Positions 1-64,000 of a DNA stretch of 64,000 nucleotides are shown piece after piece; the stretch's first letter is position 1; each line of letters begins with the position of its first letter. Under the pieces are notes generated by a model. That model was not told where the DNA came from, did not search any database, and was given only the letters and a program-made list of their open reading frames with translations. The translations under genes were made by a program, and so were the position numbers. The stretch is from Pseudoselenomonas ruminantium (GTDB taxonomy: Bacteria > Bacillota > Negativicutes > Selenomonadales > Selenomonadaceae), in NCBI RefSeq assembly GCF_900142515.1, contig NZ_FRBC01000010.1, forward strand, positions 1-64,000, written 5' to 3'.

Positions 1-343
1 TTTGGTTGTTCGTGGAATATGAGGAGTGGCCTGTTCTCTTTGACTTGAAGCGTGGCTTGCCAAAATGCTTCCTATTGTTCCAGAAATTGTTGTATGCCTT
101 GTTCAGGTTCATCTGGGCATTGGCAAGAGCAAGGCTGTCAACCTCTTTCAGCCATGGGAATTCTTCCTTGTACTGTGCAGGGGTATTGTTCAGCTTCTTG
201 CCAGTTTCCTTGTAATGGTCAAGGCGGTCTCCAAGCATTTTGTTATAGATGAATCTGGCACAGCCGAAGGTCTTGGCAAACATAATCTTCTGTTCAGTTG
301 TTGGGTAGAGCCTGTATCGGTATGCCTTATTCACTATAATCAC
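1..343 (-). CDS. tnpB: TnpB RNA-guided endonuclease, N-terminal part (runs off window)
   Basis: Reading the minus strand from a GTG at 343 gives an uninterrupted frame to the window edge (114 codons). It starts with a sequence containing KAYRYRLYPTTEQ, then FAKTFGCARFIYNKML, followed by ALANAQMNLNKAYNNFW and KPRFKSKR. This is the standard N-terminal region of OrfB/TnpB (helix-turn-helix_OrfB domain). In the family this protein is an RNA-guided DNA nuclease of the Cas12 ancestor type, with RuvC and zinc-ribbon parts further on (not in the window). The GTG overlaps the tnpA stop as GTGA, a normal coupling in these elements. A second in-frame GTG at 334 is an alternative start. Confidence 0.85.
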   Translation of the reverse strand, partial: MIIVNKAYRYRLYPTTEQKIMFAKTFGCARFIYNKMLGDRLDHYKETGKKLNNTPAQYKEEFPWLKEVDSLALANAQMNLNKAYNNFWNNRKHFGKPRFKSKRTGHSSYSTNNQ

Positions 344-735
344 CTGCCTTGATTTTCTATGTATTTACGAATCGTCTCTATTGGAGCGCCACCTGTCGTC
401 AGCAAACAATAGCTTCTTGACCAAAACATTTCCTTCCACAAATTACGCCTGACCTCTGGAAAATCTTTTTTGATTAGCCTAGAACTGGCACTCTTGTAAG
501 CGTTGATGAATTTTGACATCTCTGTATTAGGATGAGCACGAAACATGATATGCACATGGTCTTGGTCATGGTTCCATTCTTCTAATGTGATGTTATAAGA
601 AGAACCTATACGAACAAATATATCTTTTGCATATTGGCTCACCTGGTCGGAAAACACCTTACGGCGGTACTTTACTACTAGAACAAGATGATAATACAGC
701 AAGAACACTGAATGGTTATTATTGTCTAATTCCAT
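340..735 (-). CDS. tnpA: IS200/IS605-family Y1 transposase TnpA
   Basis: A 131-residue protein of the usual length for TnpA (PF01797). It carries the HUH metal-binding pair in HVHIMF (about residues 61-66) and the catalytic tyrosine in the C-terminal helix (IRKYIENQG, about residue 126). Known members cut and rejoin single-stranded DNA at subterminal hairpins. A candidate left-end hairpin lies upstream at 824-872, and tnpB follows with a 4-nt overlap. The frame is intact and both catalytic motifs are present, so the enzyme may be active. Confidence 0.92.
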   Translation of the reverse strand: MELDNNNHSVFLLYYHLVLVVKYRRKVFSDQVSQYAKDIFVRIGSSYNITLEEWNHDQDHVHIMFRAHPNTEMSKFINAYKSASSRLIKKDFPEVRRNLWKEMFWSRSYCLLTTGGAPIETIRKYIENQGR

Positions 736-823
736 AGTATAATCAGCCCTTTCACTTCTACGACTGATTGTACCACAAAACTATCTACGGAGCAATCGTC
801 TGGCTCAATTACTTACGTAAATT

Positions 824-872
824 CGCCAGCCCCGCCTTCATCCCCCACCTAAGAGGTGGAGGCCTTCTGGCG
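824..872. repeat. IS200/IS605 left-end imperfect hairpin
   Basis: An outer stem CGCCAG (824-829) / CTGGCG (867-872) encloses an inner stem CCACCT (845-850) / AGGTGG (854-859) with loop AAG. It lies about 90 nt upstream of tnpA. Such subterminal hairpins are bound by the TnpA dimer in this family. Confidence 0.6.
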
Positions 873-907
873 TACTAGTTCTTCTACGCACATATCCAAA
901 AACCTGC

Positions 908-939
908 AAAAAAATAGCACCTTCGCACGAAGATGCTAT
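908..939 (-). terminator. Rho-independent terminator reading minus strand
   Basis: Stem ATAGCA...TGCTAT with further pairing CTTCG/CGAAG and a 2-3 nt loop. On the minus strand it is followed by seven T. The nearest minus-strand genes upstream are the hydrogenase genes at 1283-3531, so their transcript may run antisense through the small gene at 1040-1255 before ending here. It also shields against entry into the insertion sequence. Confidence 0.6.
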
Positions 940-1039
940 CTGTCTTAACCCCCATTCCAACCTCAAATCAGGAGACAGGAGAATATACGACGAATATCGA
1001 ATATATTTAAGGATATTTCATTTCAAGGAGGAATTTACT

Positions 1040-1255
1040 ATGTTCAAAAAAATTGCCCTGGCAGTCCTTGCTGCTTTTTCGCTGACAATAGCTACCCCTG
1101 CAATGGCTACGGATTATCTTGGTAACCCCAAGTCCATGAAATTCCATTTCAGCACCTGCCGCACCATCAAACACCCGGAAAATTTTGTTCATTTCAACTC
1201 CCGCAGTGAAGCCGTTAATGCGGGCTATGCGGCCTGCAAGGTCTGTCATCCTTGA
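1040..1255 (+). CDS. Small secreted protein with Ada-like metal-binding motif
   Basis: A 71-residue protein with a strong ribosome binding site (AAGGAGG) 8 nt before the ATG. Residues 1-23 form a clear signal peptide (KK, hydrophobic stretch, cleavage near AMA). The mature ~48 residues resemble the zinc-binding module of Ada and of several secreted nucleases: YLGNPKSMKFHFSTCR, then GYAACKVCHP. The one His and three Cys can bind a metal. No nuclease or transferase domain is attached, so function is unknown; a periplasmic metal- or DNA-binding role is possible. It converges on the hydrogenase operon (stop codons 27 nt apart). Confidence 0.75.
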   Translation: MFKKIALAVLAAFSLTIATPAMATDYLGNPKSMKFHFSTCRTIKHPENFVHFNSRSEAVNAGYAACKVCHP

Positions 1256-1282
1256 TATTTGTTTTTTCCGTGCTCTATCCTC

Positions 1283-1945
1283 TTATGAAATCTTCTTCAG
1301 TTCTTCCTCCACCCACAGTTTATTATGATGTTCAGCTTCCTTCACCCGAATGGTCCCGTCACCGAACATGCTCTTGAATGCGGCCCAGTTATATATGCCC
1401 AAGGGGATATGTCCGCAAAATACGCACAGGGTCAGGAACAGCCCCACAATCAGGTGGGCCTTGTCTGCATAATAGGCAATCGCTTTTGGCACCAGCGGCA
1501 GGGCAAAGTACAAGATTGCCCCGCTGGCAATGATGATCAGCGTGCCAAAGAACACCAGTATGCCCATCATCTTCTGACCGGAATTCATCTTGCCCATAGG
1601 AGGCACATCAATCTCCTTGTTCAGCAGCATTTTCTGCGGGTAGCCGCCGCCCTTGGCCAACCAGATGATATCATCATTTTTCCAGGAGAAAAAAGCATCC
1701 CGCCAAAAGGCTGCCACCCGGTCTGAAGCCAGCAGGAAGAACAGCGTGCTGCCAATCATGAGAATCCAGGCACCTACGATATGTATCTGCATCGCCAGAT
1801 GCATGCCCTCTGGCCCTAAAGGACGCAAAAAGAGGATTACGCCGGTGATTGCCGCCGGAATGAATCCCAGCACCAAACACCAATGGAACAGTCTGGAGGG
1901 CAGGGCATGTCTCAGGGCGACAGCATCTTCTGCAAACTTGCTCAT
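1283..1945 (-). CDS. Cytochrome b-type membrane subunit of [FeFe]-hydrogenase operon
   Basis: About 220 residues with four hydrophobic segments and histidines in positions typical of formate dehydrogenase gamma / Ni/Fe-hydrogenase cytochrome b subunits: RLFHW near the first segment, MQIHIVGAW in the second, and AHLIVGLF plus CGHIPLGIYNW in the last. Such subunits bind two b hemes and pass electrons between a periplasmic enzyme and the quinone pool. I chose the ATG at 1945 because GAGGTG lies 6 nt upstream. A GTG at 1963 would overlap the hydB stop (GTGA) but lacks a ribosome site. It is the last gene of hydA-hydB-cytb, so it is inferred to be the hydrogenase membrane anchor. Confidence 0.75.
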   Translation of the reverse strand: MSKFAEDAVALRHALPSRLFHWCLVLGFIPAAITGVILFLRPLGPEGMHLAMQIHIVGAWILMIGSTLFFLLASDRVAAFWRDAFFSWKNDDIIWLAKGGGYPQKMLLNKEIDVPPMGKMNSGQKMMGILVFFGTLIIIASGAILYFALPLVPKAIAYYADKAHLIVGLFLTLCVFCGHIPLGIYNWAAFKSMFGDGTIRVKEAEHHNKLWVEEELKKIS

Positions 1946-1959
1946 CTTCTTCACCTCAC

Positions 1960-2265
1960 TCACAATACCGTACGGTCATAATATCTCGTATGGAACAATT
2001 CTTCTGCCAGATGGCCCATGGGTTTGCCTGCCCACGTTTCATACATCTTCATCAAGCTCTTGTTGTTGTGGCTCTGGCGCACGGCCTGTTTCTCATCATC
2101 CTTATAAAGTCCTGCTGTGCGCATCCTTATGTATTTGTTCCGGTCTGCCACCAAGTCAGTTACGGCGAAAGCTCCAGTCCAGAGCATTGCGGCGGCGATA
2201 CCCAGCATGCCGATAAACTCCCGCCGGGTAACCGTTATCGCCTTTTCCACATAATCGTACTTCAT
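1960..2265 (-). CDS. hydB: Periplasmic [FeFe]-hydrogenase small subunit
   Basis: A 101-residue protein matching the iron-hydrogenase small subunit family (PF02256). It starts with a twin-arginine signal (TRREFIGMLG, residues 13-22) and a hydrophobic stretch. The mature part has the conserved pattern RQSHNNKSLMKMYETWAGKPMG and ends HTRYYDRTVL. In Desulfovibrio this subunit wraps around the large subunit, and its Tat signal carries the folded heterodimer to the periplasm. It starts 12 nt after hydA and may slightly overlap the cytochrome gene. This argues for a periplasmic enzyme. Confidence 0.88.
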   Translation of the reverse strand: MKYDYVEKAITVTRREFIGMLGIAAAMLWTGAFAVTDLVADRNKYIRMRTAGLYKDDEKQAVRQSHNNKSLMKMYETWAGKPMGHLAEELFHTRYYDRTVL

Positions 2266-2277
2266 TGTGCTCCTCCT

Positions 2278-3531
2278 TTAATTCCATGGCATGATGGCCT
2301 TGAATCCGCTCGTCCATGAGGTGCCCATGGGGTTGATGGGCTGGCCGCCGCCATTGACGCAGCCGCCGGGGCAGTTCATGACCTCGATGAAATGGTAGGG
2401 GGATTTCCCCGCTTCAATCTCCTGGATAAGTGGTTCCACATTCTTCGTGCCGTGCACCACAGCCACCTTCAATTCGATTTCCCGACCGTCCTTGAGCTTT
2501 AAGGGAACCGCTGCGGATTTAACCGCCTCCAGACCTCTCACAGGCATGAAGTTCAGCTCCTGCAGCTCTTCCCCCGTGAGCACGAAATAGGCCGTGCGCA
2601 GGGCCGCTTCCATAACGCCGCCGGTGTTGCCGAAAATCGTGCCGGCACCGCTGTACTCAGCCAGCGGATTGTCGCTTTCCGTAATGGGCTCAACCTTTTT
2701 CAGGTCAATGTTGAGATCCTTCAGCAGCCGGGCCAGATCCCGGGTGGTAAGCACCACATCCGTATCCTGATAGGTTGCCGTGTGCCCCCGCTTCTTCCAG
2801 TAATCAGCCGCCGATGTGAATTCGGGGCGGGAAGCCTCGTATTTCTTGGCCGTACAGGGATAAACACCCACACAGTAGATATTCTCCGGCTCCGTATGCC
2901 AGACTTCCGTAGCTCCGTAAATCTTAGCCACGGGGCCAGCCATGCCCTGCGGGGATTTGGCCGAGGATAGGTGCTTGGTCAGCTTTGGATGGTAAAGTTC
3001 CATATAGCGCACCCATGCCGGACAGCAGGAAGTGAATTGGGGCAATGGCCCCAGTTCATGCTCGGACGGCTCACCCAGAACATACTTCTTGATTTTCTCC
3101 ACCAGCTCGGTGCCCTCTTCCATAATGGTATTATCCGCCGCAAAGTTCACGTCCATGATCTTGAAGCCCGCCTGCTTGAGGGCGCCGTACATTTCCTCCG
3201 TCAGCAGCTTGCCCGGCTCAATGCCGAACTCCTCTCCCAAAGCCACCCGGACGGCAGGGGCGACGGTAGCCACCACCGTGGTCTCCTTGTCTGCCAGCTT
3301 CTTTTTGACAGCCGGCACCGCATCGGCCATGTCCTCGATAGCCCCAAAGGGACAATTCACCAGGCACTGGCCGCATTGCAGGCACTTTTCCCCATCAATC
3401 TCATGGGTTGCACCGTAAGCCCCGTTAATGGCATCCGTGGGGCAAAAGGATTTGCAGGAATCACACCCCTTGCAAATCTCTGGGTTGATCTTGATGATTC
3501 CCTGCAGCTCGTCTGCTCGATAAGTGCTCAT
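2278..3531 (-). CDS. hydA: Periplasmic-type [FeFe]-hydrogenase large subunit
   Basis: A 417-residue catalytic subunit. Two [4Fe-4S] ferredoxin motifs occupy the N-terminus (Cys 20, 23, 26, 30 and 50, 53, 56, 60). The H-cluster domain has TSCCPAW (ligand Cys170, with Cys169 as likely proton relay), SPQGMAGPVAK (193-203), PCTAKKYE (Cys226) and EVMNCPGGCVNGGGQP (Cys387, Cys391). These are the P1-P3 signatures of active [FeFe]-hydrogenases, which interconvert H2 with protons and electrons. The protein ends right after P3, so the C-terminal piece is supplied by hydB, as in the split Desulfovibrio enzyme. There is no signal peptide, so export would ride on hydB. AGGAGGAG precedes the ATG. Confidence 0.93.
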   Translation of the reverse strand: MSTYRADELQGIIKINPEICKGCDSCKSFCPTDAINGAYGATHEIDGEKCLQCGQCLVNCPFGAIEDMADAVPAVKKKLADKETTVVATVAPAVRVALGEEFGIEPGKLLTEEMYGALKQAGFKIMDVNFAADNTIMEEGTELVEKIKKYVLGEPSEHELGPLPQFTSCCPAWVRYMELYHPKLTKHLSSAKSPQGMAGPVAKIYGATEVWHTEPENIYCVGVYPCTAKKYEASRPEFTSAADYWKKRGHTATYQDTDVVLTTRDLARLLKDLNIDLKKVEPITESDNPLAEYSGAGTIFGNTGGVMEAALRTAYFVLTGEELQELNFMPVRGLEAVKSAAVPLKLKDGREIELKVAVVHGTKNVEPLIQEIEAGKSPYHFIEVMNCPGGCVNGGGQPINPMGTSWTSGFKAIMPWN

Positions 3532-3575
3532 ATCATCTCTCCTCCTAAAATATAATACATCCCGCTATAAAATCT

Positions 3576-3590
3576 CCGCCTGATAGGCGG
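3576..3590 (-). promoter_or_regulatory. Inverted repeat at the likely hydA -35 position
   Basis: CCGCC-TATCA-GGCGG (minus strand). If TATTAT at 3552-3557 is the -10 box, this palindrome covers the -35 position, which suits a repressor or activator site. It lacks a T tract, so a terminator is unlikely. Confidence 0.4.
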
Positions 3591-3660
3591 TAATTTCCCC
3601 ATTCATCGTCAGACAAAATATTGTCAAACTAATCATACTATATTTATTTTTCACACACAA

Positions 3661-3672
3661 CCCCCTAGGGGG
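3661..3672. promoter_or_regulatory. Perfect palindrome CCCCCTAGGGGG, possible CsoR/CstR-type operator
   Basis: Seen: a perfect 12-nt palindrome in an otherwise very AT-rich region, followed by ATATGATTTT. C-tract/G-tract palindromes of this kind are known operators of CsoR/CstR/FrmR regulators (inference; no such regulator gene is in the window). A similar CCCCTGGGGGATAAAA occurs at 4389-4404, upstream of another small membrane-protein gene. Confidence 0.3.
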
Positions 3673-3694
3673 ATATGATTTTAGAATTTTCTCA

Positions 3695-3747
3695 TTTATT
3701 ATTTCATAATCAAAAGTTATCAGAAATATTATTTATTATTTCATAAT
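3695..3747 (+). repeat. 16-nt direct repeat, two copies 37 nt apart
   Basis: TTTATTATTTCATAAT occurs at 3695-3710 and again, identical, at 3732-3747, upstream of the gene at 3877. It could be duplicated regulator sites or a small duplication. Confidence 0.55.
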
Positions 3748-3876
3748 TTTCTTTTATAAAAAGCAGGATACACCGAAAAAATGGAGAATCCTATTACATG
3801 TCGAAAGAGGAACACTCCTTCAACAAATCTTATACGCAGGCAAGGAGTGATGTATTTCTTTTTAGGAGGGATCATT

Positions 3877-4197
3877 ATGGCAAACCAAAACGAAACAGAG
3901 ACAACAAAGCCGCTCAGCGGCGGCGAATTGGCAGGCATGGCCCTGCTGGGAACCCTGGCCTTTCTCTTCACACCATTGGCCAGCCTGCTGAACAGGCACA
4001 AAAAAATCAGCATACTGACCATGGCATCTGTCGTGATTATGGCAAGCGTGTTTGGATGCACCTCCGTATTCATGCAGCTGCTGGTAGGCGCAACGATTCT
4101 GGCTGCAATAATGTGGGCCGTAGTAATCAGCTTTGCAGCCCTTTACGAACACGAGGATAAAGTCCATCACCATATATTTGCCCATGCCCACAAGTAA
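3877..4197 (+). CDS. Small membrane protein of unknown function
   Basis: A 106-residue protein; I do not recognise a family. The start is the ATG at 3877, preceded by AGGAGGG; the in-frame ATG at 3781 has no ribosome site. A short polar N-terminus (MANQNETETTKPLSG) is followed by two or three hydrophobic stretches (about residues 18-35, 46-66 and 70-88, to judge from the run of L/A/V/I) and a His-rich tail (HEDKVHHHIFAHAHK) that could bind metal. It stands alone, with a strong terminator right after it. Confidence 0.65.
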   Translation: MANQNETETTKPLSGGELAGMALLGTLAFLFTPLASLLNRHKKISILTMASVVIMASVFGCTSVFMQLLVGATILAAIMWAVVISFAALYEHEDKVHHHIFAHAHK

Positions 4198-4213
4198 AAG
4201 CAAATAAACACGC

Positions 4214-4262
4214 AAGCGCCGTGCATCGTATGTATCGCGAATCATACGAATGCACGGCGCTT
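4214..4262 (+). terminator. Terminator after small membrane-protein gene
   Basis: Long near-perfect stem: AAGCGCCGTGCAT / ATGCACGGCGCTT with additional CGTATG / CATACG pairing around a 10-nt loop, then a T/A-rich tail. It ends transcription of the gene at 3877-4197. Confidence 0.75.
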
Positions 4263-4595
4263 ATATATTTGCATCAGACAAACGGGAAGTCCTATACATT
4301 CCACTAAATCAGTTGAGCCTTCTGAAATAGTTGCTGGAATGCATCGATTTGACTATATTATAAAGACAATCAAAGATACGCACAAGCTCCCCTGGGGGAT
4401 AAAATTTATTTTCCATACATCTCAACAAAATTTAATTTAAATTTAATTGTACAATAATCTAGTTTTAATTTCATCAACCAAAGCCATGATAGATGTTTAT
4501 TTTATAAATCAATTTCTAATAATTTGCTCATAATTTATTCAATGATTATAATGGTAAATGGAATAGTTCATCAATATCTTTGGGGAGGAATTTTC
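4263..4595 (+). promoter_or_regulatory. AT-rich upstream region with 11-bp phased TTTAAT boxes
   Basis: No gene is seen. TTTAAT occurs at 4431-4436, 4442-4447 and 4464-4469, i.e. spaced 11 and 22 bp, on the same helix face. CCCCTGGGGG lies 40 nt further up (4389-4398). Helically phased direct repeats are typical of OmpR/PhoB-family response-regulator sites (inference). The fragment at 4311-4322 also resembles the arm of the palindrome at 6227-6304. The promoter of the gene at 4596 should lie here. Confidence 0.4.
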
Positions 4596-4877
4596 ATGGA
4601 AACAGTAAACACAGCACAGCAACCGATACAGGTAGTCGTGGCAAAGTCGGAAAAAAGCATCGGCCTCGCCGTGGTCTTGACCGCTATCTTTGGACCGCTG
4701 GGGCTCTTTTATTCGTCCATTATTGGCGGTTTTGTGATGTTGGCCGTGTCCTTTGTAGTGGGCTTGATCACTTTAGGTTTTGGCCTTATCGTGACCTGGC
4801 CAACCTGCATCTTCTGGGCGTATATGGCTACCAAACGCTATAATGCAAAACTCGCCGCAGACTCCGTGGCCATGTAA
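4596..4877 (+). CDS. Small two-span membrane protein of unknown function
   Basis: A 93-residue protein starting at the ATG at 4596 (GGGGAGGA upstream). The N-terminal ~25 residues are polar. Then come two hydrophobic segments with the run GLAVVLTAIFGPLGLFYSS and later VTWPTCIFWAYMATKRYNAKL. This architecture is common among conserved short bacterial membrane proteins, but no function is known to me. It is transcribed alone, between phased upstream repeats and a terminator. Confidence 0.65.
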   Translation: METVNTAQQPIQVVVAKSEKSIGLAVVLTAIFGPLGLFYSSIIGGFVMLAVSFVVGLITLGFGLIVTWPTCIFWAYMATKRYNAKLAADSVAM

Positions 4878-4924
4878 ATATTCTCAAGGACAGCCTGCGC
4901 ATTAAGGAAAATCGTCCAGCAGTC

Positions 4925-4960
4925 AAAATGACCTGTCAAATATTGACAGGTCATTTTTTA
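4925..4960 (+). terminator. Terminator after gene at 4596-4877
   Basis: Perfect 14-bp stem AAATGACCTGTCAA / TTGACAGGTCATTT with a 3-nt loop and a T run. Because both ends are A/T-rich it can act in both directions. Confidence 0.8.
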
Positions 4961-4983
4961 TGAAGGGAAAGATTCTGAGAATG

Positions 4984-5016
4984 TTTAATCTTAATTTAAT
5001 CTTTCGTCATTATAAT
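4984..5016 (+). promoter_or_regulatory. Promoter with two 11-bp phased TTTAATC boxes in place of -35
   Basis: TTTAATC at 4984-4990 and again at 4995-5001 (11 bp apart), then a perfect -10 TATAAT at 5011-5016. The position 17 bp upstream of the -10 has no consensus -35 and is covered by the boxes. This is the layout of promoters activated by OmpR/PhoB-type regulators. It serves the gene at 5073. Confidence 0.5.
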
Positions 5017-5072
5017 GATAGTGAGTCGTTATATAATATAAACCGTGATTCTATCAACAAAGAGGAACAGAA

Positions 5073-5567
5073 ATGCAGGAAATAAAGAGGTTGGGGCGAC
5101 TGGCTTTGAAATTGGTGGCCATAGTCCTTCTTGTGCTATTTATAAAAGAAATCGTGCTCTATCATACATATTTGGATCTCTCTCAAAGCTATCGGCAGGT
5201 AGACAATTATGAAGGCATTGTATTCAAGAATAACTACACAAAAACTGCTTATAAACGCTGCTTTTGGGGTATAAAAAAAACAGCGGATGCAATCGCTGAT
5301 TTTGACCGACACGGAGATGGCGGTTATAATGGTGAAACCTATAAAAAATTAACCGCGGTCATCGACGATACCGGTCATTTAGGCACCTGGGCCTCCTCCC
5401 CTGATGGGACAAAAATAGTTTACAGCGAAGGCCATGTTATTGACGAATTGGAACCTACTTACATAAGATATGTTGACTTCAAAGTTTTAGATCTGCAAAG
5501 TAACTCCATAACGGTGATATTCACTGCCCCGGCCAAAGAAGCCTCTTTAGGATTGGAATGGCAGTAA
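5073..5567 (+). CDS. Membrane-anchored or secreted protein of unknown function
   Basis: A 164-residue protein with a basic N-terminus and one hydrophobic segment (about residues 12-28, LKLVAIVLLVLFIKEIVL), then a soluble domain facing outside. The C-terminal half has WASSPDGTKIVYSEGH, which resembles a single WD40/TolB-type beta-propeller blade. This may be a one-blade fragment or chance. AGAGGAA precedes the ATG. It is a single gene between a box-type promoter and a hairpin terminator. Confidence 0.65.
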   Translation: MQEIKRLGRLALKLVAIVLLVLFIKEIVLYHTYLDLSQSYRQVDNYEGIVFKNNYTKTAYKRCFWGIKKTADAIADFDRHGDGGYNGETYKKLTAVIDDTGHLGTWASSPDGTKIVYSEGHVIDELEPTYIRYVDFKVLDLQSNSITVIFTAPAKEASLGLEWQ

Positions 5568-5572
5568 AAAAC

Positions 5573-5609
5573 AGCGACAGGTTCACATTGCAACCTGCCG
5601 CTACTTTTA
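5573..5609 (+). terminator. Terminator after gene at 5073-5567
   Basis: Stem AGCGACAGGTT / AACCTGCCGCT with one mismatch and an 8-nt loop, followed by ACTTTTAA. Confidence 0.6.
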
Positions 5610-5727
5610 AGTTAGCGTAAAGAAACAAGCTGTCATCTGCTTATTGACACATGTGTTATACTGAGTCGGTTCGGAATGCACCGTCACTTTCACATACGCG
5701 TACCAAGTCAATACAAAGAAGCTCATT

Positions 5728-5826
5728 CTATTTCAACTGTGCTGCCTGGTCACGGCGGAATTTTTCTGCTTTTCCATACGACCGTTTGGCTACTTCGTCC
5801 TTGGTGAACACATCCTCCATCTCCAT
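5728..5826 (-). pseudogene. Possible gene remnant (33 codons)
   Basis: The minus strand encodes MEMEDVFTKDEVAKRSYGKA and continues EKFRRDQAAQLK to a stop at 5728. The frame continues upstream (TGRNTASKAAIQEV) until a stop at about 5879, while a second frame just upstream reads HPDEELAEILPAKRQSKK. Together this looks like the C-terminal tail of a frameshifted or decayed gene with normal codon use. I do not recognise the family. The rest of the 5610-5980 interval shows nothing I can support. Confidence 0.3.
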
Positions 5827-5982
5827 CACTTCTTGGATTGCCGCTTTGCTGGCAGTATTTCTGCCAGTTCCTCATCGGGATGTACTAGGGACAGCAAACC
5901 AGAGAGAGTACGTGTATTTAATAAAACCAATCAAAATCTGGTGGCTGTAAACGTGGCTGTAAAACATCCCTCATAATACAAC

Positions 5983-6013
5983 AAAAAAGCCCCATGAAAA
6001 CCTCATGGAGCCT
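5983..6013 (-). terminator. Terminator downstream of tRNA-Leu
   Basis: On the minus strand a CCATGAG/CATGGGG-type stem with a TTTT loop is followed by six T. It lies 12 nt past the tRNA 3' end. Confidence 0.7.
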
Positions 6014-6024
6014 TTAATTTCAAG

Positions 6025-6111
6025 TGGTGCCGGCGATCGGACTTGAACCGATACGTTGTTGCCAACGGCAGATTTTGAGTCTGCTGCGTCTGCCAATTCC
6101 GCCACGCCGGC
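6025..6111 (-). tRNA. tRNA-Leu (anticodon CAA)
   Basis: An 87-nt class II tRNA. The acceptor stem GCCGGCG / CGCCGGC is perfect, with discriminator A and an encoded CCA. The anticodon loop is CTCAAAA with anticodon CAA, read within the stem GCAGA/TCTGC. A long variable arm is present (GCCGTTGGCAACAACGT region) and the T loop is GTTCAAGTC, all as expected for leucine tRNA. Confidence 0.95.
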
Positions 6112-6142
6112 GTTAACAACTTATTCGTTGCTGACAAGAAAT

Positions 6143-6171
6143 ATATTATCAGATATGTATATACTTGTCAA
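6143..6171 (-). promoter_or_regulatory. tRNA-Leu promoter
   Basis: Minus strand TTGACA (6166-6171), 17-bp spacer, TAATAT (6143-6148), about 30 nt upstream of the tRNA. Confidence 0.8.
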
Positions 6172-6226
6172 ACATTTTTTTATAAAATATCCTATTTTAT
6201 ATTTTCATCCTTGATCTGAGACCCCC

Positions 6227-6304
6227 ACTATACAAAAACAGTTGAGCCCTTAGAATCCAATCAAGCATGGAACTCTAAAAAGGACATCAACTGTTTTGGA
6301 TAGT
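6227..6304. repeat. 78-bp imperfect palindrome, MITE-like or fused IS ends
   Basis: The two ends are near-perfect inverted repeats: ACTATACAAAAACAGTTGA at the left, and ACTATCCAAAACAGTTGA when the right end is read on the other strand. Similarity continues inward (CCTTAGAATCC versus CCTTTTTAGAGTTCC). No coding capacity is present. It lies downstream of the gene at 6391-6834 and could secondarily act as a terminator, but the sharply defined ends suggest a small non-autonomous transposon or an internally deleted insertion sequence. Confidence 0.5.
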
Positions 6305-6390
6305 ATCCCACCTTTAACCATTATCATCTGCCAGAAAATCCAACAAAATCTCACGGTATTAAAACGGGGATCGTTTCGCGATTTTCTACC

Positions 6391-6834
6391 TTACCAAATT
6401 TCCTTCATCCAGCCACGATAATTTTCTTCCAGGAATTTGATCAGTACATCAAACATGCCATAGATCTCATCCCCCAACTGCGCGAAATTCTCTTCTTCTG
6501 TACCAGGTGTCAGCAGGCATACATCGAGAATCAAGGCACCTGACTGGTCAAAATAAAGTTTGAAGGGTTTGAACTTCATATTCTGTTCACTGATCAGACG
6601 CAGCACAGCCAGCTCGTTTTCTTCCGTGCGGGCTTGTGGGGAAATCTGCACTCGAATCATGGAGAACACGCTATCATCTAAAAGTACCAGCGTGGGCAAT
6701 TGCTGACCTTCCACCACCACATGTGAACGATACACTACCGTATGTTGCGCATCATCGGCAATCTCCTCCACCTGAAATGCTTCGATTTTTTTCTCTTCCA
6801 GATATTTGCTGAAAACTTCGGCTTTGATATTCAT
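6391..6834 (-). CDS. YbjN-domain protein
   Basis: A 147-residue soluble protein. It shows the alternating strand/helix pattern and acidic C-terminus of the YbjN / bacterial sensory-transduction-regulator family (PF10722), which is structurally related to type III secretion chaperones. Supporting pieces are FSMIRVQISPQA in the middle, the NFAQLGDEIYGMFDVLIKF helix, and a C-terminal ENYRGWMKEIW. Function is not established for this group. AAAGGAG lies before the ATG. It follows potD on the same strand, 90 nt downstream, and could be read with the pot operon. Confidence 0.55.
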   Translation of the reverse strand: MNIKAEVFSKYLEEKKIEAFQVEEIADDAQHTVVYRSHVVVEGQQLPTLVLLDDSVFSMIRVQISPQARTEENELAVLRLISEQNMKFKPFKLYFDQSGALILDVCLLTPGTEEENFAQLGDEIYGMFDVLIKFLEENYRGWMKEIW

Positions 6835-6924
6835 AAAAAAACAGCTCCTTTGTTCTTGGATATATATCTATGATATATATTATTCCACAAAGAAACTGTT
6901 TTTCCTCTATACGAATTTACTTTA

Positions 6925-8013
6925 CTAGTCTACTTTTACCTGCAGCCAGAGTTTTGTATAAAGCTTATCCAAAGCTTCGCCTAAATAGCTGTAGGATTCC
7001 TGGCCCTTATAGACCTCTTCCGGCGGGAAGGCAACCTCGACGTACTCGCCCAGATCTTCTTCTACCTCATCCCGCACCGTAGTATTCGGCGTGGAATAGC
7101 CCAGTTCCTCGAAGTTGGCCGCGGCAATATCGGTACGGCACATGAAGTCGATGAACTTATGCGCATTTTCCACGTGACGGGCATTCTTCGGAATCACCCA
7201 GCTGTCGATCCAGACATTCGTGCCTTCTTTCGGCGCAGGCTGGAAGCGAAGATTCGGATTGGACTTCATGAGCTTGATGGCTTCGCCGGAGAATATAACG
7301 CCCAGAGCCGCCTCACCGGAGCTCAGCTTGTCGCGGATATCATCCACGCCATAGGCCTGAACCAGAGGTTTCTGTTGAATCAGCAGATCGCGGGCTGCCT
7401 GCAGCTCCGCCTCATTGGTGGTATTCATGGAATAGCCCAGCATCCGCAGAGGGATCATGATGGCATCCCGGGCCGAATCCTGCATCAGGATATTATCCTT
7501 GTATTTCTCGTCCCAAAGGATTTTCCAACTATCCACAGGCTCCTGCACCATCTTCGTATTATACATGATGCCCACAGTGCCCCAGCAATAAGGAACACTG
7601 TATTTGCCTTCACGGTCAAACATCTTGGACTGTTCAAAGAAATCCTGACCGATATTCTTCCGCGCATTGGGCAGCTGGCTGAAATCCAACGGCTGCAACA
7701 GATCATTATGAATCAGCTTATTGATCATATAATCGGAAGGACAGAGCACATCATAGGCCTCAGCCCCTTCGGCAATGCGGGGATACATGCTTTCATTGGT
7801 GTCGTATTCATCGAGCACCACCTTGATTCCTGTTTCATCCTCAAACTGCTTGATGGCATCTTCACTGAGATAATCGCCCCAGCTATAGACATAGAGCACA
7901 TCAGCGCCCTCGTCCTCCTCTTCGGCAAACATATCGCAGCCGGTCATCACGAAAGTCGACAATACCAGCAGTGTCAGCAACAGGGAACGCAGGTATTTAT
8001 GTAAAAACTTCAT
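6925..8013 (-). CDS. potD: Spermidine/putrescine ABC transporter, substrate-binding lipoprotein
   Basis: A 362-residue PotD/PotF-type periplasmic binding protein. It has a lipoprotein signal (LLTLLVLSTFVMTGC, lipidation Cys about 26), then VLYVYSWGDYLSEDAIKQFE, the typical beginning of polyamine-binding proteins, and CPSDYMINKL and WGTVGIMYNTK further on. It delivers polyamines to PotB-PotC. The start overlaps the potC stop (ATGA), so the two are translationally coupled. It is the last gene of potA-potB-potC-potD. Confidence 0.93.
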   Translation of the reverse strand: MKFLHKYLRSLLLTLLVLSTFVMTGCDMFAEEEDEGADVLYVYSWGDYLSEDAIKQFEDETGIKVVLDEYDTNESMYPRIAEGAEAYDVLCPSDYMINKLIHNDLLQPLDFSQLPNARKNIGQDFFEQSKMFDREGKYSVPYCWGTVGIMYNTKMVQEPVDSWKILWDEKYKDNILMQDSARDAIMIPLRMLGYSMNTTNEAELQAARDLLIQQKPLVQAYGVDDIRDKLSSGEAALGVIFSGEAIKLMKSNPNLRFQPAPKEGTNVWIDSWVIPKNARHVENAHKFIDFMCRTDIAAANFEELGYSTPNTTVRDEVEEDLGEYVEVAFPPEEVYKGQESYSYLGEALDKLYTKLWLQVKVD

Positions 8014-8810
8014 GCTTCCTGCCCTCTTTTCTCCGCCTGCCGATAACGGTTGATCACCTTGTAGTTCAGCATCAGCAAGGCTGTAAACGCCAGCACACCA
8101 CAGAAGAACAGGGTGGACAAGGCATACATTTCCGGATGCACGCCCAGTTTCAGCTCCGCATAGATTTCCGTGGTCAACGTCTCAATGCCTGCACCCTTTG
8201 TAAAGTAGGTCACGATGAAATCATCGGCACTCATGGCAAAGGACAGCAGGAACGCCGCGATGATGCCCGGCATCAGCTCCGGCAGGATGACCTTGCGGAA
8301 TGCCTGAACAGGTGTCGCACCCAAATCCCGGGCTGCTTCATACCAGACATTGTCCATGGCCAGTACCTGCGGCAGGATGCAGAGCATCGCATAAGGCAGG
8401 CTGATGACGATATGGGCCAGCAGGATGGTATCATAACCAAGTTTCAGACCCAATCCCAAAAAGAGCAGCATCAGCGAAATGCCGGTAACGATATCGGCAT
8501 TAAGCAGGGGGACATTGGCCAGCCCCCGCAGGAGCATCCGGCTCTGCCGCCCCATCTGCCGCATGCCCAGAGCTGTAATCAGCGCCAGGTTTGTCGCCAG
8601 CAAGGCCGAAGTCACGCCAATGGTTAGCGTGTTGGAAAAGGCATTGAGGATATCTTCGCTCTCCAGCAGCTTTTCATACCATTCCCAGGTAAAGCCCGTC
8701 CACTGCCCGCGATAGCGGCTGGCATTGAAAGATTGGGCAATCAGCACCACGATGGGTGCATAGAGGAACGCTACGATGATGCCGAGATAGGTGTTCTTGA
8801 TTTTCTGCAT
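8010..8810 (-). CDS. potC: Spermidine/putrescine ABC transporter permease PotC
   Basis: A 266-residue inner-membrane permease with six predicted segments. The conserved cytoplasmic EAA loop reads EAARDLGATPVQAFRKVILPELMPGI (about residues 158-183) and contacts the ATPase PotA. The N-terminus has FLYAPIVVLIAQSFNASRY, typical of PotC. The start shares one base with the potB stop (TAATG). Confidence 0.93.
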   Translation of the reverse strand: MQKIKNTYLGIIVAFLYAPIVVLIAQSFNASRYRGQWTGFTWEWYEKLLESEDILNAFSNTLTIGVTSALLATNLALITALGMRQMGRQSRMLLRGLANVPLLNADIVTGISLMLLFLGLGLKLGYDTILLAHIVISLPYAMLCILPQVLAMDNVWYEAARDLGATPVQAFRKVILPELMPGIIAAFLLSFAMSADDFIVTYFTKGAGIETLTTEIYAELKLGVHPEMYALSTLFFCGVLAFTALLMLNYKVINRYRQAEKRGQEA

Positions 8811-9646
8811 TATGGCCTTGCTCCCTTCTTCGCCTGCTCGCCATTATCGTTAAAGGCTTCCAGCAGGATATTCAGGATGATGAAGACCATCAGCACCATG
8901 GACAGCGCACTGCCCAGCTGCCAGTCATAGGCCGCCGTAAATTCCTGTTCAATGATATTGCCGACCAGCAGTACCTTGTTGCCGCCCAGCAGGGCACTGA
9001 TGACAAATGTCGTCAATGCCGGAATGAATACCATGGTGGAACCGCTGACAATGCCCGGCATAGACAGAGGCAGCAGCACCCGCCGCAAGGTCTGGTAATG
9101 ATTGGCGCCCAGGTCCCGGGCTGCCTCGATGATGCTGGCGTCAATGCGGTTGATGGCCACATAGAGAGGCAGTACCATATAGGGCAGGAAATTATACACC
9201 ATGCCGATGATGATGGCCAATGGCGTATTGATGATATGTACTTCCGGCAGTCCTATCGCCTGCAGGAACATATTGACGATACCATGCTTTTCCAGGATTG
9301 TCTGCCAGGCCATGGTAGTCAGCAGGGAGTTCATCCACAAGGGCAACAGGAACAGCACAAAGACCAGCAGACCCCGGCTTTTCTTGCGTTCCCGCAAAAT
9401 CAGACACAAGGGATAGGCCAGCACCAGGCAGATAAACGTGCTGATCAAGGCCAACTCCACAGAAAGGCCCAGTGCCTTCAGGTATTCCCATTGCAGTACC
9501 GTCTGCAAATGCTCCAGGGTAAAACCGCCCGCCTCGGCCTTCAGCCCATTCCAGAGGACGAAGAACAGCGGCAGGACGATAAACAAGATGGACCACAGGC
9601 CAAAGGGCAGCGCCAGGAAGCGTTGGGTAGACAGACGCTCATTCAT
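8810..9646 (-). CDS. potB: Spermidine/putrescine ABC transporter permease PotB
   Basis: A 278-residue permease with about six membrane segments and an EAA motif, EAARDLGANHYQTLRR followed by VLLPLSMPGI (about residues 175-200). It pairs with PotC to form the membrane channel. The start overlaps the end of potA by 8 nt. The C-terminus is basic (KKGARP). Confidence 0.92.
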   Translation of the reverse strand: MNERLSTQRFLALPFGLWSILFIVLPLFFVLWNGLKAEAGGFTLEHLQTVLQWEYLKALGLSVELALISTFICLVLAYPLCLILRERKKSRGLLVFVLFLLPLWMNSLLTTMAWQTILEKHGIVNMFLQAIGLPEVHIINTPLAIIIGMVYNFLPYMVLPLYVAINRIDASIIEAARDLGANHYQTLRRVLLPLSMPGIVSGSTMVFIPALTTFVISALLGGNKVLLVGNIIEQEFTAAYDWQLGSALSMVLMVFIILNILLEAFNDNGEQAKKGARP

Positions 9647-10709
9647 CGCTCACGGCCTCCTCGTCTTCCGACTCAGGTTTCGCCATGATCTGGATGTTGG
9701 ATGCCGCCAATCTTATGCCGACCTCCTTGCCCTGCTCATGCCCCGTGATGGTCTGCACCAGCCATTCAAAGCCGCCGGCTTCGATGGTGATATCATAGAC
9801 CGTGCCCTTGAAGATTACCTGCTTGATGCGTCCCGTGAACTGGCCTTCTGCCGGCGCACAGATCTGGATATCCTCCGGACGGATCTGCACGTCTACTGGT
9901 ACATTCTCGCCAAAGCCCGTGTTGATGCAGGGGATGTCCTTGCCCAAAAGGTGCACGAGCTTGTCCCGCACCATGATGCCGTCAATGATATTGCTGTCAC
10001 CGATAAAGTCGGCTACGAAGGCATTCTCCGGCTCATTATACACGTTCTCTGGCGTGCCAATCTGCTGAATCCAGCCCTGATTCATGACCACCACCGTGTC
10101 CGACATGGACAGGGCTTCTTCCTGATCATGGGTAACAAATACAAAGGTAATGCCCAGTTCTCGCTTGATCTTCACCAGTTCCCGCTGCATATTCTGCCGC
10201 AGCTTCAAGTCTAAAGCCGATAACGGCTCATCCAGGAGCAGTACCTTCGGCTCATTGACAATCGCCCGGGCAATAGCAATACGCTGCTGCTGGCCACCAG
10301 ACATCTGGGTAACCCGGGCATGCTCATAGCCATCCAGATTCACCAGTTTCAGGGCATATTTTATCTTATCGCGAATGTAACTTGCACTCTTTCCCTTGAG
10401 TTTCAAACCAAAGGCGATATTTTCCGCCACGTCCATATGGGAGAACAGTGAATACTTCTGAAACACCGTATTGACCTGCCGCTTTTCCGGCTGAAGGTTG
10501 GTTATATCCTGACCGTCAAACCAGATCTTGCCACTGTCCGGTGTCTCAAAGCCGCCAATCAGGCGCAAGATTGTGGTCTTACCACAGCCCGACGGCCCCA
10601 AAAGGGTTACAAATTCATTCTCGTGAATCGTTAAATCCAGGTCTTCCAAGATTTTCCGACCATCATAGCTTTTGTTGACGCGTTCAAGACGCAAAAGTTC
10701 TTTTTCCAT
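9639..10709 (-). CDS. potA: Spermidine/putrescine ABC transporter ATPase PotA
   Basis: A 356-residue ATPase of normal length. Walker A GPSGCGKTT (about 38-46), Q-loop VNTVFQKYSLFSHM, signature MSGGQQQRIAIARA, Walker B VLLLDEPLSALD and H-loop VTHDQEEA are all present. A C-terminal TOBE-type domain follows (VQIRPEDIQI...). It powers polyamine import through PotBC. It is the first gene of the operon; the leader (10710-10830) holds TATGAT-like sequence but no clear -35. Confidence 0.94.
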   Translation of the reverse strand: MEKELLRLERVNKSYDGRKILEDLDLTIHENEFVTLLGPSGCGKTTILRLIGGFETPDSGKIWFDGQDITNLQPEKRQVNTVFQKYSLFSHMDVAENIAFGLKLKGKSASYIRDKIKYALKLVNLDGYEHARVTQMSGGQQQRIAIARAIVNEPKVLLLDEPLSALDLKLRQNMQRELVKIKRELGITFVFVTHDQEEALSMSDTVVVMNQGWIQQIGTPENVYNEPENAFVADFIGDSNIIDGIMVRDKLVHLLGKDIPCINTGFGENVPVDVQIRPEDIQICAPAEGQFTGRIKQVIFKGTVYDITIEAGGFEWLVQTITGHEQGKEVGIRLAASNIQIMAKPESEDEEAVSDE

Positions 10710-10830
10710 TCATCGTCCCTTTTCTTATTCTGTATTTGCGCAACAGGGCGCAGAAGCTGCTGGCATCCACCTCTTGTCCTGCCAACAGCTTGCGATAACC
10801 ATCATAGCATATTTAATAAGAAAAATCTAT

Positions 10831-10854
10831 AAAAAAAGCCCCCCTGACGGGGGC
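10831..10854 (-). terminator. Terminator of the tad operon
   Basis: Stem GCCCCC / GGGGGC with a 5-nt loop; on the minus strand it is followed by seven T. It lies 60 nt past the last tad gene and separates it from potA. Confidence 0.8.
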
Positions 10855-10915
10855 AACTCCTGCTAATATACCACTATCCCAATCGCATGATCCGTCAAAC
10901 ACGCATCACGCTTGA

Positions 10916-12301
10916 TCAATCCCACTGAATCCCTGTTGGCGAAGATACTAATGCTATGCCATCTGCATTATTCTTTCCGCCGCCAGCAGCACCACTATCT
11001 TTTCCCATATAGTCCTTATATTTATAGGCACTATAATTTCCCCTCAAGGTAATCGAATCCCCTACAATCGTCCCGATGAATGTGCTTCTATCCGCATTCA
11101 CAAGGATTCCGTTCTCTGTAAGGCTATACGGCGCATAGATCACACCCTTGAACGTGTGCCCGCCCAGCGCTAAATTGATATATGACCGATGATTATTGTC
11201 ACCAGCAACGCAGATGATCAACGGACGGCCTGTATCCGCATTCAGATTTATATTGATCGTGCTTACACCCGCTTCTATGTATATGTATATGGGCTTGTCA
11301 CTGTCCCCCAGGCTTTTGTCCACGTTAAGATTCCAACTGGGAATCCTGCCATCCGCATTGGATACGCGAACGATATCCTGATGGAACAAGGAATTGCTGG
11401 TACTTGCATTCTGATCCGTCGGCTTATTGGATGTCTCTTTCGTTTTTTGATCCATATAGTCGTAGAATGCCTTGAAATCATAATTATAATACTCTGCCTT
11501 GCTCCAATATCCGTCTTTCAACGTGCCATCGCTGGCAAACCCGGCTTTCTGGGATTCATCATCCTTCATCAGATCCCCGATATCATGGCTGAGATTATAC
11601 TCCTGTCCCTTACTGGTAAAAAAACGATCCAGCTCACCATGCATGCTGTAGATAAGGGACTTATAACGATAACTAGGATTGTTTACGCCATCCCCTTTCG
11701 TATAGGCAATCCTGCCATCATATATGGTTCGGATGAGATCCTTCGCATCATGATCACGCCTATCTTTGGCCAATTTTTCCGGATGTTCTATTGCATTGAC
11801 CGCATCAAACCGCTCTTTGAAAATAAACATATTATTGAATGCGCCGCCATTGCCTTCCCCATTTATTGCCGCCACACCAGTCACAGTTACGGCAAAAGTC
11901 CCATCACCATAAAAATGACGCAAAAAATATAAAGGTACTTTTTTTACCAGTTTCACCCGGTAATAAGTAAAATTCTCTTTTTTCCTGGCCTTAAATGTTT
12001 TTTCTGCCAGTTGTTCCAGCGGATCGAGATTATGGTATTCTCCCTGTATGTATTGTGCCGCCATCTTGTCCGCATTTGGATGTGCCCCTTCTGTTTCGTT
12101 CTTTTCCGCATATTTATGCGCTCCGGCTACGGCCGCTGCATCTGCAGCATTCTGCAGGCGGCTGTATTGAACATAGATATTCCCTATATCTACAGCTAAC
12201 CCCACCCCCGTAATGATCAGGGGCAGCAGCAAGGCTGTGAATAATAAGATGGCGCCTTGCTGGCGCCATCTTATCGACATGTGGTTCCTGTATTTTGACA
12301 T
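10916..12301 (-). CDS. tadG: Tad pilus-assembly protein TadG-like
   Basis: A 461-residue protein with the Tad_N / TadE-G-like N-terminus (PF13400): QQGAILLFTALLLPLIITGV is one membrane helix, then DIGNIYVQYSRLQNAADAAA, the usual signature. The long extracellular part is not similar to anything I can name. It ends with a domain containing repeated strand-like segments (GVSTININLNADTGRP, GHTFKGVIYAPYS), possibly a beta-helix. TadG-like proteins act as pseudopilin-like assembly factors. It is the last gene of the tad locus. Confidence 0.75.
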   Translation of the reverse strand: MSKYRNHMSIRWRQQGAILLFTALLLPLIITGVGLAVDIGNIYVQYSRLQNAADAAAVAGAHKYAEKNETEGAHPNADKMAAQYIQGEYHNLDPLEQLAEKTFKARKKENFTYYRVKLVKKVPLYFLRHFYGDGTFAVTVTGVAAINGEGNGGAFNNMFIFKERFDAVNAIEHPEKLAKDRRDHDAKDLIRTIYDGRIAYTKGDGVNNPSYRYKSLIYSMHGELDRFFTSKGQEYNLSHDIGDLMKDDESQKAGFASDGTLKDGYWSKAEYYNYDFKAFYDYMDQKTKETSNKPTDQNASTSNSLFHQDIVRVSNADGRIPSWNLNVDKSLGDSDKPIYIYIEAGVSTININLNADTGRPLIICVAGDNNHRSYINLALGGHTFKGVIYAPYSLTENGILVNADRSTFIGTIVGDSITLRGNYSAYKYKDYMGKDSGAAGGGKNNADGIALVSSPTGIQWD

Positions 12302-12320
12302 GACACGTCCTCCTGCCTGA

Positions 12321-13259
12321 TTACATATTTTTCATCAAGAACAATATGGTGGGCACTAATGTTACGACAAACAGGGCGGGGAAAATGAAAATAACCAGCG
12401 GAAAGACTATTTTTACCGGCGCCCGCAAGGCCTTGGCTTTTACATATTGCCGGCGGCGCTCCCGAATATTATCGGCCTGATTCTTCAAGGTCTTGCTCAT
12501 ACTCGTTCCTAAGCGTTCAGCTTGAATGATGGACGTCATGAACAGGGCCACATCCTGCACCTCACAACGGCTTGCCAGATTTTTCATGGCCGTACGGCGC
12601 ACCATGCCCATGCGGATATCCTCCTGCAGCCGCTTGCATTCACTGACCAGGGCGCCCCGCATGCGGGCCGTAATCTTGCTTAACGCCGCATCAAAGGAAA
12701 GGCCTGCCTGCACACTGACACACAATAAATCCAAAATTTCCGGCAGCTGCCGGGAAATTTCCTCCTGTCTTTTCTGTATCATGATATTCAGGCACACCAC
12801 CGGCATCATCCCGCCCAAAAGGCCGCCCAGCAGAATGAACATCACCTTTTGAATCCAAAGATGATTGCTATCCCCCACCAGCAGGAACATAACGCCACAC
12901 ATGGACAAAACACCCAGCAAACAGATCAGCATAAATTGTGGTGCCGTACATTCATCGGCTTTTCCCGCCAGAACCAGACGCTTTTCCAGCAGCCCTCTCA
13001 GCTGCTCAGGCGCTAACCGGCTCATGGATTCCGCAATATGTGTGCCTGCCGGCTTCACCACACGCTCCATAAAGGGAATCTCATGCCGCTTTCGCTGTGC
13101 TTCTCTGTCCGGGGAAATATTTTCCGGTGAAAGATCCTGTTCCAACGCCAAAATCCGCTGCCGCACCGTGGTATGGGCCAGAACCGTCTTGCGAACAATA
13201 GCAAAAAGAAGCAAAAAAACCGTAAACGAAACCGCTACAGAGAATAATAAGATCAACAT
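12321..13259 (-). CDS. tadC: Tad secretion inner-membrane platform protein TadC
   Basis: A 312-residue protein of the type II secretion F family (PF00482). It has two N-terminal membrane helices, a cytoplasmic helical domain with LPEILDLLCVSVQAGLSFDAAL, and a C-terminal pair of helices. With TadB it forms the platform driven by TadA. The start shares one base with the tadA stop (TGATG). Confidence 0.88.
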   Translation of the reverse strand: MLILLFSVAVSFTVFLLLFAIVRKTVLAHTTVRQRILALEQDLSPENISPDREAQRKRHEIPFMERVVKPAGTHIAESMSRLAPEQLRGLLEKRLVLAGKADECTAPQFMLICLLGVLSMCGVMFLLVGDSNHLWIQKVMFILLGGLLGGMMPVVCLNIMIQKRQEEISRQLPEILDLLCVSVQAGLSFDAALSKITARMRGALVSECKRLQEDIRMGMVRRTAMKNLASRCEVQDVALFMTSIIQAERLGTSMSKTLKNQADNIRERRRQYVKAKALRAPVKIVFPLVIFIFPALFVVTLVPTILFLMKNM

Positions 13260-14650
13260 CAGAACATGCCCCTTCTATCATCCGGCTGGATTGCAAAAAA
13301 ATCATCCGGCAATTCTACATCATTAACTTCAAATCTTTCCATGAAGCTTGGCTTCAGCCCAGTAGACAAGAAACGTCCGACAGGTTTTCCATTTTCATCA
13401 TACCCCTGTTGCTGATAGCGGAAAATATCCTGCATGGTAATGGTATTTCCCTCCATATGCTGAATCTCTGTCACATGTGTGATTTTGCGGCTGCCATCCC
13501 GCATACGGGATTGTTGGATAACCAGATCAATAGCCGATGAGATCTGTTCTCTTATCGCTCGTACCGGCAATTCCAGCCCCGACATCAGCACCATGGTCTC
13601 CAAGCGGGACAGCGCATCCCGGGGACTGTTGGCATGTGCCGTGGTCAGTGAGCCATCATGCCCAGTATTCATGGCCTGCAGCATGTCCAAGGCCTCACCG
13701 GAGCGCACCTCACCCACGATGATCCGGTCTGGTCTCATACGCAGTGCATTGCGCACTAAATCACGGATAGAGATCTGCCCTTCCCCTTCGATATTCGCCG
13801 GTCTGGCCTCCAAGGTCACCACATGCTCCTGTTGCAGGCGCAATTCCGCCGCATCTTCAATCGTCACAATGCGTTCTTCTTCCGGAATAAAGGAAGAAAT
13901 CACATTCAGTGTCGTTGTTTTACCAGAACCTGTGCCGCCGGATACAAGAATATTAATTCTGGCCTCGACACAAGCCCGTAAAAACTTCGCCATCTTTTCA
14001 TCCAAAGTGCCATAGTCAATAAGGTTATCCACCGTCAATGGCTTTCTGGAAAATTTGCGGATCGTTATCGCCGGGCCAACCAGAGACAGCGGCGGAATGA
14101 TGATATTCACGCGGCTGCCATCCTCCAGGCGGGCATCCACCAAGGGTGAGGATTCATCAATCCGGCGTCCCAAGGGCGTCAGGATGCGCTCTGCAATATT
14201 CATGATATGGGCATTATCATGAAACTGCACATCTGTACGTTCCAACTTTCCCCTGCGCTCTATGAATACTTTTTTCGGACCATTGACCATGATTTCCGTA
14301 ATGCTGTCATCCTGCAGCAACGGCTCAATGGGGCCTAACCCCAGCATCTCATCCCGGATGTCGGCAATCAGCCGCGTTTTTTCCCCACGGGGAACAGCCA
14401 GCGTCTCCGAATCCAGGATACGCTGGCAATAGCGGGTAATGATTTCCTCTACTTTGTGCGGGTCCTGGTGGAGGCTCGACAGCATAGCCTGCTCAGCAGG
14501 CGCTATTTCATCAATAATGCGTTGATGAAGCCGATGTTTTACTTCCTGATAGGATTCCTCCGCTAAATCCTGTGTCTCCTCCTGGGCAGTAAATATCTTT
14601 ACCTGCCGGTTTTGCCCGTTCTTACGCCCCAGACGTGTCAGCAAAGACAT
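13259..14650 (-). CDS. tadA: Tad secretion ATPase TadA (CpaF)
   Basis: A 463-residue type II/IV secretion ATPase. An N-terminal helical domain leads to ITEIMVNGPKKVFIERRGKL (TadA/CpaF signature). Walker A is SGGTGSGKTTTLN, the Asp box VTIEDAAELRL, Walker B RMRPDRIIVGEVRSGEALDML, and the His box TGHDGSLTTAHANS. It energises Flp pilus assembly. It starts directly after tadE, whose end carries the ribosome site (GGGAGGG). Confidence 0.94.
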   Translation of the reverse strand: MSLLTRLGRKNGQNRQVKIFTAQEETQDLAEESYQEVKHRLHQRIIDEIAPAEQAMLSSLHQDPHKVEEIITRYCQRILDSETLAVPRGEKTRLIADIRDEMLGLGPIEPLLQDDSITEIMVNGPKKVFIERRGKLERTDVQFHDNAHIMNIAERILTPLGRRIDESSPLVDARLEDGSRVNIIIPPLSLVGPAITIRKFSRKPLTVDNLIDYGTLDEKMAKFLRACVEARINILVSGGTGSGKTTTLNVISSFIPEEERIVTIEDAAELRLQQEHVVTLEARPANIEGEGQISIRDLVRNALRMRPDRIIVGEVRSGEALDMLQAMNTGHDGSLTTAHANSPRDALSRLETMVLMSGLELPVRAIREQISSAIDLVIQQSRMRDGSRKITHVTEIQHMEGNTITMQDIFRYQQQGYDENGKPVGRFLSTGLKPSFMERFEVNDVELPDDFFAIQPDDRRGMF

Positions 14651-15094
14651 TCAATTCCCTCCCGCATTTGGCTTATATTCACTATACACTGTATAGGTTA
14701 CCGTCATCTTCAATCCCTTATCATCAGCAAAACCAGCTAATTTTGCCAAGGATAAACCAGTTTCATCATTTAACCTTGCCTGCAAGGTGACCACTACATT
14801 CGGTTTTTTATACTCAATCCAGAAATCCTCTTGTTTCTGTGCATCCCATGTAAATATCGCAGCCGGCAGCTTGACATCCTTATATTGCTGCCGAATCTCT
14901 TTATAGTTATCTGTATATTGTTTTTCTTCCTTTACGATAGACGCCTCCCGCGCACTGCTGCGCGCCAGGCTGCTAAGGCTTAGATAATCAGCCATGATCA
15001 TACCGGCATAGAAGATAAAGAAAAACATGAGGAAAAACAAAGGCAGAGTAATTGCAAACTCAACCATGGATTGTCCTCGCTGTAAGTTCTGCAT
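14651..15094 (-). CDS. tadE: TadE-family pseudopilin
   Basis: A 147-residue protein starting MQNLQRGQSMVEFAITLPLF, the TadE signature (short basic leader, Glu five residues after the cleavage site, hydrophobic helix), followed by a mixed strand/helix periplasmic domain. TadE/TadF pseudopilins are processed by the prepilin peptidase TadV, encoded at 21132. It lies between flp and tadA. GGAGG precedes the ATG. Confidence 0.85.
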   Translation of the reverse strand: MQNLQRGQSMVEFAITLPLFFLMFFFIFYAGMIMADYLSLSSLARSSAREASIVKEEKQYTDNYKEIRQQYKDVKLPAAIFTWDAQKQEDFWIEYKKPNVVVTLQARLNDETGLSLAKLAGFADDKGLKMTVTYTVYSEYKPNAGGN

Positions 15095-15111
15095 ACCCTG
15101 CCTCCATCAGT

Positions 15112-15318
15112 TTAACTCTTAGAGATCGTCATAGTATCTATACCATTTTTAACTTTTGAAAAAGCAGCAGTAATGGCATCGATCAAACCTGATTTAGCAT
15201 TCGTGGTTACCGCAGCAACCACCACCACTACAAATGCCAGCAATACCGCATACTCCGTAAGGCCCTGTCCCTTTTCCCCAAGATAACGTGCCCGCAGATA
15301 CTCCATGATTTCCAACAT
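15112..15318 (-). CDS. flp: Flp-type type IVb pilin
   Basis: A 68-residue prepilin. A short leader ends GEKGQGLTEYAVLL: cleavage is expected after a Gly, with Glu at +5 and the Tyr after it characteristic of Flp pilins. A single hydrophobic helix (AVLLAFVVVVVAAV) makes the fibre core. It is the major subunit of the tight-adherence pilus. It has its own good ribosome site (AGGAGG), and a small hairpin (15352-15370) just upstream could mark RNA processing that boosts pilin expression (inference). Confidence 0.92.
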   Translation of the reverse strand: MLEIMEYLRARYLGEKGQGLTEYAVLLAFVVVVVAAVTTNAKSGLIDAITAAFSKVKNGIDTMTISKS

Positions 15319-15379
15319 AATGAAATCCTCCTATAAATGATTTATTTATGAAATCTCCCAGAGAGATTTGCACACAATA

Positions 15380-16360
15380 TTAAAATTTTATATCCACAAT
15401 CTTCCGTATGAGTATATAGCCCACGATTTCCATAAACACCGCTGCAGCTATACAAATTTTACCAAGCGGCTCCTCAAACAAAGGCTGCAAATAGTCAGGA
15501 CTAAGGATAGACATCAGCACCCCCACTACGAAAGGCAGGCATGCCAGTACGCCTCCGGATAACCGTCCCTGTGCCGTGATAGACAAAATCTCACGCTTCA
15601 TCTTTATGCGTTCCTGAATGGTTTCACCAATGGTGTCCAGGATCTGTGCCAGATTCCCGCCCACCTGCCTTTGTATGACCACAGCAGTGATCACCAGTTC
15701 GAAATCAGGACTGTTGATTCTTTTTTGCATATTATCCAATGCCGTTTCCAGATCAATCCCGACATTCACCTCATTGACCACCTTCTGCACTTCCCGGCCG
15801 ATAGGCGCATCCATCTCTCTGGCAATCAATTCAAATGCCTGCATAAAGCTAAAACCTGCCCGCAGGGCATTGGCGACCATAGTAAGCATATCACCCAATT
15901 GATTGGTAAAGGCTTTTTGCCGTCTTTTGATGCAGAGATCCAGGAACAACAGCCCCAGCAGCACACCGCCGGGCAATGCCAGCAGCGCCCACAGCGGCTC
16001 CAGGGTCACAGCCAGGGTAACGGCTGCACAAAGGCCGCCTAAGATGAGCAGCATGACCTCGTATTCCGAGCCCAGCAAGGGCCAGTCTGCCTGCTGCATC
16101 TTGAAATCCATGCGATTTCCACTGTGCTGTATTTTTTGCAGCCCAGCGGCCGCCCACTGAATAAAACTGCGGAAGCGGTCCCTGGCTGCCGCCTTTGCCT
16201 TCTGACCCCGCAGTTCCTGCTGACGCAGGCGCATGGCGGCACCAGAATAATATTCCATCCGGTTGACCAGCTCGGTATGCTGCCGCATCCTGATGCGGAT
16301 AAGCACCAGCAGCAAGGCAAAAACCAACAACGTCACCATCAGGGCAATCACGATCCTCAT
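15380..16360 (-). CDS. tadB: Tad secretion inner-membrane platform protein TadB
   Basis: About 326 residues, F family of type II secretion (PF00482). One N-terminal helix is followed by a charged region, two helices, then LGDMLTMVANALRAGFSFMQAFE and a C-terminal helix pair. The ATG at 16360 overlaps the upstream stop as ATGA and is the likely start; a GTG at 16372 is also in frame. Partner of TadC. Confidence 0.87.
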   Translation of the reverse strand: MRIVIALMVTLLVFALLLVLIRIRMRQHTELVNRMEYYSGAAMRLRQQELRGQKAKAAARDRFRSFIQWAAAGLQKIQHSGNRMDFKMQQADWPLLGSEYEVMLLILGGLCAAVTLAVTLEPLWALLALPGGVLLGLLFLDLCIKRRQKAFTNQLGDMLTMVANALRAGFSFMQAFELIAREMDAPIGREVQKVVNEVNVGIDLETALDNMQKRINSPDFELVITAVVIQRQVGGNLAQILDTIGETIQERIKMKREILSITAQGRLSGGVLACLPFVVGVLMSILSPDYLQPLFEEPLGKICIAAAVFMEIVGYILIRKIVDIKF

Positions 16361-17487
16361 ACCCCAGCCCACCTTATCCTATGTTTCCGGCCAATAATAT
16401 TGTCCGCCAAGCGATCAACCTGTCGGGACAAAGGACTGTCCGGACGGATATCCGTAGCCATCTTGCCCTTGTCGGCAGCATCCGAAACAATGGCATAATC
16501 ATTGGGTATGATTTCCGTAACCGGATAGCCCAGCTTCTGCGAAAGTTCCAGCCTCGCCTGCGCATCACACGGTTCCACCCGGGTGAAGATAACCTTCGCA
16601 CGATTCTCCATATCTTCCCAATCCCGAAAGATATGGAGTGCTCTCTTCATATGGTCAATTTCATATGCCCCATTGATCATGCTCACCAAAAAAGTGGTAT
16701 TGGAAGCCTCGGCTGCGGCAATAGAAGTGGGATTGAACCCGGCCGGTACATCAATCAGAATATAGCGGAACAAACCGCGGCTCATCGCGATGAGATTTTC
16801 CAATTTGTCAATGGCTACCTTATCGATCATATTGGGCGTCCGCGTACCACAGAGCACACTGACATTGGGCGCCACTGGCATATAATAGGAGCTCAGGGAT
16901 GCCGGCGACAAGAAACGGATGTCACGTACCGCCTCCACGATTGTGGTCTGTGCCGCCAGATTGAAGAACACCGCCATATCACCGAACTGCAGGTCCGCAT
17001 CAATGATTCCTACCGGCTCACCTGATTTGCGGGCTAAAGACATGGCCAGATTCGCAATCAGGGTTGTCTTGCCGCTTTTGCCCTTCGGACTGAAAAACAC
17101 CAGTATTTCAGCACTACCATCACTGCCCAGCCGAGAAAAAGCATCCACCGATTCCTGCAGTTCCACGCCAGAAAACGGCTTGATGATATAACCTTTAGCC
17201 CCGGCCTTGATACTGCCGCTGGCACTCTCTGCCTGCCACTTGTCCCCCATACAGAGGATCGATGCAGCCGGATAGACCTTCTTAAAGGCATCGACCAGCC
17301 CCATGCCGCCAGGCTGCTCAATATCCAGCAGGATAAGATTCGGATTGAATACCGCCCCCTGCCCCAGAGCATCACTGACATTCTGAAACTTAGCTGCCAG
17401 GGTAAAATTCGGGGTATCATCCACCACCTGGCAAAGCCGTTCCAACATCGAACGGTCCGACTCGGCCAACAAAACCCGATACTCCAT
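16357..17487 (-). CDS. cpaE: CpaE/TadZ-like protein with receiver and MinD-type ATPase domains
   Basis: About 376 residues. The first ~120 resemble a response-regulator receiver (YRVLLAESD, phosphorylatable Asp in LLDIEQPGG, Lys in GYIIKPF). The rest is a MinD/ParA-like ATPase with deviant Walker A (SPKGKSGKTT) and GIIDADLQFGDMAVFF. Such proteins place the Tad machinery at a cell pole. The ATG at 17487 with AGAGGAGG upstream is preferred over the one at 17508. It follows a second, receiver-less TadZ paralogue; the receiver suggests signal input, although the normal Ser/Thr position looks replaced. Confidence 0.85.
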   Translation of the reverse strand: MEYRVLLAESDRSMLERLCQVVDDTPNFTLAAKFQNVSDALGQGAVFNPNLILLDIEQPGGMGLVDAFKKVYPAASILCMGDKWQAESASGSIKAGAKGYIIKPFSGVELQESVDAFSRLGSDGSAEILVFFSPKGKSGKTTLIANLAMSLARKSGEPVGIIDADLQFGDMAVFFNLAAQTTIVEAVRDIRFLSPASLSSYYMPVAPNVSVLCGTRTPNMIDKVAIDKLENLIAMSRGLFRYILIDVPAGFNPTSIAAAEASNTTFLVSMINGAYEIDHMKRALHIFRDWEDMENRAKVIFTRVEPCDAQARLELSQKLGYPVTEIIPNDYAIVSDAADKGKMATDIRPDSPLSRQVDRLADNIIGRKHRIRWAGV

Positions 17488-17500
17488 GATCAGCCTCCTC

Positions 17501-18331
17501 TCAACCAAAAATCCGGGTCAGCCAGGATTCTGCCGCGCTCACATCCATATTTGCCGGCTCATCATAGACACGATTCGTATAACGAGCGACCAAATCCCGC
17601 AGTGCATCTCCCAGTTCCGTATGCCCGGAACGCAGGACCAGGGGCACCCCCTCCTTGATGGAGCGGCTGGCCGCCTGAAAGTCATTCGGCAAAATATGGT
17701 AGAACGGCTCTCCCAGCAATTTTTCCACATCATCAATACTGATGCGGGTCTTCGCATTGCTGCGATTCAGGATCAAGCGAATCTTGTTCTTGTCATAGTC
17801 CAATTTTTTCAGCGTATCCGCCCCGATTTTCATATTCTTGATTGTGGGAATGAAGTCTACAATCCCCAGAAAGCTGACAATCGTGGATAGATTCAGCAAC
17901 GCAAGATTCAGTCTGCTGAACGTTGATGTGGTATCCACCAGCACATAGTCAAAAACATTCTGCAGCCGACGCACCATTTCCACGGCTTTATCCGCCTCGA
18001 TATTATAGGCTTCTTCCAATCTCTCTGGTGCAGCCAGCACATAAAACACCACATTCTGATATTCGTAAGGCGTCAGATATTCCTCTGCCCGTACGGTGCT
18101 ACCCTGCCGGTTCATCGCCTGCTGCAAATCATAAACGGTACGCTGCGGAAGGAGCTGAAGATAATTGCTCACATCTCCAAATTGCAGGTCAAAGTCCAGC
18201 AAGCAGACTTTCTTCCCCTGCCGCGCCAGTTCCGAAGCCATGTTCGTACTGATCAACGTCTTGCCCACAGCCGAAGCCGTACTGAAAAAAGTAATGACCA
18301 CACCATGTATTTCCTGTGTAAATTCACCCAT
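17501..18331 (-). CDS. tadZ: TadZ-like MinD-type ATPase
   Basis: 276 residues, a MinD/ParA-fold ATPase without a receiver domain. The P-loop STASAVGKTLISTNMA is atypical: the first Lys of the KGGxGKT motif is replaced by Ser/Ala. DFDLQFGDVSNYLQ is the CpaE-type Walker A' block. It probably works with the neighbouring CpaE-like protein to localise the pilus apparatus. Two tandem paralogues, one with and one without receiver, are unusual and suggest a heteromer. Confidence 0.82.
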   Translation of the reverse strand: MGEFTQEIHGVVITFFSTASAVGKTLISTNMASELARQGKKVCLLDFDLQFGDVSNYLQLLPQRTVYDLQQAMNRQGSTVRAEEYLTPYEYQNVVFYVLAAPERLEEAYNIEADKAVEMVRRLQNVFDYVLVDTTSTFSRLNLALLNLSTIVSFLGIVDFIPTIKNMKIGADTLKKLDYDKNKIRLILNRSNAKTRISIDDVEKLLGEPFYHILPNDFQAASRSIKEGVPLVLRSGHTELGDALRDLVARYTNRVYDEPANMDVSAAESWLTRIFG

Positions 18332-18345
18332 TTACCTAGATCTCC

Positions 18346-19881
18346 TCAATAGCTCTGACTGCTGTCTACAGGAATGATCTTATCGAGTGGACTGCTTTCC
18401 TCCGCCTGCACAGCAGGCGCATCTTTGCGCTGTTTCTTACTCTGCTTTTCCGGAATCGCTCCATTGAGATCGACGGATCTCATATCCCTGTACTCCCGGC
18501 GGCTGTCCTGGAATGCCTCTTCCATCTTCGGTGACATCTTCACCTCATCATGCTCATTGACCACCCGCGGTGTAATGAGAATCATGATCTCTGACTTCTG
18601 GCGGCTGGTATTATGATATTTGAACAATTCCCCCAAAACCGGAATGTCTCCCAGCACTGGCAGTTTCGAAAGCGTTTTGGTGTCTTCCGAATTCAAAAGG
18701 CCGCCGATTGCCATGGTCATCCCAGTAGGAATTGTCACCACAGTCTGTGCCGAACGCGTAGACAACCCCGGCATCCTGTAGCCATTCGCCGTGACGCTGT
18801 TTGTCCAGTCAAGACGGCTGACCTCAGCATTGAGGTTCGCTACGATATTCCCCTGCCGGTCTACAGTCGGATTGACGATATTCAGTGAAATACCATAAGG
18901 CTTGTATTCCACCGTGATATTATTCCCCAAACCGGATACCGACGGATACGGTATCTGTCCCCCCACGAGGATACCGGCTGACTTGCCACTCATCGTGGTG
19001 ATATTGGGGCGCGATACGACCCTGGCCTTTCCTTGTTCCACCAGCAGCCTCAGCTGGGCATTGACCTTGGAAAAATGTGTAAAAAGCCAATTGCGGTTGT
19101 ACCAATGGCTCCCGGCATCACGCTGTACGCCAAAGCTTTCCCCGCCATAAAACAAACCAGAATCGCCTAAGGTCACCCCGGTTCCCGTGGTATTGTTCTG
19201 AACTTCCGATGCATAGGTAACACCTAATTTCTTAGCCGCATCAGAATTGATCTCGATAACGAGAGCTTCCATATTTATTTGGTCAGGATTCTCCATATCC
19301 AAAAGATTAATAACCCGCGCACTGCTATCTACCTGCTCCTCTGTAACCACTTCCGTTTTTACTGCTCCCGAACCGCTGTTGCCTCCTAATTTCAAAAGGC
19401 TCTGTTTGCTCTTCGTGGGGTCCTCCCCCACATAAAGACAGGCAATCTTGAAGGCCAGATCCTTTTCGTACTGATTCCTGACCGTTCCGCGCAAGAGCAC
19501 TCTGTCTTCGATCACTTGCACCGTTACATGCGGCAAATTGATGGCCATCTTTATTTTCGCAGCCAGAGATACGTTCTTCCGATCATTCGTATCATCATTG
19601 ACATTAACGGTAAAGTCCTGCCGCATGCCATCAGCAGTCCAAACATTCACGGTGGTCGCTCCCTGGCCCAGGGCCACGATATTCAAAGCATGCGTGCCCA
19701 AATCCTGTATATCGGCAATCTTAGGGTTTCCCACCACAGCTTTTGTTATCGGGCTGTGTGTTCCCAAATAATAAGACTGATTAACCCCCAGCCATAGAGG
19801 CTGAGCAGCATAAGCAGGTGCAGGCGCTATAACCGCCGCCACTGCTGTCAATCCCAACACAATTTTTGTACCCCAATACAC
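18346..19881 (-). CDS. rcpA: Tad outer-membrane secretin (RcpA/CpaC)
   Basis: About 511 residues. I choose the GTG at 19881: it is preceded by GGGGAGAG, lies right after the cpaB stop, and gives a clean signal peptide (VYWGTKIVLGLTAVAAVIAP to AYA). An ATG at 19896 or 19923 would be inside cpaB. Domains: N-terminal pilus-formation domain (SYYLGTHSPITKAVVGNPKI), a BON-like part (HVTVQVIEDRVLLRGTVRNQ), then the secretin pore (VVSRPNITTMSGKSAGILVGGQ, VPTGMTMAIGGLL, LPVLGDIPVLGELF, ILITPRVV). It is the pilus exit channel and evidence for an outer membrane. Confidence 0.92.
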   Translation of the reverse strand: MYWGTKIVLGLTAVAAVIAPAPAYAAQPLWLGVNQSYYLGTHSPITKAVVGNPKIADIQDLGTHALNIVALGQGATTVNVWTADGMRQDFTVNVNDDTNDRKNVSLAAKIKMAINLPHVTVQVIEDRVLLRGTVRNQYEKDLAFKIACLYVGEDPTKSKQSLLKLGGNSGSGAVKTEVVTEEQVDSSARVINLLDMENPDQINMEALVIEINSDAAKKLGVTYASEVQNNTTGTGVTLGDSGLFYGGESFGVQRDAGSHWYNRNWLFTHFSKVNAQLRLLVEQGKARVVSRPNITTMSGKSAGILVGGQIPYPSVSGLGNNITVEYKPYGISLNIVNPTVDRQGNIVANLNAEVSRLDWTNSVTANGYRMPGLSTRSAQTVVTIPTGMTMAIGGLLNSEDTKTLSKLPVLGDIPVLGELFKYHNTSRQKSEIMILITPRVVNEHDEVKMSPKMEEAFQDSRREYRDMRSVDLNGAIPEKQSKKQRKDAPAVQAEESSPLDKIIPVDSSQSY

Positions 19882-19882
19882 G

Positions 19883-20836
19883 TTATCTCTCCCCATTTTT
19901 CTGGACGCCACGAATAATCTCAAAATGCCCTCCCTGAGCCGCAGGCTGTGCCGCCTGCTTAGGAGGTCCTGCCGACGCAGGGGCCACAGCAGGCGCTGCA
20001 GCAGGTGCAGCGGCGGGAGAAGGTGCCGAAGCGCGAGGCTGGGGCGCAGCCGTGGACTGACGTTCGGCAGGAATCATGTAATCTGTATCAATAGAAAAAA
20101 CATCTGCAGGTGCTACAGGACGCAACACCAGATAAATCGTCCCCTTTTGCGATGCCGTAGCCAACTTCAAGGCCTCGTCCAAGGGCAATGCCAAGGTTGC
20201 CGTGGCCATGGCATCACTGCTGCCCTTGATGGCACCATTCTCTTCACTTCTGTCATTACCTTCTGACTTATTGTTATCAGCCGCCTGGCTGCCTGTCTTG
20301 TTGATGGCCAGAAGCTGCACATTCTGCAGGAGGACTTCTCCCTTGAAGCCTGTCTCCCGGCTGCCTGAAACCAGCATTACGTCCACGAAATCACCTGGTT
20401 TAGCAAACCCCGATACACCGGTAATATCCGTAATGGCCACCGATACAGCCCGGCAATTTGGTGGAATTGTTCCCGTAAAACCTGCCATGCGCACATCTGC
20501 GTAGACTTTCTTCGTGGTCAGAAGGTCTCCCTTCTGAATGGCTACACTGGTGGGGCTGCCAGTAATTTCACTAACTTCGTGCACAGCTTCCGCCGGCACC
20601 ACATCTGCCGGCATATCCACGACATTCAGCATGCTTTCTTTGATAACAGTACGCTCGGGAATGTCCTGTTTGGCTACTACCACCCTCACCATTTCCACCT
20701 GTTTGCTATCCTTTGCTGCCGTCTCCACGCTGGACAGCGAAAAATAGACCAACATCCCCAACAGACAACTGACCCCTGCGGCCAGCGACACCCACTGCTT
20801 GTAAGTGAGCTTAGATTCCAGCATCCACTTTTTCAC
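19883..20836 (-). CDS. cpaB: Pilus assembly protein CpaB (RcpC)
   Basis: 317 residues with one N-terminal membrane helix, then an SAF domain (VVVAKQDIPERTVIKESML, GDLLTTKKVYADV) and the RcpC/CpaB domain (CRAVSVAITDITGVSGFAKPGDFVDVML). The C-terminal ~60 residues are Pro/Ala-rich low complexity (APQPRASAPSPAAAPAAAPA), likely an extended linker that could cross peptidoglycan. First gene of the ten-gene tad operon; it works with the secretin. Confidence 0.88.
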   Translation of the reverse strand: MKKWMLESKLTYKQWVSLAAGVSCLLGMLVYFSLSSVETAAKDSKQVEMVRVVVAKQDIPERTVIKESMLNVVDMPADVVPAEAVHEVSEITGSPTSVAIQKGDLLTTKKVYADVRMAGFTGTIPPNCRAVSVAITDITGVSGFAKPGDFVDVMLVSGSRETGFKGEVLLQNVQLLAINKTGSQAADNNKSEGNDRSEENGAIKGSSDAMATATLALPLDEALKLATASQKGTIYLVLRPVAPADVFSIDTDYMIPAERQSTAAPQPRASAPSPAAAPAAAPAVAPASAGPPKQAAQPAAQGGHFEIIRGVQKNGER

Positions 20837-21131
20837 GATCTGACCATCCCTATTTTGAATTGGTTTTTCTTATATTGCCAACTTACTTTAGTCTTAATTC
20901 CTCGATATTTTTAATCGTTTTCTTAATTTATTTTAATCTTCCTCTAATAAACACATAACACTATATCATATGTCCCCCCTGGCTAGTCAACCCCTTTTAT
21001 CACAATTTGTAACAAAATTACATAAAAATACTACAATTTCCAGAAGAAGCCTCCCCTTCACAAAGGACTGCAGTCCCTATCATTGCAAATTCCTTGTATA
21101 ACCAGTAAAATGATAGCGAGGTGATTGCAAT
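20837..21131. promoter_or_regulatory. Divergent promoter region of the tad operon and prepilin peptidase
   Basis: No gene here. On the minus strand GATTAAA boxes occur at 20910-20916 and 20932-20938 (22 bp apart) with ATTAAG copies at 20893-20898 and 20922-20927. TATAAG at 20870-20875 can be the -10, with the first ATTAAG exactly 17 bp upstream at the -35 position. A second possibility is TTGACT near 20990 with TATAGT further in, spacing 19. The boxes suggest an OmpR/PhoB-type activator of the tad operon (inference). Confidence 0.4.
21083..21111 (+). promoter_or_regulatory. Promoter of prepilin peptidase gene
   Basis: TTGCAA (21083-21088), 17-bp spacer, TAAAAT (21106-21111); the ribosome site GAGGTGA follows within 10 nt. 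Confidence 0.55.
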
Positions 21132-21767
21132 ATGATCATGATGAAAATAATTGTGGCTGTTATAGCCGCAGCCGCCGGTTCCTGGCTTGGCTCAAGATGG
21201 ATTTCCTGCTTATACCTGCAAAGGCAGGAAATACTCAGTTTCCCCCACAAGATCCAGGACCAAAACCAATGCCGGCTGTATTTCCTGCCAGCATGTTTAG
21301 GCATCCCTTTTGCTTTTTACTTATTGTCAGCCAGCATAGAAATTCCCACGGCTTTCTTTCCCCTGTTCTATATCTATTTTCTTGTACTCTTCACCGTCAC
21401 CGATTGGGAACAGCAGGTTATTTTCGACAACATGCTCATCCCATTTGCCCTTATGGGCATCGTTGCCGCCCTGAGCAGCGATGCCAGTCTCCTCAATCAT
21501 CTGCTGGCTGCCTTGGGTGGTGGCTTTCTCTTCCTCTTCCTGGCCATCCTGACAAAAGGTGGAATCGGCGGCGGTGACATCAAACTCATCGCTGCTTTGG
21601 GGCTATGGCTCGGAACCAGCAGCCTGCTGATGGTAATTGCCACCGGCATCATCATGGGCGGTATCGCCGCTTTGTGCATGCTGCTATCCGGACACAAAAA
21701 AAGGACCGACACTTTTGCGTACGGTCCCTACTTTGCTATTGCAGCATTGTTGCTGCTGTTTCACTAA
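21132..21767 (+). CDS. tadV: Prepilin peptidase (TadV/CpaA-type)
   Basis: 211 residues, A24 aspartic peptidase (PF01478) with several membrane helices. Catalytic Asp residues are in FTVTDWEQQVIFD (about residue 98) and in the GxGD motif of GIGGGDIKLIAALGLWLG. The N-terminal methylase domain of GspO/PilD is absent, as usual for TadV. It would cleave Flp and TadE precursors. It is transcribed away from the tad operon, and its 3' end is 9 nt from the convergent gene at 21777. Confidence 0.87.
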   Translation: MIMMKIIVAVIAAAAGSWLGSRWISCLYLQRQEILSFPHKIQDQNQCRLYFLPACLGIPFAFYLLSASIEIPTAFFPLFYIYFLVLFTVTDWEQQVIFDNMLIPFALMGIVAALSSDASLLNHLLAALGGGFLFLFLAILTKGGIGGGDIKLIAALGLWLGTSSLLMVIATGIIMGGIAALCMLLSGHKKRTDTFAYGPYFAIAALLLLFH

Positions 21768-21776
21768 ACAGATTGC

Positions 21777-22571
21777 TTATTTCTTGGTAATATCCTTGCC
21801 AAACCACTTTTCAGAAATCTTGGCCATGGTGCCATCAGCCTTCATTTCGTTGAGCACCTTCTGCACATCATCGCGCAGCTGCTGATTGTCCTTCGCAAAG
21901 CCAATACCAAAGGTGCTGACTTCACCTATTGCAACATCCACTGCTTCCAGGCTATCCGGATGCTTGCTCATATAATAGCGACCCACGATCTCATCGCCCA
22001 CTACGGCGTCAATACGGCCATTTTCCAAGTCCATGAAGGCAGATACGAAATCCGAATACTTCTTGACTTCTTTTACCTTTTCCTTAAAGAAAGCACTGCC
22101 ATCTATATATTCCTCTGCAGAGCTGGCACTCTGGGTACCAATGACTTTTCCTGCCATGGAAGCCTCGTCCTTGATATCCTTGGTGCCTTTTTTCACGAAA
22201 ATAATCTGGCGGTTATCCATATACGGGTCGGAGAAAAGCATGTTTTCCTTGCGCTTTTCCGTGATATCCAAACCATTCCAAAGAATATCGACACGGCCGC
22301 TCTTGAGTTCTGCTTCCTTACTTGACCAGTCAATCGCCTTGAATTCAACTTCCCGTCCCAGCCGCTTGCTGGCTTCTTTGGCCAGATCGATATCGAAACC
22401 TACAATATTATTGCTTTCATCTTTAAAGCCCATCGGCGGGAAATTATCATCCAGACCTACCACGATCTTCTTTCCATTATCGCCCTTGCTGGTATCGCTG
22501 CCACAACCTGCCGCTACTACCGTTGTCATAATGGCCGCCAATCCCAACGCTAAAAGTTTCTTCCATTTCAT
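21777..22571 (-). CDS. Amino-acid ABC transporter substrate-binding lipoprotein
   Basis: 264 residues, SBP_bac_3 family. The lipobox is TTVVAAGC (Cys about 23). The binding-domain starts IVVGLDDNFPPMGFKDE, then NNIVGFDIDLAKEASKRLG, the standard polar-amino-acid binding pattern, and VDILWNGLDITEKRKE. The ligand cannot be fixed from sequence; cystine, glutamine or general polar amino acids are possible. No permease or ATPase neighbours, so it is an orphan binding protein that must use components encoded elsewhere. It has a strong promoter of its own. Confidence 0.88.
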   Translation of the reverse strand: MKWKKLLALGLAAIMTTVVAAGCGSDTSKGDNGKKIVVGLDDNFPPMGFKDESNNIVGFDIDLAKEASKRLGREVEFKAIDWSSKEAELKSGRVDILWNGLDITEKRKENMLFSDPYMDNRQIIFVKKGTKDIKDEASMAGKVIGTQSASSAEEYIDGSAFFKEKVKEVKKYSDFVSAFMDLENGRIDAVVGDEIVGRYYMSKHPDSLEAVDVAIGEVSTFGIGFAKDNQQLRDDVQKVLNEMKADGTMAKISEKWFGKDITKK

Positions 22572-22590
22572 AGTATCGAGCTCCTCTCTG

Positions 22591-22654
22591 TCCTTTATTA
22601 CATTAAAGGATTAATACAATTTCAATTATAATGTAAAGTTGTAAAGGCTGTCAA
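22591..22654 (-). promoter_or_regulatory. Promoter and leader inverted repeat of the binding-protein gene
   Basis: Minus strand TTGACA (22649-22654), 18-bp spacer, TATAAT (22625-22630). Just downstream in the leader lies TCCTTTA-ATGTAA-TAAAGGA (about 22592-22611), a 7-bp inverted repeat at or after the transcription start that may be an operator. Confidence 0.7.
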
Positions 22655-22770
22655 GTAGATTTTCACTTGCCAAATACAAAATAATTAAAGGTATTTAACC
22701 AAAAAGCGCGAAATATATAAATAATAAATATATAAAATCGAACTACATCCCACGCAAGGAGGGGGTTATT

Positions 22771-23835
22771 TTGCGAGCTGTTTCGGTTGAAGATTTGAAA
22801 CCAGGCATGATACTCGCCCGCACCATCGTCAATCCTGACATGGTCGTTGTTTTATCGGAAGATACACTTTTAACGAAAGCTCATATCACGCGGCTGACGT
22901 TTTTGAATATCCCCGTTGTCTATATCAAGGACGAGTATGAACTGAGCAAGAACTATCAAGCTGTATCCACCATTTTCAATCGCGGCAATGCCTTTGTCAA
23001 AGAATACGACAGCGTAGTACAGGAAGCCAAGCGTATTTTCACGGAGACCAGCAAGTCCGGCAATGTGCCCTTGAACGAAACCAAGGATATGGTAAAGGAA
23101 ACCATCGCCCCGCTGGCCCGCAGCAGTGGTGCGATCGACTATCTTTACGAATTGAATCACAAAGCCAGCGATGTATACAACCACTCGCTGCGCGTATCCA
23201 TCTTGGCTGGCGTCATCGCTAAATGGATGCATTTCAAGCGGGAAAAGACACGGGACATCATCCTGGCAGGATTCCTGCACGATATCGGCAAATGCAAATT
23301 TCCCCAGCGGCTCCTGGATAAAAACATCAATAACCTGCAAGGGGAAGATTACGAGGCGTACATCAAACATACTGTCGATGGGCAGCATATCCTGAACAAC
23401 ATTGACGGGCTGTCCGATGGCATAAAGATGGCCGCATTGCAGCATCATGAACGCACGGATGGAACCGGCTTTCCCTTTGGCAGTCGGGGCTCAGACATTC
23501 ATGAATACGCCCGCATCATCATGATTGCCGATATTTACGATAACATCACCACGGAACGGGAAGGTTATATCAAGCAAACTCCGTTTGCCGCTATCGCCAT
23601 TCTCACGGAAAATATGTTTGTTTCCCTGGATCCGGAAGTATGTGTCCCCGTATTGACGCATATCAAAGATGCCTTCCTGGGATCACGCATCACACTCAAT
23701 AATGGTGAAAAGGGCATTATCGCTGCCTATCCTAATGACTATGCCGCACATCCTGTCGTAAGCCTGCAAAGCGGCGAGATCGTCAACCTCAACCATCATC
23801 CGGAACTGATGATCACAGAATACAATCCTAAATAG
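22771..23835 (+). CDS. HD-GYP-type c-di-GMP phosphodiesterase (GFP variant)
   Basis: 354 residues. The N-terminal ~110 residues are a DUF3391-like or sensory part; the HD-GYP domain follows: NHSLRVSIL (His ligand), GFLHDIGKCKFP (HD), HTVDGQHIL, LQHHERTDGTGFPFG. The GYP triad is GFP here, a variant found in some active members. It would degrade c-di-GMP and so influence motility/adhesion choice; the tad locus next door is an attractive but unproven target. The TTG start is supported by AAGGAGGGGG 6 nt upstream. Confidence 0.87.
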   Translation: MRAVSVEDLKPGMILARTIVNPDMVVVLSEDTLLTKAHITRLTFLNIPVVYIKDEYELSKNYQAVSTIFNRGNAFVKEYDSVVQEAKRIFTETSKSGNVPLNETKDMVKETIAPLARSSGAIDYLYELNHKASDVYNHSLRVSILAGVIAKWMHFKREKTRDIILAGFLHDIGKCKFPQRLLDKNINNLQGEDYEAYIKHTVDGQHILNNIDGLSDGIKMAALQHHERTDGTGFPFGSRGSDIHEYARIIMIADIYDNITTEREGYIKQTPFAAIAILTENMFVSLDPEVCVPVLTHIKDAFLGSRITLNNGEKGIIAAYPNDYAAHPVVSLQSGEIVNLNHHPELMITEYNPK

Positions 23836-23867
23836 GCAAAGGAGCTGCGCAGGCAGCTCCTTTGCTT
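23836..23867 (+). terminator. Terminator after HD-GYP gene
   Basis: Stem GCAAAGGAGCTGC / GCAGCTCCTTTGC with a 4-5 nt loop; tail TTTGCC is poor in T, so efficiency is uncertain. Confidence 0.6.
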
Positions 23868-23933
23868 TGCCCCATTTGCCCTCTGTTCCATTCTGTAATA
23901 TACTAAATACAGATTCAATACGGGGGTGATATT

Positions 23934-24782
23934 ATGAGTGACTATGAAAAGAAAGGCTATCTCGTCAGCGATTTTCGCGTGTTCCGCTTGAAAGATGCCG
24001 CTTTGAAGCCCATTCCTTTTCATTATCACGATTTCCATAAGATAATCATGTTTCTGGGAGGCGCCGTAGATTATGTCATTGAGGGCAAAACCTATCATCT
24101 GGCCCCCCGTGATATCGTCTTTGTCACAGCCGGAGAAATCCATCGTCCAGTGTTCACAGATGAACTGAGCGATTATGAACGCATTGTCATCTATGTTGCA
24201 CCAGAATTCCTGCAACGCTGGCAAAACCAGGATAACGAACACACCGACCTGGCTCAATGTTTCACCTACGCCCGCGAACATAGCAGTGTCATGCATCAGC
24301 CACCCGGCACCAGCCATGACCTCCTCTTTCATATGGACAAATTAGAAAAAACAGCCCACGGGCAGGGTTTTGCCAATGGGCTGTTTACGGAAATCATGTT
24401 CATTGAATTCATGATTCTCCTGAATCGTTCGCTCTACGAGCATGAACTCTCCGGTCTCAATAATGCCATTTACGACCCCAAGATCCAAGAAACCCTCAGT
24501 TATATCAACGCCCATCTGGCGGAAGAACTCTCTATCGATGAATTGGCGGCCCGAGCCTATATCAGCAAATTCTACCTGATGCGTAAGTTCAAAGCTGACA
24601 CAGGCTATGGTATCCATCAGTATATACGCAGCAAACGGCTGTTACTGGCCCGCGATCTCTTAAAGACCGATATGCCTATCACCAGCATCTGTGAAGAAGT
24701 GGGGTTCGCAGATTACTCTACCTTTTCGCGAGCCTTCAAAGAGATGTTCAAATGTGCACCGCGGGATTACCGGAAACAATGA
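23934..24782 (+). CDS. AraC-family transcriptional regulator
   Basis: 282 residues: N-terminal cupin-like domain (PIPFHYHDFHKIIMFLGGAV, with His residues that could bind effector or metal; HLAPRDIVFVTAGEIHRPVF) and a C-terminal double helix-turn-helix (LAEELSIDELAARAYISKFY, ICEEVGFADYSTFSRAFKEM, CAPRDYRKQ). The target is unknown; it is alone, next to transketolase (convergent). GGGGTGAT precedes the ATG. Confidence 0.88.
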   Translation: MSDYEKKGYLVSDFRVFRLKDAALKPIPFHYHDFHKIIMFLGGAVDYVIEGKTYHLAPRDIVFVTAGEIHRPVFTDELSDYERIVIYVAPEFLQRWQNQDNEHTDLAQCFTYAREHSSVMHQPPGTSHDLLFHMDKLEKTAHGQGFANGLFTEIMFIEFMILLNRSLYEHELSGLNNAIYDPKIQETLSYINAHLAEELSIDELAARAYISKFYLMRKFKADTGYGIHQYIRSKRLLLARDLLKTDMPITSICEEVGFADYSTFSRAFKEMFKCAPRDYRKQ

Positions 24783-24790
24783 TGACAAAA

Positions 24791-24880
24791 CAAACGCCCG
24801 GCTGGACTATTGCCGTTCCTGATCTCTGACGCTCATCAAGCATATCAGAACGGAAAAGCAATATCCAGCCGGGCGTTTTA
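24791..24880. terminator. Long bidirectional hairpin terminator between AraC gene and transketolase
   Basis: Arms of about 33 nt: AAACGCCCGGCTGGA-CTATTGC-CGTTC.. at left and the matching ..GAACGG-GCAATA-TCCAGCCGGGCGTTT at right, with small bulges and a ~20-nt loop. On both strands the stem is followed by T-rich sequence. It can end both convergent transcripts. Confidence 0.75.
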
Positions 24881-24904
24881 TCTCAACGAACTGAGAAAAC
24901 CAGC

Positions 24905-26908
24905 TTATTTATTGTCTGCAACGACCTTGCGTGCCACGTCAACTACATGGTCAACCGTAAAGCCGAATTTCTCGAACAGGATGCCAGCCGGTGCAGAAGC
25001 GCCGAATCCCTTCATGGAAACCGTAGCACCATCGAGGCCCACATACTTGCCCCAGCCAAAGTCGCTGAGCGCTTCTACTGCCACGCGGGCGCGGACTTTC
25101 TTCGGCAGAACACTTTCTTTGTAATCAGCACTCTGCTGCTCGAAAAGATCCATGCAAGGCATGGAAACAACGCGTACATCTACGCCTTCGCCAGCCAGCT
25201 TGGCCTGAGCTTCTACAGCCAGCGATACTTCGGAACCTGTAGCAATCAGGATACCATCCATGTTGGCAGCGTCCTTAGCTTCAGATACCACATAAGCACC
25301 CTTGAGTGCTTCCTTGGAGGAACCAGCCAGCTGCGGCAGGTTCTGACGCGTAAGCACCAGAGCCGTCGGCGTCCTTTCGCTGGTCACAGCCAGATACCAG
25401 CCAGCTGCCGTTTCCGTAGCATCAGCCGGACGGAAAACATTGACATTCGGCGTGGAACGCAGCATAGCCAGCTGTTCAATCGGCTCATGCGTCGGACCAT
25501 CTTCACCGACACCGATGCTGTCATGCGTCAGAACATAGGTCACAGGCAGTCCCATCAGAGCTGCCAGACGAACCATCGGCTTCGTGTAATCGCTGAACAC
25601 GAAGAACGTAGCAACATAATTACGCAGGCCGCCATGCAGGGTAATACCGTTAGCCATAGCTGCCATAGCCAGTTCGCGCACGCCGAAGTGCAGGTTGCGG
25701 CCGGCATAGTTATCCTTGGAGAAGTCGCCTGCATCCTTCATGTCCGTCTTATTGGACGGAGCCAGGTCAGCACTGCCGCCAAAGAGGTTCGGCAGGATGT
25801 CTTTCAGGCGATTGATCATCGTACCGGACAGAGCACGGGTTGCCTGTGCTTTATCTTCATAAGCCCAGAACTCTTCATTTTCCAGCAGAGCCTTAGCATC
25901 TACAGGAGCATGGAACTTATCCCACTTCGCCTTCATCTCCGGGAATTTCGCACAGTAATCTGCGAAGAGCTTATTCCAGGCAGCTTCTGCCTCAGCACCC
26001 TTTGCTGCCTTCTCCTGATAATGGTCGTACACATTCTGCGGAATGTTGAAGGTCTTTTCCGGTTCCGGCCAGCCCAGGTTTTCCTTGAGCGCCTTGACGT
26101 TATCCACACCCAACGGTTCCCCATGTGCACTGGCTTTGCCCTGTTTTGCAGGACAGCCATAACCAATCTGGGTCTTGACCGTAATAAAGGACGGATGCTC
26201 CTTGTCTGCTTTAGCTGCTTCGATAGCCTTGGCAATGGCCTCAAGATCATTGCCGTCTTCCACTGTCAGCGTCTGGAAGCCAAAAGCCTGCATACGTTTT
26301 TCTACATTTTCCGTAAAGGCAATATCCGTGCTGCCTTCGATAGAAATCTTGTTGGAATCATACAGGATGATGAGTTTGGAGAGACCGAGCGTACCAGCCA
26401 GGGAGAAGGCTTCGGAGGAAATGCCCTCCATCATGCAGCCGTCGCCGCCCAGAGCGAAAGTATAGTGGTCAACCACATCATAACCAGGCTTGTTGAACTC
26501 AGCAGCCAGATGTGCTTCAGCCATAGCCATACCTACGGCCATACCCATGCCAGCACCCAGCGGGCCCGTAGTTGCTTCAACGCCTACAGTATGACCATAT
26601 TCGGGATGTCCCGGAGTCAGAGAACCATCCTGACGGAAGTTCTTCATATCATCCAGAGTCAGACCATAGCCAAAGAAATGGAGCAAGGAATAGAGCAGGG
26701 TAGATCCATGACCACCAGAAAGGATGAAGCGATCGCGGTTCGCCCACTTCGGATCCTTCGGATTGTGATTCATATGGTTAGCCCACAGTTCATAAGCCAT
26801 TGCGGCACTGCCCAGCGGCAGGCCCGGATGACCGGAATTTGCCTTCTGGACAGCATCAGCAGCCAGAACGCGGATTGCGTTTACACAAGTCGTATCCATG
26901 TTACTCAA
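24905..26908 (-). CDS. tkt: Transketolase
   Basis: 667 residues, full length. Thiamine diphosphate enzyme of the non-oxidative pentose phosphate pathway, transferring two-carbon units between sugar phosphates. Seen: ANSGHPGLPLGSAAMAYELW, TGPLGAGMGMAVGMAMAE, the ThDP motif GGDGCMMEGISSEAFSLAG, and later FGVRELAMAAMANGI, THDSIGVGEDGPTHEP. The TTG at 26908 sits 9 nt after AAGGAG; an ATG three codons on is the alternative. Monocistronic, with a hairpin terminator. Confidence 0.96.
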   Translation of the reverse strand: MSNMDTTCVNAIRVLAADAVQKANSGHPGLPLGSAAMAYELWANHMNHNPKDPKWANRDRFILSGGHGSTLLYSLLHFFGYGLTLDDMKNFRQDGSLTPGHPEYGHTVGVEATTGPLGAGMGMAVGMAMAEAHLAAEFNKPGYDVVDHYTFALGGDGCMMEGISSEAFSLAGTLGLSKLIILYDSNKISIEGSTDIAFTENVEKRMQAFGFQTLTVEDGNDLEAIAKAIEAAKADKEHPSFITVKTQIGYGCPAKQGKASAHGEPLGVDNVKALKENLGWPEPEKTFNIPQNVYDHYQEKAAKGAEAEAAWNKLFADYCAKFPEMKAKWDKFHAPVDAKALLENEEFWAYEDKAQATRALSGTMINRLKDILPNLFGGSADLAPSNKTDMKDAGDFSKDNYAGRNLHFGVRELAMAAMANGITLHGGLRNYVATFFVFSDYTKPMVRLAALMGLPVTYVLTHDSIGVGEDGPTHEPIEQLAMLRSTPNVNVFRPADATETAAGWYLAVTSERTPTALVLTRQNLPQLAGSSKEALKGAYVVSEAKDAANMDGILIATGSEVSLAVEAQAKLAGEGVDVRVVSMPCMDLFEQQSADYKESVLPKKVRARVAVEALSDFGWGKYVGLDGATVSMKGFGASAPAGILFEKFGFTVDHVVDVARKVVADNK

Positions 26909-27067
26909 TGTGTATCTCTCCTTACCTGTTACAAAGATTATTTATCACAAATATCATTCTACAAAAATTAACGGAAAATGTACAGTACCTTTGACCATTT
27001 TCCATTAATTTCTTTTATGATGTTTTAATAAACGATTATATATAATTACGTTTTCAAACAACGAAAC

Positions 27068-27430
27068 TCAGAAGTTCCGCAAATCCGGGCGCAATTCCTG
27101 TGCCTTGCCCATATATACATGCTGGATCTCTGCCTGTTTCAGATCCGTATCAACCAGCAACAACACGCGGATGCAGCGCTCCATAGACTCATCTACTTCC
27201 GGGACAACAGAGTCAAATAAGGGAACCTTATCGAATCCCTCCATCTGCCGTGCACCAGTAGCCGGGAAACCAGCGGTCAGATCCTTGGTCGAACTGAAGA
27301 TGCAGGCGCCAATGTCCTCCGGCTTCACCTTGTTGCGCCGCAAGATCTGGGATAGTAGCATTTTCGCCGCCTGCCAGATCTCTTCCTTCTTATTCTCCCC
27401 TACGACAATTGCTCCACGAATACCTCTCAT
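27068..27430 (-). CDS. aroH: Monofunctional chorismate mutase, AroH type
   Basis: 120 residues, the size of the Bacillus AroH trimer (PF07736). Conserved pieces: MRGIRGAIVV (Arg5, substrate-binding), ATGARQMEG, VDESMERCIRVLLLVDTD (active-site Glu and Arg), VYMGKAQELRPDL (Tyr and Arg). Converts chorismate to prephenate for Phe/Tyr synthesis. It follows the ABC1 kinase gene with a 38-nt gap; no aromatic pathway genes adjoin. Confidence 0.92.
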   Translation of the reverse strand: MRGIRGAIVVGENKKEEIWQAAKMLLSQILRRNKVKPEDIGACIFSSTKDLTAGFPATGARQMEGFDKVPLFDSVVPEVDESMERCIRVLLLVDTDLKQAEIQHVYMGKAQELRPDLRNF

Positions 27431-27468
27431 TTGTCATTCCTCCTCATGCTCCCTTGGGCCATTCCCAT

Positions 27469-29070
27469 TTATGGTTCTTTATGGATTTCCCAAATAATTC
27501 TCAAGCTAAGTATAAAAGCAATCAAATATCCCAAAAAACCTAACAGCGGTATCTCCATGATCTTGGGAGTCATCTGCGTCGTACAGATCGTGCTGGATCC
27601 CAAAAGCAAGGCCGCCACCAGCAGGGCCAGGATCACCTTGTTGATCATACGGTCAATATGGCGCAACGGTTCTTCCGACCCCGTTACATCCAGATTCACC
27701 TTTGTCTGGCCACTCATGGTCATCTTGAGGATATCCGAAATCTGTTCTGGCAATTGGGCTGACTTTTTCAGGAGCATCAAGCCCTCCTGCTTGGCCTTTT
27801 CCAATTCATCCTTCCAGTCAAAATTCTTTTTATAATCCACAGCAAGGCTGCGGGCAAAAATCTCAACAAAGCTGACCTTGGGACAGCACAGCCGCATGAC
27901 TCCCTCTACGGTCAGTACGCCCCGGGCAAACATAGATAATCCCTGTGGACAGGTGATGTGGTGCACCCGCATGAGATTCATGATCTGCCTGGTCAGTACC
28001 CCCATCTGCAGCTCACTGAAGTCCAGGCTGCTGTATTGAGCCAGCATAGCATCAATATCCTGATAGAGTGCCGTATGATTGATTTTTCCCTTGACAATCC
28101 CCAGGGACAACACAGCCGACTTCATTTCAAAGGTATCATGATGGGCCAGCGAATATACCGCCTTGCGGATCGCTGCCCGGTCACGCGTGGAAAGACGTCC
28201 CATCATTCCCAAATCCAGCCACACAATGCGGCCATTGCGAATCCAGATATTACCAGGATGCGGATCGGCATGGAAAAAACCATCCTCGATGATCTGCCGC
28301 ACATAGTTTTCACCCAGACGGCGCCCTAATGTATTGATATCATAGCCGCGTTCCCTAAGCTTTGCAAAATCATCAATACAAATGCCATCCACAAATTCCA
28401 TCACCAGAATATGCTGCATCGAAAGATTACGATAGACTTTAGGACAGGTAACATAATCCACGTCCCGATTCAGATGCGTGAACTCTTCGATATGATCGGC
28501 TTCCATCAGGAAATCCATTTCCTGTTTGGCAATGGTCCACATCTCGTCCAAAACCATATTGAAATCAATGACATCCTGTGAACGGCTGACCACCTTCAAC
28601 AAGGTCGCTGCCCGTTTCAGGAGCACGATATCCTTGCTCATGATCTCATAGATTCCCGGCCGCTGTACCTTGACCACCACTTTTTCACCAGTGGTAAGGA
28701 CAGCCCGGTGAACCTGCGCAATACTGGCTGAACCGATTGCCTCTTCATCGATATAGGAAAAGACCTGATTCCAGCGCCGATTATATTCCTTCTCAATCAC
28801 AGCCAAAATCGTCTTGAACGGCATGGGCTTTGCCTCAGACTGCAGCTTCATCAGTTCATCGCAGTATTCTGGTGGCAAAAAGTCGGGGCGCATACTCATG
28901 ACTTGCCCCAATTTGACAAAAGTAGGGCCTAAGTCTTCCAGGATCTGCCGCAATTTTATCGGCGTTACGCCTCTGACCACATCCCGATTGCGGAGCACTG
29001 CCACCATTTCCTTCAAACGGTTGGCAGTACCGACATCTTCATTTTTTACTTTAAAGAACTGTCCCAGCAT
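27469..29070 (-). CDS. ABC1/UbiB-family atypical kinase
   Basis: 533 residues. The family motifs are present: LRQILEDLGPTFVKLGQVMSMRPD (KxGQ), AVLTTGEKVVVKVQRPG (nucleotide-binding Lys), LVMEFVDGICIDD, GFFHADPHPGNIWI and VWLDLGMMGRL (DFG-like Asp). Two C-terminal membrane helices. UbiB relatives support quinone synthesis or lipid handling; since this lineage uses menaquinone the exact role is unclear. Membrane-associated by prediction. 28 nt behind the ABC-F gene. Confidence 0.88.
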   Translation of the reverse strand: MLGQFFKVKNEDVGTANRLKEMVAVLRNRDVVRGVTPIKLRQILEDLGPTFVKLGQVMSMRPDFLPPEYCDELMKLQSEAKPMPFKTILAVIEKEYNRRWNQVFSYIDEEAIGSASIAQVHRAVLTTGEKVVVKVQRPGIYEIMSKDIVLLKRAATLLKVVSRSQDVIDFNMVLDEMWTIAKQEMDFLMEADHIEEFTHLNRDVDYVTCPKVYRNLSMQHILVMEFVDGICIDDFAKLRERGYDINTLGRRLGENYVRQIIEDGFFHADPHPGNIWIRNGRIVWLDLGMMGRLSTRDRAAIRKAVYSLAHHDTFEMKSAVLSLGIVKGKINHTALYQDIDAMLAQYSSLDFSELQMGVLTRQIMNLMRVHHITCPQGLSMFARGVLTVEGVMRLCCPKVSFVEIFARSLAVDYKKNFDWKDELEKAKQEGLMLLKKSAQLPEQISDILKMTMSGQTKVNLDVTGSEEPLRHIDRMINKVILALLVAALLLGSSTICTTQMTPKIMEIPLLGFLGYLIAFILSLRIIWEIHKEP

Positions 29071-29098
29071 CGCACTGGCTCCTTTGGTTGTACGTCTT

Positions 29099-30724
29099 TT
29101 ACTTGTTTTTGCCGTATTTCTCTGCCAACTGCTGTTTTACGGTTTCATTGGCCAGGAAGTCATCATAAGTAGTGACACGGTCAACCACGCCGTCCGGCGT
29201 AATATCAATGATACGGTTGGCAATGGTCTGCACGAACTCATGGTCATGGGAAACGAACAGAGCTGTCCCACCGAAGGAAATCAGGCCGTTATTGAGAGCT
29301 GTGATAGATTCCAGGTCCAGATGGTTGGTCGGCTCATCCATCAACAGGACGTTGGCACCAGAGAGCATCATCTTGGACAGCATGCAGCGCACGCGCTCAC
29401 CACCGGACAGTACGGAAGCCTTCTTCAAGCTCTCCTCACCAGAGAACAGCATACGCCCCAGGAAACCGCGCACAAAGGTTTCATCCGGGTCCTTGGAATA
29501 CTGGCGCAGCCAATCCACGAGGGACAGGGACACACCATCGAAATAAGCGGAGTTATCTGCCGGCAGGTAGCTCTGGGTCGTGGTCACCCCCCATTTGAAA
29601 GTACCTTCATCCGGCTCTTCCTCGCCCATGAGGATCTTGAAGAGCATGGTCTTGCCGATGCTGTTGGGGCCTACGAAAGCCACCTTGTCGCCGCGCTTCA
29701 ACGTGAAGCTGACGTTCTTCAAGACCTGTTCGCCATCGACAGTCTTGGAGATGCCATCCACCTGCAACAGCTGGTCACCAGCCTCGCGGTCAGGCGTAAA
29801 GGCAATGTACGGATAACGGCGGGAAGACGGCTTGATGTCCTCCACCTTGATCTTATCGAGGAGTTTTTTGCGGCTCGTAGCCTGTTTGGACTTCGCCGCA
29901 TTCGCTGCAAAGCGGGCAATGAAGTTCTGCAGTTCCTTAATCTTTTCCTCGGCCTTCTTGTTCTGCTCCTTCTGCAGCTGCAGGGCCAGCTGGCTGGACT
30001 GATACCAGAAGTCATAGTTGCCGGCGTAGAGCTGGATGGCACCGAAGTCCACATCGCAGATATAGGTGCAGACCTGATTGAGGAAGTGACGGTCATGGGA
30101 TACGACAATAACCGTATTCTCGAAATTAGCCAGGAAGTCTTCGAGCCAATTGATGGATTCCACATCGAGATGGTTGGTCGGCTCGTCCAGCAGCAGGATA
30201 TCGGGATTGCCGAACAGGGCCTGTGCCAGCAGGACACGCACCTTCTCTTTCGCCGTGAGGTCAGCCATCTTCATGGTATGCTCAGCTTCGGGAATGCCCA
30301 GGCCATTCAGCAGACGGGCAGCTTCAGATTCTGCGTCCCAGCCATTGAGTTCGGCAAATTCAGCTTCCAGTTCGGAAGCCTTCATACCATCTTCCTCCGA
30401 GAAATCCGGCTTGGCATAGAGAGCATCCTTCTCGTCCATGATTTCCACCAGACGCTTATGCCCCATGATAACCGTGCGCAACACCTCATAATCATCATAA
30501 GCATAGTGGTCCTGCTGCAGCACAGCCAGACGCTCACCCGGCGTAATCTCAATGTTACCGCCGGTCGGCTCGATCTCACCGGACAAAAGCTTCAAGAAAG
30601 TGGATTTACCAGCACCATTAGCGCCAATGATACCATAGCAATTCCCCGGCGTAAATTTCAGGTTCACATCCTTGTAAAGGACTCTCTTACCAAACTGCAA
30701 ACTCACATTGTTAGTCGTAATCAT
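29099..30724 (-). CDS. ABC-F family ATPase (YbiT/YkpA-like)
   Basis: 541 residues, two ABC domains and no membrane segments. Walker A motifs GANGAGKST (about 35-43) and GPNSIGKTM (about 351-359), the latter with unusual residues; signatures MADLTAKEKVRVLLAQAL (weak first) and VLSGGERVRCMLSKMML; Walker B ILLLDEPTNHLD and VLLMDEPTNHLD. A charged helical linker lies between the domains. ABC-F proteins bind the ribosome E site and tune translation. Subfamily assignment by the signature is moderately sure; antibiotic resistance is not indicated. Confidence 0.9.
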   Translation of the reverse strand: MITTNNVSLQFGKRVLYKDVNLKFTPGNCYGIIGANGAGKSTFLKLLSGEIEPTGGNIEITPGERLAVLQQDHYAYDDYEVLRTVIMGHKRLVEIMDEKDALYAKPDFSEEDGMKASELEAEFAELNGWDAESEAARLLNGLGIPEAEHTMKMADLTAKEKVRVLLAQALFGNPDILLLDEPTNHLDVESINWLEDFLANFENTVIVVSHDRHFLNQVCTYICDVDFGAIQLYAGNYDFWYQSSQLALQLQKEQNKKAEEKIKELQNFIARFAANAAKSKQATSRKKLLDKIKVEDIKPSSRRYPYIAFTPDREAGDQLLQVDGISKTVDGEQVLKNVSFTLKRGDKVAFVGPNSIGKTMLFKILMGEEEPDEGTFKWGVTTTQSYLPADNSAYFDGVSLSLVDWLRQYSKDPDETFVRGFLGRMLFSGEESLKKASVLSGGERVRCMLSKMMLSGANVLLMDEPTNHLDLESITALNNGLISFGGTALFVSHDHEFVQTIANRIIDITPDGVVDRVTTYDDFLANETVKQQLAEKYGKNK

Positions 30725-30749
30725 AAATCAAACAAATCCTCCATCTATT

Positions 30750-31535
30750 TTATCGGGACAACATATCCCTAAACATACTCATAATGCTCTGACCGTAGGA
30801 ATTCCCAGGCACAGCCCATCTGCCATTCAAATCTGCCCAGCTGGACAAAGTCTGCGTCCCATAGGTGCTGCGCACCAGTGCATAACGCGGATCGACAACA
30901 GGTTCCGATGGCTGGCGCGTAGATGCGTAGGCCAGCAGATGCTGGATCTGCGCCCTCACCCCCAGCTGTGCGGAGCTGAAATATGCCCCTTTCACATTCG
31001 CGCTGGTTGTCCCCAGACCACAATAATTATTCTGATCCGGCGTTACCGTGCCACCATAACGGAAAAATCCCGTCTCCTTCAAAGCCTGGGCAAAGGCCAC
31101 ATCCGGACGAATTCCCTCACGTGCGCCTTCCTCATAATAATAAGCCACCAGTTCCTTCGGTGATACGGAAATATTCGGATTGGGATTGACACTCAACAGA
31201 TATCTTACGCATTGTTCCTGACTAGCCAGCGCTGTGCCAATAATCGAATCATCATAAACGGATACCGTCTGCGGCACCTTGAACATATTGGCAGTCTTGC
31301 GCTCTACCGGTGTCTGCAGAATGGCATCCACACGGTTTTCCAGGCTCTGTGCTCCCCGCTCCACGGTACGGGAGCTTCCCCCCATATTCAGAGAATGGTT
31401 TGTATCCACCTTTGTCTCCATCTCTGGTTTCGCTGCCAAATGGCGCGCTTCCCCACTGGGGGACATCACCATCGTCAGGCCGCCTATGAGCAAGCCCGCC
31501 ATAACAATCCTCGCATAACGGTCAAAAAACACCAA
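30750..31535 (-). CDS. Exported glucosaminidase-domain protein
   Basis: 261 residues. The start is a TTG at 31535 (AAGGAG 7 nt upstream; a GTG follows directly). A signal or anchor helix (IVMAGLLIGGLTMVMS) precedes ~80 residues of linker and a C-terminal glucosaminidase (PF01832) domain: YYYEEGAREGIRPDVAFAQALKETGFF (catalytic Glu), NNYCGLGTT, GVRAQIQHLLAYAS. Would cleave peptidoglycan glycan strands in the periplasm. Upstream of the ABC-F gene, 25 nt apart. Confidence 0.85.
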   Translation of the reverse strand: MVFFDRYARIVMAGLLIGGLTMVMSPSGEARHLAAKPEMETKVDTNHSLNMGGSSRTVERGAQSLENRVDAILQTPVERKTANMFKVPQTVSVYDDSIIGTALASQEQCVRYLLSVNPNPNISVSPKELVAYYYEEGAREGIRPDVAFAQALKETGFFRYGGTVTPDQNNYCGLGTTSANVKGAYFSSAQLGVRAQIQHLLAYASTRQPSEPVVDPRYALVRSTYGTQTLSSWADLNGRWAVPGNSYGQSIMSMFRDMLSR

Positions 31536-31553
31536 TCGTACACTCCTTAATTC

Positions 31554-32807
31554 TCAATTCAATGTTCCATAAATAAAATACAGCACAAAAATGCCACCCA
31601 GCAACCAAAACAGGCCAGCGATCTGCCTGACTCTGCCGATTGCGCTCATAAACAGCACATAACCGAAGATAGCCGCTCCCACAGTAGTGGCTAAATTCCC
31701 CGTCAAAGGCAGCAACAGGACCAGTATCATGACAGTCAGGAGTTCTGCCCGCTTGACCGCCTCATCCTCTGCCAAAGGACATTGTTGCAAAGCTGTCAAC
31801 AAGAGGCTGACACCACAGCCCGTCAAAACCGGTACCAACAAAGCGGGAAAATCCGCCAGCGCCGCTATCACAGGCTCGAAAAACAAAGCTGACGCAAGAA
31901 CTGCTGCCGCTATGACCGCAGCCCGCCGCTTATCTACTGCCTCGTCCTTGACCGCTGATACCGGTGAAACAACCAGGGGCGGAACTCCGCATAGCGCAGC
32001 AACACTCCCCATGGCAAACAGGAAGCTAACCCCTTTCCGGATTTTCGCCGCATCTTCCCAAGCGGCCCAAACCGCACCATGGATTGCACTCAGCATCACC
32101 AGCAAGCTCAGGACCGTCACCCAGAAAAAAACAGCATCACCAGCAACGGGCCAGGCTAACTGTCCTGCCACCTTGTCCAAGCCCTCCGGCAGCAGACAAG
32201 GAGCCTCTGGAATCACCCAAAAGCCTTCCACAAAAGTAATCAGCCCGGTTGCCATCATACCGGTAAATAAAGCCCCCTGCCATTTGCCCGCCAGCAGAAC
32301 CAATGTAAGTAAGATCCCTGCAAGACTCCAATACATCAAAGGGTCTGCCGCATCTCCCAGCATAGTGACCTGCCAAGGAGAGGTAATGACCACACGTCCC
32401 ATTTTCAAGCCTAAAGCGATCAGGAATACAGCCAAGGCCAATTTCAAGCCCCAAAGCCAGAAATCCGGCAGCCCTTTCTTGAAAGCGCCAGGCCAGCAGA
32501 ACCAAAGCCCCCCGCCCAACAAAGACGCAGAAAAAGAGATTGCCAGCATTCCCCGCCAGCCTAAGCCATGGGAAACAGCCGCTATAAATACCAGATAGCC
32601 GGTCACCGTCAGGGAAGGCACAAGTACAATGCCATGGCCACGCCATGCCGCCAACAGCATTCCTGCCAACGCCAACAACACACAGGCTGTAAATCCTGCC
32701 GCAAAATCCATACCAGCCAGCTGCAACATACTGGCCACCGCCACAAAAGTTGCCAGCGACGCCATCGCCATGGTCACCCCAGCGAAAAGATCCCGGCGAA
32801 AATCCAT
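31554..32807 (-). CDS. AzgA/NCS2-like purine permease, divergent
   Basis: 417 residues from the ATG at 32807 (AAGGTGGG upstream; the in-frame start at 32876 is unlikely). About 12 hydrophobic segments. The layout and pieces such as RRDLFAGVTMAMASLATFVA and VSPVSAVKDEAVDKRRAAVIAAAV resemble the AzgA-type hypoxanthine/guanine transporters, but key family signatures are eroded, so the substrate is uncertain. It lies just before the glucosaminidase gene (18 nt). Confidence 0.6.
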   Translation of the reverse strand: MDFRRDLFAGVTMAMASLATFVAVASMLQLAGMDFAAGFTACVLLALAGMLLAAWRGHGIVLVPSLTVTGYLVFIAAVSHGLGWRGMLAISFSASLLGGGLWFCWPGAFKKGLPDFWLWGLKLALAVFLIALGLKMGRVVITSPWQVTMLGDAADPLMYWSLAGILLTLVLLAGKWQGALFTGMMATGLITFVEGFWVIPEAPCLLPEGLDKVAGQLAWPVAGDAVFFWVTVLSLLVMLSAIHGAVWAAWEDAAKIRKGVSFLFAMGSVAALCGVPPLVVSPVSAVKDEAVDKRRAAVIAAAVLASALFFEPVIAALADFPALLVPVLTGCGVSLLLTALQQCPLAEDEAVKRAELLTVMILVLLLPLTGNLATTVGAAIFGYVLFMSAIGRVRQIAGLFWLLGGIFVLYFIYGTLN

Positions 32808-32930
32808 AAGCGGCCCACCTTCCACACAGTATATCAATTCTATTTTACCACAGGAATAGAAAAATTGACAGGTCAACTGTGCGTTTTTCCTGTCAATTAC
32901 TATTTTATATCTTAATGGCCTGTTTACATG

Positions 32931-34013
32931 TCAAAGCGTCCGTTCAATCATCGCGCCGCCCACTAATATATCACCGTCATAAAATACCACAAACTGGCCA
33001 GGCGTCACCGCTCTTTGCGGCTCAGCGAATTCCACACGCAGCAATCCGTCATCCTGCATGGACAGCTTTGCCTGTGCCTCCCGTTTACCATAGCGGATCT
33101 TGGCTCCAAATTCCATACCCTCCTTGAACTCATCAATGGACACCCAGTTGGCACCACTGGCCAACAATCCCTGAGCATAGACCTGCTTGTTACTTCCTAC
33201 CACGACTTCCTTGCGCTTCATATCCAGCTTGTGCACATAGAGTGGTTCTGGAGCTGCGATTCCCAGACCTTTACGCTGCCCGATGGTGTAAAGAGGCACC
33301 CCCTCATGCCGTCCCAACACGTCGCCAGCATCATTGACGATATTGCCTTTATGCAGGCATTCTGGTTTATGCTTGCGCAAGAAAGCCTTGTAATCATCAT
33401 GGGGTACAAAGCAGATTTCCTGGCTCTCTGCCTTATGGGCCACCGGCAAATCGATCTTCTCAGCCAATTCCCGCACATGCTCCTTGGTCATATCGCCGAG
33501 CGGCAACAAGATATGCTTCAATATCGAACGGGGCAGGCGATGCAAGGCATAGGACTGATCCTTATGCTCATCCAAGCCTTTTCTTATCACATAACTGCCA
33601 TCAGCCAGCTGGCTAACGCGGGCATAGTGGCCTGTAGCCAGGAAATCTGCACCGAGTTCCCTGGCCTTATCCAGCAGCAGGCCGAATTTCATCGAAGGAT
33701 TGCACATGACGCAAGGATTCGGTGTACGCCCCCTGGCATATTCGTTCAGGAAATAATCAATGACATTCTTCTGAAACTCCTGCCGGAAGTCCGCCACATA
33801 ATGTCGGATGCCCAATGCGTCTGCTACCTTCCTGGCATCCCGCACACTGTCCGGTTCCTCGCCAGCGGCCACATCAACGGTCTCACTGCGGCCTTCTTCT
33901 GTCAAAAGCATCGTTATCCCCAACACTTCATAGCCTTGTTCCAAAAGCAATGCCGCCGTCAGGGAACTGTCCACGCCGCCGCTCATGGCTACGGCTGCTA
34001 TCTTCTTCTCCAC
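32931..34013 (-). CDS. mnmA: tRNA-specific 2-thiouridylase MnmA
   Basis: 360 residues. PP-loop AMSGGVDSSLTAALL (9-23); catalytic Cys in NPCVMCNPSMKFG (about residue 102) and the second Cys in SQEICFVP (about 201). It makes the 2-thio group of U34 in Lys, Glu and Gln tRNAs, using sulfur from a cysteine desulfurase. GTG start at 34013, with AGAGGTGG upstream. Divergent from tmcAL. Confidence 0.96.
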   Translation of the reverse strand: MEKKIAAVAMSGGVDSSLTAALLLEQGYEVLGITMLLTEEGRSETVDVAAGEEPDSVRDARKVADALGIRHYVADFRQEFQKNVIDYFLNEYARGRTPNPCVMCNPSMKFGLLLDKARELGADFLATGHYARVSQLADGSYVIRKGLDEHKDQSYALHRLPRSILKHILLPLGDMTKEHVRELAEKIDLPVAHKAESQEICFVPHDDYKAFLRKHKPECLHKGNIVNDAGDVLGRHEGVPLYTIGQRKGLGIAAPEPLYVHKLDMKRKEVVVGSNKQVYAQGLLASGANWVSIDEFKEGMEFGAKIRYGKREAQAKLSMQDDGLLRVEFAEPQRAVTPGQFVVFYDGDILVGGAMIERTL

Positions 34014-34160
34014 TATCTATCCACCTCTTAAAACCTATAAAGTCACTATGTTTTTTTTTACTGCCTACTACCATATCATATTTTTCGTCCTGGCTCAACA
34101 CTTTTCTGACCGGTCAAACCATGTTAAACTAAGGACAAGAATCGAAACGGAGGCCAGCGT

Positions 34161-35387
34161 ATGGAAATCACCGGTATCATCGCCGAATACAACCCATTTC
34201 ACAATGGGCATCTCTATCAAATAAACCAGATCAGGCAGCATCGCGATTCCCTGATTGTCGCGGTAATCAGTGGCAGTTTCACCCAACGGGGGGAGGCCGC
34301 TATTCTGGACAAATGGCAGCGGGCACAGTGTGCCGTTGAAAGTGGCTGCGACCTTGTCCTGGAACTGCCCTTTGCCTTTGCCTGCCGCAGTGCCCAGGAC
34401 TTTGCCCAGGGCGGAGCAGCACTTCTGGCACGGCTGGGCATTGTCAGCCAGCTGGCCTTTGGCGCAGAAAGCGACAATCTTGCCCAGCTTCAGGCAATTG
34501 CCAGCCAGCTGGACGACAAGGATTTCCAAAAGCAGCTTCATCAGCAGATTGCCAACGGGCTGTCCTATGCCCAGGCCATCAGTGCAGTGCTAGGCAATGA
34601 CGAAAATACCGCTACACTGATCCGGCAGCCCAATAATATCCTGGCCATTGAATACCTGCGCAGCCTGAACCGGCTGCCCACCTCCATCAAGCCCCTGCTT
34701 ATTCCCCGACAAGGAGCCGGTTACCACGAGCCGGATATCCATGGCCCGCTGGCCAGTGCGACCGCCATCCGGCAAGCCTTATATCAGGAAACAGTTGCAG
34801 ATCTAGCCAGTGTCCTGCCAGCAGCCACTTATCAGGCAACCCGCCAGCTTTCAGCCAGCCAGCTTCCTGATATGAACCGGCTTTATCTGCCTTTGCAGAC
34901 CAAACTCCTGACCAGCTCATTCTCCAGCCTGCAAAATATCTACGGCATCAACGAAGGCCTTGAGAACCGCATTCTTGACATGGCCCAAAAGGCATCGGAC
35001 TGGCAGAAACTCATAAAGGCTGTCACCACCAAGCGTTACCCTGCCAGCCGCATTGCCCGAACCCTGCTCTACCTGCTGCTGGACATAGACAAGGGCAGCA
35101 TGGCGCTGTTTGACCAGGCAGGACCTCTCTATGCCCGTTTATTGGCAGCCAGCTCCCAGGGGAAAAAACTGTTGAAAGATATCAAGCAGCAAAGCTCCAT
35201 TCCCCTAATCACCAAAACCAGCCAATACCTGAATACAAACAAACGGCGCGGGGCAAAAGCTGACCTCACGCCGTTCGAACAAATGTTAAGTTTGGACACC
35301 ATTGCCACAGAACTGCGCAATCTGACTTGTCAGACCGCTGCCGATCGCAATGACTTCCAACAATCGCCTGTATTCAGCAATAGATAG
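34161..35387 (+). CDS. tmcAL: tRNA(Met) cytidine acetate ligase TmcAL
   Basis: 408 residues, family DUF795/TmcAL (HIGH nucleotidyltransferase). MEITGIIAEYNPFHNGHLYQ carries the HxGH motif; ISGSFTQRGEAAILDKWQRA follows. It makes N4-acetylcytidine at the wobble base of elongator tRNA-Met from acetate and ATP, so that Ile and Met codons are kept apart. Its 3' end overlaps the convergent lipid kinase gene by 14 bp. Confidence 0.93.
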   Translation: MEITGIIAEYNPFHNGHLYQINQIRQHRDSLIVAVISGSFTQRGEAAILDKWQRAQCAVESGCDLVLELPFAFACRSAQDFAQGGAALLARLGIVSQLAFGAESDNLAQLQAIASQLDDKDFQKQLHQQIANGLSYAQAISAVLGNDENTATLIRQPNNILAIEYLRSLNRLPTSIKPLLIPRQGAGYHEPDIHGPLASATAIRQALYQETVADLASVLPAATYQATRQLSASQLPDMNRLYLPLQTKLLTSSFSSLQNIYGINEGLENRILDMAQKASDWQKLIKAVTTKRYPASRIARTLLYLLLDIDKGSMALFDQAGPLYARLLAASSQGKKLLKDIKQQSSIPLITKTSQYLNTNKRRGAKADLTPFEQMLSLDTIATELRNLTCQTAADRNDFQQSPVFSNR

Positions 35388-36252
35388 CTACAGCCTGCGG
35401 GATGGTCTCAATCGTCAGTGGCAACATTGGCCCTTCCTCACCATCGAGGTCGCTGGGCAGCTCGCCTTCAGTCTCGATGCGGAAATCCTTAGCCTGCAAA
35501 TGCAGCACGCCATCCTTTTCATTGACCGGATGACCGGCCACCAGATCTGCGGTGATTGCCATAAGTTTATGGACACCGCATTTTTTGATGGCCAAAAGAT
35601 CGAGCTTGCCATCCTCTACGGAAATGCCTGTGGCCACATTCTTCATGCTGCCTACCACGGCACTGTTGATGACGACGAACAAAAAGGCCTCCAGCTCATG
35701 TTTGACGCCATCAGCCGTAATGACCAAAGGCACCGAGCGGAACTTGGGAATCTCGCCTAACCCCTTCAGATAATAGGCCATCTTACCCAACGAATTCTTC
35801 AGCCGCCGGTCGACCTCGTGAGCAATGCAGGCCATCATGCCAGCGCTGGCCACATTGATGAAATACTGATTCCCGACCTTGCCCACATCCATACGGCGGC
35901 AGGAACCGGCGGCAATCTTATCAAAATAGGCTTCCATATCCTCATTGATCTTGAGGTATGTCGCAAAATCATTGGAAGTGCCGCTGCCGATAATCCCCAT
36001 GGGCAGATCAAGCTTATGTTTCACCAGCAGGTTGACGCACTCATGCACAGTGCCGTCACCGCCTGCCGCCAGGACACCATCAGGCTTGACCTCACGCAGG
36101 AAATCCACGAAATCCTCATTGCCCTCTTTTTTCGTCCGATAAAAAAGCAACAGAATGCCCCGCTTCTGGAAGGCTTCTACCATCCAGTCCAGCTTATTCT
36201 TGAAGGCTGCATGGCCCGAAACCGGGTTATAGAACAGCACCAGCTTTTTCAA
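35374..36252 (-). CDS. Diacylglycerol/sphingosine kinase-family lipid kinase
   Basis: 292 residues (PF00781). KLVLFYNPVSG, GVLAAGGDGTVHECVNLLV (nucleotide-binding GGDGT) and GIIGSGTSNDFATYLK are diagnostic of the DagK/YegS/BmrU group. Phosphorylates a lipid, probably diacylglycerol, at the membrane. TTG start at 36252, with AGGAGG 8 nt upstream inside the last codons of the flippase gene. That tight link suggests joint use of lipid carrier steps. Confidence 0.9.
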   Translation of the reverse strand: MKKLVLFYNPVSGHAAFKNKLDWMVEAFQKRGILLLFYRTKKEGNEDFVDFLREVKPDGVLAAGGDGTVHECVNLLVKHKLDLPMGIIGSGTSNDFATYLKINEDMEAYFDKIAAGSCRRMDVGKVGNQYFINVASAGMMACIAHEVDRRLKNSLGKMAYYLKGLGEIPKFRSVPLVITADGVKHELEAFLFVVINSAVVGSMKNVATGISVEDGKLDLLAIKKCGVHKLMAITADLVAGHPVNEKDGVLHLQAKDFRIETEGELPSDLDGEEGPMLPLTIETIPQAVAIYC

Positions 36253-36255
36253 TGT

Positions 36256-37932
36256 TTACGCCTCCTGTTTTCCTTCCGCCTTGAATACGCCAATCTTGCG
36301 CAGGAACTTGATACCCACACGGCCAATCATTGGCATGCGCTGCAGATCATCCTCTTTCAAACCGCCAATCACGAGCATCACCGCGATATACACGGCACAG
36401 CCGAAAATGACTGCGCCAAAGGTCGAGATGGCACCAATCTGCCACCAGGCCATGGTAAAGTCATAGAAGAAATACACCGCTGCCGCCATGACCACTGCCG
36501 CTACAATGGTTTTCAAAAGCTGCGGGATCTCCATGCGATAGCCAATGAACTTATAGATGAAAATCAGATTGATGATGGCAGCTACACCCATATCCGCCGC
36601 CGTTGCCCAGGCTGCACCCATGATGCCCAGCCAAGGGATTGCCGTAAGTTCCCAGTTCAGGATGACTTTGGCTACTGCCGCCAGTATCATATTCACCATG
36701 GGGATGGTCGGATGACCCAGGCCCTGCAGGATACCCGTGGATACCTGATGCAGCCCCAGCAGGATGATGCTCACAGCCGAAATCATCACGGCTGGCCCAG
36801 CCCCCGGTGCATTGTAGATCAGAGAGGCAATCGGCGTTGCCAGCACAAAGACAATGACAAAAGCCGGGAAGCAGACAAAGTTGGAAATACGCACAGAAGC
36901 CGCCGTCTGATTATAGACACGCTTCATATCCTTGAGCGCCCGGGCTTCGGAAATAGCCGGCACAATGCTCATGGCCATGGACGCCGTGATGATACAGGAA
37001 AGATTCACGAGCGGCACCGCCATACCAGTCAGATAACCGAAAAGCTCCGTGGCTTCATTGACACTGTATCCCGCCACCTCCAAGCGCTGCGGCACAATCA
37101 TCAGATCGAGGTTCGATACCACCGGCAGCATGATGCTGGCAGCCGATACCGGCAACGAAAGCTTGAAAATACGGGAGATGATTGACCAGGCAGACTCCGC
37201 TTCCGTCCCCGGCAGCGGCTGCAGGTCATGACCATAATCCCGCTCAATGTCCTTGTCCAGCTTCCAATGGAAGTAAACAAGCACCATCAGGCCTGTCACC
37301 GCACCGGCCAAAGCACCTAAAGACGCACCGGCAGATGCGTAATCAAGTCCCCAGGGCAGGAGCAGTTCTGCCAGCAGGATCATCGTGATGACGCGGAAGA
37401 TCTGTTCCACGATCTGCGAGACCGCCGTCGGCGTCATGCGCTGCCAGCCCTGCAGATAACCGCGGGAACTGGCCAGAAGCGTTACGAAGAACACCGTTGG
37501 CGCCAGTACCACAATGGATTTATAAGCACGGGCATCCCGGACAAACTGCCAGTCAATGAGCCAGTCTGCCGCAAAATAAGTCATGAAAGAAAAGAACAGG
37601 CCCGTCACCAGCATTAAAGCCATGGATATATGGAACACCCGCTTGGCGCCATAGATATCCTTCAAAGCCACCCGCTCCGCCGTGATGATGGAAATAGCCA
37701 CCGGCACACCAGCCTGAGATACCGTCATGGCGAAGAAATAGATGGGAAACGCCATCTGATAAAGACCAATACCTTCGCCGCCCAGGATACGGGATACAAA
37801 AATCCAGTTCAGTGAACCGATGACCTTGACCACAAACCCGGCAACCGTCAGGATAAACGTTCCCTTCAGGAAAGATTCTCCCTTACTGGATTTATTTTCA
37901 TTTGTTACTTCCTTCTTACTAATGAGAAACAC
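36256..37932 (-). CDS. SpoVB/MurJ-like polysaccharide flippase (MOP superfamily)
   Basis: 558 residues with 14 predicted membrane segments. FLKGTFILTVAGFVVKVIGS, then ILGGEGIGLYQMAFPIYFF are the typical SpoVB-like N-terminus. Family members (including MurJ) flip lipid-linked sugar precursors across the inner membrane. The GTG at 37932 lacks a good ribosome site, so the start is uncertain. The 3' end contains the ribosome site of the lipid kinase. Confidence 0.85.
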   Translation of the reverse strand: MFLISKKEVTNENKSSKGESFLKGTFILTVAGFVVKVIGSLNWIFVSRILGGEGIGLYQMAFPIYFFAMTVSQAGVPVAISIITAERVALKDIYGAKRVFHISMALMLVTGLFFSFMTYFAADWLIDWQFVRDARAYKSIVVLAPTVFFVTLLASSRGYLQGWQRMTPTAVSQIVEQIFRVITMILLAELLLPWGLDYASAGASLGALAGAVTGLMVLVYFHWKLDKDIERDYGHDLQPLPGTEAESAWSIISRIFKLSLPVSAASIMLPVVSNLDLMIVPQRLEVAGYSVNEATELFGYLTGMAVPLVNLSCIITASMAMSIVPAISEARALKDMKRVYNQTAASVRISNFVCFPAFVIVFVLATPIASLIYNAPGAGPAVMISAVSIILLGLHQVSTGILQGLGHPTIPMVNMILAAVAKVILNWELTAIPWLGIMGAAWATAADMGVAAIINLIFIYKFIGYRMEIPQLLKTIVAAVVMAAAVYFFYDFTMAWWQIGAISTFGAVIFGCAVYIAVMLVIGGLKEDDLQRMPMIGRVGIKFLRKIGVFKAEGKQEA

Positions 37933-37999
37933 CGCCTATATTACATGGACATAGCCTTGCTACCCCCATAATGATCTGCCGTACTGTCTGTATAAACAG

Positions 38000-38042
38000 A
38001 AAAAAGCACGCAACGTATGAATTATACCACACATTGCGTGCC
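38000..38042 (-). terminator. Terminator of gene 38068-38331
   Basis: Stem GCACGCAAYGT / ACRTTGCGTGC (one G-U), 14-nt loop, followed on the minus strand by six T. Confidence 0.8.
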
Positions 38043-38067
38043 TTATCCATGCTAAATCAGTGAAAAA

Positions 38068-38331
38068 TTAAGCGTGAGCCAATTCATCATTGTCGTCATA
38101 CACCGGAGTCTGTGCGCTCCCCATGATTTCACTGAGGTCAAACCGCGGAGCCTTGCCTTCACCCAGCGTACGAACCTTGCCTGCCACCTCTGCATCAGCT
38201 ACAAACGGACGGCACTCATAAAGGCTCACTTCCATGCCAGCCGTTTCCGGCACATAAAAGCCCAGACGATCCGCCACCGTCTTGAAAGCATAGAAACGCT
38301 CAGCCAGATCACACCATTCAAGATTTTTCAT
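38068..38331 (-). CDS. Conserved-looking protein of unknown function
   Basis: 87 residues from the ATG at 38331 (AAAAGGAG upstream; the start at 38403 has none). MKNLEWCDLAERFYAFKTVA begins a helical segment, then DRLGFYVPETAGMEVSLYEC, then an acidic tail DNDELAHA. No family recognised; no membrane segment or signal. Monocistronic with own terminator. Confidence 0.6.
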   Translation of the reverse strand: MKNLEWCDLAERFYAFKTVADRLGFYVPETAGMEVSLYECRPFVADAEVAGKVRTLGEGKAPRFDLSEIMGSAQTPVYDDNDELAHA

Positions 38332-38511
38332 ATAAAATGTCTCCTTTTCTAATCCCAAAACCTTACAGTAAATTATATTCAGCCTCTCACCTTCATCCCT
38401 CAAAGTGAGATGTTTGTAATCATAACAGTTTTCTATTGTATTGTCAAACCCTCGAAATTTGCCTTAAACTATGCTAAACTAGCATAGAAAGACATTAACG
38501 AGGTGACAGCC

Positions 38512-38901
38512 ATGCATTACTTTTTTATGCTCCTGATAGCTATCTTATCCATTATTTTTCTGCTGGAAATGTATCATAGTGTGCAGCGTTCCAATATCAA
38601 CAGCCACCTGATTGAAACCTATCGGAACGATCTGCATAACCAAAAGCTCATTGACGATATCTATGACTATTGCCAAAAGGATTGGAAGCTGCGCCGCATT
38701 ATCAAGAAATACAATCTGACGGTTGATGATATCGAAAAAATATATCAAAAGCTCCTGCTCTGGGGAAATTTTCATAAAGGACGCCGTTTTGTCCCCATCA
38801 CGGCTTTCCTTTATGTATGCACTTTAGAATACCTCGGCCAGCATAAGAACGAGGATGCCAAAGCTCTCACCATGAAATGCATGAACTATCTGCATATCTG
38901 A
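38512..38901 (+). CDS. Membrane-anchored protein of unknown function
   Basis: 129 residues from the ATG at 38512 (GAGGTGA is its ribosome site; the GTG at 38503 is part of that site). One N-terminal hydrophobic helix (YFFMLLIAILSIIFLLEMY), then a charged helical cytoplasmic domain with several Tyr and Lys residues (DDIYDYCQKDWKLRRIIKKY). No family recognised. It precedes the orphan flagellin by 100 nt but has no clear link to it. Confidence 0.6.
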   Translation: MHYFFMLLIAILSIIFLLEMYHSVQRSNINSHLIETYRNDLHNQKLIDDIYDYCQKDWKLRRIIKKYNLTVDDIEKIYQKLLLWGNFHKGRRFVPITAFLYVCTLEYLGQHKNEDAKALTMKCMNYLHI

Positions 38902-38921
38902 TATGTATACATGAATATTCA

Positions 38922-38950
38922 CTGACAGGATAATGATTTTGTGCTAGACT
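38922..38950 (+). promoter_or_regulatory. Possible sigma-70-type promoter of orphan flagellin
   Basis: CTGACA (38922-38927), 17-bp spacer, TAGACT (38945-38950). No sigma-28 motif (TAAA-N15-GCCGATAA) was found between 38900 and 39000. Confidence 0.4.
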
Positions 38951-39003
38951 GATTGTAAGCGAATATTCGGATTTTTCACCCATAAGACAAGGAGGTCTTA
39001 GCC

Positions 39004-40311
39004 ATGATGGTAAGCAATTCCGTGATGTCCACGAACATCGTGAACATTATCGGAACGCATCAGAGCAAGCTGGCCAGGCATATGCAGCATCTGGCCACAG
39101 GTATGAGGGCCACCTGTGATAACGACCCTTCCGGGTGGGCCATCGGTCAGCGCATGGACGTGCGGATACGTGGCATTGACCAGGCCTGCCGCAATGCTCA
39201 ATTTTCCCAAAGCATGTTGAAAACAGCCGAAGGCGGTATCAGCTCCACCATCGACCTGCTGCGCAATCTCAAGGAAAAGGCGATTGAAGCCGCCAGCGAT
39301 ACCTGCACGGATAGCGACCGCCGCACGATCCAGAAGTTATTCGACCAGTATGGTGACCAGATCGACGACAATGCCAATATTACCTTCAACGGGAAGCTCC
39401 TCCTGGATGGTTCCCTGAATTCCCCTGCCCTGGACACGGCTCAAGTACTGACCAACAAAAGCCTGGCTGCAGATACCACCGCCAGCACAAAGCTGACGGA
39501 TCTTCTGCGGCGGGACGGTGACAGCCTGAACATACTGGCCACAGATACCGTAAATCTTTCCTATGTGAAGGATGGCCATACATATTATGGAAGTTACAGT
39601 GCCGGTACGACCACACTCGCCGATATGCTGGCGGAGTTCAACAACATCGATGGGACGATTTTTGCCTCCGGTGCCCTGCAGGATACCAGCCTTATCGGCA
39701 CCGATTCTGCCGGCAATACGATCTATACAAGTGATAATGAAAACGCCATTTCCTTCACGGCAGCTGCCACCGGGCTGGATGGTGCCATTTCCGGCCTTAC
39801 CGTCAGCGTTACGGACAAGGACGGACAGATAAAAAAGGCCGCCACTACAGCCCTGAATGATTTCCACGAAAGCATCGAGCCCCGGAACAAACAGTCCGGC
39901 GGTCTTTTTTACACCGCCACCAGTGCCGATGCCAACCGCGGTATGACCAGTGCCATCGGCGATATGCGCGGCTACAGCCTGGGTGTGGTCAGCAAAGACG
40001 GCAAAGGACTGGATGTAAGCACACAGAAAAGTGCTAATGCCGCGCTATCTGCCCTGGACAGGGCTTTGGAGCGGGCACTTGACCAGCAGACCACCATCGG
40101 TGCCATGTCCATGCGGTTGGAATACACCATCAGCAACCTGACCACAGAAAGCGAGAACCTTACCGCCGCCATGTCCACCATTACCGATACGGATATGGCC
40201 AGAGAGATGACGAAATTCACCAAGGAAAACATCCTTCTGCAGGCAGCGCAGGCCATGCTGGCCCAAAACAATCATCAGGCCGGCTGGTTCCTGAGCCTGC
40301 TGCAAAGCTGA
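39004..40311 (+). CDS. Divergent orphan flagellin
   Basis: 435 residues. AAGGAGGT is 7 nt before the ATG. The D0/D1 N-terminal part is recognisable (SVMSTNIVNIIGTHQSKLAR, HLATGMRATCDNDPSGWAIG, AEGGISSTIDLLRNLKEKAI, NITFNGKLLLDGS), as is the C-terminal coiled part (LSALDRALERALDQQTTIGA, MAREMTKFTKENILLQAAQA, MLAQNNHQ). The middle ~200 residues form a variable surface domain. Unusual: three Cys in the N-terminal D1 region, and the standard RINSAADDAAGLA is replaced. No other flagellar gene lies in the window. Could be an accessory filament subunit. Confidence 0.85.
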   Translation: MMVSNSVMSTNIVNIIGTHQSKLARHMQHLATGMRATCDNDPSGWAIGQRMDVRIRGIDQACRNAQFSQSMLKTAEGGISSTIDLLRNLKEKAIEAASDTCTDSDRRTIQKLFDQYGDQIDDNANITFNGKLLLDGSLNSPALDTAQVLTNKSLAADTTASTKLTDLLRRDGDSLNILATDTVNLSYVKDGHTYYGSYSAGTTTLADMLAEFNNIDGTIFASGALQDTSLIGTDSAGNTIYTSDNENAISFTAAATGLDGAISGLTVSVTDKDGQIKKAATTALNDFHESIEPRNKQSGGLFYTATSADANRGMTSAIGDMRGYSLGVVSKDGKGLDVSTQKSANAALSALDRALERALDQQTTIGAMSMRLEYTISNLTTESENLTAAMSTITDTDMAREMTKFTKENILLQAAQAMLAQNNHQAGWFLSLLQS

Positions 40312-40326
40312 TACAGCCTGCACGCT

Positions 40327-40371
40327 AAAAAGCAGTGGAAAAGTCACGTTGTGACTTTTCCACTGCTTTTC
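40327..40371. terminator. Bidirectional terminator between flagellin and leuS
   Basis: Twenty-bp perfect stem AAAAGCAGTGGAAAAGTCAC / GTGACTTTTCCACTGCTTTT with a 3-nt loop. T runs follow on both strands, serving both convergent genes. Confidence 0.85.
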
Positions 40372-40386
40372 TATTGGTTATTGGCT

Positions 40387-42861
40387 TTATTTCACTACGA
40401 TATTGACGAGCTTCTTCGGCACACAGATGACCTTCACGATGGTCTTGCCCTCGGTGAGTTCCTTAGCGCGGGGCAGTTCCTTGACAGCCTCTTCCATGGC
40501 TGCTCTGTCGATGTCAGCCGGCAGGGTGATGCGGTCTCTTACCTTGCCGTTGATCTGCAGCACGATTTCGATTTCCGCCAGCTTCGTGGCCTCTTCCTCG
40601 TACTTGGGCCACTGCTGCTGATGCACGCTGCCCTCGCCAAAGAGGTTGCTCCAGAGCTCTTCTGTGATATGCGGAGCAAAGGGAGCCAGCATCTTAATCA
40701 GGGCGCCAGCGAATTCGCGGGCCAGGCCAACATTGAGTTCCTTATCCTGGAACGCATAAGCGGCATTGACCAGTTCCATGATGGAAGAAATCGCCGTGTT
40801 GAACATGAAGCGGTCGCGGATATCTTCCGTAACCTTCTTGATGGTCACATGGAGCACGCGGCGCAGTTCCTTTTCGTCCTTGGTCAGCGCGGATACATCA
40901 TATTCATCCTGGCCAGCCTTGACCATATCTTCGAAGTGGTCGAGGATACGCCATACGCGGCCCAGGAAGCGGAACGCACCTTCCACGCCCTGATCGCTCC
41001 ATTCCAGGTCACGATCCACAGGAGCCGCAAACAGGATGAAGAGGCGGGCCGTATCAGCACCGTACTTGGCAATGATCTCTTCCGGCGAAACCACGTTGCC
41101 CTTGGACTTACTCATCTTGGAGCCGTCTTTGAGCACCATTCCCTGCGTCAGCAGGTTAGAGAAAGGTTCATCAAAGTCCACAAGGCCGGCATCATGGAGC
41201 ACCTTGGTGAAGAAGCGGGAATACAGGAGATGCAATATGGCATGCTCGATACCGCCGATGTACTGGTCAACAGGAGCCCAGTAGTTCACCTTGTCCTTGG
41301 CAAAGGGTGCCTGGTCGTTCTTCGGGTCGGTGTAGCGCAGGTAATACCAGGAGGAGCAGATAAAGGTATCCATGGTATCCGTTTCCCGCTTGGCATCAGC
41401 GCCGCACTGCGGGCACTTGCAGTTGACGAATTCCTCGCTCGTGGCCAGCGGCGACAGAGCGCCGCTGTCAAAGGAAACATCCTCCGGCAGGCGTACCGGC
41501 AGGTCCTTTTCCGGTACAAGCACTTCGCCGCAGTGCGGGCAGTGGATTACCGGAATCGGCGCGCCCCAATAACGCTGACGGGAAATCAGCCAGTCACGCA
41601 GGCGGTAGTTGACCTTACGCTTGCCAAAGCCCTGAGCTTCGGCTTCATCAATGATGCCACTCATGGCCTTGTGGATTTCCATGCCCGTGAACTTGCCGGA
41701 GTTTACAAGCACGCCGTCCTTATCCGTATAAGCAGCGTCCATTTCCTCCAGCTTGAGTTCTTTGTCCTTGGGCTGCAGGGTCAGGATGATGGGCAGGTCA
41801 TACTTCTTGGCAAACATCCAGTCGCGCTGGTCGCCGGAAGGCACGCCCATAACGGCACCCGTGCCGTAATCAGCCAGCACGTAGTTAGTCACCCAGAGCT
41901 GGGCCTTGTTGCCGTTGAACGGATTGATAGCGTAAACGCCCGTGAAGATACCTTCCTTCTCGGATTCGCTGGAAGTACGCTCCATTTCGGACTGATTGCG
42001 TACCTTATCGCAGAAGGCCTTGATTTCTGCAGCCTTCGGGTTATTCTCGCAGATTTTCTCCACCAGCGGGTTTTCGGCAGCCAGAGCCACGAAGGTAATG
42101 CCGTAAGCCGTGTCAGGACGGGTGGTGTAAACGGAAAGCTTTTCCTCCATTCCTTCTACAGGCATCTCGAATTCCAGACCTTCGCTGCGGCCAATCCAGT
42201 TGTCCTGCATGGTCTTGACGCGTTCCGGCCAGCCCTTGAGCTTATCGAGGTCCTTCAAGAGCACATCGGCATAATCCGTGATCTTCAGGAACCACTGGGA
42301 CAGGTCCTTCTTCTGGACTTCAGAGTCACAGCGCCAGCACTTGCCGTCGATAACCTGCTCATTGGCCAAAACCGTACCGCAGGTGTCGCACCAGTTAACA
42401 GAAGCCTTTTTCTTGTAAGCCAGTCCTTTTTTGTAGAAGAGCTCGAAGAGCCACTGCGTCCACTTGTAGTATTCCGGAGTGCACGTGATAGCCTCGCGAT
42501 CCCAATCGTAGGACAGGCCCATGGAACGCTGCTGGCGCTTCATGTTCTCGATATTGGAGAACGTCCAGTCAGCGGGTTTTACATTATGTTTGATGGCAGC
42601 GTTCTCTGCCGGCATGCCAAAGGAGTCAAAGCCCATGGGATGAAGCACATTGAAGCCCTCCATGGTCTTGTAGCGGGCCATCACATCACCGATGGAGTAG
42701 TTGCGGACATGCCCCATATGCAGATTGCCCGAAGGATACGGAAACATCTCCAGCGCGTAATACTTCGGACGGTTCTCGTCCATTTCCGTCTTAAAGGCAG
42801 AATCGGCTTCCCATTTATCCTGCCATTTCTTTTCTATCTCCTGTGGTGAATACTTATCCAA
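40387..42861 (-). CDS. leuS: Leucyl-tRNA synthetase
   Basis: 824 residues, class I synthetase of normal length. HMGH in [19 protein letters not shown] (about 46-49), the CP1 editing domain in the middle, zinc-like cysteines in CDTCGTVL...CWRC, and MSKSKGNVV (KMSKS) near residue 580. It attaches leucine to tRNA-Leu. There is no T-box leader; a plain promoter lies 30-60 nt upstream. Confidence 0.97.
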
Positions 42862-42897
42862 GCTAATCTCCTCCTGTTTTGTTTCACAATTAGATGT

Positions 42898-42926
42898 ATT
42901 ATACCCTACATCGGACGAAATCGCAA
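42898..42926 (-). promoter_or_regulatory. leuS promoter
   Basis: Minus strand TTGCGA (42921-42926), 17-bp spacer, TATAAT (42898-42903), leader about 30 nt with AGGAGGAG before the ATG. The short leader leaves no room for a T-box. Confidence 0.65.
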
Positions 42927-42932
42927 CCTTTG

Positions 42933-43862
42933 TTACACTTGTCCACTCTCAATTTCCCTTTGTCTTTCCTGCTCTTCCAGCCATTTGCTGCGGGCATCCT
43001 GATAGCTCTCACAGGCCAGGGTAAAGCCCTTGCCGGACACCTCCGATGTATCGGACACGATCATGAAGGCCTGCGGGTCATAATGATCCACGATAGCCTT
43101 GACCCGGCTGACCTGCGTCAGACGCACCACGATGAACAGAACGTCCTTATGCTCCCGGGCAAATCCGCCCTTGCCCTCAAGATAGGTCACACCGCGATGG
43201 ACATTTTCCATGATTTCCTGACAGATCTGTTCTGCTGCCGGAGACACGATGAAAATCGACTTTTCCCGATTGAGACCAGCCGCCACACGATTGGTAAGCT
43301 CTGCCGTCACATAGATGGATACCAGTGTATAAAGCGCTTCATCAATGTTGAACATCCAGGCCGAAGCCATGACAATGATGAAGTTCATCACGAAGATACA
43401 GGTTCCCATATCCAGGGAATAGAACTTCTTGGCCACGGCTCCCAACACATCCAGACCGCCAGTATTGGCGTTGGCCCGGAAAATGATGCCAAAGCCGATG
43501 CCCGCCATGACACCGCCGAAGATGGCATTGAGCATGCCATCCTGGGTGATGTTCCAATCCACCATAAAATGCGTGGCATCGAGAATCAGCGACAGCACCA
43601 CCGTACCCACAATGGTATCCCAGGCATAGAGCCGGCCAAACACTCGATAAGCCAGGTACAGGATAGGCAGGTTGTAGACGATATTCTGCATACCTACAGG
43701 CAGACCCGTCAGATAATAGATAATCAAGGCCACACCACTGATGCCGCCAGTCAGCAGATGGGCAGGGATAATAAAGAGGTTGAACCCCAAACAGACAATC
43801 AGTGCCCCCAGCGTGATCTGCAGGTAGCGCAGGGCCTGTTTCGTAAACTCATTCCGCAACAT
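42933..43862 (-). CDS. YitT-family membrane protein
   Basis: 309 residues. Five or six membrane helices in the first 200 ([20 protein letters not shown]-like region, [32 protein letters not shown]), then a C-terminal DUF2179 domain ([20 protein letters not shown], ...[19 protein letters not shown]). Function unknown; the group is common in Firmicutes. It starts 26 nt after the Nif3-like gene ends. Confidence 0.87.
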
Positions 43863-43887
43863 ACATTCATTCCTAAAACTTTTTTAT

Positions 43888-44691
43888 TCAGATTATCGTA
43901 AAGAAATCCCGCGATTCCTGATCCGCGATAACTTCCATATCGTACTCAGCCAGTTCTTCTGCCAGCCGTTTGCGCAGGACTTCCACCACCGGGAATTCCG
44001 TGGCAAAATGGCCGGCATCAATCACATGCATGCCAAGTTCCACGGCCATCTGAGCTTCGTGATACTTCACATCCCCGGTTACATAGACATCAGCCCCCAT
44101 AAAGGACGCCTTCTGGATGAATTCAGCACCACTGCCGCTGCAAAGGGCCACCTTGCGCACCGGACGCGCCCCGGCATTGACCAGCCGCACATGTTCAGTT
44201 GGCAGGGCCTCCCTGACCTGACGGGCAAAGTCTTCCACAGCCATCGGCGCGGGCAGGCTGCCCATACGCCCCAGACTTTCCACCGTGCCATCTGCCTCCT
44301 GGGAGGTAATCACAAAGGTGGATAGCCTGCCCAGACCAATTTTCGCCGCCAGTACATCATTGACGCCACCCACGGCAATATCCAGATTGGTATGAGCCGC
44401 CGCCACGGCGATATCATGCTTCAGCAGCTGCTGAAGTCTCGCCCCCAGTGGCAAATCCGTGCGAATTTTCTTGAGTCCCTTGAAAATCAAGGGATGATGC
44501 GCCACAATCATATCCGCACCTTCGCGGACAGCCTGCTTTACCACATCATCACTGACATCCAGGCACACGAGGATCTTGCGGATATCCTGATTGAAACCGC
44601 CGACCAGCAGTCCCGGATTATCCCAGTCCTCCGCCAGCCGTTTGGGAGCAATGCGCTCCAACGCGTCCATCACTACCTGACACTTTACCAT
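43888..44691 (-). CDS. Nif3-like dinuclear metal center protein
   Basis: 268 residues from the ATG at 44691, preceded by GAGGAACG; the longer frame start at 44850 lies inside trmK. NIF3/DUF34 family: EDWDNPGLLVGG, ADMIVAHHPLIFKGLKKIRT, VAAAHTNLDIAVGGVND, CSGSGAEFI, DVYVTGDVKYHEAQMAVELG, DAGHFATE, whose His and Glu residues bind two metals. Activity is unsettled. The start overlaps trmK by 7 nt, a pairing seen across Firmicutes. Confidence 0.93.
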   Translation of the reverse strand: MVKCQVVMDALERIAPKRLAEDWDNPGLLVGGFNQDIRKILVCLDVSDDVVKQAVREGADMIVAHHPLIFKGLKKIRTDLPLGARLQQLLKHDIAVAAAHTNLDIAVGGVNDVLAAKIGLGRLSTFVITSQEADGTVESLGRMGSLPAPMAVEDFARQVREALPTEHVRLVNAGARPVRKVALCSGSGAEFIQKASFMGADVYVTGDVKYHEAQMAVELGMHVIDAGHFATEFPVVEVLRKRLAEELAEYDMEVIADQESRDFFTII

Positions 44692-45374
44692 GTTAGCCGT
44701 TCCTCCAAAGCCTTGACACGCCGCTTGATCACACCATACCGGCGGTCGCCCTTCGCCCGCTCGCTCTTTTCCATGCCGCTCAGGATACGGCGCTGCTGGA
44801 ACAGCAAGGCTTCGATATGATGCCTGAGCAAAGGCGGTTTCTTCTTCCACAGTTTCGGACCGACCAGCAGGTCAAGCCCCGAAGGTTTCTTGCGGGCACC
44901 CTTCTCTGCCTTGAGGATCTCATAGATGCGGCCATCGTCAATGACGAGGTTCTCATCCACGATATGCCATGCATGATCATAAAGCCATTCCCGCAGTTCC
45001 GGTGCACCATTCATAGGCTGAAGCACCAAGGTTGTCAGCTTCTCTGTAACTTCCGGTTGGGCTTCCAGGATGGTATTCATCAAAATGCCGCCCATGCCGG
45101 CAATGCAGACCGTATCCACTTCACCGGGCTGCAGTACGGCCAAGCCGTCACCAATGCGCACGGAAATAACGTCTTCACCAATGGCGTGTTCATGGACGGT
45201 ACGCTTAGCCGCCTCATATGGTCCCCGGTTCAGATCTCCGGCCACCACAAAATCCGATTTGCCCTGCTCAATAAGGGCTACAGCCAGATAGCCATGGTCC
45301 GTGCCGATATCAGCCACACGGCTCTTTTCCGGCACAAAATCAGCCAATGCCTGTAATCTGTCATCTAAATGCAT
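44685..45374 (-). CDS. trmK: tRNA (adenine(22)-N1)-methyltransferase TrmK
   Basis: 229 residues. Rossmann SAM-binding start VADIGTDHGYLAVALIEQG (about 20-38), then VAGDLNRGPYEAAKR and TVCIAGMGGILMNTIL. TrmK methylates A22 in the tRNA D-loop. Coupled with the downstream Nif3-like gene. Confidence 0.93.
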   Translation of the reverse strand: MHLDDRLQALADFVPEKSRVADIGTDHGYLAVALIEQGKSDFVVAGDLNRGPYEAAKRTVHEHAIGEDVISVRIGDGLAVLQPGEVDTVCIAGMGGILMNTILEAQPEVTEKLTTLVLQPMNGAPELREWLYDHAWHIVDENLVIDDGRIYEILKAEKGARKKPSGLDLLVGPKLWKKKPPLLRHHIEALLFQQRRILSGMEKSERAKGDRRYGVIKRRVKALEERLTW

Positions 45375-45394
45375 AAGGATGCCTCCCTTCCAAT

Positions 45395-45426
45395 AAGAAA
45401 AGGGTGTAACAAATCGTTACACCCTT
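45395..45426 (-). terminator. Terminator after tRNA-Asn
   Basis: Perfect 11-bp stem AAGGGTGTAAC / GTTACACCCTT with a 5-nt loop, then TTCTT on the minus strand. It separates the tRNA from trmK. Confidence 0.75.
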
Positions 45427-45435
45427 GTATATTCA

Positions 45436-45511
45436 TGGCTCCCCGAGCGGGACTCGAACCTGCGACATATGGATTAACAGTCCACCGTTCTACCGACTGA
45501 ACTATCGGGGA
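45436..45511 (-). tRNA. tRNA-Asn (anticodon GTT)
   Basis: 76 nt including CCA. Acceptor TCCCCGA / TCGGGGA, D arm with GGTAGA, anticodon loop CTGTTAA giving GTT, T arm GCAGGTTCGAGTCC. Standard asparagine tRNA. Confidence 0.95.
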
Positions 45512-45543
45512 ATGTACATTGATGCTCACGCATCAGTAGGTTT

Positions 45544-45572
45544 ATTATAGTGGACAGTCACTCTAATGTCAA
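45544..45572 (-). promoter_or_regulatory. tRNA-Asn promoter
   Basis: Minus strand TTGACA (45567-45572), 17-bp spacer, TATAAT (45544-45549): full consensus. Confidence 0.85.
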
Positions 45573-45590
45573 GGGAAAAATCCCCACCTA

Positions 45591-46733
45591 TCAATCCAGG
45601 AAGTCCTTGAGCTTGCGGCTGCGGCTCGGATGGCGCAGCTTGCGCAGGGCCTTGGCTTCAATCTGACGGATACGCTCACGGGTAACCCCGAAGCTCTGCC
45701 CCACTTCTTCCAGTGTCCGTGCCCGGCCATCATCAAGGCCGAAACGCAGGCGCAGGACTTTTTCCTCACGCGGCGTCAAGGTATCGAGCACTTCTTCGAG
45801 CTGCTCCTTGAGGAGCATGAAAGAAGCCGCATCAGCCGGTGCCGGTGCATCCTGGTCCTCGATGAAATCGCCCAGATGGGAGTCTTCCTCTTCGCCGATT
45901 GGCGTTTCCAAAGATACAGGCTCCTGAGCAATCTTCATGATTTCCCGCACGCGTTCCACGCTGATATCCATTTCCTTGGCAATCTCTTCCGGCGACGGTT
46001 CGCGTCCGAGCTGCTGCAGGAGCTGGCGGGATACGCGAATCAGCTTGTTGATGGTCTCGACCATATGCACCGGAATGCGGATGGTACGCGCCTGATCCGC
46101 AATAGCGCGGGTAATGGCCTGACGAATCCACCAGGTCGCATAGGTACTGAACTTATACCCCTTGGTATAGTCAAACTTCTCAACTGCTTTGATAAGACCT
46201 AAGTTGCCCTCCTGAATCAGATCCAGGAACAGCATACCACGGCCCACATAGCGCTTGGCGATGCTGACGACCAGACGCAGGTTGGCTTCAGCCAGGCGCT
46301 TCTGGGCAATCTCATCGCCCTCCTGCATGCGCTTGGCCAGTGCCACTTCTTCATCAGCCGTAAGCAGGGGCACACGGCCGATTTCCTTCAGGTACATGCG
46401 CACAGGATCATCAATGCTGATGCCCTCGGGTACGGAAAGGTCAATCTCGACTTCTTCCGCATCCTTGTCGTCAATATCAATATCATCATCCCCTACATCC
46501 GTGGTAGAGGAATCATCCACAATCTCGATACCCTGCTGGCTGAAGGTATCATACATGCGGTCGATTTCGTCAGGGGTCAGGTCTTCCTGCTGGAGAGCTT
46601 CTACGAGTTCTCCATAAGTCAATGTACCACCGTTTTTATTTCCTTTAGACAACAGATTTTCCACAATCTGCGAACTGTGGTTCTTACTGCCAGCCTCAGC
46701 CTGTGCGACACCCTTCTTTTTCGCTTCAGCCAT
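45591..46733 (-). CDS. rpoD: Primary sigma factor RpoD/SigA
   Basis: 380 residues. A short region 1.1 with an acidic stretch ([20 protein letters not shown]), region 1.2 [16 protein letters not shown], region 2 ([40 protein letters not shown]), region 3 and region 4 ([40 protein letters not shown]). The vegetative sigma factor; it recognises the TTGACA/TATAAT promoters seen at the tRNA genes here. Follows dnaG as in the macromolecular synthesis operon. Confidence 0.97.
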
Positions 46734-46774
46734 TCAGCATACCCCTTTCCACGACCTTAATCTTCCATACGATT

Positions 46775-48577
46775 TCACTCAAGTTGCAATTCTTCCATTT
46801 CGGTTTTGATTTGCTGGGCCTTATTGAGTTCCTCAATATAGCCCGTATCCCCGGCCTGGGATAATTCCATGGCCTTTTGGGAATGTTTGATATAGCACAA
46901 GTTCAGATATGCCTTGCGCAACACACCAACTGCCTTGGTATAGGCATCGGTTTCACTGAGGACGCCCAAGTCCTCCACCATGGCTCGCGACAACTCGGCC
47001 ACGGCTTCCTCGCTTAACTTGTCAGCGACCTCAATATCATTAGTTTTCTGCCCTTGGGCGGCTAAATCCTGCAAATAAAGAAAAATTTCCCGCTGGGCAT
47101 TGTCGCCAATCGACTCCAATGGCACCATCGCGGCCAAATGCTGCAGGATGCCGCTGTCCTGCCAGGCCAGGCGGATAGCAATGCGCCCCGCCCGCTGCAG
47201 GGCCGTATCCGTGCGCCGGCTGGCCTGCCGGATAGGTACACGGGGAGCTTCCGCCTCCGATAGCGGCAATGGCTGATGGCTGAACCTGCGCAGTTCATCC
47301 CGCACAATGCCCTCATCCAGAAGCAGCGCCTGCGCCAGGCGCTTGATATACTCCCCGAGCAGTGCCGGTTCCCGGATACCGGTCAGCACCGGCAGCATGG
47401 CATGGAGTGCCTTTACCTTGCCCTCCAAAGTATCATAAGCAAAATGTTTCAACACGTATTGCAGGCGGTATTCCACCAGTGGCAAAGCCTTCTTGACGAG
47501 CTCCTGAAAAGCCGGTGCCCCGTGCTTGCGGATATACTCATCGGGATCTTTGCCATCCGGCACCACGATGACCTTCACATCCGCGCCTGTGCCCTGCACG
47601 ATGGACAGGGCACGGATTGTTGCCTTCTGCCCGGCCTCATCACTATCGTAGCAGAAACAGATAGCCGGCGCATAGCGCATCAGCAGCTTGCAATGTTCCG
47701 GCGTGAATGCCGTCCCCAAAGAAGCCACCACATTCTTCACTCCGGCGCTGAAAACAGCGATGGCATCCATATAGCCTTCCACCACGATGGCAAAACCGGC
47801 ATTCTGGATGGCCCGATGCGCCCGGTCCAGCCCAAAGAGGATGCGCCGCTTATTGAAGATCACCGTTTCCGGTGTGTTCAGATACTTGGGCGTACTGTCA
47901 TCTAATACGCGGCCGCCAAAGCCGACCACCCGTCCCCGTTCATCGGCAATGGGAATCATGACACGGTTGCGGAACCGGTCATATACACCTTCACCATTCT
48001 TACGCTCTGCGGCCAGCCCCCCTGCGAGCAAATATTCCTGCTTCACTCCACGCTTCAAAAAGGCGGTGGACAACTTATCCCAGGCATTAGGGGCAAACCC
48101 CAGTTTGAATTCTTCAATGGTTTCCGCAGAAATAGCACGGCCTTCAAAATAAGCCTTCCCCGGCTCACCCAACCTTGTCATGGTCAGGCAGTTATGAAAA
48201 AAGTCCCGCGCCATCTCATTGACCTTGCGCAAATCTGCAATTTCCTTTTCCCGGGCCAGTTCCCGCGGCGACTTCTGCCTTTGCGGCAGCGGTATGCCGA
48301 GCTTTTCTGCCTGCAGCTTAATAGCTTCAAAATAAGAGATGTTTTCAATGAGTGATAAGAACTTGAATACATTCCCTCCGGCATGGCAGCCAAAGCAATA
48401 GAAAAAGCCCTTGTCCGGAACCACAGAAAAAGAAGGGGTCTTCTCACCGTGAAAGGGACAGCAGCCCCAATAACGGTTTCCCTTGCGCTTCAAGGGAACA
48501 TAACTCTGCACAACCTGCAGGAGGTCTGATTGAGCATTCACTTGCTCAACAAACTCATCCATTTCCTCTCTGTGCAT
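46775..48577 (-). CDS. dnaG: DNA primase
   Basis: 600 residues. N-terminal zinc finger CCPFHGEKTPSFSVVPDKGF with a further Cys pair (FYCFGCHAGG); catalytic TOPRIM core AIVVEGYMDAIAVFSAGVKN and CFCYDSDEAGQKA; C-terminal helicase-binding domain. It makes replication primers. Upstream of rpoD with a 41-nt gap. Confidence 0.96.
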   Translation of the reverse strand: MHREEMDEFVEQVNAQSDLLQVVQSYVPLKRKGNRYWGCCPFHGEKTPSFSVVPDKGFFYCFGCHAGGNVFKFLSLIENISYFEAIKLQAEKLGIPLPQRQKSPRELAREKEIADLRKVNEMARDFFHNCLTMTRLGEPGKAYFEGRAISAETIEEFKLGFAPNAWDKLSTAFLKRGVKQEYLLAGGLAAERKNGEGVYDRFRNRVMIPIADERGRVVGFGGRVLDDSTPKYLNTPETVIFNKRRILFGLDRAHRAIQNAGFAIVVEGYMDAIAVFSAGVKNVVASLGTAFTPEHCKLLMRYAPAICFCYDSDEAGQKATIRALSIVQGTGADVKVIVVPDGKDPDEYIRKHGAPAFQELVKKALPLVEYRLQYVLKHFAYDTLEGKVKALHAMLPVLTGIREPALLGEYIKRLAQALLLDEGIVRDELRRFSHQPLPLSEAEAPRVPIRQASRRTDTALQRAGRIAIRLAWQDSGILQHLAAMVPLESIGDNAQREIFLYLQDLAAQGQKTNDIEVADKLSEEAVAELSRAMVEDLGVLSETDAYTKAVGVLRKAYLNLCYIKHSQKAMELSQAGDTGYIEELNKAQQIKTEMEELQLE

Positions 48578-48713
48578 AAAAACCCCTCTTCTGATTAAAC
48601 CATGGTAATTTGCAAGATACTCGTATACAATTCGCTATTTTTTAGCAATATCCTTCTTTTTTTCGAAAATTTTCTGCGTTTACTATAACATTTTTTGCAT
48701 ACAGTTCTTTTAC

Positions 48714-48740
48714 ATTATAGTATTCTACCCACTTTGTCAA
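48714..48740 (-). promoter_or_regulatory. Possible promoter of dnaG-rpoD
   Basis: Minus strand TTGACA (48735-48740) and TATAAT (48714-48719) but with a 15-bp spacer; the -35 overlaps the end of dgt. The AT-rich leader to dnaG is about 130 nt. Confidence 0.35.
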
Positions 48741-49753
48741 TATCCTTTTTTATTTTTTTCCACCGTTCTGCCCATGGGCGGCATAAAAATCTCCTCGAAC
48801 AAAGCCACGGCATAACTGTCCGTGAGCCCTGCCACATAGTCCGTGACAATCTGCTGCCGCCCCCAGCGGGCTTCACGCTGGATAAACTCCGGCGGCAGCT
48901 GGCTCGTATGGTGCAGGAAATAATGATATAGTTCCCTGAGCACGAAGGAAGCCTGTTCCCTCTCCCGGGAAAGCCGATTGGAATGATAGATGTGCTCGAA
49001 CATGAAATTCCGGAATACATCCATCGTCTGCTTGATGACCGGCGACTGCAAGATCTCACCAGTGCCCTGGGAGGTCATGATCATATCCGCCACCATGCTC
49101 GTAATCATCCGGGAAGTGTCCGGCCCCAATTTCGCGTAGATCTCTGCCGGCAGATCGCCGGGCTTCAGCAGCCCCGCCCGCAGGCTGTCATCATAATCGT
49201 GGCAGAGATAGGCAATGCGGTCTGCTGTGCGCACGATACGGCCTTCCAGCGTCTTGGGCAAATGCCTGCCCGTATGATTTACTATACCGTCCTTGACCTC
49301 GAAGGTCAGATTAAGGCCCTGGCCGCTCCGTTCCAGATACTCCACCACCCGCAGGCTCTGCTCGTTGTGGGTGAAATGGCCAGTGAGTTCAGCCATAACA
49401 GATTCCCCTGCATGACCAAAAGGCGTATGGCCCACATCATGGCCTAAAGCGATGGCCTCGGCCAAATCCTCATTGAGCTGCAAGCCTCGGGCAATGGTGC
49501 GGGAAATCTGTGCTACTTCGAGGCTGTGCGTCATGCGGGTGCGGTAATGGTCTCCGGCCACGATATAGACCTGCGTCTTATGCTTCAGGCGGCGAAAACA
49601 CTTGGAATGGAGGATCCTGTCCCTGTCCCGCTGGAATTTGGTGCGGAAATCACATTCCTCCATGGGGTATTTGCGCCTTGCTTCCCGGCTCTTGGCCGCC
49701 AGAGGCGACAAAATCCTGTATTCCTGTTCCTCCGTACGTTCCCTGATTTTCAT
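48737..49753 (-). CDS. dgt: Deoxyguanosinetriphosphate triphosphohydrolase-like protein
   Basis: 338 residues from the ATG at 49753 (GGAGGTGA upstream; the GTG at 49762 is in that site). HD-domain nucleotidase: HSKCFRRLKHKTQVYI, RTRMTHSLEVAQISR (His), ALGHDVGHTPFGHAGE (HD), GIVNHTG, ADRIAYLCHDYDDSL (second Asp). Hydrolyses dNTPs to nucleosides and triphosphate. Upstream of dnaG, as in several Firmicutes. Confidence 0.92.
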   Translation of the reverse strand: MKIRERTEEQEYRILSPLAAKSREARRKYPMEECDFRTKFQRDRDRILHSKCFRRLKHKTQVYIVAGDHYRTRMTHSLEVAQISRTIARGLQLNEDLAEAIALGHDVGHTPFGHAGESVMAELTGHFTHNEQSLRVVEYLERSGQGLNLTFEVKDGIVNHTGRHLPKTLEGRIVRTADRIAYLCHDYDDSLRAGLLKPGDLPAEIYAKLGPDTSRMITSMVADMIMTSQGTGEILQSPVIKQTMDVFRNFMFEHIYHSNRLSREREQASFVLRELYHYFLHHTSQLPPEFIQREARWGRQQIVTDYVAGLTDSYAVALFEEIFMPPMGRTVEKNKKGY

Positions 49754-49815
49754 TTCTGTCACCTCCGTAATTTGCTGAAATTCTCATTCAATATTATACA
49801 CGAATCTGCGTAAAT

Positions 49816-49840
49816 GAAAAGCGGAGGTATCCCTCCGCCT
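49816..49840 (-). terminator. Terminator after nitroreductase gene
   Basis: Stem GGCGGAGG / CCTCCGC with a 4-nt loop, then TTTTCATTT on the minus strand. Ends the dhaKLM-nitroreductase transcript. Confidence 0.7.
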
Positions 49841-49856
49841 TGTATGCACGGCTTTG

Positions 49857-50456
49857 TCAGCCGATATAGGTCACTTCATTGCCTCTGATATTCACGATGT
49901 TACGGTTGGGCAGGCCATCCGGCATATCCGGATAGCCAAGGCTCAGCGAAGCGAACACCCACTCATCCTCAGCCAGGCCCAGCTCATGGAGATAAGCCAG
50001 CAGCACCGGATTATCCTGCAGCCAGCGCAACTGATTGATCCAGCAAGCGCCCAAGTCCAAAGCATTGGCTGCCAGCAGCATGTTTTCCATAGCCGCACAG
50101 GCATCAGCCATATTGTTGCCATAATCCTTCTTATTGGCCACGACAATCAGCACGGGGGCATTGTACTTGAAAACATAATTGCCCTTCTTGGAAAGCTTGA
50201 TTGCCCCGCCAATATTAGCTTCATTCTCCGGCGTAATCTCCATTTTAGCAAATTCGGCCTGCACCAGCTCCACTAATCTATCCAGTACAGCAGCATCGCG
50301 AATCACCAGAAAGTGATTCGTATTCTTGCTCTTGCCGCTAGGGGCCCGTCGGCCTGCCTCGATAACCTTTGCCAACAGCTCATCCGCTACCATTTCTGGT
50401 TTGAACTTACGGGTACTGTGCCGGGTAGCAATTACATGCAATGTGTCTTTTTCCAT
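49857..50456 (-). CDS. Nitroreductase-family protein
   Basis: 199 residues, FMN-dependent nitroreductase fold (PF00881). VIATRHSTRKFKPEMVADEL has the phosphate-binding RxSxR, RRAPSGKSKNTNHFLVI the flavin contact, and CAAMENMLLAANALDLGACW the typical helix. Reduces an unknown acceptor with NAD(P)H. 9 nt after dhaM, so probably in the dha operon; a physiological link to dihydroxyacetone is not evident. Confidence 0.87.
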   Translation of the reverse strand: MEKDTLHVIATRHSTRKFKPEMVADELLAKVIEAGRRAPSGKSKNTNHFLVIRDAAVLDRLVELVQAEFAKMEITPENEANIGGAIKLSKKGNYVFKYNAPVLIVVANKKDYGNNMADACAAMENMLLAANALDLGACWINQLRWLQDNPVLLAYLHELGLAEDEWVFASLSLGYPDMPDGLPNRNIVNIRGNEVTYIG

Positions 50457-50465
50457 GAGAATCTC

Positions 50466-50852
50466 CTATTCCGGGAACTTACGGACATTGTAAGCTTCCT
50501 TGATCTTGACCGCCAATTCTTCCAGGGTAATGCCGCCGGTGGATTCCACAGCCGCCAGCACAGCGCCTTCCACCAGAGGACAATCCAGCATCATGACCTT
50601 CTTATCCTCCATATCCTCCACCACGATTTCCGTGGTCATCACGGCACTGCCCATATCCATCAGCACGGCCACGCCGTCTTCCGAATACACTTCTTCCACA
50701 GCCGCACTGATCCTGGCATAGCTTGTCCCCAGCTCCCCATCTTCCAGACCGCCGGCCGCAGCCAGAGGCGCATCCGGTGCCATCATCCTGGCGATTTCCA
50801 CAACCCCTGCTGCCAATTTTTCACTATGTGATACGATTACTATCCCGACCAA
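50466..50852 (-). CDS. dhaM: Dihydroxyacetone kinase phosphotransfer subunit DhaM (EIIA domain only)
   Basis: 128 residues, EIIA-mannose fold. VGIVIVSHSEKLAAGVVEIA has the phospho-accepting His (residue 9); DGVAVLMDMGSAVMTTEIV follows. It takes phosphate from PTS HPr to DhaL-ADP. The HPr- and EI-like domains of the E. coli DhaM are absent, as in Gram-positive types. TTG start at 50852 with GGGGGGAG upstream. Confidence 0.9.
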   Translation of the reverse strand: MVGIVIVSHSEKLAAGVVEIARMMAPDAPLAAAGGLEDGELGTSYARISAAVEEVYSEDGVAVLMDMGSAVMTTEIVVEDMEDKKVMMLDCPLVEGAVLAAVESTGGITLEELAVKIKEAYNVRKFPE

Positions 50853-50896
50853 ATTTCTCCCCCCACCGAGAAAACCAAATTACTTGCTAAAAAGGT

Positions 50897-51520
50897 CTAT
50901 AGACATTTTACCATTTCTTCGAGCATATATAAAGAGGATGTTGCACCCGGGTCCTGATGGCCGAGACTGCGTTCCCCCAAATAGCTTGCCCGTCCCTTGG
51001 TGGCGATGATGGTCTTGGTGTATTCCACACCCTCTTTGGCTGCGGCCACGGCTTTTTCCAATGCCTCCTTGAGCTCCGCACCGCCATCTACTGCTTCCGC
51101 TAAAGCCTTATAGGCCGGGCAGAGAGCATCGAGCATGGTCTTTTCCCCCATCTCGGACTTGCCCCGCATCTTGATGCCTCCAATAGCAGCTTCCATCGCA
51201 GCGGCAAAGTCAGCGGCACTGGCCTCATTCTTGCCCTTCAGCACATTACCAGCCTTCATGAAAGCCGTACCATAAAGAGGCCCTGAGGCACCGCCCACAT
51301 GGGAAACCAGCTGCATGCCCACACCTTTAAGCATTGCACCGATATCACTATTTTCCCATTCCGGCAGTTTTTCCAGCACGGCTTTAAAGCCCCGCTCCAG
51401 ATTGATGCCATGGTCACCGTCACCGATCTCATTGTCCAATTGCGTCAAAAAGTCTTTTTCTGCTTCCATCCGTGCGGCAATGGCACGGATGATCCCTGCC
51501 GCTTTTGCTGTGTCTAACAT
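50897..51520 (-). CDS. dhaL: Dihydroxyacetone kinase ADP-binding subunit DhaL
   Basis: 207 residues from the ATG at 51520 (AGAGGAGAG upstream; the frame start at 51571 is inside dhaK). LTQLDNEIGDGDHGINLERG has the Asp cluster that holds Mg-ADP; HVGGASGPLYGTAF and MRGKSEMGEKTMLDAL are typical. Transfers phosphate from DhaM to DhaK-bound dihydroxyacetone. Confidence 0.93.
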   Translation of the reverse strand: MLDTAKAAGIIRAIAARMEAEKDFLTQLDNEIGDGDHGINLERGFKAVLEKLPEWENSDIGAMLKGVGMQLVSHVGGASGPLYGTAFMKAGNVLKGKNEASAADFAAAMEAAIGGIKMRGKSEMGEKTMLDALCPAYKALAEAVDGGAELKEALEKAVAAAKEGVEYTKTIIATKGRASYLGERSLGHQDPGATSSLYMLEEMVKCL

Positions 51521-51533
51521 AATATCTCTCCTC

Positions 51534-52523
51534 TTAACGTTTCCAAGCGGGGGTATCTGCCTTGGCATCATACAGAGCCTTCATCTCATCATCAAGGCGC
51601 AGCAGCGTCAGGGAGAAGCCCGCCATCTCAATGGAAGTCATATAATTGCCCACCATGGTGTCATAGACCTTGATGCCCTGTTCCTTGAGATAATCCTGTA
51701 CGAAATTGTTGATGATATAGAGTTCCATCAAAGGCGTTGCGCCCATGCCGTTAACCAACACCACGACTTCCTGGTTCTTATAATCAATATCGGCCAAGAT
51801 CTTGTCGAGCAGTTTTTTGGCCGTTTCATCTGCCGTGCTGAGCCGTTCCCGAGTTGTACCCGGCTCACCATGGATACCAATACCAATTTCCACTTCGTCC
51901 TCAGCCAATTCAAAGCCTGGCTTGCCAGCTGCAGGCACCGTGCAGGGTGAGATTGCCATCCCCATCGTGCGAACATTGGCAATCACCTTTTCGGCTACAG
52001 CCTTAACCTCTGCAAGACTGGCGCCTGCTTCGGCTTTGGCTCCAGCAATCTTGTGTACCAGCACAGTACCAGCTACACCGCGGCGTCCCGTAGTATAAAG
52101 GCTGTCCTTGACCGCCACATCATCATTGACCACCACATAATCGGCCTCGATGTCCTCATCTTTTGCCATATCGATGGCCATCTCAAAATTCATCACGTCA
52201 CCGGTGTAATTCTTGACAATGCAGAGCACGCCTTTGTCCGCAGCTACTGCCTGTATCCCGGCCAGGATCTTATCCGGCGTCGGTGAAGTAAAGACTGCTC
52301 CGGCCACGGCTGCATCCAGCATTCCTTCGCCCACGAAGCCACCATGTGCCGGCTCATGGCCGCTGCCGCCGCCACTGACCAGCGCCACCTTGCCTTCCTT
52401 TTTCTGTGCCCGTACAACAATGTTGCCTTCTTCTAATTTCTTCAGCTTCTGGGGGGCTGATTTCACCAGACCGAGAATCATCTGTTCCTCTACTGACTCT
52501 ACACCGTTGATCAGTTTCTTCAT
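51534..52523 (-). CDS. dhaK: Dihydroxyacetone kinase substrate-binding subunit DhaK
   Basis: 329 residues. KVALVSGGGSGHEPAHGGFV (about 46-65), VKNYTGDVMNFEMAIDMA, and GIGIHGEPGTTRE with the His that binds dihydroxyacetone covalently (about residue 216). Catalyses DHA phosphorylation with DhaL/DhaM. Order dhaK-dhaL-dhaM. GGGAGG precedes the ATG. Confidence 0.95.
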   Translation of the reverse strand: MKKLINGVESVEEQMILGLVKSAPQKLKKLEEGNIVVRAQKKEGKVALVSGGGSGHEPAHGGFVGEGMLDAAVAGAVFTSPTPDKILAGIQAVAADKGVLCIVKNYTGDVMNFEMAIDMAKDEDIEADYVVVNDDVAVKDSLYTTGRRGVAGTVLVHKIAGAKAEAGASLAEVKAVAEKVIANVRTMGMAISPCTVPAAGKPGFELAEDEVEIGIGIHGEPGTTRERLSTADETAKKLLDKILADIDYKNQEVVVLVNGMGATPLMELYIINNFVQDYLKEQGIKVYDTMVGNYMTSIEMAGFSLTLLRLDDEMKALYDAKADTPAWKR

Positions 52524-52568
52524 TATCTATATCCTCCCTTAGGGCAACCGCCCTCTCTATACGCAATA

Positions 52569-52598
52569 ACAGACAGTTCCCCTCCAGAAACTGTCTGT
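52569..52598 (-). terminator. Inverted repeat between usp and dhaK
   Basis: Perfect 10-bp stem ACAGACAGTT / AACTGTCTGT with a 10-nt loop. After it the minus strand reads TATTGCG, a weak T tract. It could be a weak terminator for the stress protein gene or an operator for dhaKLM. Confidence 0.45.
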
Positions 52599-52607
52599 CT
52601 GGTATGC

Positions 52608-52988
52608 TTATTTGATAACCATTACGGGAATCGGTGACTCCTCAATGACCTTCTGGCTCACACTGCCAATCAATGCGCCCTTGAAAAGTCCGAGGCCACG
52701 GCTGCCCATGATGATCATATCACTATGCTCCTGCGCAGCCACACGGATGATAGCCTTGTGGATACTGCCGGTCTCCACATGCTTGGCCGCCCGCAAGTCC
52801 TCGGGAATCTTCTCCCAGATACGGTCAAAGACTATATGACTGGGAATGTCCTTGTTGATGTTGCTGGACACATAGACAAAATCCAAATCGGCTTTGCATT
52901 TCTCTGCGAGAAAAATAGCCTCATCCACCGCTTTGCAGCCATTAACCGAACCGTCAACAGGCACGAGGATCTTTTGAATCTTCCCCAT
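52608..52988 (-). CDS. Universal stress protein (UspA family)
   Basis: 126 residues from the ATG at 52988 (GGGGAGGT upstream; the longer frame from 53144 runs through the promoter region). MGKIQKILVPVDGSVNGCKA and HSDMIIMGSRGLGLFKGALI with GSVSQKVIEESPIPVMVI show the ATP-binding G-2x-G-9x-GS/N Usp pattern. Role in stress not defined. Confidence 0.92.
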   Translation of the reverse strand: MGKIQKILVPVDGSVNGCKAVDEAIFLAEKCKADLDFVYVSSNINKDIPSHIVFDRIWEKIPEDLRAAKHVETGSIHKAIIRVAAQEHSDMIIMGSRGLGLFKGALIGSVSQKVIEESPIPVMVIK

Positions 52989-53137
52989 ACTAAAACCTCC
53001 CCTGAGTTTATTCATCACTTTGTTTACTATTTCGCTCCTATCCAGTATAAATCCTGCAAAATCCCCCGAGAAAATCCATGCTCCACTGACTTTTTCGCCC
53101 CCTGTAAATTTTTTTGCATATTTTTTTAAAAAAGTGC

Positions 53138-53166
53138 TTGACACATGTATCGATTATCCGTATAAT
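53138..53166 (+). promoter_or_regulatory. tRNA-Pro promoter
   Basis: TTGACA (53138-53143), 17-bp spacer, TATAAT (53161-53166), 14 nt from the tRNA: perfect consensus. Confidence 0.9.
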
Positions 53167-53180
53167 ATTTCTTGTGATTG

Positions 53181-53257
<77 letters not shown>

Positions 53258-53268
53258 TTGAGAGGTCA

Positions 53269-53297
53269 AGCCAGTAACTTCGGTTACTGGCTTTTTT
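53269..53297 (+). terminator. Terminator after tRNA-Pro
   Basis: Stem AGCCAGTAAC / GTTACTGGCT closed by a TTCG tetraloop, followed by six T. Confidence 0.85.
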
Positions 53298-53412
53298 GCT
53301 ATCTTTCAGCATATATATTGACATTGTGAGCCGGTTACATAAAATTGGTCGATTAACTGTTATAATAAGGACAACAAGAAAAAACTTAGCATATTTCCAG
53401 GAGGAATATATT

Positions 53413-53721
53413 ATGGCAACAACCGTTATTACCAAAGATAATTTCCAAAGCGAAGTACTGGATCAGCCCGGCACGGTACTCATTGACTTCTGGGCAGAAT
53501 GGTGTGGCCCCTGCCGGATGCTCTCCCCCATCATTGACGAAGTGGCAGCAGGAAATCCTGCCGTAAAAGTCGGCAAGGTCAATGTGGATGAACAGCAGGA
53601 ACTGGCCGCCCAGTTCGGCATCATGAGCATCCCCACCCTGCTCGTGTTCAAAAACGGCCAGAAAGTCAACGAATCCTTAGGACTTATTCCCAAGGAACAG
53701 GTAGAAAAACTTATCGGCTAA
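53413..53721 (+). CDS. trxA: Thioredoxin
   Basis: 102 residues from the ATG at 53413 (AGGAGGAA upstream). FWAEWCGPCRMLSPIIDEVA holds the CGPC redox site (Cys 32 and 35 approx.) and MSIPTLLVFKNGQ the cis-Pro loop. General disulfide reductase of the cytoplasm. Has a TATAAT at 53369-53374 upstream but no clear -35. Confidence 0.94.
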   Translation: MATTVITKDNFQSEVLDQPGTVLIDFWAEWCGPCRMLSPIIDEVAAGNPAVKVGKVNVDEQQELAAQFGIMSIPTLLVFKNGQKVNESLGLIPKEQVEKLIG

Positions 53722-53750
53722 AAGATAAAGATAACATATTCCTTAACAGC

Positions 53751-53790
53751 AAAAATCCCGCTGACATCCAATGCCAGCGGGATTTTTTAT
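53751..53790 (+). terminator. Terminator after trxA
   Basis: Stem AAAAATCCCGCTG / CAGCGGGATTTTT with an 11-nt loop. T run follows. Confidence 0.85.
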
Positions 53791-53810
53791 AAATTACAGT
53801 TTGTTGGATA

Positions 53811-54070
53811 GTTCGTGCCAAAGATACCTCGTTCATACGCCGTCAGGGGTTCACGGGGGAGTGCTTTTTCTGTTTCCGCTAAACGACCCTCCCTGCAAGG
53901 TTAGAGCTACTTAGTTAGATGCGCCGGGCAGGCCAGCGGCGCGTCTTTCAGCGTGCTCTTTAGCTGCTGCTTGTGTCGGGCCGGTCTTCGCCATCGCTCA
54001 GACAGTCGCTCCCACAGAAAAAGCACTCCCCCGTTCGCCCCAAGGCACGATTTTTGTCATTGGCACGAAC
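53811..54070. repeat. Structured element copy E1 (core 53855-54032) with outer 11-bp stem
   Basis: A 178-nt unit closed by a perfect 19-bp inverted repeat: GGGGGAGTGCTTTTTCTGT (53855-53873) / its complement (54014-54032). Outside, GGGG/CCCC, GCC/GGC and GTTCGTGCCAA (53811-53821) / TTGGCACGAAC (54060-54070) extend the pairing. Inside: CGACCC (53884-53889)/GGGCCG (53978-53983), AGAGC (53903-53907)/GCTCT (53955-53959), hairpin GCGCCG/CGGCGC (53921-53942), and GTCT/AGAC (53984-54003). No coding frame fits. By comparison with E2 the natural reading direction is probably minus. Confidence 0.7.
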
Positions 54071-54151
54071 CGTTTCTCCCGTAACAAGCACATCGATGTG
54101 TTTGCAGCTTTCAGCCGGAACATAGCAGTATACACCAACGTAACTTTGGGT

Positions 54152-54339
54152 GGAGGTGGGGATGCTTTTTCGCCGACGGAACGACTGTCCGAACGAAGTG
54201 AGGACTGGCCCGCAAACAGCATGTACTGGAAGCTTCGTTGATAGACGCGCCGCCGGCCTGCCCGGCGCAGGTTACTGGAAGTTGCGTACTTTTGCTGGCG
54301 GGTCATTTAGTGGAGCGGCGAAAAAGTATTCCCACCTCC
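54152..54339. repeat. Structured element copy E2, opposite orientation to E1
   Basis: A 188-nt unit closed by a 24-bp inverted repeat (54152-54175 / 54316-54339) with two G-U-type differences. Inside, in the same order as E1 read on the other strand: GTCC/GGAC hairpin (54187-54205), TGGCCC (54206-54211)/GGGTCA (54300-54305), CAGCA and GTAC (54217-54226) pairing with GTAC and TGCTG (54286-54297), and the core hairpin GCGCCG/CGGCGC (54247-54268). It has the same architecture as E1 with different helix sequences. The stretch 54071-54151 and 54340-54409 shows no further gene. Confidence 0.7.
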
Positions 54340-54409
54340 GCCCCGATGTTTTGTGACAAATTGTGTTCAGGCGCGCACCAACAAACCGCAACTTGTATGT
54401 GCATGCCTT

Positions 54410-55087
54410 TTATTTTCCGGCCAATTGCTTCATCGCATCCCTATCGATGATTTTGATGCAGCCCCGGGAGTTCTTTATCAGGCCTTCCTGATTGAAATAC
54501 TTCACCAGGCGGCTGACCACTTCCCTGGCCGTGCCCATAAAGCGGGCAATCTGCTCATGGGTCAGATGGATTTCCGCTGAACCATTTTTCTCGCTTTCTT
54601 CCAATAAGAAGATGGCGAGCCTGCGGTCAGCTGAGAAGAACAATACCTGCTGCATCTTCCAGAGCATATCGGACAAACGGCGGGTGGCCATCTGATAGCC
54701 GTAACAACGCACCTGAATATTACCATCGGATAATTTGCGGAAGGCCGGTGATTTGATCAGCAAAGCTTCCGTATCTTCCTCGGCATCTACATAAACCTCA
54801 AAGGTCAGCGAATCCAACACACAAGGTGCAGACAAGATACCCACATCATCGGCAAAAAGCCGGTAAAGCGTGACCTCCCGTCCATCCTCAGACATGGTAT
54901 AGACACGCAGCTGACCTTTTTTCAGCAGATGCACACCAATGCAATCCAAAGCTCCCTGATGGACATGGGTCCCCTTGGGATAATGTACGATTTTGGAACC
55001 GGCAGTCAATATCTCTTTTTCCGTCGCCGACAAATGCGGCCAAAAATCAAAGTGACGGATAAATAAATCCATAAATTCTGAAGACAA
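54410..55087 (-). CDS. Crp/Fnr-family transcriptional regulator
   Basis: About 225 residues. An N-terminal cyclic-nucleotide-binding-like beta barrel (GSKIVHYPKGTHVHQGALDC, HLLKKGQLRVYTMSEDGREV, LFADDVGILSAPCVLDSLTF) and a C-terminal winged helix (EIHLTHEQIARFMGTAREVV, SRLVKYFNQEGLI). No Cys cluster of the FNR oxygen-sensor type is seen, so the ligand is unknown. I prefer the TTG at 55087 (GGGGGAGGGG 7 nt upstream); ATGs at 55108 and 55072 are alternatives. Just downstream of prs, after a terminator. Confidence 0.85.
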   Translation of the reverse strand: MSSEFMDLFIRHFDFWPHLSATEKEILTAGSKIVHYPKGTHVHQGALDCIGVHLLKKGQLRVYTMSEDGREVTLYRLFADDVGILSAPCVLDSLTFEVYVDAEEDTEALLIKSPAFRKLSDGNIQVRCYGYQMATRRLSDMLWKMQQVLFFSADRRLAIFLLEESEKNGSAEIHLTHEQIARFMGTAREVVSRLVKYFNQEGLIKNSRGCIKIIDRDAMKQLAGK

Positions 55088-55115
55088 AACAATCCCCTCC
55101 CCCATCATTCAGGTA

Positions 55116-55149
55116 AAAAAAGTGCCCCCATGAAGGAGGCAACTTTTTG
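55116..55149 (-). terminator. Terminator of the glmU-prs transcript
   Basis: Stem AAAAGTTGCCTCC / TGGGGGCACTTTT type with a short loop, and T run on the minus strand, placed between prs and the Crp/Fnr gene. Confidence 0.7.
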
Positions 55150-55175
55150 CTGTGTTCTTCTCAATCCCAATATCC

Positions 55176-56123
55176 TTAGCGGAAGAGCTGGCTTACAGAG
55201 CGATGGCTCTGGATGCGCATGATCACATCACCGATAGCATCAGCCAGAGACAACGTCACGAACTTGTCGGACTGCTTCTCCGGCGGCAGCGGAATCGTGT
55301 TGGTGATGACCAGCTTTTCAATGCAGGAGTCATTGATGCGCTGCACAGCCGGATCACTCAGGATAGCATGGGAGCAGGAAGCGAAGACGCGCTTTGCACC
55401 CTGTTTTTCAAGAGCCTTGGCACCTTCACAGAGAGAACCAGCCGTATCGACGATATCGTCGATGATGATAGCCGTCTTGCCCTTCACATCGCCAATCAGG
55501 TTCATGACCTCAGCGCAGCCCGGTTTCGGACGACGTTTTTCGATGATGGCAATGGGAGCATGGAGATGGTCAGCCAGCACACGGGCACGAGTTACACCGC
55601 CCAGGTCCGGGGAAACCACGACTACATCTTCCAGCTTCTGGGAGCGGAAATAGTTGGCAATAGTCGGAGCTGCTGCCAGATGATCCACAGGGATATCGAA
55701 GAAGCCCTGGATCTGACCAGCATGGAGGTCTACGGTTACAACGCGGGTTACGCCAGCGGTAGTCATGAGATTTGCTACCAGTTTTGCAGAAATCGGCTCA
55801 CGGCCGCGAGTCTTGCGGTCCTGACGAGCGTAAGCATAGTAGGGAACAACTGCCGTTACGCTATGGGCGGAAGCGCGCTTGCAGGCATCTGCCATAATCA
55901 AGAGTTCCATCAGGTTGTCATTTACCGGATAGGAAGTCGGCTGAATGATGAAGATGTCCTTGCCGCGAATGCTTTCGCTGATCATTACCTGAGTCTCACC
56001 ATTGTTGAAATGACCGACATATGCATCGCAAAGATTCACGCCGATATGATCAGCAATCTCTTTTGCCAGCTGCGGATTAGCGTTACCGGTCAGGATGCAT
56101 AAGTTTCCAGTGTCTAAAGCCAT
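55176..56123 (-). CDS. prs: Ribose-phosphate pyrophosphokinase
   Basis: 315 residues from the ATG at 56123; the in-frame TTG at 56141 is part of the ribosome site (GGAGGAC). NANPQLAKEIADHIGVNLCD, DIFIIQPTSYPVNDNLMELL, YYAYARQDRKTRGREPISAK (ATP loop), VVSPDLGGVTRARVLADHLH, and the PRPP loop AIIIDDIVDTAGSLCEGAKA. Makes PRPP for nucleotides, His and Trp. Downstream of glmU. Confidence 0.96.
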   Translation of the reverse strand: MALDTGNLCILTGNANPQLAKEIADHIGVNLCDAYVGHFNNGETQVMISESIRGKDIFIIQPTSYPVNDNLMELLIMADACKRASAHSVTAVVPYYAYARQDRKTRGREPISAKLVANLMTTAGVTRVVTVDLHAGQIQGFFDIPVDHLAAAPTIANYFRSQKLEDVVVVSPDLGGVTRARVLADHLHAPIAIIEKRRPKPGCAEVMNLIGDVKGKTAIIIDDIVDTAGSLCEGAKALEKQGAKRVFASCSHAILSDPAVQRINDSCIEKLVITNTIPLPPEKQSDKFVTLSLADAIGDVIMRIQSHRSVSQLFR

Positions 56124-56272
56124 TTTGTAAAAGTCCTCCAAATCTTTCTTTTCCTAAAAGTTAACACATCTTGGGGAAGTGACACATGTCACTTTCTATC
56201 TACAACAGTATAGCACTGTTTGTATTTTACATAAAGTCCTTATTTATGATTGTTTAGGAAATTATTTATAAA

Positions 56273-57637
56273 TCATTTGCGCTTGTCAGCCCAGCCCTCG
56301 ATATTCGTCTGGCGGGCACGGGCGATAGCCAGGTTATTGCTGGGTACCTTCTTGGTGATGGTGGAACCGGCACCGATATATGCGCCATCCTCTACTTCCA
56401 CTGGTGCAACGAGGTTGGAGTTGCAGCCCACGAAGGCATCATTGCCGATTTTCGTGCGGAACTTAGTCTTGCCATCGTAGTTGACCGTAATCGTACCGCA
56501 GCCCATGTTGACACCGGAACCCATGTCCGTATCGCCGATATAGGACAGATGCGGCAGTTTGGAACCTTCGCCAATCACGGAATTCTTGACTTCCACGAAG
56601 TTGCCCATCTTGACACCAGCCATCAGATGGGAATCCGGACGGATATGGTTGAACTGGCCGAGAATCACGCCATCATCAATCACGCAGTCATGGTAATAGC
56701 CGAACTGGCCCATGACCTTGTTGCCCATCTTGACATCCTGCAGGCGAACGCAGGGGCCCACTTCACAATCCTCACCGATCACGGTATTGCCTTCAATCCA
56801 GGTCTGAGGATAGATGACCGTATCGCGGCCAATTCTGACATCACAGTCCACATAAGTGGTATCAGGATCCATGATGGTCACGCCTTCAGCCATGAGTTCT
56901 TCATTCTTGCGGCGGCGCAGGATTTTCTCTGCTCCGGAAAGCTGCAGACGGGAGTTGATGCCCAGCGTGGATTCATAATCGTCAGCAGCTACAGCCCAGA
57001 TCTTTTCGCCCTGTTTCTGGAGGATTTCCAGCACATCCGGCAGATAGTATTCGCCCTGGGCATTGTCGTTGGTAACCTGCTTGAGGGAGTCAAAGAGTGC
57101 ACGGGCATCAAAGCAGTAGATACCGGAGTTGACTTCCTTGACTTCGCGTTCCGCTTCCGTAGCATCCTTGTGCTCCACAATCTTGAGCACGCTGCCGTCT
57201 TCGGCACGGATGATGCGGCCGTACCCCGTAGCATCCGGCATGATGGCCGTGAGCACCGTAGCCTTGGCCTGCGCTTCCACATGGGACTCATAGAGTTTCT
57301 TGAGCAGGTCGCCCGTCAAAAGCGGCGTATCCCCGCAGAGCACCATGACCGTGCCCTGCTCGTCTTTCAGCAAATCTGCGGTCTGAAGCACAGCATGGCC
57401 CGTGCCCAGCTGTTCCTTCTGCTCAGCAAATTCCGCCTGTGCGCCCAGCGCTTCGCGGACAGCCTCGCCACCGAAACCAGTGACAACGATATTGCGCTTG
57501 GCACCGGCTGCCTTGGCGGCATCGATGACATGCTGCACCATGGACTTGCCGGCTGCCTTATGCAGGACCTTCGGGAGCTTGGATTTCATGCGGGTGCCCT
57601 TGCCAGCGGCAAGGATTACAGTTACTAAATCTGACAT
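56273..57637 (-). CDS. glmU: Bifunctional N-acetylglucosamine-1-P uridyltransferase / glucosamine-1-P acetyltransferase
   Basis: 454 residues. N-terminal nucleotidyltransferase (TVILAAGKGTRMKSKLPKVL, VLCGDTPLL) and C-terminal left-handed beta helix with hexapeptide repeats (SYIGDTDMGSGVNMGCGTIT, NYDGKTKF with catalytic residues). Makes UDP-GlcNAc for peptidoglycan and LPS. glmU-prs order as in Bacillus. Confidence 0.97.
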   Translation of the reverse strand: MSDLVTVILAAGKGTRMKSKLPKVLHKAAGKSMVQHVIDAAKAAGAKRNIVVTGFGGEAVREALGAQAEFAEQKEQLGTGHAVLQTADLLKDEQGTVMVLCGDTPLLTGDLLKKLYESHVEAQAKATVLTAIMPDATGYGRIIRAEDGSVLKIVEHKDATEAEREVKEVNSGIYCFDARALFDSLKQVTNDNAQGEYYLPDVLEILQKQGEKIWAVAADDYESTLGINSRLQLSGAEKILRRRKNEELMAEGVTIMDPDTTYVDCDVRIGRDTVIYPQTWIEGNTVIGEDCEVGPCVRLQDVKMGNKVMGQFGYYHDCVIDDGVILGQFNHIRPDSHLMAGVKMGNFVEVKNSVIGEGSKLPHLSYIGDTDMGSGVNMGCGTITVNYDGKTKFRTKIGNDAFVGCNSNLVAPVEVEDGAYIGAGSTITKKVPSNNLAIARARQTNIEGWADKRK

Positions 57638-57656
57638 TTTCTATGTCTCCTTAAAT

Positions 57657-58367
57657 TTATTTCTTGCTTTTCTTTTCTGCTGTTTTCTTTTTCTCCATGT
57701 CTTCCATGGCCTTCAGCAGGGTTTTTTCCGAATTTTCCATATGGAGTTCCGCCGCCTTGCTGGCTGCCTTGCGGTCGCCGTTGGCGATGGCCTCCACAAT
57801 CTTCTTATGCTCTTCCAGCGTCTCTTCCAAACGGCCTGGATAGGACATGGATAAGGTGCGGAAACGTGTCAATTGGTCGCGCAGATTCGAGATGATCCCC
57901 ACTAGGCGCTCATTGCGGGCAGCATGATACATGGTATCATGGAACTCGATATCGGTCTCCACGATTTTCTCAATGTTGCCCTCTTTGATATAGCCGCCAA
58001 TAATCACCAACAGACGCTGCAGATGCTCCAGCTCATCATCCGTGATATGATCCGCCGCCAACCCATTGGACAGGGATTCCAACGCCGTGCGAATCTCAAA
58101 GATCTCATTGATATCGCGGATGGACATGCTGGCCACATAGGTGCCCCGGCGGGGCATCATCACCACATAGCCCTCCAATTCCAACTTGCGGATGGCTTCC
58201 CGCACAGGCGTGCGACTGACCCCCAGTTCCTCAGCCAGCTGGATTTCCATAATGCGCTCGCCAGGCTTCAATATGCCATTGCGAATGGCTTCCCGCAGGG
58301 ATTCGCACACAACTTCCCGCAAAGGCTGGTAACTGTCAAGTTTAATCGGAGCTAATCTGTTCTTCAT
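57657..58367 (-). CDS. GntR-family regulator, FadR/FCD subgroup
   Basis: 236 residues. N-terminal winged helix (SLREAIRNGILKPGERIMEI, QLAEELGVSRTPVREAIRKL, EGYVVMMPRRGTYVASMS) and an all-helical FCD ligand domain (FEIRTALESLSNGLAADHIT, with Asp/His residues that may hold a metal). It sits in the ispE-glmU gap where Bacillus has purR-yabJ-spoVG. Lys-rich tail. Effector unknown. Confidence 0.9.
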   Translation of the reverse strand: MKNRLAPIKLDSYQPLREVVCESLREAIRNGILKPGERIMEIQLAEELGVSRTPVREAIRKLELEGYVVMMPRRGTYVASMSIRDINEIFEIRTALESLSNGLAADHITDDELEHLQRLLVIIGGYIKEGNIEKIVETDIEFHDTMYHAARNERLVGIISNLRDQLTRFRTLSMSYPGRLEETLEEHKKIVEAIANGDRKAASKAAELHMENSEKTLLKAMEDMEKKKTAEKKSKK

Positions 58368-58390
58368 ATAGGCCTACCTCTTTTGTAAAA

Positions 58391-59260
58391 TCATGCTTTC
58401 ATGCGGTTCATCTGAAACGTACGCGTGACAAAGACATCGGCATTGGTTTCCCGACGCAGGACATTGGCGATTTCCTCTGCCTGTTCCCGGCTGCGGGCCA
58501 GCCCAAAGACAGTCGGGCCGCTGCCGGACATCATGCTGGCCATAGCGCCGTGCTCCAGCATCATCTCTTTGTATTCCGCAATCACATCATACTTTTTAAT
58601 AGTAACACTTTCCAGCACATTACACAATAACCCCGCCACGGCTTTTCGATTCTTATGGGCTATGGCGCGCTGGATGGCCTCATTATCCGGATGCCGCTCT
58701 GCCCCCTGCTCATCATAGTTCTGATAAGCCCAGGCCGTGGATACGGAAATGCGGGGCTTGGCCAGCACTACCCAGGTCTCCGGCATATCAGCAAGACGCG
58801 TGAGCAACTCGCCGCGCCCTGTGGCCAGCATGGTACCACCCATGATGCAGAAAGGAATATCCGAGCCCAGCTGTGCACCGAGTTCACAGAGTTTCTGCTG
58901 CGAAAGGCCGAGGTCATAAAGCTCATTCATGCCCTTGAGCACAGCTGCCGCATCGGCACTGCCGCCAGCAAGACCCGCAGCCACAGGGATGCGCTTGATC
59001 AGGTCAATGCGCACACCATCTGTCAGCTTGAATTCTTCCTGCATCAACGCCGCCGCCCGCCAAGCCAGATTCTTCTCATCGGCCTTGAGCCAGGGAACAT
59101 TTATAGTCAGTTCAATGCCCGTTTCGATTTTCTCCAAAGACAGCGTATCATGCAAGCCAATGGTTTGCATGACCATGGCCACCTCATGGAATCCATCCTC
59201 GCGCTTGCCTAAAATATCCAGCGTCAGATTGATCTTGGCATTCGCCTCAACTGTTACCAT
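58391..59260 (-). CDS. ispE: 4-diphosphocytidyl-2-C-methyl-D-erythritol kinase
   Basis: 289 residues, GHMP kinase. ANAKINLTLDILGKREDGFH (Lys and Asn of active site), the ATP loop IPVAAGLAGGSADAAAVLKG, and MMSGSGPTVFGLARSRE near the C-terminus. Fourth step of the MEP isoprenoid pathway. Confidence 0.96.
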   Translation of the reverse strand: MVTVEANAKINLTLDILGKREDGFHEVAMVMQTIGLHDTLSLEKIETGIELTINVPWLKADEKNLAWRAAALMQEEFKLTDGVRIDLIKRIPVAAGLAGGSADAAAVLKGMNELYDLGLSQQKLCELGAQLGSDIPFCIMGGTMLATGRGELLTRLADMPETWVVLAKPRISVSTAWAYQNYDEQGAERHPDNEAIQRAIAHKNRKAVAGLLCNVLESVTIKKYDVIAEYKEMMLEHGAMASMMSGSGPTVFGLARSREQAEEIANVLRRETNADVFVTRTFQMNRMKA

Positions 59261-59282
59261 CGTTCACTCTCCATCTTACGCC

Positions 59283-60671
59283 TCAGGCTTCCTGCAGGAA
59301 AGCCATATAGCCCTTCTTCACTTCGTATACGTCAATCTTGCTGGTAACCTCCCAGGGTGCATGCATGCTCATAACCCCTACACCGCTGTCGATTACCTGC
59401 ATGCCATAAAGGCTCATGATATAAGCGATGGTGCCGCCACCGCCTAAATCCACCTTACCGAGCTCAGCCAGCTGATAATGCACATTGTGCTTATCCATCA
59501 TGGCGCGCAGCTCACCCAGATATTCGGCGTTGGCATCATTGGAGCCGGATTTGCCCCGGGCACCGGTGAACTTGTTGAACACCATGCCCTTGCCGAGGTA
59601 CGCCACATTCTTCTTGTCATAAGCGCTGGCATAGAGGGCATCATAAGCACTGGATACATCCGAAGACAGCATCTTGCAGTTGGCCAGCAGACGGCGCAGC
59701 CCCAGTTCGCTATAAGCACCGCAGGCATTCATGACCTCTGCCACGGTGTTTTCAAAGAAGCGGGACTGCATGCCCGTAGCGCCTACGCTGCCGATTTCCT
59801 CCTTGTCCACCAGCAGGCAGCAAGCCGTGCGCTTGACGTCCTTCATCTCCAACATCGCCCGCAGGGAAGTATAGGAGCAGACACGGTCATCCTGACCATA
59901 AGCCAGGATCATACTGCGGTCAAATCCCAGTTCCCGGGCCTTGCCAGCCGGAACCAACACCAATTCGGCCGACTGGAAATCGGCCTCTTCCCAGCCATAT
60001 TTATCTTTGATAAGCTGCAGGACACCTGCCTTGACGCTTTCCTTATCATCCTTTTTCAGCGGATAGTTACCCACGAGGATATCGAGGCTTTCCCCTTCGA
60101 TAACCTTGGCGGCGTTCTTCTTCATCTGCTCCTGCGAAAGGTGGATGAGCAAATCTGTCACGCAGAATACTGGGTCATTCTCATCCTCGCCGATGCAGAT
60201 CTCCACCACGGTGCCATCCTTCTTGGCCACCACACCATGCAGCGCCAGAGGCAGGGTTACCCACTGATACTTCTTGATACCGCCATAGTAATGGGTATCC
60301 AGATAAGCAAGGCCGCCATCTTCATACAGCGGGTTCTGCTTGACATCCAGACGGCAGGTATCGATATGAGCGCCCAGGATATTCATGCCCTGTTCCAAAG
60401 GCTCCGTGCCGATATTGAAGAGTACGATGGCCTTCTCCATATTCACGGCATAGACCTTGGCACCCGCCGCAAGCTGTTCGCCGCTCTTGATGATATCCGC
60501 CAGATTGCGGTAACCGGCAGCTTCCGCCTGTTTGATCGCCTCTTTGACGCTTTCCCGCTCCGTCTTGCAGTTGGTCAGAAATTCCCGATAGCCCTTGTTG
60601 AGTTCTTCCAGTTCCTGCTTTTCCGCATCACTGTACTGGCTCCAGATGGAGTCCTTCTTTTCTTCGCTCAT
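59283..60671 (-). CDS. M18-family aminopeptidase
   Basis: 462 residues. NILGAHIDTCRLDVKQNPLY has the metal His-Asp; GTEPLEQGMN, VDKEEIGSVGATGMQSRFFE has the catalytic Glu-Glu; VMSMHAPWEVTSKIDVYEVK the last metal His. M18 enzymes are two-zinc aspartyl/leucyl aminopeptidases forming dodecamers in the cytoplasm. GGAGG precedes the ATG. 44 nt after dusB, with a perfect hairpin between them. Confidence 0.92.
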   Translation of the reverse strand: MSEEKKDSIWSQYSDAEKQELEELNKGYREFLTNCKTERESVKEAIKQAEAAGYRNLADIIKSGEQLAAGAKVYAVNMEKAIVLFNIGTEPLEQGMNILGAHIDTCRLDVKQNPLYEDGGLAYLDTHYYGGIKKYQWVTLPLALHGVVAKKDGTVVEICIGEDENDPVFCVTDLLIHLSQEQMKKNAAKVIEGESLDILVGNYPLKKDDKESVKAGVLQLIKDKYGWEEADFQSAELVLVPAGKARELGFDRSMILAYGQDDRVCSYTSLRAMLEMKDVKRTACCLLVDKEEIGSVGATGMQSRFFENTVAEVMNACGAYSELGLRRLLANCKMLSSDVSSAYDALYASAYDKKNVAYLGKGMVFNKFTGARGKSGSNDANAEYLGELRAMMDKHNVHYQLAELGKVDLGGGGTIAYIMSLYGMQVIDSGVGVMSMHAPWEVTSKIDVYEVKKGYMAFLQEA

Positions 60672-60691
60672 CTATATGCCTCCTATTCAGC

Positions 60692-60713
60692 CTCCCCCTG
60701 AGGGGGAGGCTTT
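60692..60713. other. Intercistronic hairpin between dusB and aminopeptidase
   Basis: GCCTCCCCC-TGA-GGGGGAGGC, a perfect stem of 9-10 bp. On the minus (coding) strand it is followed by TGAATAGG, not a T run, so an RNA-processing or stabilising element is more likely than a strong terminator. Confidence 0.5.
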
Positions 60714-60715
60714 CA

Positions 60716-61684
60716 TTATGCTAATAAGTATTGCTCGATAATCTCGATAAAGTCTTCTCTGTTCTCGGCATGATTGAATTTGTCCCTGAGGATTGCCCCA
60801 TGGGTGATGCCCCTTGTGTACCAGGTTGCATGCTTGCGCATCTCTCTTGGCCCAATATAGTCACCCTTGTATTTCAGGAGCAGATCCAGATGACGGATGA
60901 TGACCTCCGCCCGCTCCTGCATGGAGGGCTGAGGCAGGATTTCGCCGGTCCGGAGGTAATGCGTCAGCCGCTTGAAGATCCAGGGATTTCCCTGCGCCCC
61001 ACGGCCAATCATCACACCATCCGCGCCCGTGACTTCCAGGATCTTCTTCAGGTCCTGACAAGTGCGCACATCGCCATTGGCGATAACTGGCACTTTGACG
61101 GCCTGCTTGACTTCCGCGATGATATTCCAGTCCGCCTGTCCGCTGTAAAACTGCTCCCGTGTACGGCCATGGACAGCAATGGCATCCACGCCTGCAGCTT
61201 CTGCAATCTTCGCGATTTCCAGAACATTGACGTGCTCATCATCCCAGCCCTTACGCATCTTGACCGTCACAGGCATCTTCACGGCTTTGCGGATGGCCGA
61301 CAAGATCTCATACACCTTGTCCGGGGCCAGCATCAAAGCTGAGCCCTCACCATTCTTGACGATTTTCGGTGCGGGGCAGCCCATATTGAAGTCGAGGATA
61401 TCCGCCGTGCCCAGTTTCTCCACATATCGTGCCGCCTCAGCCGCCATATCCGGCGAATTGGCAAACAGCTGCATGGCCAGAGGGCGCTCGCCCGGCTCCG
61501 ACTCCAGCATGGTCAAAGTGCGTTCATTGCGGTAATGGATGCCCTGACAGCTGACCATTTCCGCATAACAGAGCGGACAGCCCATATCATGGGCAATGAT
61601 GCGGTAAGCCGTATCCGTAACGCCAGCCATCGGTGCCAAGAACACCGGCGCATCAAAGGTAAAATTTCCGATTTTCATGGTCAT
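60716..61684 (-). CDS. dusB: tRNA-dihydrouridine synthase, DusB group
   Basis: 322 residues. FMN TIM-barrel: APMAGVTDTAYRIIAHDMGC, DFNMGCPAPKIVKNGEGSAL (catalytic Cys in MGCP), VKMRKGWDD, AIAVHGRTREQFYSGQADW, VIANGDVRTCQDL, GVMIGRGAQGNPWIF. Reduces uridines in the tRNA D-loop. Directly after coaX (2-nt gap). Confidence 0.94.
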   Translation of the reverse strand: MTMKIGNFTFDAPVFLAPMAGVTDTAYRIIAHDMGCPLCYAEMVSCQGIHYRNERTLTMLESEPGERPLAMQLFANSPDMAAEAARYVEKLGTADILDFNMGCPAPKIVKNGEGSALMLAPDKVYEILSAIRKAVKMPVTVKMRKGWDDEHVNVLEIAKIAEAAGVDAIAVHGRTREQFYSGQADWNIIAEVKQAVKVPVIANGDVRTCQDLKKILEVTGADGVMIGRGAQGNPWIFKRLTHYLRTGEILPQPSMQERAEVIIRHLDLLLKYKGDYIGPREMRKHATWYTRGITHGAILRDKFNHAENREDFIEIIEQYLLA

Positions 61685-61686
61685 GC

Positions 61687-62481
61687 TCAGGCGTTCCTCT
61701 CCGCATTATCCCGCTTGTCGGCATTGCGCTCATAGAGAGCCTGCAAGCCTGTCAGCGTCAGGAAATGGTCAACCTTGTCAATGGTAGCCGACTCCTTGGC
61801 AATCATGCGGGCAAGGCCGCCCGTCGCGATGACCTTCATATCCTTGCCGTATTCAGCCTTGATGCGGCGCACGATTTCGTCGATCTGCCCCACATAACCG
61901 AAGATGATGCCAGCCTGCATGCCCTGGATGGTGTTACGGCAGATGATCTGTTTAGGCGGCACCAGTTCGATACGAGGCAGCTGTGCCGCTGTCTGGAACA
62001 GAGCATCGGCGCTCGTGCCGATACCAGGAGCAATCACACCGCCCATGAAATCTCCTTCATCGCCTACCACATCATAAGTGGTAGCCGTACCGATATCGAT
62101 GACAATCAGCGGGCCGCCATACTGTTCATAAGCCCCCACCACATTGACGATACGGTCTGCACCGATGGCGCGGGGATTCTCATAATGAAGCTTGATGCCC
62201 GTCTTGATACCAGGCCCCACCACCAAGGGTTTCAGATGGAAGTAACGCTCGCACATCTTGACCAGTGGTACCACCAACGGCGGTACTACAGACGAAATGA
62301 TGATGGCATGGATGTCACTCATGCTGATGCCCTGATAGCGGAACAGATCATTCATCAGCATGCCGTATTCATCCCCGGTCTTCTGGCGATCCGTGGAAAT
62401 ACGCCAATGCTTCATCAATTTCTTGCCTTCATAGGTTCCCATGACAATATTGGTATTGCCAATATCCAAAACTAATAACAA
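61687..62481 (-). CDS. coaX: Type III pantothenate kinase CoaX
   Basis: 264 residues. LLVLDIGNTNIVMGTYEGKK (first phosphate loop), GPGIKTGIKLHYENPRAIGA, PLIVIDIGTATTYDVVGDEG (second acidic motif) and GGVIAPGIGTSADAL. First step of CoA synthesis; insensitive to CoA feedback in this type. TTG start with AGGAGG 8 nt upstream. Follows birA. Confidence 0.95.
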   Translation of the reverse strand: MLLVLDIGNTNIVMGTYEGKKLMKHWRISTDRQKTGDEYGMLMNDLFRYQGISMSDIHAIIISSVVPPLVVPLVKMCERYFHLKPLVVGPGIKTGIKLHYENPRAIGADRIVNVVGAYEQYGGPLIVIDIGTATTYDVVGDEGDFMGGVIAPGIGTSADALFQTAAQLPRIELVPPKQIICRNTIQGMQAGIIFGYVGQIDEIVRRIKAEYGKDMKVIATGGLARMIAKESATIDKVDHFLTLTGLQALYERNADKRDNAERNA

Positions 62482-62502
62482 AGGATTATCCTCCTAATAT
62501 AA

Positions 62503-63489
62503 TTACCATTTACCATTTTGGGGACGGATGGACACATCCCCGGCCAATACACGCTGGCGGCCTTTTTCCGTATCCACCAGCAGGGCGCCGTCTGCATCGA
62601 TATCCACAGCCTTGCCGGTATAGACCTCACCATCCCGCACACCGATGACCTTGACTTTCTGCCCCAATGTGATGCTGTACTGACGCCATTCCTCCAACAC
62701 CGGCGCAAAGCCATCGCACTGCACCCTGGCATATAAGTCATCCATGGCCCGGAGCACAGCCTGGAAGAACTTCACCCGTGGAAGTCTCTCCCCCTTCATG
62801 ATGCTCAGGGATGTGGCCACATCGCGGATATCTTCCGGGAACTCTGCCGCATCGATATTCACATTGATGCCTGTGCCAATGACGATATAATTGATGCCAT
62901 CCATCTCGGCACTCATTTCCGTCAGGATACCCACCAGCTTCTTATTGTCATAAAGCAGGTCATTGGGCCATTTGATGCCCGGTTTGAGGCCAAATTCCGT
63001 CATGGCACGGGCCACAGCTACCGCCGCCATCAGCGTGCATTTGGGTGCTTCCTGCGGCAGGAACTTCGGCCTGAGGATCACCGAAAACCAGATGCCCTTG
63101 CCCTTCGGTGAAAAGAATTTGCGCTCCAAACGCCCCTTGCCACCGGTCTGACATTCAGCCACCACCACTGTACCTTCCACAGCTCCCTCACGGGCCAGCC
63201 GCTTGGCCTCATTATTGGTAGAGTCAATTTCCTCATGGCAGATGATGTTTCGCCCGATCACCTGCGTGCCCAGGCCGTGATTGATCTCTCCAGCCAGCAG
63301 GGCATCCGGGGCCACCCGCAGGCTATAGCCACTGCGGGCATGGCTTTCAATCTCATAGCCCTGGGAGCGCATTTCCTTGATATGCTTCCAGACTGCCGTC
63401 CGGGAAACTCCCAGCCGGTCCGCGATTTCTTCACCGGATATATATGTATCTCCTGCATTGCGCAGGATTTCCAAAATCTTATTACGCAT
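62503..63489 (-). CDS. birA: Biotin-protein ligase / biotin operon repressor
   Basis: 328 residues. An N-terminal winged helix (YISGEEIADRLGVSRTAVWK, HIKEMRSQGYEIESHARSGY) makes this the bifunctional repressor type. Ligase core: EIDSTNNEAKRLAREGAVEG, QTGGKGRLERKFFSPKGKGI (biotin-AMP loop, usually GRGRxxR, here GKGRLER) and GIKWPNDLLYDNKKLVGILT. Biotinylates carboxylases and controls biotin genes. First gene of birA-coaX-dusB. Confidence 0.95.
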   Translation of the reverse strand: MRNKILEILRNAGDTYISGEEIADRLGVSRTAVWKHIKEMRSQGYEIESHARSGYSLRVAPDALLAGEINHGLGTQVIGRNIICHEEIDSTNNEAKRLAREGAVEGTVVVAECQTGGKGRLERKFFSPKGKGIWFSVILRPKFLPQEAPKCTLMAAVAVARAMTEFGLKPGIKWPNDLLYDNKKLVGILTEMSAEMDGINYIVIGTGINVNIDAAEFPEDIRDVATSLSIMKGERLPRVKFFQAVLRAMDDLYARVQCDGFAPVLEEWRQYSITLGQKVKVIGVRDGEVYTGKAVDIDADGALLVDTEKGRQRVLAGDVSIRPQNGKW

Positions 63490-63583
63490 GCCAGCCCCCT
63501 TGGAAAAATTTACACTTATTCATTATACTGCTAGAACTGCCGTTTCGCTACAAAGCAAGCTGAAAAATTTTTTCTCATGCAGC

Positions 63584-64000
63584 TTACATCATCGTAATCG
63601 GATCGATATCAATCGCCACATCAGTCCGTACATGAAACTTCTGCTTGCGCAGGAATTCCTGCACAGCCGGCATATTTGCCGTTTTGATCAATACCACATA
63701 ACGGTAGATCCCTCGCAAACAGGCAATAACTGCCGGAGACGGCCCAATGATCTGCTGCTGTCTATCTTCCCGGAAATATTCCTGAAAGATCTTCACCAGA
63801 CCTCTGGCATTTGCCTTGGCCATATCTTCCCTCTCATGCTGAAACAACAGCTTCACGATCCGGCTATAAGGTGGATAAAACAACCCTTGCCGCAAATGCA
63901 TCTCCTGCTCATAAAAACTCTCATAATCCTGCTTTATGCCACAGGTCACCGCATAATGTTCCGGGTTATAAGTCTGAATCACCACATGCCCTTGATTTTC
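63584..64000 (-). CDS. priA: Primosomal protein N' (PriA), C-terminal part
   Basis: Open frame from the right edge to a stop at 63584, about 139 residues. GHVVIQTYNPEHYAV, EQEMHLRQGLFYPPYSRIVK, GPSPAVIACLRGIYRYVVLI and the end VRTDVAIDIDPITMM match the C-terminal domain of the PriA helicase, which reloads the replisome at stalled forks. The helicase motor lies outside the window. Confidence 0.9.
   Translation of the reverse strand, partial: ENQGHVVIQTYNPEHYAVTCGIKQDYESFYEQEMHLRQGLFYPPYSRIVKLLFQHEREDMAKANARGLVKIFQEYFREDRQQQIIGPSPAVIACLRGIYRYVVLIKTANMPAVQEFLRKQKFHVRTDVAIDIDPITMM

Follow-up and report, generated by a model that had tools for sequence, protein, structure and literature searches.

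A dispersed non-coding twin-hairpin repeat, often beside intrinsic terminators, in the genus of Pseudoselenomonas ruminantium

RESULTS AND DISCUSSION

One element between trxA and a Crp-family gene

The window analysed here (64,000 nucleotides, positions 1 to 64,000 of contig NZ_FRBC01000010.1 from Pseudoselenomonas ruminantium, assembly GCF_900142515.1, referred to below as genome G000) contains a 688-nt gap between two convergent genes, one for thioredoxin (trxA, 53413-53721, plus strand) and one for a Crp-family regulator (54410-55108, minus strand). An earlier reading, made from the sequence alone, had noticed two inverted copies of a covarying structured element in this gap, E1 and E2, and had proposed that they were either a pair of divergent structured RNAs or a new palindromic mobile element. 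What, then, occupies the gap, and does it occur elsewhere? The neighbouring genes were as that sequence-only reading had named them, with matches to PF00085 (102.9 bits) and PF13545 (62 bits). Its claim that the gap holds no credible gene also stood, as neither the two small open reading frames of the gap nor three typed peptides matched Pfam, and no conserved reading frame was found among them. A protein-coding remnant split by the hairpins was rejected on the same absence of Pfam matches and on the centre, which differs by indels between copies.

Beyond what had been recognized before, E1 and E2 are the two halves of a single non-coding element of ~604 bp that is repeated genome-wide (Table 1). 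It consists, in order, of a terminal repeat (AAATTGCAGTTTGT), hairpin E1, a centre of ~109 bp, hairpin E2 and the inverted terminal repeat. Alignment of 13 full copies from the same genome with their flanks gave a unit size of ~600 bp (599-609 with the boundaries as set), bounded by the inverted repeat AAATTGCAGTTTGT...ACAAACTGCAATTT, and apart from terminator-like hairpins no common sequence was seen beyond the unit ends in these copies. Across 99 distinct composites, 177 of 198 ends carried the terminal repeat with 11 or more of its 14 positions matched, compared to 64 of 2000 random windows, and hairpin spacing was 106-111 nt in 95. All 76 composites typed at both hairpins had one E1 and one E2, a typing that rests on one core column and left 23 of the 99 untyped at one or both hairpins.

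Table 1. Features of the twin-hairpin element and its left flank, in window positions
Feature	Positions	Strand	Basis
Whole twin-hairpin element, 604 bp	53791-54394		Alignment of 13 full-length and 5 shorter or gapped own-genome copies; terminal-repeat survey, 99 composites
Left terminal repeat AAATTACAGTTTGT (nearly palindromic consensus AAATTGCAGTTTGT)	53791-53804	+	Copy alignment; terminal-repeat survey
Right terminal repeat, on the minus strand AAGTTGCGGTTTGT	54381-54394	-	Inverted-repeat scan; alignment; survey
Hairpin E1, sense strand minus (centre to outside)	53846-54041	-	Fold; covariation
Hairpin E2, sense strand plus (centre to outside)	54147-54344	+	Fold; covariation
Centre between the hairpins, with conserved block CTCCCGTNACAAGNACATCGATGT	54042-54146		Alignment of centres; hairpin spacing
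Near-palindrome CAAGCACATCGATGTGTTTG in the centre	54085-54104		Inverted repeat; centre alignment
Outer arm pairing with 54057-54070, extending the E1 fold (GTTCGTG/CACGAAC)	53811-53824	+	Consensus fold of 70 E1 halves
Centre partner of the E1 outer helix	54057-54070	+	Inverted repeat; consensus fold of 70 E1 halves
Intrinsic terminator of trxA, with a T-run leading into the left terminal repeat	53751-53787	+	Inverted repeat; locus comparison

Copies in the genome and the genus

Searched against its own genome, E1 returned 85 match pieces, comprising 27 E1-type places below E 1e-20 and a remainder in which many pieces were stem-to-stem or E2 matches; E2 returned 46 matches at E up to 1e-5. By DNA search, this dispersed repeat was present in 15 of the 22 genomes of the genus. 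In G005, 75 model matches resolved into 34 outward pairs and 7 unpaired hairpins; standard spacing was kept in 30 of the pairs, the rest being among weaker relatives, and ~34 pairs of ~0.6 kb amount to a measurable share of the intergenic DNA of that genome. The 50 model matches of G002 made up 22 pairs and three loci matching both strands. The one of these three that we read, the trxA locus (L143), was a one-hairpin derivative, formed by a join between the similar arms of E1 and E2, and scored on both strands. Two shorter copies in the window's own genome, at C27:122327 (L017) and C19:83178 (L040), had likewise kept one hairpin, with the join at the similar arms.

Many contigs of the window's assembly begin or end within the element (e.g., C10, C11, C18, C35 and C39, and further C46, C49, C50, C52 and C58), and the true copy number in this genome is therefore uncertain. 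The element probably contributes to broken assemblies of rumen Selenomonas.

A pattern taken from the centre was found in named genomes, in at least 120 stretches. All 80 matches listed came from Selenomonas, for the most part from S. ruminantium (ATCC 12561 and rumen MAGs among them). Plasmid matches were confined to two records: pSR1, whose best matching place covered 47% of the query, and a Streptomyces plasmid, matched over 23 bases. The pSR1 record (NC_002139.1, L021) holds part of the element at 4406-4692 and 1-154, and its right flank is identical to the chromosomal flank of a copy in the window's genome (L005); judging by this shared flank, the record may contain chromosomal DNA. On these two records, we rejected a plasmid as carrier. 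A viral or phage carrier was rejected too, since two patterns had no matches in viral contigs and none in phages.

Covarying folds with a preferred strand

Both structures had been placed and oriented correctly in the sequence-only reading, and both folded far better than shuffled sequences: E1 (minus strand) at -96.7 kcal/mol (z -5.55) and E2 (plus strand) at -104.9 kcal/mol (z -7.04), with 0 of 200 shuffles as good in either case. They could be aligned over their whole length with an identical order of parts, as had been claimed, and are paralogous hairpins pointing outward. Their closing stems do differ in sequence; the perfect stretch in E1, previously given as 19 bp, measured 21 bp (53853-53873 with 54014-54034). 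The inner hairpin (GTCT/AGAC in E1, GTCC/GGAC in E2) and the long-range helix (CGGCCC/GGGTCG and TGGCCC/GGGTCA) were present, and the same columns covaried in a set of 40 sequences made up of the E1 and E2 of 20 chosen elements from 10 genomes. A further helix (AGAGC/GCTCT in E1, CAGCA..GTAC/GTAC..TGCTG in E2) was found in the two window copies and, being missing from the 40-sequence consensus fold, was rejected as a general feature.

The suggestion that the fold itself is selected was upheld by 190 distinct hairpins from 15 genomes and by pair counts on the 40-sequence set. The sense consensus fold of the 190 hairpins (restricted to columns that half or more of the rows fill) reached -137 kcal/mol, and its pair cells were Watson-Crick in 8716 cases, G-U in 784 and A-C in 169; with all columns of that alignment, the values were -126.9 for sense versus -111.5 for antisense. 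In the 40-sequence set the consensus fold was -113.7 for sense versus -93.7 for antisense, the sense strand was more stable in 37 sequences, and there were 110 G-U cells versus 26 A-C cells. Covariation is biased to the strand running from the centre to the outside, which carries the fold better.

Pairing was kept in 94.9% of the 1939 cells of the 40-sequence set, and 21 of 49 pairs had changes on both sides. Such both-side changes filled 216 cells. Shuffled alignments gave 77.6, none of 500 reaching the observed number, and slid controls never gave more than 24; further pair types did not exceed their level in shuffles (243/500). Some 79 of those 216 come from four near-even splits (15-191, 35-172, 42-59 and 61-165), which appear to separate E1 from E2 and might each go back to a single ancient change. 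Column pairs 44-57, 47-54, 10-196 and 67-159 varied beyond that split. Examples among the covarying columns are 42-59 (UA in 21, CG in 19), 44-57 (UA in 26, CG in 14) and 61-165 (CG in 20, UA in 20), and two wobbles were near-fixed, 63-163 (GU in 35 of 40) and 17-189 (GU in 36 of 40). E1 halves add an outer helix from centre to arm, of which E2 halves have a 4-bp counterpart only.

Covariation with a strand preference is what would be looked for in a structured RNA, and each copy might specify two divergent noncoding RNAs used by the cell, perhaps as guides or decoys. The strand bias fits the pair of divergent RNAs suggested earlier, as do the near-fixed G-U wobbles and the extension of the E1 fold into centre and arm. 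Against this, G-T wobbles occur in folded DNA too, and the dozens of copies, changes of orientation (see below) and deletion derivatives look like a repeat and not like a gene. A sigma-70-like promoter was looked for in the window copy and not found, which is weak evidence because only 0.4 would be expected by chance. Overall, we consider functional RNAs of this kind unlikely.

Positions next to intrinsic terminators

Copies of the element are intergenic and often start a few nucleotides downstream of an intrinsic terminator, to which they may turn either end. A stem resembling an intrinsic terminator stood at one end of 55 of 95 elements, 2-12 nt (mostly 5-8) before the terminal repeat, so that 55 of 173 ends adjoined one compared to 133 of 3218 control positions; the facing end was E1 in 25 cases, E2 in 28 and untyped in 2. 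Terminator-like structures reading away from the element within 60 nt were seen at 48 of 173 ends (a count without control). Among 63 loci, 22 were in convergent, 34 in tandem and 7 in divergent gaps; like the terminator counts, these are not independent, because orthologous loci were counted in several genomes. Background gaps (at least 40 nt, two 400-kb regions, simple ORF calling) were convergent in 38 and divergent in 43 of 196 in G014, and in 33 and 38 of 188 in G005. For 82 elements, no target duplication of 2-9 bp was clearly above shuffled pairs, the best excess being 0.171 versus 0.085 for 2 bp. The many copies that stand right behind a terminator are unlikely to be reached by read-through, a further point against functional RNAs.

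Enrichment in convergent gaps and avoidance of divergent ones would also suit an element of chromosome architecture, in which a large cruciform binds a DNA-bending or supercoil-relaxing protein between convergent genes. Gyrase, which has been reported at the BIMEs of Escherichia coli, provides a precedent, and conservation of sites between species (see below) points the same way. Targeting of terminators alone, however, would yield the same convergent bias; more than half of the copies are in tandem gaps, and a double-stranded binding site needs no strand-specific conservation of wobbles. We therefore hold an architectural role to be improbable.

Orthologous sites and changed orientation

The sites of the element are common to species, and its orientation at them is often different. 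The trxA-crp locus could be read across in five genomes, three bearing the element and two empty: the window's genome and G006 have it, in opposite orientations, G002 has the one-hairpin derivative, oriented as in G006, and G005 and G014 are without it. Aligned blocks of G014 and G005 are mostly 94-97% identical; all sites found in the compared regions were occupied in both genomes, and with no single-genome sites there, no recent transposition is visible in these regions.

Inverted two-sided pairs made up 3 of 9 between G014 and G005 and 4 of 6 between the window's genome and G002. We chose 31 two-sided ortholog pairs from a longer list that also holds one-sided and duplicate pairs; 15 were inverted and 16 the same way round, a comparison between species with one genome for each. 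In the inverted pairs, both hairpins matched better crossed (74-96% versus 61-69%), and so did both arms, sometimes by 1-4 points only. The straight match was better in the same-way pairs, and in each pair the arms and hairpins moved together. At one G014/G005 locus, the change of orientation fell inside the terminal repeat, with both flanks collinear.

How alike the copies are within and between genomes bears on how such changes arise. In three pairs from G002, mean identity among copies of that genome was 93-96% versus 84-86% to the orthologue in the window's genome. Some same-way orthologues of G014 and G005 were mutually closest (up to 96.4%), and others were not (ranks 21 of 22 and 3 of 10). 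Of the three inverted pairs between these two genomes, one was close (rank 2 of 22 and 1 of 10), and the others had ranks of 19 of 22 and 7 of 10, and of 14 of 22 and 2 of 10. On these identities, homogenization of copies appears plain in G002 only, and the picture for G014/G005, where a copy's nearest relative is often its orthologue, is mixed. With the possible exception of the locus of the close inverted pair, inversion in place can therefore not be told apart from a sister copy having replaced or converted the original.

These observations bring in a further possibility, that the element is an invertible DNA module which a host recombinase flips as a whole at the near-palindromic terminal repeats. 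The inverted pairs, arms included, are what such flipping would leave, the G014/G005 locus with its change inside the terminal repeat and its close orthologue would be the best example, and serine recombinases (PF00239) occur in 21 of the 22 genomes. That last count does not discriminate, however, and the other inverted pairs, as well as some same-way pairs, are not mutually closest, which fits replacement or conversion equally well. The inversions seen are those between species. We regard a dedicated invertible module as rather unlikely.

Candidate enzymes and a guest insertion sequence

None of the three enzyme families searched for (PF01797, PF00078 and PF00239) tracked the distribution of the element. 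The Y1 transposase family PF01797 was present in 11 of the 22 genomes and was not found in seven carriers (G002, G005, G008, G013, G014, G015 and G017), and a RAYT/Y1 transposase was rejected as partner because several element-rich genomes are among these. Reverse transcriptase (PF00078) matches were present in G000, G005, G006, G009, G014 and G015 and not found in G001, G002, G004, G008, G017 and others; a reverse transcriptase or group II intron was rejected as partner on the same grounds. Serine recombinases, being so nearly ubiquitous, were uninformative as a marker of the element.

An IS1182-family insertion sequence was found in G002 (NF033551, 354.8 bits; L099 1294-3005, and likewise in L100 and L101). 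Its place is the base of an E1 or E2 hairpin, and 9-bp duplications accompany it; these were recognized by eye in two of the three loci and by match overlap in the third. Its copies in L099 and L100 are 100% identical over 1712 bp. In this genome, 5 of the 22 pairs are spread to ~2.0 kb, a spacing which suggests that they are split by this IS. In the three loci read, the transposase belonged to the IS at a hairpin base and was not framed by the element's own ends; the identity of the copies, their position at hairpin bases and the 9-bp duplications led us to reject the IS as the element's own transposase. The sequence-only reading had counted a match to an IS end among possible refutations; the only part played by an IS is that of a latecomer, which inserted into the repeat in a genome other than the window's. 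A scan of the window's own genome with the terminal repeat AAATTGCAGTTTGT returned the known copies and a few scattered one-mismatch matches, and no parental IS with the element's ends was seen there.

Comparison with known systems

The earlier statement that no named family fits holds for Rfam 15 and the literature searched. At gathering scores, tRNAs were the only Rfam matches, both in the window and in 18 loci bearing relatives, and all matches in a low-threshold scan of the gap were below the gathering score. We found no description of this repeat and no fitting described family, and the names searched had 0 occurrences in PMC11109978 and PMC3733652.

The nearest parallel is with REPIN/BIME elements, which are described as REP doublets mobilized by RAYT, with hairpins expected in single-stranded DNA or RNA (PMC3116915). 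Like them, the element has two inverted, related yet distinct hairpins per unit and is extragenic with many copies (PMC3116915). Unlike REPs, for which 20-40 bp is given (PMC3733652), its hairpins are ~195 nt long with an internal multi-helix fold; it also has outer terminal inverted repeats, and Y1/RAYT genes were not found in the carriers named above. MITEs are similarly short, non-coding, dispersed and intergenic with terminal inverted repeats (PMC10969869), features which the element shares. In contrast to MITEs, it showed no target-site duplication in the 82 elements and has a covarying, strand-biased fold.

Two mobile elements offer more limited comparisons. The IStron SrISt1 of Selenomonas ruminantium subsp. 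lactilytica (2583 bp, four copies, with a group I intron and IS607-type ORFs) is a structured mobile element from the same species, whose anatomy, as outlined in PMC4227781, is unrelated to that of the twin-hairpin element. ISPpu9 and other IS elements target extragenic palindromes, ISPpu9 entering REPs (PMC8450116), much as the IS1182-family IS entered the base of the hairpins in G002; that IS, unlike the repeat itself, is a guest with 9-bp duplications.

Group IIC introns prefer the 3' side of intrinsic terminators and are structured and strand-specific, and in both respects the element resembles them. It differs in having no Rfam intron match, in its terminal inverted repeats, and in taking either orientation relative to the terminator, and no reverse transcriptase was found in several element-rich genomes.

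We favour, with slightly better than even confidence, a non-autonomous, terminator-homing twin-hairpin repeat that is recognized as a folded single strand by a putative enzyme acting in trans. The two hairpins would be read as folded single strands, in DNA at the replication fork or in RNA, by an enzyme supplied from elsewhere; the element would enter beside another folded hairpin, the terminator, without harm to genes; and later, at the same site, it would be turned round or swapped for a sister copy by way of its short, nearly palindromic ends. The logic would be like that of a very large REPIN/BIME, yet by the tests run the element is not one. The mobile element proposed in the sequence-only reading is in keeping with the dispersal, the terminal inverted repeats and the presence or absence of the unit at trxA-crp; against mobility, the searches for a transposition enzyme found no partner, and the 82 elements showed no target duplication. 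That sites are conserved and the anatomy is intact could also be due to a function in the host. All told, that reading's interpretation is partly supported.

A bolder version, which we put forward as speculation and think unlikely, is that the hairpins are invertible throughout the genus: a putative host or selfish recombinase would read the strand-specific folds and palindromic ends, home the unit to the 3' side of terminators, and keep turning and exchanging copies in place, so that transcription or replication would meet, at each site, the structured strand of either E1 or E2. If right, the reading of the element as a terminator-homing repeat would add a class of RNA-like, multi-helix, covarying hairpins of ~195 nt to the interspersed palindromes of bacteria, a class combining terminator homing with orientation changes at fixed sites. 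It would also make testable which enzyme moves or flips a gene-less repeat, and whether the 3' side of terminators is a general safe harbour for folded elements.

Relatives beyond the genus

The sequence-only reading had asked for a covariance model, and homologues with covariation do exist in other genomes. Using a model built from 70 hairpins, we found relatives in 27 of 151 genomes, in 6 of 30 genera of the family, at E up to 0.01; a search of the class at E up to 0.001 found them in 24 of 380 genomes and 4 of 102 genera, all 24 in the window's family (in both searches matches per genome were capped, and the filters lose weak ones). Distant relatives are hairpins of ~150 nt, single or paired, with another closing stem and related core sequences. 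Their persistence in other genera is a point that would favour functional RNAs.

In G020 (L392-L411), a diverged unit was present at high copy, with 27 model matches and no DNA-level match to the window's element. Its two-hairpin layout matches that of the window's element in a strongly altered sequence; its ends read AAATTCCAGTTTATC, and its centre contains TCGATGCATCGATG. The same genome has six reverse transcriptase genes with identical score and a 470-aa open frame (on C1, C3, C4 (two), C8 and C12), which probably represent a recently spread retroelement. Three hairpin relatives in the same orientation, ~224 nt apart, resembled a small tandem array at G031:C5:573136-573732, and in G059 hairpin relatives were close neighbours at C2:184340 and 184519 and at C7:79976 and 80165.
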